Below are positions 1-35,460 of a stretch of 35,460 bases of DNA, piece by piece (the first letter of the stretch is position 1; each line of letters opens with the position of its first letter). The stretch covers positions 17,354-52,813 of the forward strand of contig JACPFL010000276.1 of assembly GCA_016183025.1 (NCBI GenBank), read 5' to 3'. A model generated the notes under the pieces. It was not told where the DNA came from. It did not search any database and saw nothing but the letters and a program-made list of their open reading frames with translations. A program made the translations under genes and the position numbers. Source of the stretch: Deltaproteobacteria bacterium. Its GTDB lineage: Bacteria; Desulfobacterota; JACPFL01.

Positions 1-373
1 ACGTGCTCGAGAGCGCCATGTCGTAGCTGGAGCCGTCGCCCGCCAGGACAACGACCTGCATGTCGTCTTCCGGACGAAGCCGTCCTTTGGCCTGGAGGAT
101 GTCCAGCGCATCTCGCACGCCCTGCGCGCCTGCCGGCGCGCTCCCCATCGTGGTGTAGAGCCAGGAGCCGCGGAAGGGGGTGAAGGGGAAGACGGCCAGC
201 GAGGTGAAGCAGCCCGCCGCGTTGACGTAGACCACGCGGTCGCCCAGCACCTTGGCCGCTAGGCGGAGGGCGTCGAGGCCCCCGCACCCGGCACACATGG
301 TCGTGCCCGGGAGGATGGACTCCTCGCGGGGGAACTCCTTGAGGTTGCGGAACCTCCGCGCCTCGGCGGTCAC
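1..373 (-). CDS. porB: 2-oxoacid:ferredoxin oxidoreductase beta subunit, first system (partial, N-terminal part)
   Basis: The beta subunit binds thiamine diphosphate and a [4Fe-4S] cluster and oxidatively decarboxylates a 2-oxoacid, probably pyruvate, to acyl-CoA while reducing ferredoxin. Only the first 124 codons are present; the gene runs off the left edge. Visible are the cluster motif CAGCG (residues 27-31) and the start of the TPP/Mg motif GDGSSYD (112-118). The GTG start at 373 overlaps the alpha stop (GTGA) and follows a strong Shine-Dalgarno (GGAAGGAGG), so the two are translationally coupled. It is the third gene of the fused gamma-delta, alpha, beta operon. The exact 2-oxoacid cannot be read from this fragment. 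Confidence 0.9.
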   Translation of the reverse strand, partial: MTAEARRFRNLKEFPREESILPGTTMCAGCGGLDALRLAAKVLGDRVVYVNAAGCFTSLAVFPFTPFRGSWLYTTMGSAPAGAQGVRDALDILQAKGRLRPEDDMQVVVLAGDGSSYDMALSST

Positions 374-1587
374 GGGGTCACCTCCTTCCCCGCGATCCGC
401 AGGAGCGCCCGCGTCTCCCGGAGCTCGGCCTCGGTGCAGAGCAGGCGCGGGGGCGGCGTCTCGCCCGTGACTGCGGCCCGCTGGAGGTCGCCGAGGATGT
501 GGTCGAACTCCGCTGGGCTGATCTCCTTGCCGCCCAGTCCGCCGACGTACGACAGGAGCGGTGGGTGGGTGGGCTCGTGGTAGAGCGTGGCCGCCACCTC
601 CGCGAAGGTGATCCCCCCGGCCCCGATCCCGAGGTTCTGGTCGATCACGGCCACGGCCCGGCGGCCGCGCAGCGCCACAGCCACAGCCTCTCCCGGAAAC
701 GGGCGGAGCACCCGGAGGCGCAGGAGCCCAAGCCTGATCCCACGCTCGCGAGCGCGTGCCACAGCCGCCCGCCCCTTTGTGGCGAAGGCGTTGGACATGA
801 CGAGGACGAAGTCCGCGTCATCCAGGTGGTCCCCTTCGACGACGCCATAGCGCCGCCCGAACGCCTCGGCAAAGGCGGCGGCCGCCTCCTCGTGCACCGC
901 CAGGGCGTTCCGGGCGGCGAGGTGCATCTGGTAGCGGAAGTAGGAATACTGCGCGCCGCTCAGCACCGCCACCCCCTGGGCCATCGGCTTCCCCGCCCGG
1001 ATGAAGGCGTGCCGCGGCTCATAGGGGGGCAGGAAGGCCCGCACCACCTCGCTCTCTGGCAGTGAGACCATCTCTCGCGTGAAGGAGAGGTAGAAGCCGT
1101 CCTGGTTAATGAGGGCGGGGAGCAGCACCCGGCGGTCCTCGGCGATCCAGTAGGCGAGCAGGACCGAGTCCACGATCTCCTGGCAGGTCTCGGCGTGGAT
1201 CTGCAGGAACCCCGCGTCGCGGGCAGCGAGGACGTCGTTGTGGTCCGGCTCCAGGGTGATCGGGGAGGCCAGAGCCCGGGAGACGTTCACCAGGACGAGG
1301 GGGACCCGCCACCCCGCCACCGTGTAGAGCACCTCCATGGCGTACAGGAGCCCCTGGCTCGAGGTCGCGGTGAAGACCCGCGCGCCTGCCGCGGCGGCGG
1401 CCCCGGCGGCAGTCATCATCGAGTGCTCCGAGTCCATCATCACGAAGCGGGCGGACAGCTCGCCTTCTGCCACCCAGCGGGCCAGCGTCTCGATGATCTC
1501 CGTTTGGGGGGTGATGGGGAAGGCCGGGACGTAGTCCACCTCGGCGAGGCGGGCGCCCCACGCCGCGGCCTGGTTGCCGGTCATCAT
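370..1587 (-). CDS. porA: 2-oxoacid:ferredoxin oxidoreductase alpha subunit, first system
   Basis: The alpha subunit carries the pyrimidine-binding part of the TPP site in pyruvate-type oxidoreductases. The product is 405 residues, a normal PorA length. Early family motifs are FPITPQTEI and, further on, SEHSMMTAAGAAAAAGARVFTATSSQG split over the conserved substrate/TPP region; a C-terminal transketolase-like domain follows (LRVLRPFPG, near residue 300). The ATG at 1587 overlaps the stop of the upstream gamma-delta gene (TGATG); ATG 1584 and GTG 1590 or 1599 are alternatives. The reading frame stays open further upstream to 1752, but there it lies inside the ferredoxin domain of the preceding gene. 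Substrate assignment to pyruvate rests on overall PorA resemblance. Confidence 0.9.
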   Translation of the reverse strand: MMTGNQAAAWGARLAEVDYVPAFPITPQTEIIETLARWVAEGELSARFVMMDSEHSMMTAAGAAAAAGARVFTATSSQGLLYAMEVLYTVAGWRVPLVLVNVSRALASPITLEPDHNDVLAARDAGFLQIHAETCQEIVDSVLLAYWIAEDRRVLLPALINQDGFYLSFTREMVSLPESEVVRAFLPPYEPRHAFIRAGKPMAQGVAVLSGAQYSYFRYQMHLAARNALAVHEEAAAAFAEAFGRRYGVVEGDHLDDADFVLVMSNAFATKGRAAVARARERGIRLGLLRLRVLRPFPGEAVAVALRGRRAVAVIDQNLGIGAGGITFAEVAATLYHEPTHPPLLSYVGGLGGKEISPAEFDHILGDLQRAAVTGETPPPRLLCTEAELRETRALLRIAGKEVTP

Positions 1588-2489
1588 CACGCGCTCCACG
1601 GCCGTACCTCGCGCTCGTGGGTGATTACGTGGATCGGGCACTCCTCGACGCAGATCAGGCATCCCTTGCAGACCTCGTAGTCGATGATGGGCCTGTCCTC
1701 CGCGTCCAGGCTGATCGCCCCCTCGGGACAGCGCAGGAAACAGATCCAGCATCGGGTGCAGCGCTCGAAGTCCACCATCGGTCTGAAGATCCGCCAGCTC
1801 CCGGTGCGCCGCAGGGGGGTGTTGGCCGGGCCCATCACGCTCGCCGTCCCCAGCTCGGGCGGGTCATAGGCGACGTCCACCACCAGCGGGGCGGAGGGCA
1901 CGCAGGGCGCCGGGCGCAGCCCGATGGGGCGCACACAGGCGTAGGCCAGATCGGCCAGCTTGAGGTTGGCTTCGATCAGCGCCTCCGGGAGGTCAAGGTC
2001 TGCCAGCTCCTGGGCGAGGGCCAGCATGGTGCTGGATCGGCTGAGCCCCAGCATCCGGCACGCCGCCGCAGCCAGGGCTGCGGAGACCCCGGCCGCGCTG
2101 CCGGCCCAGTCAAGCGCCAGGGCGGTGAAGTCGTGAGCTTCCACCGGCCCTGTGCGGCCGTATCGCGCCCGAACTTCCGCGGAGCTGTGGGGGGTGTTCA
2201 GGAGCAGGGGGGCCTCAGGCTGCACACCGGCCAGCGGGGCCGCACCCGGGTCGTCCAGCAGGGTGTCATCAGCGACCACGAGGAGGTCGGGCGTGCTGAC
2301 CAGCCCGCGCTCCAGGATCGGCCCCGTGGCGATCCGGGCGTACGCGGTCATCGGGGCCCCCCGTCGTTCGGCCCCGTACACTAGCGCATCCTGGGCGGTG
2401 CAGCCATCCAGGGCTGCGGCGGTTCCGACCACCCGGCTGGCGGTCTTCATCCCTTGCCCGCCGCGGCCGTGGAAACGGGTCTGAAGCAT
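1587..2489 (-). CDS. 2-oxoacid:ferredoxin oxidoreductase, fused gamma and delta (ferredoxin) subunits
   Basis: One 300-residue protein combines two subunits that are separate in the second system at 29380-30274. The N-terminal ~190 residues are a PorG domain, beginning with the typical GRGGQG loop (residues 8-13). The C-terminal ~60 residues are a two-cluster ferredoxin (PorD-like): cysteines at 244, 247, 250, 254 and 274, 277, 280, 284 in two CxxCxxCxxxCP motifs. These clusters would carry electrons from the beta-subunit cluster to external ferredoxin. It is first in the operon, 24 bp downstream of a sigma-54-type promoter. Gamma-delta fusion is known in this family; its presence beside an unfused paralogue suggests the two enzymes have separate origins. 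Confidence 0.9.
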   Translation of the reverse strand: MLQTRFHGRGGQGMKTASRVVGTAAALDGCTAQDALVYGAERRGAPMTAYARIATGPILERGLVSTPDLLVVADDTLLDDPGAAPLAGVQPEAPLLLNTPHSSAEVRARYGRTGPVEAHDFTALALDWAGSAAGVSAALAAAACRMLGLSRSSTMLALAQELADLDLPEALIEANLKLADLAYACVRPIGLRPAPCVPSAPLVVDVAYDPPELGTASVMGPANTPLRRTGSWRIFRPMVDFERCTRCWICFLRCPEGAISLDAEDRPIIDYEVCKGCLICVEECPIHVITHEREVRPWSA

Positions 2490-2512
2490 CCGTCCTCCCG
2501 TCCGGTGAGGAA

Positions 2513-2528
2513 TGCATCACACATGCCT
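2513..2528 (-). promoter_or_regulatory. sigma-54 (-24/-12) promoter of the first oxidoreductase operon
   Basis: Read on the minus strand the site is AGGCATGTGTGATGCA. It keeps GGCA, the ten-base spacing between GG and GC, and TGCA, close to the RpoN consensus TGGCACG-N4-TTGCA. It lies 24 bp before the ATG of the gamma-delta gene, and enhancer-like dyads lie about 65 bp further upstream. The call is by eye. Confidence 0.65.
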
Positions 2529-2593
2529 GTGTCCCCGCCCCGATCCTCCTGACGTAAGGCCGCGATAGGAAAGGCGGACAGGAGGGCCACCCC

Positions 2594-2641
2594 GACAGGC
2601 TGCCCGGAGACCTGACAAAACGCTCGGGAGTTGTCGGCAGG
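2594..2641. promoter_or_regulatory. Enhancer-like (UAS) cluster upstream of the first oxidoreductase operon
   Basis: The dyad GACAGGCTGCC is at 2594-2604. A longer inverted pair follows, with CCTGACAAAA at 2611-2620 and TTGTCGGCAG at 2631-2640. The same elements, in the same order and at almost the same distance from the promoter (65 versus 64 bp), occur before the V/A-ATPase operon (26332-26372). The position and dyad form suit a binding site for an NtrC-type activator. It also lies between por1 and the divergent rtcA, so it could serve both, but I see no convincing rtcA promoter. Confidence 0.55.
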
Positions 2642-2761
2642 GCCGGACGGGGCGAAGATCAGGTATGTCCCGGCTGGGGCCTGGGAAACTATCAGGGACC
2701 GCGCTCTCCGTTCTCTGGTATGCCTGATGAAGGGGCCTTGAGGCGAAGCGAGGGACGAACC

Positions 2762-3853
2762 GTGGAACGGAGAGGGAGCGAAGGTACGCCCGGTCTGCTG
2801 ACGCTCGACGGCGCCTACGGCGAGGGCGGCGGCCAGATCCTCCGCACGGCTCTCTCCCTGGCGGTCGCGCTCCGTCGCTCCGTAGCCCTGACCCGGATCC
2901 GGACCGGGCGGCCGAAGCCCGGGCTTCAGCCACAGCACCTGACCGTGGTCCGGGCCCTTGCCGCGATCAGTGACGCCAAGGTGGCTGGCGATGCGCTCGG
3001 CTCCACGGAGCTCAGCTTCACCCCGCGCACGCTCCAGGGCGGGAGCTACCGCTTCGATGTCGGGGCCATCAAAGGGAGCGCCGGGGCGGTGTCTCTCCTC
3101 TTCCAGGCCTTGCTCCTCCCGCTAGCCTTCGCCCCAACCCCGTCCCGCCTCACGCTCATCGGTGGGACCCATGTACCCTGGAGCCCGCCGGTCCACTACC
3201 TCACGGAGGTGTTTCTCCCGGCGCTCGGTCGGATCGGAGTGGAGGCGCAGCTCGCGCTCCATCGCTGGGGATGGTATCCGGCAGGTGGCGGAGAGGTCGA
3301 GGGGAGGATCATCCCTACCCGCGAGCTCCAGGGGTTCCGGCCCGAGGTGCACCAAGTCCACACATCGATCACCGGGCTCTCAGCGGTCTCCCGTCTGCCG
3401 CGCTCGATCGCGGAGCGTCAACGCCGGCGTGCTGAGGAGCGACTCTCGGCCGCCAGGGTCGTCGCCCGGATCTCCGTGCAGGAAGACACCACTGCTCGGA
3501 GCCCGGGGACGCTACTCTTCCTCGCCAAGCCTGGCAGGGCCGGGTTCCCTGCGCTCGGGCGCCGCGGGGTCACGGCCGAGCAAGTCGCCGACGAGGCGGT
3601 GGAGGGGCTCCTCGCCTATCTGGCCAGCGGCGCCGCAGTGGACGACCACCTGGCGGACCAGCTCGTGCCATTCCTTGCGCTCGGCCGGGAGGGCTCCGAG
3701 TTCACCTGCCCGACGCTCTCGCCCCACCTCCGGACGGTCGCGTGGGTCGTCCAGCAGTTCCTGCCCGTCCGGATCGAGCTGGCCGATGCTTACCCGGCAC
3801 GGGTCCGGATAATTCCGGGAGGGAGCGCGCCAGCCGAGGCCCGGAGAACCTGA
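2762..3853 (+). CDS. rtcA: RNA 3'-terminal phosphate cyclase
   Basis: RtcA converts an RNA 3'-phosphate to a 2',3'-cyclic phosphate using ATP through a covalent histidine-AMP. The product is 363 residues against about 340 in the family. Family hallmarks are the opening motif LDGAYGEGGGQILRTAL, followed by RTGRPKPGLQPQH, then KGSAGAVSLLFQALL, and the nucleotidyl-histidine motif DDHLADQ with His296. I chose GTG 2762 because a purine-rich AGGG precedes it at good spacing; ATG 2720 lies in frame 14 codons upstream but has no ribosome-binding site. The gene is divergent from por1 and no RtcB or RtcR gene is nearby. Known RtcA roles are in RNA repair and end healing; the substrate here is unknown. 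Confidence 0.93.
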   Translation: MERRGSEGTPGLLTLDGAYGEGGGQILRTALSLAVALRRSVALTRIRTGRPKPGLQPQHLTVVRALAAISDAKVAGDALGSTELSFTPRTLQGGSYRFDVGAIKGSAGAVSLLFQALLLPLAFAPTPSRLTLIGGTHVPWSPPVHYLTEVFLPALGRIGVEAQLALHRWGWYPAGGGEVEGRIIPTRELQGFRPEVHQVHTSITGLSAVSRLPRSIAERQRRRAEERLSAARVVARISVQEDTTARSPGTLLFLAKPGRAGFPALGRRGVTAEQVADEAVEGLLAYLASGAAVDDHLADQLVPFLALGREGSEFTCPTLSPHLRTVAWVVQQFLPVRIELADAYPARVRIIPGGSAPAEARRT

Positions 3854-3927
3854 CAGGAGCGTCAGGGGGCGAAGGCGGGCCGAAGGAGTGGAAGCCAGGC
3901 TCTGAAGGACGCGGCAGGACCGGCCAG

Positions 3928-4458
3928 CTAAGGATGCCGCTCCCACCAGAAGGGCCAGCGGCGGCGGGTGGGCGGGGATTCCCGCCAGAGCGGATGCCCC
4001 GTCGCTCCTCTGAGGCGGAGGGTGTGGCCGCTCCGCTCGTCCTCGAGGGTCTGGACGATGATGACGACCCGGCCGTCCCGCTCCACGAGCTTCGAGCCTT
4101 TGACCACGAGCCGGTCGCCCGGGGCGAGGGTGGCGCCCAGGTCCCGCACGAACCACTGTGGGCCCAGCCACAGGAGGAAGGGGCTCCCCTCCGAGGGGTC
4201 GGCCGGTTGCAGCCTCACCCACACGGGCTGATCCGGGCTCGAGCCGGACTCGACGGCCGCCACGGTGCCCCGGACCTGGACTACGGTGTTCAGGTCGTAG
4301 CCCATCATGTGCGGGGGATGCCGGCGCCCCCACATCTGTGCGCGGCCAGTCGACACGAAGGCCAGGAGCGCGACCGGAAGGAGGAGCCCCACGAGCCAAG
4401 GCCGAGGTCTTCGCCCCGGACTACGCCCCGTGGCTCCCGTCGGCTCCCGGACGTGCAT
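3928..4458 (-). CDS. Small exported or membrane-anchored protein, OB-fold-like
   Basis: The product is 176 residues. A basic N-terminus (several RR pairs) is followed by one hydrophobic segment (LVGLLLPVALLAFVSTGRAQ, near residues 22-41), which ends like a signal-peptidase site. The mature part is about 135 residues, begins Met/His/Pro-rich (MWGRRHPPHMMGYD), and continues with beta-strand-rich sequence of the pattern VRGTVAAVE...GDRLVVKGSKLV...GRVVIIVQTLE, which resembles small periplasmic OB-type folds. I do not recognise a named family. ATG 4458 follows GAGG; the frame is open much further upstream, but that part overlaps the hairpin and the spy-like gene and looks non-coding. It lies 82 bp downstream of the Spy-like gene, suggesting a shared transcript and a metal- or envelope-stress role. 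Confidence 0.6.
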   Translation of the reverse strand: MHVREPTGATGRSPGRRPRPWLVGLLLPVALLAFVSTGRAQMWGRRHPPHMMGYDLNTVVQVRGTVAAVESGSSPDQPVWVRLQPADPSEGSPFLLWLGPQWFVRDLGATLAPGDRLVVKGSKLVERDGRVVIIVQTLEDERSGHTLRLRGATGHPLWRESPPTRRRWPFWWERHP

Positions 4459-4493
4459 CGCCTCAAGACCCCCGGCCGGGATTCTCCCAATGC

Positions 4494-4533
4494 AGGAGGG
4501 GTGGGCGGGAAAGGCTCCCCGCCCACCCCTCCT
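4494..4533. terminator. Strong intercistronic hairpin
   Basis: A perfect 16-bp inverted repeat has arms at 4494-4509 and 4518-4533 and an 8-base loop. It lies just after the stop of the Spy-like gene and before the downstream exported-protein gene. No T-run follows on either strand, so it may be an attenuator or an mRNA 3'-end stabiliser rather than a full rho-independent terminator. Confidence 0.6.
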
Positions 4534-4540
4534 CTCGCCG

Positions 4541-5137
4541 CTAGAAAGCCCCGCAGGGCCCGAATCCGGCGCCTGGACCGGCCCCCATCGCCCTGGGGCC
4601 GTAGCCCATGCCTCGCCCCGGCCCAACGCCCTGGCGGGTCCCGGTCCCCCACATCATCCCGTGGGGTCCCACGGTCCCGAGCTGGGCCCGCTGCTCCGGG
4701 GTCAGGATCGCCAGCAGGGCCTCCCGGTTCTTGGTGGCCTTCTCGTAAAGCTGCGCCCTCAGATCTTGCACAGTCTTCTCAGCCGTCTCGATCTTGGCCT
4801 GGTCCCGTGGCTCAGTCCGATAGAGCGTCCGGAGCTCAAACCACTTCGTGTGCAGCTCAGTGCGGAGCGGAGCCGTCTCCTTGACGAACTCCTGGTGCAG
4901 CGTGGTGAGCTTCCCCTGCTGCTCCGGAGTCAGGGTGGGCAGCGCCGCCGGGCCGGAGCCCATCATGCCGCCGCCTGTGCCGGGGCCCATCATGCCGCCG
5001 CTTGTGCCGGGGCCCATCATCCCCGCGCTGTAGCCCATGCCACGCCCCGGCCCGAAGCCTGGCCCGATTGCCAGGGCTGCCGTGGCGGCGGCCAGCACGA
5101 TCCCGAGTGCCAGCCAGCCGATCGCCGTCCGTTTCAT
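4541..5137 (-). CDS. Spy/CpxP-like periplasmic protein with Met/Gly-rich repeats
   Basis: The product is 198 residues with a clear Sec signal peptide (residues 1-23, ending ALA). Residues 24-65 are low complexity and contain three tandem copies of a unit like MMGPGTGGG. The helical core (about 67-155) starts with LTPEQQGKL and ends with ILTPEQRAQL; this paired LTPEQ pattern is typical of Spy/CpxP and zinc-resistance (ZraP-like) periplasmic proteins. The C-terminus is again Gly/Met-rich (GPGRGMGYGP). Relatives act as ATP-independent periplasmic chaperones or metal-binding sensors. The Met-rich arms suggest soft-metal binding, which is inference. The ribosome-binding site GGGAGGAGGAG precedes ATG 5137, and a sigma-54-like promoter lies about 50 bp upstream. 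Confidence 0.8.
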   Translation of the reverse strand: MKRTAIGWLALGIVLAAATAALAIGPGFGPGRGMGYSAGMMGPGTSGGMMGPGTGGGMMGSGPAALPTLTPEQQGKLTTLHQEFVKETAPLRTELHTKWFELRTLYRTEPRDQAKIETAEKTVQDLRAQLYEKATKNREALLAILTPEQRAQLGTVGPHGMMWGTGTRQGVGPGRGMGYGPRAMGAGPGAGFGPCGAF

Positions 5138-5186
5138 TGTTCTCCTCCTCCCGTCCTCAACGGGCTATGGGTTCGTCCTCTGGGAT

Positions 5187-5202
5187 TGCAGAGGCGATGC
5201 CC
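5187..5202 (-). promoter_or_regulatory. sigma-54-type promoter of the Spy-like gene
   Basis: On the minus strand the site is GGGCATCGCCTCTGCA, with GG and GC ten bases apart. It shares 12 of 16 bases, and the GGGCATC start, with the fumC-operon and ATPase-operon sites. No GACA-N3-TGTC dyad was found upstream. Instead an AT-rich patch at 5225-5280 holds an imperfect GTGT...ACAC dyad (5224-5243), perhaps for a different activator. Confidence 0.55.
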
Positions 5203-5372
5203 AGGAGAAGCTCGACCGAGAATGTGTCTCAGAGTTATCACACTAACTACCGTATTTCAAAGGTCTTCTAATCATCCTTTCAGGGGCTATCGGTCTAGGC
5301 GTCTCCCAGGGGCCAGGCCGATTGCTGCAGGGATTGCACCACGCCGCGCAAGGGCTGCAGCGCCTGCGAAGC

Positions 5373-6896
5373 TCAGGGATCACTCGCCGGACGTTGGTTG
5401 GTGAGCCCATAGCTCTTGAGTCGGTACTGCAGGGTGCGGAGGGCCATCCCCAGGCGCCTGGCGGCCAGGCGCCGGTTCCCTCCGGTCTCCTCGAGCGCCC
5501 GCAGGATGGCTGCCTTCTCGATCTCCTCCATGGTACCGGGCTGGGGCGTCGGTGCTGCCCCGGGGGAGCGGACTCCGAGCGCGAGGTTCTCCGGCTGGAT
5601 CTCCTCCCCCCGGGCGACGATCAGGGTGCGCTCAATTGCATGCTCCAGCTCGCGGACGTTCCCGGGCCAGGCGTACTCGAGCAGGGACTGGACCGTGGCC
5701 CTGGAGAGGCGGAGACCCTCGCGGTGATGGCGGGATGCCACCCGGGCCAGGAAGGTCGTGGCCAGCGGCAGGATATCCTCGCGACGCTCTCTGAGCGGCG
5801 GGAGGTGGATGGGGAACACCTTGAGGCGATAGTAGAGGTCCTCCCGGAACCCGCGCTCCAGCACCGCCTGCTCGAGGTCCCGGTTGGTGGCGGCCACGAG
5901 ACGGACGTCCACGCGGATCGTCCGCGTCCCGCCCACCCGTTCGAACTGGCGCTCCTGCAGTACGCGCAGGAGTCGCGCCTGGAGCGCCGGGCTCATGTCC
6001 CCCACCTCGTCGAGAAACAGCGTGCCCCCATCGGCTAGCTCGAAGCGCCCGCGTCGCTGGGCCACGGCCCCGGTGAAGGCGCCCCGCTCATGTCCGAACA
6101 GCTCGCTCTCCAGCAGGTTCTCCGGGATCGCCACGCAGCTCACCGGGATGAACGGCCGATCAGCCCGAGGGCTCAGCCCGTGGATGGCCCGGGCGATGAC
6201 CCCCTTGCCGGTCCCGCTCTGTCCGGTCATGAGCACGGTGGCCGTGGTCGGGGCCACCAGGCGGACCAGCTCCAGGACCTCCTGCATCGCTCGGCTGACC
6301 GCGATGATCGGCTCCGGCAGGCCGGGGATCGAGACCGTGGTCTCCCCTGCCTCGAGGCGGCGGCCGGCACGGCCGCTGGCGGGTGGCTGGGCCCGGGCCC
6401 AGATCCCGCGCGACCGGGAGTTCCCTTCCCTGACGGCTGCAGCGGCCGGTGGGGTCCCGGTCTGTCCCGGTGCCGCCGGGGAGTGCGGCCCCCCGGGGAG
6501 GTCCGACCGCGCGCTCGCCTGGGCTCGTTCTGTCAGGGCCTTGCGCACGAGGAGCCGCAGCTCCTCGGGGCTCCCGAGCGGCTTCAGCAGGTAGTCGTAC
6601 GCGCCCCGGCGCATCGCCTCCACGGCCGAGGGGATGGTGCCGTAGGCCGTCAGCAGGATCACCGTGGTCTCGGGGTGCAGGCTCTTCACCTGTTCCAGCA
6701 GGTCGAGCCCGGAGAGACCGGGCATCCTGAGGTCGGTGATGATCATGTCAGCCGGCGCCTCCCGGAGCGCTTCGAGCGCAGCCCCGCCGTCCCTTGCCTC
6801 CCGGACCTCGTAGCCGGCATCGCGGAGCACCCGGGAGAGGAGCAGGCGCATCGAGGCCTCATCGTCCACTACCAGAATCCGGATGCGCTCAGACAC
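5373..6896 (-). CDS. NtrC-family sigma-54-dependent response regulator (enhancer-binding protein)
   Basis: The product is 507 residues with three domains. The receiver (1-125) has acidic residues D11 and D12, phospho-acceptor D55 in DLRMPG, and Lys105. A Pro/Ala/Gly-rich linker (126-188) follows. The AAA+ domain (about 193-430) has Walker A GQSGTGKG (225-232), the sigma-54 contact loop GAFTGA (272-277) and Walker B LFLDEVGD (293-300). A Fis-type helix-turn-helix (about 455-497) ends the protein. It would use ATP to remodel RpoN polymerase after phosphorylation by the kinase encoded just upstream. The GTG start overlaps the kinase stop by 8 bp. It is the only activator of this class in the window, and its own operon carries a sigma-54 promoter, so autoregulation and control of the dyad-bearing operons are plausible. 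Confidence 0.95.
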   Translation of the reverse strand: MSERIRILVVDDEASMRLLLSRVLRDAGYEVREARDGGAALEALREAPADMIITDLRMPGLSGLDLLEQVKSLHPETTVILLTAYGTIPSAVEAMRRGAYDYLLKPLGSPEELRLLVRKALTERAQASARSDLPGGPHSPAAPGQTGTPPAAAAVREGNSRSRGIWARAQPPASGRAGRRLEAGETTVSIPGLPEPIIAVSRAMQEVLELVRLVAPTTATVLMTGQSGTGKGVIARAIHGLSPRADRPFIPVSCVAIPENLLESELFGHERGAFTGAVAQRRGRFELADGGTLFLDEVGDMSPALQARLLRVLQERQFERVGGTRTIRVDVRLVAATNRDLEQAVLERGFREDLYYRLKVFPIHLPPLRERREDILPLATTFLARVASRHHREGLRLSRATVQSLLEYAWPGNVRELEHAIERTLIVARGEEIQPENLALGVRSPGAAPTPQPGTMEEIEKAAILRALEETGGNRRLAARRLGMALRTLQYRLKSYGLTNQRPASDP

Positions 6897-8223
6897 CCGC
6901 CTCCTCCTGAGCCGGAAGCGTCACGGCGAACCTGGTCCCCTGCCCTGGCACGCTCTGGACCGTGATCGTGCCGCCGTGCTGCTCCACGATCTGCCGCGCG
7001 ATGGCCAACCCCAGCCCGGTCCCTCGCGGCCGGCGGGTGAAGAAGGGCGAGAAGATCTGCGAGAGGTCGTCGGGAGAGATCCCCTCGCCCCGGTCCTTGA
7101 TGGTCACCACGACCGTGCCGGGTCGGCCTGCCCGAAGCACCTGCACGGCCAGCACTCCCCCGCGGGGCATGGCCTGCAGGGCGTTCACCATCAGGTTGGT
7201 GAAGACTTGCCGGAGTCGCTCGGCATCGCCTGGGATCGGGGGAAGGTCCCGGGCCCCTTCCCGGTGGATCAGGACCCCCACCGCCTGGGCCTCCGGCTGG
7301 AAGCGCGCCACCAGTTCGTCCAACAGCGCCTCCAGCTTGACCTCCCCCCGCTGGATCGGGCGAGGGCGGGCGTACTCGAGCAGGTCAGCCGCGAGCTGCT
7401 CCAGACGCCGCGCCTCCCGGACCATGGCCTCCGTGACCTCCGCGCTACCCGCCTCCCCGCCCTGCCGTTCATGCAGGTACTGGGCAAGCCCTTTCAGGGC
7501 CGCCAGCGGGTTGCGGATCTCGTGCGCCAGGACTGCAGCCATCTCCCCCAGCACGGCCAGGCGCTCCCGGCGGGCATGGGCCGCCTGCAGGGCGACGTAG
7601 CGGCGCAGGGTGAGCAGCTCGTACGCCGCCAGCACGCCCACCAGGAGCAGGAGCAGACCCACAATGAGGGCGTGGACCTCGGCCTCCCGGAGCACCCAGC
7701 GGGCGGCGCTCGTGTGGAGGGCCACCCGCAGGAAGCGGAGGTGGGTGGCCGCCGCATCCGGCAACCGCAGGGGGAGGGTCAGCTCGTAGACCTCCTCGCC
7801 GGTGCCGAGCAGCACCAGCTCGGTGATCGGCATGTGCGTCTGGCTGGCCCGCCGCACGCGCTCGTCCACCTGCCGCCGTCCCACCAGCTCGGGGTTGGAA
7901 TGGGCCAGGACCAGGCCGTCCCCTTCCAGGACCGCCATGTAGGCGAGGTCGCGGTCCTGCTGCGTGGCGACCAGGGTCTGGAGCGCTCGGGCATCCCGGG
8001 CGCCGAGGGCCGACAGGGAGGCTGCCAGCGTGCGGGCGCGCGTGAGGGCCTCGCGCTGCAGTCGATCTTCCACTACCCGGGAGGCGGTGCGGTAGGTCAA
8101 CACGGTGCTCACCGCGAGCGCCAGCCCTGCCAGCGCGACCAGCGCCACGACGCCCCGCACCGGGAATGCCCTCCGCCCGCTCTCCTCCGCCAGCCGATCC
8201 CGGCTGCGGGGTTCCGTTGACAC
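6889..8223 (-). CDS. Membrane sensor histidine kinase, partner of the sigma-54 activator
   Basis: The product is 444 residues. A first membrane helix (about 24-43) and a second (about 184-204) enclose a ~140-residue periplasmic sensor domain. The second helix is followed directly by the DHp domain with HEIRNP (His234 as phospho-acceptor); no clear HAMP domain is seen. The ATPase domain has the N-box NLMVNALQ (343-350), the G1 box DRGEGIS (377-383) and the G2 box GTGLGLAIAR (401-410). This is the NtrB/AtoS/ZraS-like layout that pairs with NtrC-type regulators. I chose GTG 8223; the frame is open further upstream but that part overlaps the fumarase gene. It lies 44 bp after fumC and overlaps the regulator by 8 bp. 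The signal sensed cannot be read from the sequence. Confidence 0.92.
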   Translation of the reverse strand: MSTEPRSRDRLAEESGRRAFPVRGVVALVALAGLALAVSTVLTYRTASRVVEDRLQREALTRARTLAASLSALGARDARALQTLVATQQDRDLAYMAVLEGDGLVLAHSNPELVGRRQVDERVRRASQTHMPITELVLLGTGEEVYELTLPLRLPDAAATHLRFLRVALHTSAARWVLREAEVHALIVGLLLLLVGVLAAYELLTLRRYVALQAAHARRERLAVLGEMAAVLAHEIRNPLAALKGLAQYLHERQGGEAGSAEVTEAMVREARRLEQLAADLLEYARPRPIQRGEVKLEALLDELVARFQPEAQAVGVLIHREGARDLPPIPGDAERLRQVFTNLMVNALQAMPRGGVLAVQVLRAGRPGTVVVTIKDRGEGISPDDLSQIFSPFFTRRPRGTGLGLAIARQIVEQHGGTITVQSVPGQGTRFAVTLPAQEEAGV

Positions 8224-8267
8224 GTCGTGCTCCGCGCTCGCCTGGCCGCCAGAGTGCCGGGGCCGGG

Positions 8268-9668
8268 TCAGAACCGGCCCCCCTGCGCCAGCTTCTCCAG
8301 GTCCAGCACTTCGTCCAGCGTCTCTGCGGTCAGCAGGCCGGCCTCCAGGATCGCCCGGCGGATGGGCTTGTCCTCCTCCAGGCACTTCTTGAAGATCTTG
8401 GCCGCGTTGTCGTACCCGATGGCCGGGGCCAAGGCCGTCACCAGCGCGGCGCTCCGCTCGGCGTACTCCCGGCACCGTTTGGCGTCGGCGGTGATCCCCC
8501 GGACGCACTTGTCGGCCAGGGCCTGCGCCGCGCGCCCCTCGATCTCGATGGACTCCAGGAGGTCGTAGGCGATGACCGGCATCATGACGTTCAGGTCGAG
8601 GTTGCCGTTGAGCCCGGCGATCGCGATGGCCGCATCGTTCCCGATGACCTGGGCCGCCACCATGTTCACCGCCTCCGGGATCACCGGGTTCACCTTCCCG
8701 GGCATGATGCTCGAGCCGGGCTGCGTGGCCGGCAGCTCGATCTCGGCCAGCCCGGTGCGCGGCCCCGACGTCAACAGGCGCAGGTCGTTGGCCATCTTCA
8801 TCAGACCGACGGCAATGGTCTTCAGCGTCCCTGAGGTCTGCACGCAGGCGTCCTTGTTCTGCATCGCCTCGAACAGGTTGGGCGCCCGGCGGAAGCGCAG
8901 CCCCGTCAAGGCGTTCAGCTCCTTGACCACCCCATCGGCGAACCCGGGGGCGGCGTTGAGCCCGGTCCCGAGCGCCGTCCCCCCGATCGGGAGCTCCGCC
9001 AGCTGCGATTTGGCCTGTTCCACGCGCTCGATCCCGTGCCGGATCACGCTCGCGTACCCCGAGAACTCCTGGCCGAGGGTGATGGGCACCGCGTCCTGGA
9101 GATGCGTGCGCCCTGACTTGACCACCCGGGCGAACTCCTGCGCCTTTCCCTCGAGCGCTTCGGCCAGCGCCCTGAGCCCGGGGAGCAGCGTGCGCTCGAT
9201 CGCCTCCATCGCGGCCACATGGATGGCCGTCGGGAAGACGTCGTTGGTCGACTGCCCCATGTTGACGTGGTCATTGGGGTGCACGGTCTTGTCGCCCCGC
9301 TTCCCCCCCAGCAGCTCGATGGCGCGGTTGCCGATGACCTCGTTGGCGTTCATGTTCGTGGAGGTGCCGGAGCCGGTCTGGAAGATGTCCACCACGAACT
9401 CGGTGTCCAGCCGCCCCTCGGCCACCTCCAGGGCCGCCTTCTCGATGCCCTCTGCCAGGCGATGATCCAGGAGTCCCAGGGCCCGGTTCGTCCGGGCGCA
9501 GGCCGCCTTGATCAGCCCCAGGGCCTTGATGAACCCCCGCTGGAAGCGCAGCCCGGAGATGGGGAAGTTCTCCACGGCCCGCGCGGTCTGCGCCGCGTAG
9601 TAGGCGTTGGCCGGCACCTGCATCTCCCCCATGCTGTCGCGCTCGATCCGATACCCCTTTTCCGCCAT
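8268..9668 (-). CDS. fumC: Class II fumarate hydratase or aspartate ammonia-lyase
   Basis: The product is 466 residues, the normal length for the fumarase/aspartase superfamily, which makes fumarate from malate or aspartate by anti-elimination. Visible hallmarks are NDHVNMGQSTNDVFPTAIH, SGRTHLQDAVP and the signature loop GSSIMPGKVN with its mobile catalytic Ser. After the loop the sequence reads PVIPEAVN, which is closer to aspartases than to E. coli FumC (PTQCEA), while the C-terminal IGYDNAAKI resembles fumarases, so specificity is open. ATG 9668 follows GGGGAGGGG. It heads an operon with the two-component pair, behind a sigma-54 promoter at 9769-9784. Confidence 0.85.
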   Translation of the reverse strand: MAEKGYRIERDSMGEMQVPANAYYAAQTARAVENFPISGLRFQRGFIKALGLIKAACARTNRALGLLDHRLAEGIEKAALEVAEGRLDTEFVVDIFQTGSGTSTNMNANEVIGNRAIELLGGKRGDKTVHPNDHVNMGQSTNDVFPTAIHVAAMEAIERTLLPGLRALAEALEGKAQEFARVVKSGRTHLQDAVPITLGQEFSGYASVIRHGIERVEQAKSQLAELPIGGTALGTGLNAAPGFADGVVKELNALTGLRFRRAPNLFEAMQNKDACVQTSGTLKTIAVGLMKMANDLRLLTSGPRTGLAEIELPATQPGSSIMPGKVNPVIPEAVNMVAAQVIGNDAAIAIAGLNGNLDLNVMMPVIAYDLLESIEIEGRAAQALADKCVRGITADAKRCREYAERSAALVTALAPAIGYDNAAKIFKKCLEEDKPIRRAILEAGLLTAETLDEVLDLEKLAQGGRF

Positions 9669-9768
9669 CGTCCCCTCCCCTGTCTCCCGATGTGGTCGGG
9701 CCTGTCGCGCACAAGCCCTGTCAACGGCTGAGGAAATGGTACCACGTCCGTCAATCCCGGAAAAATGT

Positions 9769-9784
9769 TGCAAGGGGGATGCCC
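9769..9784 (-). promoter_or_regulatory. sigma-54 (-24/-12) promoter of the fumC-kinase-activator operon
   Basis: On the minus strand the site is GGGCATCCCCCTTGCA, followed by an A/T-rich stretch. It has GGCA, exact GG-N10-GC spacing and a perfect TTGCA -12 element. It is one of the two best sites in the window, 100 bp before ATG 9668. Confidence 0.75.
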
Positions 9785-9868
9785 CTCACCCTTCAAAGCC
9801 ATCACCCGGGCACAGGCAGGGGTTCCCGCGACCCCCGTCCGACCGTCTGGCCGCGAGGCAGCGAACAT

Positions 9869-9893
9869 CCTGTCCGTGGCCTGACAGAATGCC
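9869..9893. promoter_or_regulatory. Shared enhancer-like site between fumC and formate dehydrogenase operons
   Basis: CCTGTCCGTGGCCTGACAG (9869-9887) is an inverted pair of CTGTC/GACAG arms, and it runs into GACAGAATGCC (9883-9893), which fits the window-wide GACA-N3-TG[T/C]C dyad. It lies 98 bp from the fumC promoter and 226 bp from the formate dehydrogenase promoter. Confidence 0.5.
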
Positions 9894-10119
9894 GCCTCCG
9901 AGGAACCCGCACGAGCCCGGCGCGGAGCCCCTGCACTCTGCTCGTGCCGAGCGAGGCCCCGAAGACTTGGGACGTCTTCCGGCAACCCGGACCCTTCCGC
10001 CGCCAGAAATGGCAAGCGGTCCTGGCGTGGAGGAGTTCACTTCGCCACGGTGGCAAAAAGGCGACCGCCGCGAGCCAGATTGCGAAGCGCCACACCTCCC
10101 CATCAGACGGTCCGTCCTC

Positions 10120-10135
10120 AGGAACAGTTTTTGCT
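10120..10135 (+). promoter_or_regulatory. sigma-54-type promoter of the formate dehydrogenase operon
   Basis: The site is AGGAACAGTTTTTGCT. The -12 half (TTTTTGCT) is excellent and GG-N10-GC spacing is exact; the -24 half matches GG and AC only. It lies 60 bp before the first gene at 10195. Confidence 0.5.
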
Positions 10136-10194
10136 GACCTTCAACGTGTCCCCATACGCAAGGCGCAGGCCCGGCGCGCTTGGAGGAAGACGGG

Positions 10195-10521
10195 ATGGAT
10201 GGGATGTGGCTCTACGGGTGGAGCGTGGTGCTCAGCGTTTTCCTGTGGGTCGTCTGGATCCTGGCTGTTGGCCTCTGGGTGCTCATTCTGGGCAGCCTGA
10301 TCGTGACCCAGGTGCGGACAGCCGCTGAGCCGCCGGTGGCGTACGAGACCGGCGTGTGCCCGGTCCACGGAGTGCCGGTGGAGGTGACCTTCCGACGCCG
10401 GTCGCGGTTCAGCCGCCGCGTGACGGAGGTCCTCCGCTGCTCGGCTCAATCCGAGCCCGAGCGCCTCACCTGCAATCAGGCCTGTGTCGACAAGGGGCTG
10501 GGGGTCCAGGCGGCAGCGTAG
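10195..10521 (+). CDS. Small single-span membrane protein with four C-terminal cysteines
   Basis: The product is 108 residues. One long hydrophobic helix (about 5-36, WSVVLSVFLWVVWILAVGLW and onward) is followed by a ~70-residue soluble part with CPVHG (near 54), a single RC (near 81) and CNQAC (near 93-97). Four Cys and one His in this layout could hold zinc, an Fe-S cluster or a redox disulfide. I do not recognise the family. ATG 10195 is preceded by GGAGG at ideal spacing; ATG 10204 is a weaker alternative. It is the first gene of the formate dehydrogenase operon, 64 bp before fdhA, so a role in maturation, anchoring or electron transfer of that enzyme is the natural guess but is unproven. 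Confidence 0.75.
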   Translation: MDGMWLYGWSVVLSVFLWVVWILAVGLWVLILGSLIVTQVRTAAEPPVAYETGVCPVHGVPVEVTFRRRSRFSRRVTEVLRCSAQSEPERLTCNQACVDKGLGVQAAA

Positions 10522-10585
10522 GACTTCCAGCCAGCCGCGAGGACAGAGGGCTCCCGGCATCGCGGGACATCGGAGGGGTGAGGCC

Positions 10586-13500
10586 ATGAGCATCGATCGG
10601 AGGGACTTCCTGAAGGCGGCGGGCGCCGCGGCCGGCAGCCTGCTGCTCCCCGTCGGCGCGGAGGCGGCGGCCCAGGCCGCCCGTTTCCCACTCCACAAGC
10701 AAGTCATGGAAGGGCGGTCCATCTGCCCCTATTGCTCTGTCGGATGCGGCGTCATCATCGCCACGGACCAGGCGGGGCACGTGGTCAACACCGAGGGGGA
10801 TCCGGATCACCCCATCAACCGTGGGGCCCTGGACCCCAAGTCGGTGGCGATCACCCAGCTCTGCAACAGCCCCCTTCGGCTGAAGACGGTGCGGTACCGG
10901 GCGCCCGGGAGCGACCAGTGGGAGGACAAGCCGTGGGACTGGGCCCTCGGCGAGATCGCCAAGCGGATCAAGGCGACCCGCGATGCCACCTTCATCGCGA
11001 AGAACGCCCAAGGGGTCGCGGTCAACCGGACTGAAGCGATCGCCTGGCTGGGAGGCGCCGCCAACAACAACGAGGACTGCTACCTGGGCGCCAAGCTGAT
11101 GCGGGCCCTGGGGGTCGTCTACCTGGAGCACCAGGCCCGGATCTGACACTCCTCCACGGTGGCCGGTCTGGGCCCCACATTCGGTCGCGGCGCGATGACG
11201 AACCACTGGATCGACCTGAAGAACGCCGACGTCGTCCTCGTCATCGGCGGCAACCCGGCAGAGAACCACCCCGCCTCGATGCTCTGGGTCAACCGGGCCC
11301 GGGAGGAGCGAAAGGCCCGCCTCGTGGTGGTGGACCCCCGTCTGACCCGCACGGGCGCCCGGGCAGACCTCTATGCCCCCATCCGGAGCGGCACCGACAT
11401 CGTCTTCCTGGGGGGCCTCATCAACCACGCCATCCAGCGCCGCCTCTACAACGAGGAGTACGTCAAGGCGTACACCAACGCGCTGACGCTCGTTCATCCG
11501 CAGTACCGCGGGCCTGCCGAGCTGAATGGCGTCTTCTCCGGCTTCGACCCGAAGAAAAGGAGCTACAACCCTGAGACCTGGCAGTACCAGACGCGCACGG
11601 AGACTGTCACCGGCAAGCCGGTTACCCTCCCCAGGATGGCGGCAAGCCTCGACGACCCCCAGTGCGTCTTCGCCCACCTGAAGCGGCACTACGCCCGCTA
11701 TACCCCGGAGATGGTGGAACGGGTCTGCGGCACGCCAAAGGATCTCTTCCTCAAGGTCGCCGAGACCTTCTGCGCCACCGGGGAGCCCGGCAAAGCGGGG
11801 ACCATTCTCTACGCCATGGGCCAGACCCAGCACACGGTCGGCACGCAGAATGTCCGGGCCATGGCGATCCTCCAGCTCCTCCTGGGGAACGTCGGAATTC
11901 CGGGTGGCGGCGTCAACGCCCTCCGGGGCGAGTCCAACGTCCAGGGAAGCACCGACATGGCCCTGCTCTTCCACGACCTCCCGGGCTACCTCGGCTGCCC
12001 GACAGAGGCCCAGGCCGACTTCGCCAAGTTCACGGCCAAATGGGACACGACGAGCTTCTGGGCCAACGGGCCGAAGTTCTTCGTGAACCTGATGAAGGCG
12101 TGGTGGGGGGAGGCGGCCACGAAGGAGAATGACTGGGCGTACCACTACCTCCCCAAGGTCGGCGGGAACTACTCCTGGATTCCCCTCTTCGAGGCGCTCT
12201 ACACCGGGAAGATCAAGGGGCTGCTCGCCATGGGCCAGAATCCGGCCGTCTGTGGCCCCAACGCCCGGTTCGAGCGCAAGGCCCTGGGGAACCTCGACTG
12301 GCTGGTGGTGATGGAGCTGTTCGAGACCGAGACGTCCGCCTTCTGGCACGCGCCGGGCGTGGACCCCAAGACGATCAAGACCGAGGTCTTCCTGCTTCCT
12401 GCGGCCGATGCCATGCAGAAGGCCGGCAGCATCGTCACCAGCGGCCGGCTGATCCAGTGGCGGGACCGGGTGGCCGCCCCGCCCGGGGAGGCGAGAGAGG
12501 ACATCTGGATCCTGGACCGGATCTGCCGGACGCTCAAGGCCCTGTACAAGGGGAGCACGGCGGCCAAGGACCGACCGATCCTGGACCTGGTCTGGGATTA
12601 CGGCGATCCCCCCGAGGCCGGCCGCGTGGCCCGGGAGATCAATGGCTTCGCCCTGGGGGACGTGAAGGATAAGGACGGCAAGGTGCTGGTGGAGCCGGGC
12701 AAGACGATCCCCGGCCTGGCCGTGCTCGCGGCTGCGGCCGACCCGGGCACCATCGCCTGTGGCAACTGGCTCTATGCGGGCTACTTCCATCCGGCGGACG
12801 ACGGCACCGGCGTCGCCATGCCAGCAGCGAAGCGACGAGGGCTGAAGGACCCGGGCGGCCGCGGCATCTACCCCTACTGGGGGTGGGCGTGGCCGGCCAA
12901 CCGCCGGATCCTGTACAACCGCTGCTCGGCCCGGCCGGACGGCCGCCCCTGGAGCGAGGTGATGAGGCTCATCTGGTGGGACGCCGCGCAGAAGGAATGG
13001 GCGGGCTACGATGTCCCCGATTTCCCGCCCACCAAGGCGCCGGAGACCAGGGCCGATCCGGCTGGCACCGGGCTCGCCGCGCAGAGCGGGACCGACGCCT
13101 TCCTCATGAAGGCCGATGGCAAGGGGTGGCTCTTCTCCCCGAAGGGGCTCACGGACGGCCCCCTGCCAGAGCACTACGAGCCCCTGGAGTCCCCCATCCG
13201 TAACCCCCTCTCCCGCGTCCAGGTCAACCCTGTAGTCAGGGTCTGGGAGACCGATAAGGACAAGGAGGTGGGGGACCGGGTCGGGGCGGCGGAGCAATTC
13301 CCCATCATCTGCACCACGTACCGGCTCACGGAGCACTTTCAGGCCGGGGCCATGTCGCGCACCCTGCCGTGGCTGGCCGAGACCCAGCCGGAGATGTTCG
13401 TGGAGATCAGCAAGGAGCTGGCGGCCGAGAAGCGGATCAAGAACGGCGACCGCGTGATCGTCACCTCGGCCCGGGGCCGGATTCGCGCCGTGGCCATGGT

Positions 13501-13693
13501 CACGGGCCGCTTCAAGCCCTTCCGCGTGGACGGCAAGCTCGTGCACCACATCGGGATGCCGTGGCACTACGGCTGGGTCGGGCTTGCCACCGGCGACAGC
13601 GCCAACGACCTGACCCCGCACGTGGGCGACGCCAACACCATGATCCCGGAGTACAAGGCGTTCCTGGTGGACCTCCGGAAGGCGGAGGTGTGA
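10586..13693 (+). CDS. fdnG: Formate dehydrogenase-N type catalytic (alpha) subunit, selenocysteine-containing
   Basis: This is a molybdenum/tungsten bis-MGD enzyme that oxidises formate to CO2, 1035 residues when the in-frame TGA at 11144-11146 is read as Sec187. The family context around it is unmistakable: ARI-U-H before TVAGLGPTFGRGAMTNHW, as in E. coli FdnG (Sec196). A twin-arginine signal (DRRDFLK, residues 4-10, then a hydrophobic stretch) sends it to the periplasm. The [4Fe-4S] cysteines are 47, 50, 54 and 93. ATG 10586 follows GGAGGGGTGAGG. The stop is one base before fdhB. A stop-respecting gene caller would split this gene into two pieces and miss the Tat signal. Confidence 0.96.
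11144..11182 (+). promoter_or_regulatory. UGA selenocysteine codon with bacterial SECIS hairpin
   Basis: Counting the U of UGA as 1, the key features of the E. coli fdhF SECIS fall in place: a bulge-position U at 17 (11160), a GGCC/GGCC apical stem (11161-11164 with 11171-11174) and the loop GGUCUG with G23-U24 (11166-11167), the SelB contact. This decides that the TGA is recoded rather than a disabling stop. Confidence 0.92.
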
Positions 13694-13694
13694 G

Positions 13695-14489
13695 ATGGCC
13701 AAGGTCGCGATGCTCGTCGACACGACCCTCTGCACGGGCTGCCGAGGGTGCCAGGTGGCCTGCAAGCAGTGGTGGGACCTGTCCGCCGAGGTCACAGGGA
13801 ACCGGGGGAGCTATGAAAATCCGCCGGACCTCTCCCACAGCACCTGGACCCGCGTGACCTTCCACGAGGTGGAGGATGGCCGGGGCCTGCAGTGGTATCA
13901 CCTGGCGTGGGGGTGCGTGCACTGCACGGAGGCCGCCTGTGTGGACGTTTGTCCCACCGCGGCCCTGAAGTACCATCCGCTCGGGTTCGTCTCGCTGGAG
14001 CGGGACCTCTGCAACGGGTGCGGCTACTGCCTGACCGCCTGCCCGTTCGACATCCCCCAGCTGGAGAGCAACGTCCTGACCGGGCGGGGGAAGGCCACCA
14101 AGTGCAACCTCTGCCAGGACCGGGTGACCGAGGGCCTCATCCCGGCCTGCGTCAAGACCTGCCCGCCCGGGGCCATCCGCTTCGGGGACCGGCAGCAGAT
14201 GGTGACCCTGGGGCGGACCCGGGCGGCAGCCCTGCAGGAGCAGGGCTTCGCCGAGGCCAGCCTGTACGGCCCGGAGTTGCTGGGCGGGCTGGGACGGATG
14301 TTCGTGCTGGCGGCGCGCCCGGCGAAATACGGCCTGCCCGAGCGCCCCACCTACCCCCTCGCGGTGACCCTCTGGCAACGGCTCTTCCAGCCCCTGGGGC
14401 AGCTCGGGGTCCTCGCCACCGTCTTCGGCCTGGCCGCCAACTGGGTGGTGACGCGGCGGCTTCGAGGGAAGAAGAAGGAGGAGGTGTGA
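13695..14489 (+). CDS. fdnH: Formate dehydrogenase iron-sulfur (beta) subunit
   Basis: The product is 264 residues and transfers electrons from the alpha subunit to the membrane cytochrome b through four [4Fe-4S] clusters. Cysteine groups are CTGCRGCQVAC (13-23), CVHCTEAACVDVCP, CNGCGYCLTACP and CNLCQDRV...CVKTCP. A C-terminal hydrophobic helix (about 226-245) and a basic tail (RRLRGKKKEEV) anchor it in the membrane as in FdnH. It starts one base after fdhA and ends one base before the gamma subunit, so the three are translationally coupled. Confidence 0.95.
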   Translation: MAKVAMLVDTTLCTGCRGCQVACKQWWDLSAEVTGNRGSYENPPDLSHSTWTRVTFHEVEDGRGLQWYHLAWGCVHCTEAACVDVCPTAALKYHPLGFVSLERDLCNGCGYCLTACPFDIPQLESNVLTGRGKATKCNLCQDRVTEGLIPACVKTCPPGAIRFGDRQQMVTLGRTRAAALQEQGFAEASLYGPELLGGLGRMFVLAARPAKYGLPERPTYPLAVTLWQRLFQPLGQLGVLATVFGLAANWVVTRRLRGKKKEEV

Positions 14490-14490
14490 G

Positions 14491-15165
14491 GTGAACGGAC
14501 GAGCGATCTCCCGCTTCACGGCCGGCGAGCGGCTCTTTCACTGGGTGTACTTCGTGGCGTTCCTCACGCTCGCTACCACCGGCGCCTTCCTCTATCTCCC
14601 CTGGTTCTCCTTCGCCATCGGCGAGTCGGGCGAAACGAGCCGGCTCCTCCACCGCCTCTTCGCCCTGCTGCTCCTCGCCGTGCCGATCCTGACCCTGATC
14701 GTCTCCCCGAAGGAGTTCCGCGCAGACCTTCGGGAAGGGCTCACGTGGCGGGCTGAGGACCGGCGGGCGCTCCGGGTGCTGCTGACGCGCTACTACTGGA
14801 CAGGCGATCCGGCGGGCCTGCCCCCGCAAGGGAAGTTCACGGCCGGGCAGAAGCTGAACATCGGGCTACAGATCCTGGCCTTCGCCGTCATGGCCGTGAC
14901 CGGGCTCCTGCTGTGGTTCGGTCGAGGACTCCTGCCTGTGGGACTCCTCCGGTGGAGCCTGATCCTGCACGGCGGGGCGGCCGTCGCGGCAACCTGCTTC
15001 GTCCTCGTCCACATCTACATGGTGACCCTCCTGCCCATGACCAACCAGGCCATCGCCTCCATGTTTCTGGGCACAGTCTCGGAGGAACATGCCCTGACGC
15101 ACCATCCGAAGTGGTACGAGGCCCTGGTGCGGCGGCGGATGAGCCGGGCGGAGCGGAGGGGATGA
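14491..15165 (+). CDS. fdnI: Formate dehydrogenase cytochrome b (gamma) subunit
   Basis: The product is 224 residues with four predicted membrane helices and is the diheme cytochrome b that passes electrons from the beta subunit to quinone. Candidate heme ligands lie in FHWVYF (His17 or so), LLHRLF, ILHGGAA and LVHIYM. The GTG start follows GGAGG, which is inside the end of fdhB. Its presence makes this a respiratory enzyme that feeds the quinone pool rather than a soluble NAD- or hydrogenase-linked one. Confidence 0.93.
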   Translation: MNGRAISRFTAGERLFHWVYFVAFLTLATTGAFLYLPWFSFAIGESGETSRLLHRLFALLLLAVPILTLIVSPKEFRADLREGLTWRAEDRRALRVLLTRYYWTGDPAGLPPQGKFTAGQKLNIGLQILAFAVMAVTGLLLWFGRGLLPVGLLRWSLILHGGAAVAATCFVLVHIYMVTLLPMTNQAIASMFLGTVSEEHALTHHPKWYEALVRRRMSRAERRG

Positions 15166-16016
15166 TGGGGCAGGACGCCGAGGTCCCGCTCCGGCTGCGG
15201 GAAGAGCGAGAGCAGAGGGCTGATCTGGCCCGGACCCTGGATCTGCACCTCGCCCTGCTGGCGGCCAGGGCGGAGGTGGCCGTTCGGGTGCCGGCTGACT
15301 GGCCCGAGCATGCTTGGTCCCGGCTCCAGCAAGGTGAGCCGGCCCTGTGCCTCGACGAGCTCGAGCTGGACTGGGAGGCGGTCGTCCGGCTGGCCAGAAC
15401 GGTCTGCCACATTCTGGCGCGCCAGGAGCCAGCGCGCTCTCCTGCCCTCGCCCGTATCGCCTCCCGATTCGATGAGGCCGCGCTCAGTCCCAAAGGCGTG
15501 CAAGCCCTGGTCGTCCGGTACCTGGCAGACCACGACGGGGGCGGACTCCCGGAGCCAGGCGTGGACCCGGCGCTCTTCGGCTTCGTGCTGAATCAGGCGC
15601 TTCACCCCTTTCTCCAGGCGTATGCGGCCGTCGCGGCGCCGTTGCTCGAACAGGAGCGCTGGCTCCGGGGACGGTGCCCCGTGTGCGGCGGCCATCCTGA
15701 CTTCGCCGCCCTGGAGGGTGAGGTCGGCGAGCGCCGGCTGCTCTGTGCGCGTTGCGACAGCGAATGGGCCTACCGGCGACTCGGGTGCCCCTTTTGTGGC
15801 AACGAGGACCCCGGGGGCCTGGGCTACTTCCCCACCGGAGACGGCGCCTACCGCCTCTACGTCTGCGAGCAGTGCAAGGGGTACCTGAAGACGGTTGACC
15901 TCAGGGAGACCTGGCGCAGGCGGTCCCTGCCCGTCGAGCGGATCCTGACGGTGGGGATGGATCTGGCTGCGGCGGAGCAGGGATATCGCAGGGCCACGGG
16001 ATCCCGCCCGGATTAG
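15165..16016 (+). CDS. fdhE: Formate dehydrogenase accessory protein FdhE
   Basis: FdhE is a cytoplasmic rubredoxin-like maturation factor needed for activity of Tat-exported formate dehydrogenases. The product is 283 residues. The C-terminal half has four CxxC pairs (CPVCGGHP, CARC, CPFCGNED, CEQCKGY) that bind metal in the E. coli protein; the N-terminal half is helical and poorly conserved. Two adjacent ATGs (15162 and 15165) are possible; 15165 has the better distance from GGAGG. Both overlap the gamma stop, so it is the last gene of the coupled operon. Confidence 0.92.
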   Translation: MGQDAEVPLRLREEREQRADLARTLDLHLALLAARAEVAVRVPADWPEHAWSRLQQGEPALCLDELELDWEAVVRLARTVCHILARQEPARSPALARIASRFDEAALSPKGVQALVVRYLADHDGGGLPEPGVDPALFGFVLNQALHPFLQAYAAVAAPLLEQERWLRGRCPVCGGHPDFAALEGEVGERRLLCARCDSEWAYRRLGCPFCGNEDPGGLGYFPTGDGAYRLYVCEQCKGYLKTVDLRETWRRRSLPVERILTVGMDLAAAEQGYRRATGSRPD

Positions 16017-16065
16017 GCTCTCGACGCGGACGGCAGTCCAGATCTGCTCGTGGTCGGCCCGGACC

Positions 16066-17190
16066 TCAGGTGGACACCGCGATGAGGTGGATGACGTCCT
16101 TCATGCTGAGGTAGCCCACGAGCCGCCCGTCCTCCACGACGGCCAGCCGTCCCAGGCCGTTCCGTGAGAGCTTCTCGAATGCCTCCCAGAGCGAATCCCC
16201 GGGGGTTGCCATCAGTGGCCCGGCCAGCGGGAGCATGAGATCCCGAACCGGGGTCTCGGCCCATCGCTCGCGGGGGACCTCCTTGAGCTGGCGGAGGCTG
16301 ATAATGCCGACCACCCGCCCGCCGTCAAGAACCGGGAAGCTCGACACGTGGTGCGCCCAGAAGAACTCCTCCACGAGATGCGCCACCGAGAGGTCAGTGG
16401 GGACATGGATCACCTCGGAGGTCATCGCGTCGCGGACCGAGAGGCGGCCGAGGACGCGCTGGAGCAGGAGCTGCTGATAGCTGCCCTCGGCGGCCTGGCG
16501 CAGGAACAGGCCGATGAGGACGAACCACAGCCCGCCCAGAAATTCCCCCGAGAGCGCCCGGAAGACCCCCGCGCCGATCAGCAAGAACGCGAAGACCGAG
16601 CCAGCGAGGCTCGCCATCCGGCTCGCCCAGGCGAGGTCCCCCTTCACCTTCCACAGGAGGGCGCGGAGCAGGCGCCCGCCGTCCAGCGGGAATCCCGGGA
16701 CGAGATTGAACGCCCCGACCAGGACGTTCACCAGGACCAGATAGCGCATGATGGCCGCCGGCGCCTCCGGCGGCCCGAGGAGGGCATAGGCCAGGGCGAC
16801 GACTGCCGCGATGGCGAAGCTCGTGAGCGGCCCGACGACCGCGACCGCGATCTCCACCCCGGGACGCTCTGGCTCGCGCTCCAGCTGGGAGACCCCCCCG
16901 AAGACGTGGAGCGTGATCCCAGAGACCGGGATCCCGCAGCGGCGCGCCACCACCGAGTGGGAGAGCTCGTGAAGCAGGACCGAGACGAACAGGAGCAGGG
17001 CGGCCAGCAGCCCGCTCGCCCAGTGGGCCAGAAGCGGCAGGTCCGGGAGCCGCTCGGGAAAGTAGCCGACCGACAGGCTCCAGGCGATGAGCCCGAAGAT
17101 CACGAGCCAGCTCACGTGAACCCGCACCGGGATCCCCCAGATCCGGAAGATCGTCGCGACGCCCTCCCTTGGCGGCCCTGCCCCCTTCAT
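16066..17190 (-). CDS. Site-2 protease family zinc metalloprotease with paired CBS domains
   Basis: The product is 374 residues. Several membrane helices carry the HELSH zinc motif (74-78) and the second active-site motif NLVPGFPLDGG (162-172, Asp170). Two CBS domains follow (about 250-374), as in the M50B SpoIVFB-like/Rv-type S2P proteins where they sense adenine nucleotides or regulate access. Family members cut membrane-bound anti-sigma factors or clear signal-peptide remnants; no candidate substrate is encoded nearby. ATG 17190 follows GGGAGGTGAGGG. It is divergent from the DUF72 gene, with 86 bp between the starts. Confidence 0.92.
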   Translation of the reverse strand: MKGAGPPREGVATIFRIWGIPVRVHVSWLVIFGLIAWSLSVGYFPERLPDLPLLAHWASGLLAALLLFVSVLLHELSHSVVARRCGIPVSGITLHVFGGVSQLEREPERPGVEIAVAVVGPLTSFAIAAVVALAYALLGPPEAPAAIMRYLVLVNVLVGAFNLVPGFPLDGGRLLRALLWKVKGDLAWASRMASLAGSVFAFLLIGAGVFRALSGEFLGGLWFVLIGLFLRQAAEGSYQQLLLQRVLGRLSVRDAMTSEVIHVPTDLSVAHLVEEFFWAHHVSSFPVLDGGRVVGIISLRQLKEVPRERWAETPVRDLMLPLAGPLMATPGDSLWEAFEKLSRNGLGRLAVVEDGRLVGYLSMKDVIHLIAVST

Positions 17191-17276
17191 CCCTCACCTC
17201 CCTGGCCAGAGTTTTACTACAATGCGATATCCGTGGGAACCGCGGACGGAGGAAAGGTCCTGGGGGGGTCTGGCCC

Positions 17277-17999
17277 GTGACGGTCCGCATCGGCACGTCC
17301 GGCTGGGTCTACAGCCACTGGCGGGGGATCTTCTACCCGAAGGATCTCCCCCAGCGCGCCTGGTTCGCCCACTACGCGGGCGAGTTCGACACCGTCGAGA
17401 TCAACAACTCGTTCTACCGGCTCCCGAGCCCGGCCACGTTCACCGCATGGCGGGAGCAGGCGCCCCAGGGGTTCCTGTACGCCGTCAAGGCCAGCCGTTT
17501 CCTCACACACTTGAAGAAGCTGAAGGACCCCGAGGGACCGCTCCAGCTCTTCTTCGAGCGGGCCGATCACCTGGGCAAGGCCCTCGGCCCCGTGCTCTAT
17601 CAGCTCCCGCCGCACTGGCAGGTCAACCTGGCGCGCCTGGAGCCCTTCCTGGCCGCTCTGCCGAAGCGCCGATCGCACGTCATCGAGTTCCGCGATGCGA
17701 GCTGGCTGAACGAAGAGGTCTTCCGCCTGATGGAGCGCTACCACGTCGCCCATTGCATCCACGATCTGCGGCCGCTCGACGTCCCCCTTCGCGTGACCGC
17801 GCCGCTTGTCTACCTGCGCTTCCACGGTGGCCAGACCCATAGCGGCGACTACCCGCGCGCGGCCCTCGAACGATGGGCCAGGAGAATCGAGGGCTGGCGG
17901 CGCGAACGACTCGACGTCCTCGTCTACTTCAACAACGATGTCGGCGGGTACGCCGTCAACGATGCGAGGGCGCTCAGAAGCCTGCTCGCTTCGCCTTGA
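17277..17999 (+). CDS. DUF72 family protein (YecE-like TIM barrel)
   Basis: The product is 240 residues, a normal DUF72 length, and covers the whole domain: the start RIGTSGWVYSHW, then FDTVEINNSFYRLP, VKASRFLTHLKKL, the middle EFRDASW, and the end VYFNNDVGGYAVNDA. The family is widespread, its fold is TIM-barrel-like, and its biochemical role is not established. I chose GTG 17277 because the domain begins immediately after it and a G-rich stretch precedes it; open frame further upstream lies in the divergent promoter region. TACAAT at 17218-17223 is a possible -10 element. The 3' end overlaps the ATPase D gene tail-to-tail by 26 bp. Confidence 0.88.
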   Translation: MTVRIGTSGWVYSHWRGIFYPKDLPQRAWFAHYAGEFDTVEINNSFYRLPSPATFTAWREQAPQGFLYAVKASRFLTHLKKLKDPEGPLQLFFERADHLGKALGPVLYQLPPHWQVNLARLEPFLAALPKRRSHVIEFRDASWLNEEVFRLMERYHVAHCIHDLRPLDVPLRVTAPLVYLRFHGGQTHSGDYPRAALERWARRIEGWRRERLDVLVYFNNDVGGYAVNDARALRSLLASP

Positions 18000-18600
18000 A
18001 GCGCTTGAGCCTGACAATGTCCTCCCGCTCCCGCTCTTCGAGCGCGAGCGCGATCCGTGTCATCTCCTGCTCCAGGCGAGGGATCAGGAACTCCTCCAGG
18101 GCGTTGATCCGCCGGGAGGTCTTCTGGATCTGTTCCCCCAGACGCCTGAGGCGGATCTCCCGGGAGCAGATGGTGAGCAGGATCTCCAGGACCTCCTCAT
18201 GGCGCCGGGCCGCCTCGGCGGCCCCCAGCCCCCAGCCGACAGGGGAAGTGCCCCGGGCGTCGTGAGAGCGGAGGAGCCTCGGCCCCGTCACCTCGGGCGT
18301 GGGAACCCCCCAGACCTTTCGCTGCTCGATCTCCACGGGGATCTCCCTGGCTGCGGCCAGGGCCAGGGAGCCCAGGACCTCCTCCCCTTCCAGGGCCCTG
18401 GCCAGCGTCAAGACCCTGCTCGCCTCACGGAGGCTCTCCTCCAGTCGTTCCCTTCCGGCGATGACCCCCCGCATGAGGCGAAAGAATTCGTTGGCGAGGG
18501 CCTCGCGCTTCCCCCGGAGGAGCCCGGCCCCCTTGACCGCGATCTGCCGCCTACCCCGGATGCTCAGGAGCCCCATCCGTGTGGCGGGGACCTGCTCCAT
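17974..18600 (-). CDS. atpD: V/A-type ATP synthase subunit D (central stalk)
   Basis: The product is 208 residues and forms the coiled-coil rotor axle that couples catalysis in A3B3 to the membrane ring. The usual start, [20 protein letters not shown], is preceded here by eight residues. Long helical arms and the end motif [18 protein letters not shown] are typical. ATG 18600 follows AGGAGGAGG and is therefore preferred over the internal ATG 18576. It overlaps the B gene by 50 bp in another frame, which is long for coupled genes. It is the last gene of the operon. Confidence 0.93.
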
Positions 18601-19981
18601 CTCCTCCTCCTTCCGTCCGGTAGCGCTCGATCAGGGACCGCTTGATCCTGGTCAGGGCCTCCACAGGGAATGCCCTGAGCAGGCGCCAGCCGATGGCCAG
18701 GGTCTCCTCGATGGGCCGCCCCCCGCTGCCCTGCCGGAGGAACTCCGCCTCGAAGCGGTCGGCGAACGTCAAGAAGACCCGCTCCTCCGCGCCGAGCCCG
18801 CCCTCCCCCACGATCGCCTCCATGCGCCTCACGTCCCGCCCCCGCGCGTAAAAGGCGTAGAGCTGGTCCGCCAGGGCCCGGTGATCCTCCCGGGTGCGGC
18901 CCTCCCCGATCCCCAGATTCATGAGGCGTGACAGCGAGGGGAGCACGTCCACGGGGGGGAAGATCCCCTTCCGGTCCAGCTCCCTGGAGAGCACGACCTG
19001 CCCCTCGGTGATGTATCCGGTGAGGTCGGGGATCGGGTGCGTGATGTCATCGTCCGGCATCGTGAGGATGGGGAGCTGGGTGATCGAGCCCTGGCGGCCG
19101 TGAATCTTGCCCGCCCGCTCGTAGAGGCTGGCGAGATCGGTGTACATGTAGCCGGGATAGCCGCGGCGCCCGGGGATCTCCTCCCGCGCCAGGGCCACCT
19201 CCCTGAGCGCCTCGCAGTAGTGGGTCATGTCGGTCAGGATCACCAGGACGTGCATCCCGTGCGTGAAGGCCAGGAACTCCGCGGCCGTGAGCGCGCAGCG
19301 GGGGGTCATGAGCCGCTCGATGGTGGGGTCGTCGGCCAGGTTGAGGAAAACCACGGTCCGGTCCTGGGTCCCAGAGCCCTCGAAGACCTTGAGGTAGTAG
19401 TCCGCCTCGCGGAAGGGGATCCCGATGGCGGCGAAGACCACACAGAACGGCTCCCCGCCCCGGACCTGGGCCTGCCGGACAATCTGGGCCGCCAGCGAGT
19501 GGGCCGGCAAGCCCGCGCCCGAAAAGATGGGGAGCTTCTGCCCGCGGACCAGGGTATTGAGGCCGTCGATGGCGGAGACCCCGGTCTGGATGAACTCGGA
19601 TGGCTTCTCCCGCCTGACGATGTTGATGGCCGAGCCGGTGATGGGGAGGGTCGTCTCGGGGATCACGGGCGGGAGGCCGTCAAGGGGCTGGCCGATCCCG
19701 TTGAAGGTCCGCCCCAGCATCTGTCTGGAGACCGGCAGGGTCGCCACCTCACCGGCGAAGATGACCTCGGTCCGTGCCGGGCAGATCCCCTGCGTCTCCT
19801 CCAGCACCTGGATCACCGCGTGGGTCTCGGAGAGCTCGATGACCTGCCCCCGGCGCTCCTGCTCCCCCTCGAGGCGGATCCGGACGATCTCCCCCAGCCG
19901 GGCCCGCCGCGCCCCCTCCACGAAGAGGAGCGGGCCGGCGATCGCGGTGGTCGACCGTGAGATGCGGGTGACGAGGTCCAT
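18551..19981 (-). CDS. atpB: V/A-type ATP synthase subunit B
   Basis: The product is 476 residues and is the non-catalytic nucleotide-site subunit alternating with A in the hexamer. It lacks a true P-loop: the corresponding segment reads [16 protein letters not shown], as in other V/A-type B subunits. The rest is canonical ([50 protein letters not shown]). The C-terminus past YRTEG is a Gly/His/Pro-rich tail encoded within the region that overlaps subunit D. It begins 3 bp after the A gene stop. Confidence 0.95.
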
Positions 19982-19984
19982 CCC

Positions 19985-21727
19985 TCAGCTCCCCCTGAGC
20001 CGCTTCAGGGTTTCATCGATCTCGGTCATGAGCGCGCTCCCGATCGTCTCCATCTCGCCCGGGGGGACCTCGCCGAGCCGGAGGAGCCGCTCGTCCAGCC
20101 TGGTCTCCAGGATCGCCGCGAGGGACACGCCTTCGCTCAGGCTCCGGGCGGCGCTCCAGGAGAAGTGGAGGAGCAGACGGAGCATCCAGAGCGCCTTGCC
20201 GGGCGGGCAGGAGGCATCCACTTCGTGAAAGGCGCTCTGGCGGAGGAACCCTTCACGGAGGAGCCGGGCCGACTCGATGACGATCCGCTCTTGGTCCTGG
20301 ATCGCCTCCAGGCCGACCAGCTGCACGATCTCCTGGAGCTCCCGCTCCCGCTGGAGCAGGCGCATGGCCTCCTCCCTGAGGGCCACCCACTCCGCCCCGG
20401 CCTCCCGCGCGAACCACTCCTGGAGGCGTTCGGCGTAGAGGGTGAAGCTCTGGGCCCAATCGATGGCCGGGAAGTGACGACGATACGCGAGGTCCGTGCT
20501 GAGGGCCCAGAGGGCGCCCGTGACCCGGAGGGAGGCCTGGGTGACCGGCTCCGAAAAGTCCCCGCCAGGAGGAGAGACCGCCCCCACGACCGTGACCGCG
20601 CCCTCCCCGTCACCGCCGAGCGGGACGACCCGGCCGGCACGCTCGTAGAATTGTCCCAGGCGCGTGGCGAGGTAGGTCGGATAACCTTCCTCTCCGGGCA
20701 TCTCCTCCAGGCGGGAGGAGACCTCGCGGAGCGCCTCGGCCCAGCGGGAGGTGCTGTCGACCGTGAGGGCCACGTGATAGCCCATGTCTCTGAAGTACTC
20801 GGCGATGGTGATCCCCGTGTAGATGGAGGCCTCCCGGGCCGCCACGGGCATGTTGGAGGTGTTGACCACCAGGACTGTCCGGTCCATGAGCGGGGCCCCG
20901 GTCCGGGGGTCCTCCAGATGCGGGAAGTCGCTCAGGACCTCGCTCATCTCGTTCCCCCGCTCTCCGCACCCCACGAAGACAATCACGTCCGCCGCGGCGA
21001 ACTTGGCCAGGGTCTGCTCCAGCACGGTCTTCCCCGTTCCGAAGCCGCCCGGGATGATGGCGGTGCCTCCCGCCGCGATGGGGAAGAAGCAGTCCAGGAC
21101 CCGTTGGCCCGTGAGGAAGGGCAGCTCGGGGGTGAGCCGACGCCTGAACGGGCGTCGCCGCCTGACCGGCCAGCGCTGGAGCATAGAGAGCTGGCGGCCG
21201 TCTTCCAGCACCACCACCGGATCGGTCACCGCCGCCTCACCCGGCTTCACCTCCCTGATCGTGCCGGACACGCCCGGCGGGACCAGGATCCGATGGGCGA
21301 GGCCTGCGGTCTCTCGGACCACCCCTATGATCTGTCCTTCAGTGAGTCGATCACCTGTGGCCACCTTCGGCTCGAATCGCCAGCGCTTCTGCCGATCCAG
21401 CGCTGGATGGGCGATCCCCCTGCGGAGAAAGTCCCCTGCCAGGGCGGCCAGCGCCGGGAGCGGACGTTGGATCCCATCGAAGATCTGCCCCAGCAGCCCC
21501 GGTCCCAGCTCCACCGTCAGCGGCTCGCCGGTGCTGACCACGGGTTCCCCCAGGGCCAGGCCGGTGGTCTCCTCGTACACCTGCAGGGTCGCCAGCGCTC
21601 CCCGAATCCGGATGATCTCCCCCATGAGCCTTTCGTGCCCCACGCGTACCACCTCGTTCAGCCCCGCCTCCTCCAGGCCATTGGCCACGACCGCGGGACC
21701 CGAGATCTTCACGATCCGTCCGTCCAT
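19985..21727 (-). CDS. atpA: V/A-type ATP synthase catalytic subunit A
   Basis: The product is 580 residues, the normal length for the catalytic subunit including the V/A-specific 'bulge' domain (about 110-190). The Walker A loop is GGFGTGKT (about 227-234), followed by [19 protein letters not shown] with the catalytic Glu region, then the [16 protein letters not shown] segment. ATP synthesis or hydrolysis occurs at the A/B interfaces. ATG 21727 follows GGTAGGGAGC. Whether the enzyme mainly synthesises or hydrolyses ATP cannot be decided from sequence. Confidence 0.96.
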
Positions 21728-21733
21728 CGCTCC

Positions 21734-22066
21734 CTACCGTTGGATCTTCACGTGGTAGCCGATCGCCCGCCGGATGAGCGCGGCCACGTACTCCTCCCCG
21801 CGACCTACCTCCCCCCACCGCCTCGGCAGGCTGAAGGGGAGCAGGACCGGGAACCCCTCACGGCCGATCCGCTCCAGCAGAGGCTCGGGCACCCGGCCCA
21901 GGACTTCCTCCTCCACGGCCAGGACGCCCAGACTGGGGTCCGCCAGGAGAGCCGTGAAGCGCTCCGCCACCTCGCCCTCCTCCACCTCCTCAACCGCCAC
22001 CCCCGCCAGCCGGAACCCGAGCCCCTCGCCAGGGCGGGTGACCACCTTGAACCAGTAGCGACCCAT
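21734..22066 (-). CDS. atpF: V/A-type ATP synthase subunit F
   Basis: The product is 110 residues, the usual size of the small central-stalk subunit F that binds subunit D. It begins with a Rossmann-like strand-turn (VVTRPGEGLGFRLAGV) and ends with the typical LIRRAIGYHVKI. The ATG directly follows the C-gene stop codon, and 6 bp separate it from atpA. Confidence 0.88.
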   Translation of the reverse strand: MGRYWFKVVTRPGEGLGFRLAGVAVEEVEEGEVAERFTALLADPSLGVLAVEEEVLGRVPEPLLERIGREGFPVLLPFSLPRRWGEVGRGEEYVAALIRRAIGYHVKIQR

Positions 22067-23104
22067 CTACCGCTCGATGAGGTCGAGGAGTTCATCGGCC
22101 GGGAGGCCGAACTCCGTCGCCCTGAGGACCAGCCGGATCCGCCTCACCTCCGCTTGCCGCTCGAGCATGAAGGCCAGGGGGACCGCCAGCGAGAGGGGGT
22201 GGACTCTGGCCTCCCGCCGCATGGCCTCTCCGAGGGCCCGATGGAGGAGCTGGTCCGCCATGAAGGGATCGCCGAGCTTCCGCATCGTGATGGCCCCTGA
22301 AGCGAAGTAGCGCCGACCTTCCCGCGCGAGGGTCTCGCGGAGCTCCGGCTCTCCCAGCACGGCGCACTGCCGGAAGCGGTCGGCGCTCATGAGCCGGCCG
22401 CCGGGGATGAAGAACTCCTGTCCTCCTCCCACGCCGGCCAGCTTGAGCAGGGTCCCGGCATTGGCGAGGTCGATCTGGGCCTTGAGGAATCCCAGGAGGA
22501 TCCGGCCATCTTCGCCATCCCTCCTGGCTGCCTCAAGGGCCTGCGTGAAGAGGCAGCGATCCAGGGCCACCTCCAGGGAGAGCAGGTCGCGCCGGCGCTG
22601 GTACGCCGGCAGCGCCTCCTGGAGCGGGAGGGCGTGGGGGCTGCGCCACGTGGCCAGGAGATCGACCACGCCCTTCACCTCCCGCTGCCCGACCAGCTCT
22701 TGCAGCCCTCGCTCATCGAGGCCCGGCGTGGGGACGAGGAGCAGGAAGGTTCGCTCGGGCGGTTCCCCCCGGACGGTCCCGCGCAGGATCGTCTTGAGGT
22801 TCCAGCCGTCCTCAAAGGCCAGGATCGCCCGGAGCAGGGATCGGACCCGCTCCCCGCGCAGGAAGCGGTCGATCCGAATGAGGTCGTCGGTGAGCTTGAC
22901 CCTGAGCCCCCGCTCGGCGCCCTGCAGGGGATCGGACACTCTTCCGAGGTACGGAGCCAGGGCGTCACCGTAGTCGGTCTTCATCAGGAAGTCGAGCCTG
23001 GCTGTGAGCCCCGGCTGGGCCAGCAGCTCCAGGATCCCCTTGTGGCCCAGGAGCCGACCCTTCATCCCCTTCACCCGGGCGTTGGCGTAGTCACACCCCG
23101 CCAT
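22067..23104 (-). CDS. atpC: V/A-type ATP synthase subunit C
   Basis: The product is 345 residues and forms the funnel-shaped adaptor (homologous to V-ATPase d) that links the central stalk to the proteolipid ring. The N-terminal pattern CDYANARVKGMKGRLL is typical. The rest is mostly helical with LKTILRG and several arginine-rich helices. ATG 23104 lies seven bases after GGAG and fits the family start; ATG 23116 is four codons longer. It overlaps the E gene by 14 bp. Confidence 0.9.
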   Translation of the reverse strand: MAGCDYANARVKGMKGRLLGHKGILELLAQPGLTARLDFLMKTDYGDALAPYLGRVSDPLQGAERGLRVKLTDDLIRIDRFLRGERVRSLLRAILAFEDGWNLKTILRGTVRGEPPERTFLLLVPTPGLDERGLQELVGQREVKGVVDLLATWRSPHALPLQEALPAYQRRRDLLSLEVALDRCLFTQALEAARRDGEDGRILLGFLKAQIDLANAGTLLKLAGVGGGQEFFIPGGRLMSADRFRQCAVLGEPELRETLAREGRRYFASGAITMRKLGDPFMADQLLHRALGEAMRREARVHPLSLAVPLAFMLERQAEVRRIRLVLRATEFGLPADELLDLIER

Positions 23105-23687
23105 CGCCTTCTCCAAAGAGAATGGTCGCGATCCCTCCTTCGAGGAGCGGCCAGGCCTTCTGGAGCCGAGAGGGGAGCGTGTTGTCCAGGAGCTGCCGCC
23201 CCGCGAGCGAGACCTTCACCCCTCCGCAGCGATCGGCAGCGCCCGTGATCGTGGCCCGGAGCAGGAGTCCCGGGTGCCGCTGGCTGAGGTGCTGCCTGAG
23301 ATACTCCTCCTGCCCCTTGTCCACCCGGAACTCGAGGGGCCCGTCGCCCAGCTCGGGGACCAGCTCATCGGCGAGGCGAGCCAGGAGCGTGGCCTCGCCC
23401 AGGCCCGGCAGGCGCGCCTCGGCCTCTCGACGGAGCTCCGCCAGGAGCCGCCGCTTCTCTCCCAGGAGCCCCCGCTCCTGCTCGAGGCGGGCCCGGGACA
23501 GGGCCCGACCCGCCTCCTCCTCGAAGCGACGGCGCTCTCGCGTCAGGACTGCTTCGCGCTCCACGGCAACCTCGCGCCGGGTCTCCTCCAGGAGTCGCTG
23601 GCCCTCTCGCCTGGCCTGCTCCTGGAGCTCACGGACCTGTCGTCCGACTTCCTCCTCCAGGGCCTGGAGGAGCTCCCGGTAGCCCAC
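23091..23687 (-). CDS. atpE: V/A-type ATP synthase subunit E (peripheral stalk)
   Basis: The product is 198 residues. Residues 1-~110 form a charged coiled coil (repeated EEVGRQVRELQEQARREGQ-like heptads) that pairs with subunit G/H, and the C-terminal globular domain docks on A3B3 (GGVKVSLAGRQLLDNTLPSR). A GTG start is used, two bases beyond the K-gene stop. It acts as a stator resisting rotor torque. Confidence 0.88.
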   Translation of the reverse strand: MGYRELLQALEEEVGRQVRELQEQARREGQRLLEETRREVAVEREAVLTRERRRFEEEAGRALSRARLEQERGLLGEKRRLLAELRREAEARLPGLGEATLLARLADELVPELGDGPLEFRVDKGQEEYLRQHLSQRHPGLLLRATITGAADRCGGVKVSLAGRQLLDNTLPSRLQKAWPLLEGGIATILFGEGDGGV

Positions 23688-23689
23688 GG

Positions 23690-23908
23690 CTACCGCCCAC
23701 CGAAGAGGATCAGCACGGCGACGACGAACCCCAGGATCACCAGGGTCTCCGGGAGCGCCAGCATGATGATGACGACCCCCCGCAGCTCCGGCTTCTCGGC
23801 GATGGTCCCCGCGCCGGCCGAGCCGATCCGGGACTGGACCCAGGCCGTTGCGAACGCGGAGACCCCGATGGCGAGTGCCGCTGCCAGCGCGATCAGTACC
23901 CGTTCCAT
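23690..23908 (-). CDS. atpK: V/A-type ATP synthase proteolipid subunit K (rotor ring)
   Basis: The product is only 72 residues, a single two-helix hairpin. Helix 1 (about 4-25) leads into WVQSRIGSAGAGTIAEKPE in the loop, and helix 2 has the ion-binding Glu54 in LPETLVILGF. This pattern resembles the Thermus proteolipid (AQARIGAAG...LPETLVI) more than the Na+-type LPGTQ/LPMTQ rings of Enterococcus or Pyrococcus, so proton coupling is the likelier reading; this is inference. The frame is open far upstream through the I gene but the true start, ATG 23908, has a GGAGG upstream. Confidence 0.9.
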   Translation of the reverse strand: MERVLIALAAALAIGVSAFATAWVQSRIGSAGAGTIAEKPELRGVVIIMLALPETLVILGFVVAVLILFGGR

Positions 23909-23925
23909 CTCCGTCCTCCCTTCCC

Positions 23926-25824
23926 TCACGCTGTGAGCCTGAACGGCTCGTATGGTTTCCCGCCGGCCTCGTAGAACTTGTCGAAGAACTCCACGTAGTG
24001 CAGACGGAGGGCCTGGATCGTGGGGCCCAAGAGTCCCAGGGTGAAGTTCACCCCGTGCAGCAGGACGGCGGCTGTCACGCCGAGCACCGCGGGCGTGAAG
24101 ACCTCCGCCAACCGATTCGCCACCTGGGCCAGCATCACCGACGCGAGCCCCAAGGCCATGAGCCGCGCGTAGGAGAGGATGTTCCCCAGCGTGATCACCA
24201 GCTCCAGCGGCGCCAGGAAACCCTCCAGCACGATGGAGAGGACGAGCAGCGGGGCAAGGGCCAACAGGGCACCCTTCTCCAGGGGGGGCGGGAGGTAGCC
24301 CAGGCGGGCCAGCAACCAGGCGAGGGCCGCCAGGATCAGGGCCAGCGTCGAGGACTTGGCCAGCGCCTCCCGTCCCTTGGCACGCCGGAGGGCCGTCCAG
24401 AGGGCCAGGGTGATCCCCAGGAGGATGTGGATCGCTCCCAGGAACAGCGCCAGACCCAGGAAGGAGAGCGCGGCCTCCCTCCGATGCAGCAGGATCGGCC
24501 GCAACCCGACGAAGCCTCCCAGCTCCCCGAAGAGTTCCCCGAAGAGGAGCCCGAAGACAATGGCGCTCACCGCGCAGGCGAGGGCAATGGTAGTCAGGGC
24601 GCGCCCTGTCTCTCCTCCCCACCTCTTCGCCCGAACCACCAGGGCCAGGGCCAGGGTGAGCCCGCCAAACCCCACATCGCCCAGCATCAGGCCGAAGAAG
24701 AGCGGGAAGAACCCGGCCAGGAAGGGCGTGGGATCGGTGGAGCCGTAGCGGGGCAGAGGCACGAGGGAGAGGAGCAGCTCGAACGGCCGGATCAAGCCCG
24801 GGTTCCGGAGCACCACCGGCACCTCGGCATACTCCCCCTCCCGGATCGCGTGCTCCACGAGGGTCACCCTTCCCTGAAAAGCCTGCTCCAGGGCAGCGGC
24901 CAGCCTCCCGCACCGCTCGGCCGGCACCCAGCCGGCGATGACGAAGGCATGCTCGGTCTCCCCGCAGCGGGCCATGGCCCGGAGCCGGGCGAGGCGGTCC
25001 TGAGCCGCCCCAAGAGCCCGGCCCAGGGGCCCGTGCCACTGCCTGGAGAAGCTCAGGAGTTCGGCGTCGAGCTGCTGGATCTCACCGGGCAGCTCCTGGC
25101 CCCGCCTGAGGAGAAGGGAGAGGATCTTGACGAGAGGCTGACCTGCGTACTGCCCGGGGAGCTTGATCTCCGTGATCCCGCGCTCGAAGAGCAGGTGGGA
25201 GAGTTCACGGGCGAACTCGCGCGGGACGGTGAGGAGCACGCCGACTTGCTCACGGTCCACCTCCCGGGAGAGCAGGTAGTAGGCCCCGCGGGTGATCCGG
25301 CCCACCTCCTGTTCCAGGAAGGTGAGGACCTCGGGGCGGTCTCGCCTGACCAGGATCCCCACGGTCTCCACGTGTTCCACCCCCTCCAGCACAGGCGGGA
25401 GCGGGACCAGGGCCGTGAGGAGCCGTTCGTAGCGGGCGACGAGATCTCGTTCTTCCTCGAGCGCCAGGCGCCGGTCGTTCAGGGCCCGGACATCCAACTC
25501 GAGCGCCTCCAGGCGGGAAAGAAATTCAGGCGAGGTCACGTCAGGCAACGAGTCCTCCTGCACGCCCGCTCTCGGGACGGGGAGGGCCACCAGCAGCTCG
25601 TGGAGCCGGCGGGAGATCTCCTCCAGGGAGCGCTCCGTGGCGACGTCGGCCCCGGCCAGGGGGATCTGCCGCACCGCCCCCTTCTCCCCCATGCGGGCCC
25701 CCTCCCCGAGCGCGTCCGAGAGCGAGCGGAGCTGGAGGACCCCCTGGGCATGCAGGAACCGGAGCGCGTCCGGCAGCAGCCACCGGGGCCCCAGCACCTG
25801 GGCCTTGGACATGGGGACGATCAC
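23926..25824 (-). CDS. atpI: V/A-type ATP synthase membrane subunit I (a-subunit)
   Basis: The product is 632 residues. The N-terminal half (1-~330) is a soluble, coiled-coil-rich domain that meets the peripheral stalks. The C-terminal half carries about eight membrane helices and forms the ion half-channels, including FFPLFFGLMLGDVGFGG and a late helix LSYARLMALGLASVML with the Arg that faces the proteolipid Glu. GTG 25824 overlaps the stop of the G/H gene (GTGA); ATG 25812 is an alternative. The gap to K is 17 bp. Confidence 0.93.
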   Translation of the reverse strand: MIVPMSKAQVLGPRWLLPDALRFLHAQGVLQLRSLSDALGEGARMGEKGAVRQIPLAGADVATERSLEEISRRLHELLVALPVPRAGVQEDSLPDVTSPEFLSRLEALELDVRALNDRRLALEEERDLVARYERLLTALVPLPPVLEGVEHVETVGILVRRDRPEVLTFLEQEVGRITRGAYYLLSREVDREQVGVLLTVPREFARELSHLLFERGITEIKLPGQYAGQPLVKILSLLLRRGQELPGEIQQLDAELLSFSRQWHGPLGRALGAAQDRLARLRAMARCGETEHAFVIAGWVPAERCGRLAAALEQAFQGRVTLVEHAIREGEYAEVPVVLRNPGLIRPFELLLSLVPLPRYGSTDPTPFLAGFFPLFFGLMLGDVGFGGLTLALALVVRAKRWGGETGRALTTIALACAVSAIVFGLLFGELFGELGGFVGLRPILLHRREAALSFLGLALFLGAIHILLGITLALWTALRRAKGREALAKSSTLALILAALAWLLARLGYLPPPLEKGALLALAPLLVLSIVLEGFLAPLELVITLGNILSYARLMALGLASVMLAQVANRLAEVFTPAVLGVTAAVLLHGVNFTLGLLGPTIQALRLHYVEFFDKFYEAGGKPYEPFRLTA

Positions 25825-26165
25825 GGCGCTCCCTTCCCTGCGACGCAGGAGAGGAGCAGGGCCAAGGCCTGCTCCCGCTTCTCGTCGGCCCGGCGGCGCA
25901 GGCTCTCCGCTCGCTCTGCGTTCTCTTCCCGGATGGCCGCCAGGGCCGCCTGTAGCTCCCGGGCTCGCTCCTGACGGAGACGTGCGAGTGCCTCGCGAAG
26001 CTCATGCTCTCCCTGCTCCCTCAGGCGGGCGGCCTCCTGGCGGGCCTGATCCAGTAGCGCTTCGGCCTCCTGGCGGGCGGCCTCGAGCCGGCGGTCCAGG
26101 GCGAGCTCATCCTCCCTCAGCCTCGCCAGGGTATTCGTCTCGTCCACCGAACCAGCGGCTCCCAT
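25821..26165 (-). CDS. V/A-type ATP synthase subunit G/H (peripheral stalk)
   Basis: The product is 114 residues and almost entirely charged coiled coil (LARLREDELALDRRLEAARQ onward), as expected for the stator partner of subunit E. It is first in the operon. ATG 26165 is the best family-length start; a GTG at 26198 would add eleven residues. The stop overlaps the I start. Coiled-coil sequences alone are weak evidence, but position and length agree with Thermus subunit G. Confidence 0.82.
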   Translation of the reverse strand: MGAAGSVDETNTLARLREDELALDRRLEAARQEAEALLDQARQEAARLREQGEHELREALARLRQERARELQAALAAIREENAERAESLRRRADEKREQALALLLSCVAGKGAP

Positions 26166-26251
26166 TGCGAGATGGCCCCTCACCAACGGCCGAGTCACAC
26201 GACGGCCGCCCTATCCGCGGTCCCCCTTCGACCCCCCTCGCGCGGAAGGGT

Positions 26252-26267
26252 TGCATCGGGGATGCCC
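26252..26267 (-). promoter_or_regulatory. sigma-54 (-24/-12) promoter of the V/A-ATPase operon
   Basis: On the minus strand the site is GGGCATCCCCGATGCA. It has GGCA, exact GG-N10-GC spacing and TGCA, and is nearly identical to the fumC-operon site. It lies 86 bp before ATG 26165. Dyads sit 64 bp further upstream. Confidence 0.65.
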
Positions 26268-26330
26268 GGTGTCTCCTCCAGATTTCTATGGCGCCAAGCG
26301 GAGGTGGCGGGGAGCGATGCGGCCCACACC

Positions 26331-26372
26331 CGACAGAGTGTCAGAAGGACCTGACAAAAGGCTCGGTGTCGG
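26331..26372. promoter_or_regulatory. Enhancer-like cluster upstream of the V/A-ATPase operon
   Basis: GACAGAGTGTC (26332-26342) is a near-perfect dyad. It is followed by CCTGACAAAAGGCTCGG (26350-26366) and TGTCGG (26367-26372). The arrangement is a second copy of the one before por1 (2594-2641), with the same order of elements and nearly equal promoter distance; the inner spacer differs by four bases. Confidence 0.55.
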
Positions 26373-26376
26373 CAGG

Positions 26377-26413
26377 CGGCGGGGGGGGAGCGGCGGGGAG
26401 GTAAAGGGGGGGA
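26377..26413 (+). other. G-rich tract
   Basis: Consecutive runs of two to eight G on the plus strand are separated by one to five bases, which could allow a G-quadruplex. It stands just beyond the ATPase upstream dyads. It may equally be chance in GC-rich intergenic DNA. Confidence 0.3.
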
Positions 26414-26515
26414 CCGGTTGACGGAGACACGCGCCCCAACCAGTCGGCACCGTGTCCGCGGAGCGGACCCTATTCGATCAGGAGGAGTGCCGCCTCGAGG
26501 GGAGTGCGGGGCCGA

Positions 26516-26701
26516 TCACGCTGCGGCCACCTTCGGGCATTCCCGCACTCGCACCCTTCGCGGGACGTAGCCACCCCCGTCTCGCGTCATCAGTTCCAGG
26601 AGTCCGCCGCAGTGCTCGCAGGGCTGCTCGGTGGGACGCTCCACCCCGTGCCACCCCCAGAACCAGGCCTTGCATTCGGAGCACCGCCAGATCGGCGCCA
26701 T
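26516..26701 (-). CDS. Small zinc-ribbon protein
   Basis: The product is 61 residues. CSEC (residues 7-10) and CEHC (28-31) form a four-cysteine zinc ribbon around an aromatic stretch (KAWFWGWHGVE). The tail is basic (PRRVRVREC). ATG 26701 follows GGGGAGGA. It lies 27 bp after the hibernation/cold-shock fusion gene and is the last gene of the uspA-por2 operon. No family name is recognised; a nucleic-acid or protein-binding role is possible. Confidence 0.7.
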   Translation of the reverse strand: MAPIWRCSECKAWFWGWHGVERPTEQPCEHCGGLLELMTRDGGGYVPRRVRVRECPKVAAA

Positions 26702-26728
26702 CCCGTCCTCCCCTTGCCCGCGTCCCCT

Positions 26729-27247
26729 TCACATGACCTCGACACGCGAGGCCTGCGGGCCCTTGTCCCCCTGTTCGAGGTCGATCGCCACGGCAGTGCC
26801 GACCTCAAGCTTCTCGAACGGCAGCCCGGTCACGGAACGCCGGTGAAAGTAGGCCTGCCGTCCGTTGTCGAGGAGCACGAACCCGAACCCCTCCTCGGGG
26901 AAGAGCTGGTGCACCGTGCCCCGGAGTCGGGGGGCCGGCTCCTTGACCACCGTCCAGCCATGGCGCCCGGGCTCACGAGGGAGCATGCGCTCGAGCGCGG
27001 CGAACGCCGCCCGGATCGCCTCGTCCATGGTCTTCTTCTGCTTGCTGACCACGAGCTGGTCTCCCGGGATCGAACCGACCAGGCGTACCTCCTCGGCCCC
27101 CTCCAGGTGATGCGGGCTCTTGATCAGGGTCACCCGCAGGTGCAGGATCTCGGGCGCCTTCCGAGCCAGGCCCTGAGCCTGCTTCTCGATCAGGTGCTGC
27201 CACCGCTCCCGCACCTCAGTGTGCCGTCCCTCCACGGTCAGGTCCAT
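26729..27247 (-). CDS. Ribosome hibernation factor (HPF/RaiA) domain fused to a cold-shock domain
   Basis: The product is 172 residues. Residues 1-~95 match HPF/RaiA-type ribosome-binding proteins: an early VEGRHTEV strand, the central KSPHHLEGAEEVRLVGSIPG and the helix TMDEAIRAAFAALERML. Residues ~107-172 are a cold-shock (OB) domain with the RNA-binding motifs GFGFV (RNP1-like) and AYFHRRSV (RNP2-like). HPF proteins block the ribosomal A/P site during dormancy; the cold-shock domain would add RNA binding. Its start overlaps the por2 beta gene by 32 bp, so it is in the same operon as pyruvate oxidation and UspA. Confidence 0.88.
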   Translation of the reverse strand: MDLTVEGRHTEVRERWQHLIEKQAQGLARKAPEILHLRVTLIKSPHHLEGAEEVRLVGSIPGDQLVVSKQKKTMDEAIRAAFAALERMLPREPGRHGWTVVKEPAPRLRGTVHQLFPEEGFGFVLLDNGRQAYFHRRSVTGLPFEKLEVGTAVAIDLEQGDKGPQASRVEVM

Positions 27248-28193
27248 TGCTTCCCCCGGTCTCTGCCCCGAGCCGCTCCAGGCGCTGCAGACGCTCCCAC
27301 TCGGCCTCCACCTCGCGCTCGATCTGCTCGATCAGGGCCTCGTGGCCGGGCTCGAGCAGGTGGGCGAACCGGCCCTGGCTGGCGAGCCACTCCGTCACCG
27401 GCCGGCGCGTCCTGGGGCGGTGCGTGATGCGCAGCCGGCCCTCCGCGACCTCGTAGATCGGCCAGACCCCGCACTCCACAGCCAGCCGGGCGATGTCGAT
27501 CGTCTCGCTGGTCGCGTGGCGCCACCCGCGCGGGCAGGGCGCCAGGACGTTGAGGAACGTCGGGCCTTCGGCCGCCAGGGCCCGCCGGACTTTGCCCATG
27601 AGGTCGTGCCACAGATGCACGGAGGCCTGGGCGGCGTACGGGATGCGATGGGCTGCGACGATCGCCGTCAGGTCCTTGCGCGGCTGAAGTTTCCCCGGGC
27701 TGGCCCGGCCGGCCGGCGCCGTGGTGGTGTGGGCCCCGAGCGGGGTCGCGCTGGAGCGCTGGATCCCCGTGTTCATGTACGCCTCATTGTTGTAACAGAC
27801 GTAGAGGAACGAGTGGCCGCGCTCGAGCGCCCCGGAGAGGGCCTGCAGCCCGATGTCGTACGTGCCCCCGTCCCCGGCGAAGGCGAGGAACTTGACCGGG
27901 CCATTGTGCGGCAGCCGCCCCTTGCGGCGGAGCACCCGGTACATGGCCTCCACGCCGGAGATGGTAGCAGCCGTGTTCTCGAACGCGCTGTGGATCCAGG
28001 GGACGCGCCAGGCGGTGTACGGGTAGAGGGTGGTGGCGACCTCCAGGCATCCGGTGGCGTTCGCCACGACCACCGGCTCCTCGCAGGCCAGCAGGACCTG
28101 GCGCACGACGATGGAGGCCCCACACCCGGCGCAGAGCCGATGCCCCGGGGAAAGCCGGTCCGGCCGCTCAGAGATCTCGCGCAGCGATGCCAT
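27216..28193 (-). CDS. porB: 2-oxoacid:ferredoxin oxidoreductase beta subunit, second system
   Basis: The product is 325 residues and complete. Conserved are the cluster motif CAGCG (21-25 or so), the TPP/Mg motif GDGGTYDIG with NNEAYMNTG, and the late cysteine in LAPCPRGW, which together give the four ligands of the beta-subunit [4Fe-4S] cluster. This is the standard pyruvate-type beta subunit. The C-terminus has a charged helical extension (about 275-325). ATG 28193 follows GGAGGGC, 8 bp after the alpha stop. Confidence 0.94.
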   Translation of the reverse strand: MASLREISERPDRLSPGHRLCAGCGASIVVRQVLLACEEPVVVANATGCLEVATTLYPYTAWRVPWIHSAFENTAATISGVEAMYRVLRRKGRLPHNGPVKFLAFAGDGGTYDIGLQALSGALERGHSFLYVCYNNEAYMNTGIQRSSATPLGAHTTTAPAGRASPGKLQPRKDLTAIVAAHRIPYAAQASVHLWHDLMGKVRRALAAEGPTFLNVLAPCPRGWRHATSETIDIARLAVECGVWPIYEVAEGRLRITHRPRTRRPVTEWLASQGRFAHLLEPGHEALIEQIEREVEAEWERLQRLERLGAETGGSNGPDRGGTAH

Positions 28194-28201
28194 GTGCCCT
28201 C

Positions 28202-29383
28202 CTACTCCCGTACCGCCAGGTAGTCCACCGGCTCCGGCGGCTCCCCCGTCTCCAGGGCCTTCTCCAGCGCCTCGGCCACCTCCGTCACATGCTCGACGAG
28301 CAGGTCACGCCCGCCCAGGCCGAACACCCGCCCGATCACGAGCGGGGGCGACGGGAGGCCGTAGAGGGCGGAGCGAACCTCGGTGAACACCGGCGCGCCG
28401 AACCCGCCCGGCGAGTCCGCCCGGTCCAGCACAGCGATGGCCCGCAGGTGCCCAAGCGCGTCGCGCAGGCGGGCATGAGGAAACGGGCGGAGGACCCGCG
28501 GCCGCAGCACGCCGACCCGCATCCCCCGGGCCCGCAGCTCGTCCGCCGCCACCCGGCAGGTGCCGGCCGCCGAGGAGAGCGCGATGAGCCCGAACTCCGC
28601 GTCCTCGAGTCGGTAGGCCTCGGTGAGCCCGTAGGTCCGGCCGAAGCGGGCCCCGAACTCCGTCCCGACCGCTTCGATCACGCGCTCGGCCCGCCGCATG
28701 GCCTCCACGAGCTGACGCCGGTGCTCCATGTAGGTGTCGGGAAGGGCCAGGGGGCCATAGCTGACCGGATGGGCGAGGTCGAGCAGCGGGTGGTGCGGGA
28801 CGTAGGGGCCCACGAAGCCCCGGACGGCTTCCCTGTCCTCCACGACCATCCGCTCGATGGAATGGCTGATGATGAACCCGTCCATCCCCGAGAGGACCGG
28901 CAGGCGGACCTCGGGGTGCTCGGCGATCCGGACGGCCTGCAGGGTGTTGTCGTACGCCTCCTGGGCGGTCTCCGCGTAGAGCTGGATGCAGCCCGAGTCC
29001 CGCGCCCCCATCATGTCGCTGTGGTCGCCGTGGATGTTCAGCGGGGCCGACAGCGCGCGGTTGGCCACGCTGATCACGATGGGCAGGCGCAGCCCCGCGG
29101 CGATGTAGAGGACCTCCCACATGAGGGCCAGCCCCTGGGAGGAGGTCGCGGTCATGACCCGTCCTCCCGCGGCTGCCGCGCCGACGCACGCCGACAGCGC
29201 GCTGTGCTCGCTCTCGGCCAGCACGAGCTCGCTGTCCACCTCGCCGTTGGCGATGTAGGTCGCGAAGCTCTGCATGATCTCCGTGGAGGGGGTGATGGGG
29301 TAGGCGGCCACCACGTCCGGCTCGATCTGCTGCATGGCCAGCGCGACCGCCGTATTCCCCGTGAGCGCGACCGTCTGGGTCAT
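28202..29383 (-). CDS. porA: 2-oxoacid:ferredoxin oxidoreductase alpha subunit, second system
   Basis: The product is 393 residues. Typical motifs are AYPITPSTEIMQ, SEHSALSACVGAAAAGGRV and NRALSAPLNIHGDHSD, which is close to bona fide pyruvate:ferredoxin oxidoreductases and closer than the first system at the last motif. A transketolase C-terminal domain (LRPRVLRPFP) follows. ATG 29383 overlaps the delta stop (ATGA). The frame stays open upstream through the delta gene, but the family start is here. Confidence 0.94.
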   Translation of the reverse strand: MTQTVALTGNTAVALAMQQIEPDVVAAYPITPSTEIMQSFATYIANGEVDSELVLAESEHSALSACVGAAAAGGRVMTATSSQGLALMWEVLYIAAGLRLPIVISVANRALSAPLNIHGDHSDMMGARDSGCIQLYAETAQEAYDNTLQAVRIAEHPEVRLPVLSGMDGFIISHSIERMVVEDREAVRGFVGPYVPHHPLLDLAHPVSYGPLALPDTYMEHRRQLVEAMRRAERVIEAVGTEFGARFGRTYGLTEAYRLEDAEFGLIALSSAAGTCRVAADELRARGMRVGVLRPRVLRPFPHARLRDALGHLRAIAVLDRADSPGGFGAPVFTEVRSALYGLPSPPLVIGRVFGLGGRDLLVEHVTEVAEALEKALETGEPPEPVDYLAVRE

Positions 29384-29697
29384 GGCTCCGCTCGGTCCTG
29401 AAAGGCCGACTCCTCCACCATGGCGATCGCCCGGGCGGAGGGGGGGCAGACCGCCGCGCAGATCCCGCACCCCTTGCAGTGCTCCAGGTCGAACCCGAGC
29501 AGGCGGCCGCCCTTGACCTGGATCGCGCTGTCCGGGCAGAAGATCCAGCAGATCAGGCAGTCCGTGCACCGCTCGCGGTCGAGCACGGGACGGAAGGTCC
29601 GCCAGCCACCGGTCAGGTACTGGACGGCATTGCCGGGCTCCAGGATCAACGCGCCCTCGGGGATCCGCCGCCAGCCGAGCGGCTCAGGGTTCACCAT
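29380..29697 (-). CDS. porD: 2-oxoacid:ferredoxin oxidoreductase delta subunit (two-cluster ferredoxin), second system
   Basis: The product is 105 residues. Two [4Fe-4S] motifs, CTDCLICWIFCP and CKGCGICAAVCP, give eight cysteines. It passes electrons from the enzyme to soluble ferredoxin. It overlaps both neighbours (14 bp with gamma, 4 bp with alpha), showing translational coupling. The equivalent domain is fused to gamma in the first system. Confidence 0.94.
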   Translation of the reverse strand: MVNPEPLGWRRIPEGALILEPGNAVQYLTGGWRTFRPVLDRERCTDCLICWIFCPDSAIQVKGGRLLGFDLEHCKGCGICAAVCPPSARAIAMVEESAFQDRAEP

Positions 29698-30274
29698 CCG
29701 ATTTGACCTCCTTGTAGCCCCGCTCCAGGGCCCTGTAATTGGCCTGCAGCACGTGGGACTGCACCTTCCGGCCCAGGCTCGTCTGGAGCTGGGCCGTCAG
29801 GGCCGGCAGGCCGATCACGCCCGCTGCGCGGGCGAGGGCCCCCAGCATCACCGTGTTCGGGAGGGGTCGCCCGAGCGTGTCGAGCGCGATCCGGGTCGCG
29901 TCCACGGTCCAGACCCGCTGGTCTCCGTTCGTCGGGAGGCGGCGCGCCACTTCGGCTGCTGGCTTCGGTGAGTTCACCACGAAGATCGTGGTGGGCTTCG
30001 CCCCCTCGGTGAGCACGTCCGACTGCGCCACGAGCGTGGGGTCGAGCACGACCACCGCATCCGGCGCACGCACCTGCGCATGCAGGGCGATGGGCTCCTC
30101 GCTGATCCGGTTATAGGCCCGGAGCGGCGCGCCCTCGCGCTCCGGACCGTACTCGGGGAACGCCTGGACGTAGAGGCCGGCCGCGATCAGCGCCTCAGCC
30201 AGCGTCTTGGCCGCGGTCACGGCCCCCTGCCCGGCCCGAGCGTGCCAGCGGATCTCGATGTAGCGCGCCTCCAC
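29684..30274 (-). CDS. porG: 2-oxoacid:ferredoxin oxidoreductase gamma subunit, second system
   Basis: The product is 196 residues with the PorG pattern IRWHARAGQGAVTAAK at the start, followed by FPEYGPEREGAP. GTG 30274 follows AAGGGA at good spacing and lies 13 bp after the uspA stop; the frame remains open up to 30331 inside uspA but that is not family sequence. The residue before AGQG is Arg-Ala where the first system has Arg-Gly. Confidence 0.92.
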   Translation of the reverse strand: MEARYIEIRWHARAGQGAVTAAKTLAEALIAAGLYVQAFPEYGPEREGAPLRAYNRISEEPIALHAQVRAPDAVVVLDPTLVAQSDVLTEGAKPTTIFVVNSPKPAAEVARRLPTNGDQRVWTVDATRIALDTLGRPLPNTVMLGALARAAGVIGLPALTAQLQTSLGRKVQSHVLQANYRALERGYKEVKSDGEP

Positions 30275-30287
30275 GGCGTCCCTTCCC

Positions 30288-31139
30288 TTAGTTCTGGACC
30301 GGGCCGCGCGCGAAGAGGATGGGGAGGGCACCCATCCGGAGCACCGCCGTGGCCGTCCGACCCAGGATCAGCTTGTGCTCGCTCGCCTGGCTGAACGCCC
30401 CCAGACAGATGAGGTCACCCTGAACCTCCCGGGCGAACTTGAGGATGGCCTCGGCCGGCTGGCCCCGACGCCAGAAGCCCCGGACCGGCACAGACGTGGC
30501 CGTCTGCCACAGCCACTCCAGTGCCTCGCTGAGCAGGCCGGCCCCTGCGGCCTCGGTGTTCTGCACGGTCACGACGTCCAAGGCCAGGCCGAGCAGGGCT
30601 CCGGCACTCGCTGCCAGCTCAAGCGCCTGCCGTCCGCCCGGGCTCCCGTCGAACGCGACCACGGCTCGCTCCAGCTTGCGCTCGAACGGGGGCGTCACCA
30701 GCACCGGGGTCGTGCTCCTCCGCACGACCCGCTCGGTCAGCGACCCCTGGATCCCGTAGATGGGATGCTTGCCACGCTCGGCCATGACCAGCAGGCCTGC
30801 GTCCCGCGCCGCCTCAGGAATGACCTCCAGCACCCGGCCGGTGAGCTTCCGCGGCTCCGCCTTCACGCCCCGGGCCTCGAGCTGCTGGATCGCCATCTCG
30901 AGGATCAGGTCGGCCTTCCGCTCCAGGATATTGGCCACCCACTCCTGTTCCTCCGGACCGAAGGCCACCCCCACCCGGTCGTATAGCTCCAGGATCAGGG
31001 GTTCCTCCAGCGCGGGCATGTCCACCACGTGCAGGACTGTCACCTGCGCACCCGTCCTGGCGGCAATCTGCGCGGTGTAGGAGATCGCTGTCTGGCTCCC
31101 CAGCGACCCATCGGTGGCCACGACGATCTCGCCGAACAT
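30288..31139 (-). CDS. Tandem universal stress protein
   Basis: The product is 283 residues, two UspA domains in tandem: 1-~150 (EIVVATDGSLGSQTA start) and ~155-283 (RAVVAFDGSPGGRQA start). The first domain keeps part of the ATP-binding loop (GIQGSLTERVVRRST), the second has a degenerate version (LGRTATAVL). Usp proteins bind ATP or other ligands during growth arrest and anaerobic stress. ATG 31139 follows GAGGAGG. An upstream GTG at 31211 would start within the sigma-54 -12 element and is not credible. It leads the second oxidoreductase operon. Confidence 0.92.
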   Translation of the reverse strand: MFGEIVVATDGSLGSQTAISYTAQIAARTGAQVTVLHVVDMPALEEPLILELYDRVGVAFGPEEQEWVANILERKADLILEMAIQQLEARGVKAEPRKLTGRVLEVIPEAARDAGLLVMAERGKHPIYGIQGSLTERVVRRSTTPVLVTPPFERKLERAVVAFDGSPGGRQALELAASAGALLGLALDVVTVQNTEAAGAGLLSEALEWLWQTATSVPVRGFWRRGQPAEAILKFAREVQGDLICLGAFSQASEHKLILGRTATAVLRMGALPILFARGPVQN

Positions 31140-31206
31140 CTGGTCTGCCTCCTCGCGGGGAAGCCTGCCGTACAAGGGCACCTTCCCGCTTCCATTGCCG
31201 GTAGGG

Positions 31207-31222
31207 TGCACCGTGTGTGCCA
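31207..31222 (-). promoter_or_regulatory. sigma-54 (-24/-12) promoter of the uspA-por2-hibernation operon
   Basis: On the minus strand the site is TGGCACACACGGTGCA. The -24 half is the perfect consensus TGGCAC, spacing is exact and the -12 half ends TGCA. It is one of the strongest sites in the window. It lies 67 bp before the ATG of uspA. Dyads sit 131 and 153 bp upstream. Confidence 0.75.
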
Positions 31223-31353
31223 GTGGACCGCGGCACTCCTCTCACCCCGTCAAAAAACATGAATCCCATGTCTTGTCAAGAGGTTATGGCCCATCGGGCT
31301 CGAGGGGCTCTGCGGGTGAAGCGGGCCGGAACGGCCCATCGTGGCCGCGACCA

Positions 31354-31386
31354 GACAGGCTGCCCGCACCCAGCCGACAAGCTGTC
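31354..31386. promoter_or_regulatory. Two enhancer-like dyads upstream of the uspA operon
   Basis: GACAGGCTGCC (31354-31364) repeats the por1 site exactly. GACAAGCTGTC (31376-31386) is a perfect GACA/TGTC dyad. Their 22-bp centre-to-centre distance is about two helical turns, which would put two activator dimers on one DNA face. Confidence 0.6.
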
Positions 31387-31427
31387 AGGATAGCTGTGGA
31401 CCTGGCGACGATGACGCTCATCGGGTG

Positions 31428-31682
31428 TCACCGCGTCCGGCGGCGCCGGCTCGTCGCCCTGCTGCTGTCCAGCGTGCCGTGAGGGGCGGCCCGGCGGTGG
31501 GCAGCAATGACCTCGTCGATGATCTCGCCGCAGATCACACAGTGCCACTGCCCGAGTACGTCCCAGAGGAGCGGCTTCTCGTACCCCATCCGCGCTCCAC
31601 ACCGCGGGCAGAGAACCGGGCCCTCCGCCCGGACATCCTCGTGGCCGAAGCGTTCGAGCCTCGCCTTGCCTGCCGTCAGCAT
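31428..31682 (-). CDS. Small CxxC zinc-ribbon protein
   Basis: The product is 84 residues, with a zinc ribbon formed by CPRCG (24 onward) and CVICGEIIDE, followed by a basic Arg/Ser-rich tail (ATSRRRRTR). ATG 31682 lies six bases after GGAGG; ATG 31688 two codons earlier is too close. The frame is open as far as 31754 but no family sequence is there. It stands alone behind a good sigma-54 site and two dyads. No named family is recognised. Confidence 0.7.
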   Translation of the reverse strand: MLTAGKARLERFGHEDVRAEGPVLCPRCGARMGYEKPLLWDVLGQWHCVICGEIIDEVIAAHRRAAPHGTLDSSRATSRRRRTR

Positions 31683-31786
31683 CGTCATCCTCCGCGCTCG
31701 CGCCGGGACTGCGCTCCGGCGTGAACCTGTCCAGGTACCGGCTGATCCCGCCACGGTCCCGATCTTGAAGCCCGCTTTTTCACATG

Positions 31787-31802
31787 AGCACCAACCATGC
31801 CA
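31787..31802 (-). promoter_or_regulatory. sigma-54 (-24/-12) promoter of the zinc-ribbon gene
   Basis: On the minus strand the site is TGGCATGGTTGGTGCT. The -24 half is TGGCA, spacing is exact and the -12 half is GTGCT. It lies 104 bp before ATG 31682. Confidence 0.65.
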
Positions 31803-31905
31803 GGACAGCCGCCGGCGCGGTTCGGGCTGGTCGCGCCATCGGGCCGGGTTTCACGCGGTTAAGGGATGCGAGCCTGACGGGGGCCCACCACCGTGTCGCG
31901 TTGCG

Positions 31906-31935
31906 GACAGCTTGTCAGGACGCCGACAGGTTGCC
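31906..31935. promoter_or_regulatory. Two enhancer-like dyads upstream of the zinc-ribbon gene
   Basis: GACAGCTTGTC (31906-31916) is a perfect dyad and GACAGGTTGCC (31925-31935) fits GACA-N3-TG[T/C]C. They lie 103 and 122 bp upstream of the promoter. Confidence 0.55.
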
Positions 31936-31990
31936 GCGCGGGGCCGGTGAGCCGAGCCTGGAAAGAAGGGTCCGGGTGAAGTGGACGAGC

Positions 31991-32689
31991 TTACGGCTGG
32001 GGCAGGAGCAGGCCGAAGAGGTGCCCGACGATGCCGGCGCCCATGGCGATGGCAAGAAACTCCAGGCCCGATGCCCACGGGCTCCGATGGGTCAGCCGGG
32101 CCTTGACGGCGCCCACGGCGAAGAGCGCGAGCGCGCCGAGGCCGACGGAGACCGCCAGGGCGCTCAGGCCCGTCGTCACGATGTAGGGGAAGAGCGGGAT
32201 GATCCCGCCGATCGGGAAGGCCAGCCCCATGGTCAGGGCGGCCGTCCCGGGGCTGTGGGCCTCGGAGCTGCCCAGGCCGAGCACCTTCTCCTGGAACGTC
32301 TTGAGGAAGGCCTCCTCGTGGTCCCGGAGGAGCTTCACTATCTGGTAGGCCTTCTGGCGGCTCAGCCCCTCCTCGCCCAGCGCGTGCAGGAGCTGCTCCT
32401 GGGCCAGATAGGGCTCGCGGCCGAACTGCCGGACCTCCTCCCGCACCTCCTTCTCGTAGACCTCCTCCTCGGCCTTGGTGGACAGGTATGCGCCGGCAGC
32501 CATGGAGACGGCGCCGGAGAACATCTGCACGAGCCCACCGAGCAGGATCAAGCGGGCGTCCGGCGTTGCCGCCTGCAGCCCGGCGAGGAACGCCACAGTG
32601 CTGAGGATGCCGTCCTGCATCCCGAAGACGATCTCTCGGATCCGGCCCCGCCGCTCGATCCGCTCACGCTTGGCCGCGACCTCCATCAT
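31991..32689 (-). CDS. VIT1/CCC1 family iron/manganese transporter
   Basis: The product is 232 residues with five membrane helices, the VIT1/CCC1 plan. The first helix has the family motif REIVFGMQDGILST, and a cytoplasmic helical insert (about 75-150, rich in Glu/Lys with YLSTKAEEEVYEKEV) forms the metal-collecting domain. These proteins move Fe2+ or Mn2+ out of the cytoplasm. The start is 3 bp after the peroxiredoxin gene, so it is co-transcribed with a peroxide-detoxifying enzyme, which makes sense in limiting Fenton chemistry. Confidence 0.9.
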   Translation of the reverse strand: MMEVAAKRERIERRGRIREIVFGMQDGILSTVAFLAGLQAATPDARLILLGGLVQMFSGAVSMAAGAYLSTKAEEEVYEKEVREEVRQFGREPYLAQEQLLHALGEEGLSRQKAYQIVKLLRDHEEAFLKTFQEKVLGLGSSEAHSPGTAALTMGLAFPIGGIIPLFPYIVTTGLSALAVSVGLGALALFAVGAVKARLTHRSPWASGLEFLAIAMGAGIVGHLFGLLLPQP

Positions 32690-32692
32690 GGC

Positions 32693-33217
32693 TCAGCTCT
32701 CCGGGCGCCAGTCCGCCGGGCACTGGCGGCCGGACTGCAGCGCCTTGAGCACGCGCACGGTCTCCTCGATGCTCCGCCCCACGTCCACGTGACTCACCAC
32801 GCAGTACCGCACGACCCCCTCGGGATCCAGGATGAACGTGGCCCGTGCCGCCCGGCCGCTCGCCGGGTCGAGCACACCGTAGCCCCGGCAGACCTCCCGG
32901 CCCTCGTCGCTGAGCAGCGGGTAGTCGATCCCGCCCAGCTCCTTGGCCCAGGCCAGGTGGGAGTCCGGGCCATCCACGCTGATCCCCAGGACCTCGCACC
33001 CGAGCTGCTGGAGTGTCGCGTAGGCCCGCTGGAACCCCACGGCCTCGGTCGGGCAGATGAAGGAGAAGTCCGCCGGGTAGAAGAACAGGAGCACCCAGCG
33101 TCCCAGGGAATCCCGCAGGCGGAAGCGTCCGACCCTCCCCTGCTGGACCCCCTCCAGGGCGAACTCGGGTGCCCGGGCCCCCACGGGTGAAGCAGGCGGG
33201 AAGGTGCGATCAAGCAT
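32693..33217 (-). CDS. Peroxiredoxin (AhpC/TSA family, typical 2-Cys)
   Basis: The product is 174 residues. The peroxidatic Cys55 is in FSFICPTE and the resolving Cys166 in QCPADW, the pattern of typical 2-Cys AhpC/Prx1-type enzymes. It reduces hydrogen peroxide and alkyl hydroperoxides with thioredoxin or AhpF-type partners. ATG 33217 has only a weak ribosome-binding site (GGTGGGG). Unlike most operons here its promoter (33295-33323) is sigma-70-like, suggesting independent control. Confidence 0.94.
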   Translation of the reverse strand: MLDRTFPPASPVGARAPEFALEGVQQGRVGRFRLRDSLGRWVLLFFYPADFSFICPTEAVGFQRAYATLQQLGCEVLGISVDGPDSHLAWAKELGGIDYPLLSDEGREVCRGYGVLDPASGRAARATFILDPEGVVRYCVVSHVDVGRSIEETVRVLKALQSGRQCPADWRPES

Positions 33218-33294
33218 CGAGGGGCCCCACCGCCAGCCGTCCTCCGCCCACGCTGTGCAGGCTCGTCGCGCACAGACCTCACACGCGTACAGGT

Positions 33295-33323
33295 CTTATA
33301 GCCGCCTGCATCCCCCCAGTCAA
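33295..33323 (-). promoter_or_regulatory. sigma-70-type promoter of the peroxiredoxin-VIT operon
   Basis: On the minus strand the -35 element is TTGACT (33323-33318) and the -10 element TATAAG (33300-33295), separated by exactly 17 bp. This is near the housekeeping consensus and unusual for its strength in GC-rich DNA. It lies about 78 bp before the ATG. Confidence 0.75.
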
Positions 33324-33440
33324 CGCCGTCAGGTCCTCGGGGCCCCTCGCGCGCGCCGGGCATGGACGTCGTTCAGGTCGAGCCGCTGCGGGTAGGCATT
33401 GATTCCGGGGATCTCCCCGGATGGGCGTCGAGATCCTCCC

Positions 33441-33947
33441 TCAGGGGAGGCCGCGCACCAGCAGCATGCCCAACGCCACCAGGGCCAGCGCCAGGAGGAA
33501 GTTGAGCCGCCCGATCCACGAGGCCTGCTGCCGGAGCCTCCGGGCCTCGGGCGAGCCAGGGCTCGCCTGCCACAGGGCCGTGGCCCGGGGGCCGATGCGG
33601 AAGTCGTGCACGAGGCTGAGCCCCAGGACGATGACGACCAGGAGCAGCTTGATCGCCAGGACCCGGCCGATCGGGCCCTGCCAGAGGCGCCCGCTCCACA
33701 CGTCCGCCCACCCGACACCCCGGTAGACCAGATTGAAGGTGCCGCTGAGCAGAAGCAAACCCAGGCAGGCCCACCCCACCCAGCGGAAACGCACCCCGGT
33801 CCAGTGGATGAGCCCGGGCGCGGATGCCCGGTACTCCGGCCGTCGGGTCACCGGAAGCAGGATCAGGGCGAGGAAGGCCATGCCGCCGATCCATACCGCG
33901 GCGGCCAGGATATGCAGCCAGACCGAGACCAGGTAGAGCGCGCGCAT
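33441..33947 (-). CDS. CopD-like four-helix membrane protein
   Basis: The product is 168 residues with four membrane helices. It begins with LHILAAAVWIGGMAFLALI, the usual start of CopD/DUF-type copper-resistance and related heme- or copper-binding membrane domains, and has His residues at the membrane faces (LH near residue 11, IHWTG near 47, LVHDF near 113). A copper-export or cytochrome-b-like role is possible; family assignment is loose. ATG 33947 opens the conserved domain. The frame is open further upstream but that part overlaps the divergent promoters. Confidence 0.72.
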   Translation of the reverse strand: MRALYLVSVWLHILAAAVWIGGMAFLALILLPVTRRPEYRASAPGLIHWTGVRFRWVGWACLGLLLLSGTFNLVYRGVGWADVWSGRLWQGPIGRVLAIKLLLVVIVLGLSLVHDFRIGPRATALWQASPGSPEARRLRQQASWIGRLNFLLALALVALGMLLVRGLP

Positions 33948-33976
33948 GTTCAGCAGCCTCGTCGTTGCGCCCAACG

Positions 33977-34000
33977 CGCCATCCAGGTACCAATATTGCA
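33977..34000. promoter_or_regulatory. Overlapping sigma-54-like sites between CopD-like and GNAT genes
   Basis: Two weak candidates overlap in opposite directions: TGGTACCTGGATGGCG on the minus strand (33992-33977) pointing to the CopD-like gene, and AGGTACCAATATTGCA on the plus strand (33985-34000) pointing to the acetyltransferase. Both have GG-N10-GC, but each matches only one half well. Confidence 0.35.
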
Positions 34001-34077
34001 CCGTGATACCAGGGGGAGCAATGCTCCTGCAGCCTGCGGAGGAATTTCCCGGCAACGGAGGGCACAGTGCCCCATCC

Positions 34078-34092
34078 GGGACAACTTGTCCC
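34078..34092. promoter_or_regulatory. Perfect 15-bp palindrome ending at the GNAT start codon
   Basis: GGGACAACTTGTCCC is a perfect 7-1-7 palindrome that abuts ATG 34093. Its core, GACA-N3-TGTC, matches the dyads upstream of the sigma-54 promoters. It could be an operator for the same or a related regulator, or the loop of an RNA hairpin at the ribosome-binding site. Confidence 0.55.
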
Positions 34093-34611
34093 ATGAAGGC
34101 CGTCACGCTCCAGGACGGGAGCGTGGTCCGGCTGCGGCCGATCCGCCCGGAGGACGAACCGGAGCTGATCGCCTTCCACGGGCGGCTCAGCCGCGAGACG
34201 GCCTACCGGCGCTTCCTGTCGGTGATGCCCCGGCTCCCCTCCGACCTGGCGCACCTCCTGGCCAACGTGGACTACGACCGGCGGATGGCGATCGTCGCGA
34301 TCGGCCCCGAGGAGCAGATCATCGCGGTCGCCCGCTACAAATACGATGAAGCCGCGGGGGAGGCCGAGATCGCCCTGGTCGTGCAGGACCAGTGGCAGGG
34401 GAAAGGGCTCGGGACGCTGCTGTTCGGGGAGCTGCTCGCCTACGCGGAGACCAGGGGGATCCCCCGGTTCCGGGCCTACGTCCTCTGGGACAACCAGCGC
34501 ATGCTCGACATGCTCACCCGGTTCACCGAGATCCTGGAGCGGCGCACCGAGTTCGGGGTCGTCTCGCTCCTGTTCGCGCCCCGTCCCCGGACCGAGCCCG
34601 CCGCGGCCTGA
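34093..34611 (+). CDS. GNAT family N-acetyltransferase
   Basis: The product is 172 residues. Family motifs are the start VRLRPIRPEDEPEL, the central strand EIALVVQDQWQGKGLGTLLF with the acetyl-CoA pyrophosphate loop QGKGLG, and a C-terminal AYVLWDNQRMLDMLTRF. It resembles the acetyltransferase domain found in protein-lysine acetyltransferases of the Pat type, so regulation of metabolic enzymes such as acetyl-CoA synthetase is conceivable but not shown. ATG 34093 opens the domain; ATG 34021, 24 codons upstream, has a G-rich Shine-Dalgarno and may be the true start. Confidence 0.82.
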   Translation: MKAVTLQDGSVVRLRPIRPEDEPELIAFHGRLSRETAYRRFLSVMPRLPSDLAHLLANVDYDRRMAIVAIGPEEQIIAVARYKYDEAAGEAEIALVVQDQWQGKGLGTLLFGELLAYAETRGIPRFRAYVLWDNQRMLDMLTRFTEILERRTEFGVVSLLFAPRPRTEPAAA

Positions 34612-34626
34612 GCTGTCCTCCAGCCG

Positions 34627-35460
34627 TCATCCTCTCCTGCCCCGTCTCGTGGAGGGTGTCCTCCGGAGCACCCACTTGCGCGCCTCCTCGAGCAGGAGCA
34701 GCGCTGGCGGGAAGAGGAGCAGGAGCCTCCACTCCGCGAACCCGAGCGGCGCCAGGCCAAAGAGCGATGGGAACGGCGGGACCAGGATCAGGACCAGGAG
34801 GATCCCGATCTCGGCAGCGATCCCGAGGAGCACGAGCCGGTTGCTGAAGAGCCCAACCCGGAAGACGGAGTCCCGGTCGGTTCGGCACGCGAAGACGTTG
34901 CCGACCTGCACCGCCACGATCCCCGCCAGCGTCATGGTCGTGGCGCGCCGGTAGAGGTCCCCGGCGGCCGCCATCGGCAGCCCCGGCCGCCACCCCGCCA
35001 CCCAGTACGCCCAGAAGAAGGCCAGGAGCGAAAGGGCCGCCTCCGCCACCCCCAGGAACCCGTAGGCGTGCACAAGGCGCCCCGCCCCCAGGAGGCGTTG
35101 GGCGCGCGGCCGCGGCGGCCGGTCCATCACCCCGGGCTCGGGCGGCTCGGCACCCAGGGCCAGGGCCGGGAGCAGGTCGGTGCCCAGGTCCACCGCGAGG
35201 ATCTGCATCACGGTCAGCGGCAGGGGGATTTCCAGGAAGACGAAGGCCAGGAACGGCACCAGCTCGGGGACATTGGAGGCGAAGATGTAGGTGACGAACT
35301 TCCCTATGTTCGCGTAGATCGCGCGCCCCTGGCGGACCGCCGCCACGATCGAGGCGAAGTTGTCGTCGGTGATCACCATCACCGCGGCCTCTTTGGCCAC
35401 CTCGCTTCCCCGCTTGCCCATCGCCACGCCGATGTCGGCGGCCTTGAGCGCCGGCGCGTC
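34627..35460 (-). CDS. P-type cation-transporting ATPase, C-terminal part (partial)
   Basis: Only the last 277 residues are present; the gene runs off the right edge. The piece starts at the end of the P-domain (DAPALKAADIGVAMGKRGSE and AAVMVITDDNFASIV), the part after TGDGVND that binds Mg2+, and continues through the last six membrane helices. The motif ILAVDLGTDLLPALALGAE followed by PGVMDRPPRPR is like that of type II P-ATPases, notably the DLGTD of the Na/K-ATPase class, so a monovalent or Ca2+ cation is likelier than a soft metal. The cytoplasmic ATP-binding domain is outside the window. It converges with the GNAT gene, 15 bp apart. Confidence 0.88.
   Translation of the reverse strand, partial: DAPALKAADIGVAMGKRGSEVAKEAAVMVITDDNFASIVAAVRQGRAIYANIGKFVTYIFASNVPELVPFLAFVFLEIPLPLTVMQILAVDLGTDLLPALALGAEPPEPGVMDRPPRPRAQRLLGAGRLVHAYGFLGVAEAALSLLAFFWAYWVAGWRPGLPMAAAGDLYRRATTMTLAGIVAVQVGNVFACRTDRDSVFRVGLFSNRLVLLGIAAEIGILLVLILVPPFPSLFGLAPLGFAEWRLLLLFPPALLLLEEARKWVLRRTPSTRRGRRG

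Follow-up and report, generated by a model that had tools for sequence, protein, structure and literature searches.

In the known formate dehydrogenase-N (FDH-N) complex, the subunits FdnG and FdnH are periplasmic. A cysteine-rich cytoplasmic helper of such enzymes has a precedent in FdhE, described as an iron-binding rubredoxin which is required by periplasmic formate dehydrogenases and likely proofreads their export (PMC10609526). The locus described here lies in a window of 35,460 nucleotides (the whole stretch of DNA that was analysed) from a deltaproteobacterial genome, and its formate dehydrogenase operon already encodes an FdhE besides the small protein under study, P0001. The following features were recognised:

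10120..10135, + strand: sigma-54-like promoter candidate, AGGAACAGTTTTTGCT (GG-N10-GC; element GGAACAGTTTTTGCT at 10121-10135), about 60 bases before the P0001 ATG
10182..10186, + strand: ribosome-binding site GGAGG of P0001, 8 bases upstream of the ATG (from sequence)
10195..10521, + strand: P0001 coding sequence, a membrane-anchored four-cysteine protein of 108 aa (open reading frame, base composition, held-out family profile at E 1.3e-11)
10201..10326, + strand: predicted transmembrane helix of P0001, residues 3-44 (hydropathy, single-sequence AlphaFold2)
10342..10491, + strand: four-cysteine domain of P0001, residues 50-99 (family alignments A1 and A2, low-confidence model)
10586..13693, + strand: fdnG, FDH-N alpha subunit with Tat signal and selenocysteine (in-frame TGA at 11144-11146)
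13695..14489, + strand: fdnH, beta subunit with four iron-sulphur clusters and a C-terminal membrane stretch
14491..15165, + strand: fdnI, gamma subunit of the cytochrome b561 type
15162..16016, + strand: divergent fdhE-like accessory gene (47 bits against a cut-off of 188)

The gene order is thus P0001, fdnG, fdnH, fdnI and fdhE, with 64 bases between the end of P0001 and the start of fdnG, and the score of the alpha subunit against TIGR01553 (1194 bits, cut-off 814) identified the operon as FDH-N type. The in-frame TGA of fdnG is codon 187 and stands in the conserved selenocysteine context ARI-U-HSST; in the Rokubacteria relatives L039/L040, FdnG is split at the equivalent position. The initial annotation had placed P0001 as the first gene behind the operon promoter: it does lead the operon, while the promoter itself was an assumption, given that no sigma-70-like site was found and only the sigma-54-like candidate. 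The latter can be taken as suggestive only, because its pattern, GGNACN5TTGCW (two matches in the window against 0.28 expected), was picked after the region had been read. The second match, GGTACCAATATTGCA, is located at 33986-34000 (+). A sigma-54-activator response regulator and a histidine kinase are encoded nearby at 5373-8508 (-), where they adjoin fumarase and are transcribed away from the formate dehydrogenase operon.

P0001 is a real gene, judging from its GC content per codon position (0.68/0.49/0.87, compared to 0.64/0.48/0.92 in fdnG, and fdnG-like in that frame only) and from the GGAGG site before its ATG. The product contains a single very hydrophobic stretch (mean hydropathy 2.73) and exactly four cysteines, all located after the helix: C55 (in CPVHG), C82 (in RCSA), C93 and C97 (both in CNQAC), with the spacing C-x26-C-x10-C-x3-C. 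This agrees with the initial description of one membrane helix followed by four cysteines including CPVHG and CNQAC, and the protein was also rightly called unrecognised, with no match to P0001 in Pfam, NCBIfam or PDB. A scan of the whole window revealed no second open reading frame of this kind. The literature titles and abstracts searched (most subscription journals being outside their coverage) contained no prior description either. The P0001 family is previously undescribed and unnamed, and it is missing from the curated libraries searched.

Relatives were sought in 395 genomes of the same phylum and in 95 genomes of the Rokubacteria phylum. The former set yielded no convincing relative besides the window itself, and a single-sequence search of the genome contigs with P0001 gave no match. 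The BLAST-level matches in the own phylum and in formate dehydrogenase-bearing genomes turned out to be chance matches once read, while a degenerate DNA pattern (CPxHG...CS...CxxxC) applied to the 395 genomes gave scattered matches, among which a cursory reading recognised no relative. A search of a Chloroflexota sample also returned no relative, a result of low weight as it was run without a positive control. Several full-length matches, the best at E 3e-5, were obtained in the phylum of the Rokubacteria genome G401 (locus L037). In the resulting alignment A1 the residues C55, V62, F66, V79, C82, C93 and C97 were invariant and all present in P0001, and in alignment A2 (a set of 32) C55, V79, C82, C93 and C97 remained invariant, the signature of the cysteine domain being C-P...V..C-S...C-x3-C. 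A functional core formed by CPVHG was rejected, because the family does not conserve H58 and G59. A profile built without P0001 retrieved it at E 1.3e-11, and at E 1.4e-9 with the soluble part alone, while the best of 2000 shuffles reached E 0.014. Members were detected by the family profile in 22 of the 95 Rokubacteria-phylum genomes, with up to four per genome. By sequence, P0001 is thereby shown to be a divergent member of a bacterial family of small four-cysteine proteins, with the four cysteines at the conserved spacing, V62, F66 and V79, and a significant score to the profile lacking it. Its branch is very long (2.34 changes per column), which makes its exact position in the tree unsure.

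The single-sequence AlphaFold2 model of P0001 (mean pLDDT 72, pTM 0.40, with pLDDT of 93-98 over residues 11-40) consists of a helix (3-44), three strands (50-57, 60-67 and 79-82) and a second helix (87-99) bearing C93 and C97. A Foldseek search with this model against PDB returned nothing below E 3.9, which is a weak test of the fold because the model is poor. The model fits a small cysteine-bound metal site without proving it. On the basis of the invariance of the four cysteines across the family, and on that basis only, we infer that P0001 is probably metal-binding and that these residues most likely hold a single metal ion, zinc or iron.

An excess of lysine and arginine after the helix was present in 36 of the 39 anchored members, P0001 and sister members included, with the reverse in one and equal charge in two. 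P0001 has a single N-terminal helix with positive charge C-terminal to it, its own bias being slight (0 versus 1 charge). Eight members had no helix by the criterion of this test, and in some members the four-cysteine domain was fused to a universal stress protein (Usp) domain, with the Usp part either first (L205:845-1567) or last (L326:3368-4132, L329:7789-8550). Usp domains are cytoplasmic. The charge bias, the helix-less members and the Usp fusions together make a cytoplasmic location of the cysteine domain, with the N-terminus of the helix outside and its C-terminus inside, a well supported prediction. The N-terminal segment of the L236 member, for which Pfam gave no match, resembles a winged helix-turn-helix in our reading.

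The 80 closest relatives of the window FdnG are 47-65% identical to it. Neither motif nor profile found a family member in the DNA fetched around these loci, 68 of which included at least 1 kb upstream of the alpha gene, indicating that formate dehydrogenase has no general need of P0001. This bears out the initial view that P0001 is not a standard part of FdnGHI, as no structural subunit of this kind is encoded with FDH-N in those loci. It speaks against a dedicated formate dehydrogenase partner, and so does the variety of gene neighbourhoods in which the family occurs: the Rokubacteria members were found, by our own reading of the neighbouring sequences, next to universal stress proteins, response regulators, CBS proteins, APS kinase, cytochromes, NrfD-type clusters and unrelated metabolism. 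Homologues were thus scattered rather than always adjoining formate dehydrogenase genes, largely the outcome that the initial annotation had named as counting against its proposal, and the link of P0001 to this enzyme is weak. Pfam tallies of 111 neighbour clusters compared to 109 control genes showed no strong enrichment. In a locus-level test with 59 control windows of 8 kb, where related loci are counted as independent and several queries were drawn from the tested loci, molybdoenzyme or chaperone genes were present near 6 of 46 main-family members compared to 1 of 59 controls (p 0.027), dropping to 4/46 versus 1/59 (p 0.11) with the window formate dehydrogenase proteins as sole queries; the molybdoenzyme enrichment of the main family is therefore not firm.

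A sister subfamily with the motif CPETG...VDA...CSLWPxR..CxQxCL, whose member L247_8 is recognised by the family profile at E 6.6e-13, was present in 26 of the 95 Rokubacteria-phylum genomes. Molybdoenzyme or chaperone genes were located within 4 kb of 10 of the 31 sister members compared to 1 of 59 controls (p 6e-5), and with the window formate dehydrogenase proteins as sole queries the count within 4 kb was 7 of 31 (p 0.002), distances of 3 and 6 kb giving p 0.014 and 0.05. This enrichment shifts with the distance chosen and comes largely from a single operon type that related genomes have kept, uncorrected for kinship. In four loci (L311, L315, L316 and L318) the sister gene separates the beta subunit gene from that of the NarJ/TorD-type chaperone within a type II DMSO-reductase/NarG-like operon, and in two others (L305 and L321) it comes after the chaperone. 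In the Rokubacteria genome G403 (L247/L248, contig C15) it closes a series of genes on one strand, FdnG-FdnH-NrfD-KOR-HdrA-HdrBC-EtfA-EtfB, and in G516, with the end portion visible, it ends an HdrA-HdrBC-EtfA-EtfB run. A plasmid search with a sister protein as query gave no match.

Sister members were also found in two own-phylum genomes, where they adjoin an FmdE-like gene; the two genes are convergent (L250 6200-7351, L251 472-1758) and the sister protein is extended at its C-terminus by a segment containing additional CxxC motifs. One more sister copy is encoded outside the window in the same genome as P0001 (G000, contig C308, 2720-3043; L249), with an Rrf2-type regulator and a protein of about 258 aa without Pfam match as neighbours. 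NarJ/TorD-type chaperones and sister genes repeatedly have as a neighbour a protein of about 260-360 aa that matches nothing in Pfam (WDPRFVEEAVLRA...; L316:8764-9846, L305:6851-7777, L249:479-1255). Another protein, of about 90-118 aa, has its gene between those of the alpha and beta subunits in the NarG-like operon (L316:5681-6034, the product having no Pfam match), with equivalents in L305, L311 and L318.

The initial suggestion of a new electron-transfer or structural subunit specific for formate dehydrogenase agrees with P0001 being first in the operon, membrane-anchored and cysteine-rich, but we regard it as very improbable. FdnG and FdnH being periplasmic, the cysteine domain placed in the cytoplasm by the charge pattern would face the opposite side of the membrane from these Tat-exported subunits, which makes electron transfer with them unlikely; besides, P0001 has no CxxC iron-sulphur motif and the other formate dehydrogenase loci compared have no relative. 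P0001 may also be a mobile, fast-evolving small gene which happened to be inserted ahead of fdnG and is co-transcribed without any role for the enzyme. Its absence from the 80 FdnG loci and the rest of the 395 phylum genomes, the scattered neighbours of its relatives and its very long branch would fit such an origin, but the good ribosome site, the gap of so few bases to fdnG, the cysteines kept despite the divergence and the recurrence of sister genes within molybdoenzyme operons argue against it, and we hold this explanation to be unlikely.

A further explanation is a redox, metal or stress sensor or adaptor, in which the four-cysteine domain would sense oxidants or metals and act via Usp or response regulators, so that beside formate dehydrogenase it would report the respiratory state and take no part in enzyme assembly. 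This is in line with the Usp-Cys4 fusions in both orders, the recurrence of response-regulator, CBS and APS-kinase neighbours and the presence of a Usp gene within 4 kb of 10 of the 46 main-family members compared to 2 of 59 controls (p 0.004), a difference obtained with Usp queries taken from the tested loci themselves and with related loci that are not independent. Beside P0001 in the window, on the other hand, no Usp gene was identified, and overall we consider this explanation somewhat unlikely.

Our preferred reading, held tentatively and at a little less than an even chance, is a membrane-docked metal-thiolate accessory module of an anaerobic respiratory enzyme, or a redox/metal reporter at such an enzyme. 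P0001 would be the first product of the formate dehydrogenase operon and would dock through its N-terminal helix on the inner membrane face, with the cysteine domain in the cytoplasm and its four cysteines binding one zinc or iron ion; it would then help in the assembly or quality control of the enzyme ahead of Tat export or, alternatively, report the redox or metal state at the inner membrane face. The accessory function, which we infer, is favoured at this locus because P0001 belongs to an FDH-N operon and sister genes adjoin NarJ/TorD-type chaperones, while the Usp association and fusions favour a redox/metal-responsive adaptor. As the sister subfamily is embedded in NarGHJ-like operons and in formate dehydrogenase/Hdr/Etf runs, P0001 may have an assembly or accessory role. 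The broader proposal, that these proteins form a new class of membrane-docked four-cysteine maturation factors for Tat-exported molybdenum/tungsten respiratory enzymes (FDH-N and NarGH-type), distinct from FdhD, FdhE and NarJ/TorD and with one branch coupling the domain to universal stress proteins, is rather doubtful. If the accessory reading is true, the assembly of exported molybdoenzymes would gain a membrane-docked metal-binding helper beside the soluble chaperones, in lineages with a divergent FdhE, and the Usp fusions would connect the inner side of the respiratory membrane with stress signalling. Because the family is missing from the curated libraries, dozens of genes in uncultured bacteria could share one name and one testable role.

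Compared to known systems, the proposed P0001 module resembles FdhE (TIGR01562), a cytoplasmic, cysteine-rich, metal-binding accessory protein encoded with periplasmic formate dehydrogenase and thought to act before Tat export (PMC10609526). However, FdhE is soluble, about 300 aa long and has iron-binding CX2C motifs, whereas the much smaller P0001 is membrane-anchored, has no CX2C and matched no NCBIfam or Pfam profile. The NarJ/TorD maturation chaperones are likewise small and encoded within molybdoenzyme operons, where the P0001 sister genes adjoin them, but they are all-helical soluble proteins (Nitrate_red_del) with neither a sequence relation nor a common cysteine site, and P0001 gave no match to the Nitrate_red_del profile. 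Zinc ribbons and rubredoxins share with P0001 the four cysteines and the predicted short strands; P0001 differs from them in its cysteine spacing, with CxxxC on a predicted helix instead of paired CxxC knuckles, and PDB gave neither a sequence nor a fold match, the fold part being weak with such a poor model. Finally, while P0001 itself has no Usp domain, the four-cysteine domain of its type is carried in some of its relatives by Usp (PF00582) fusion proteins.
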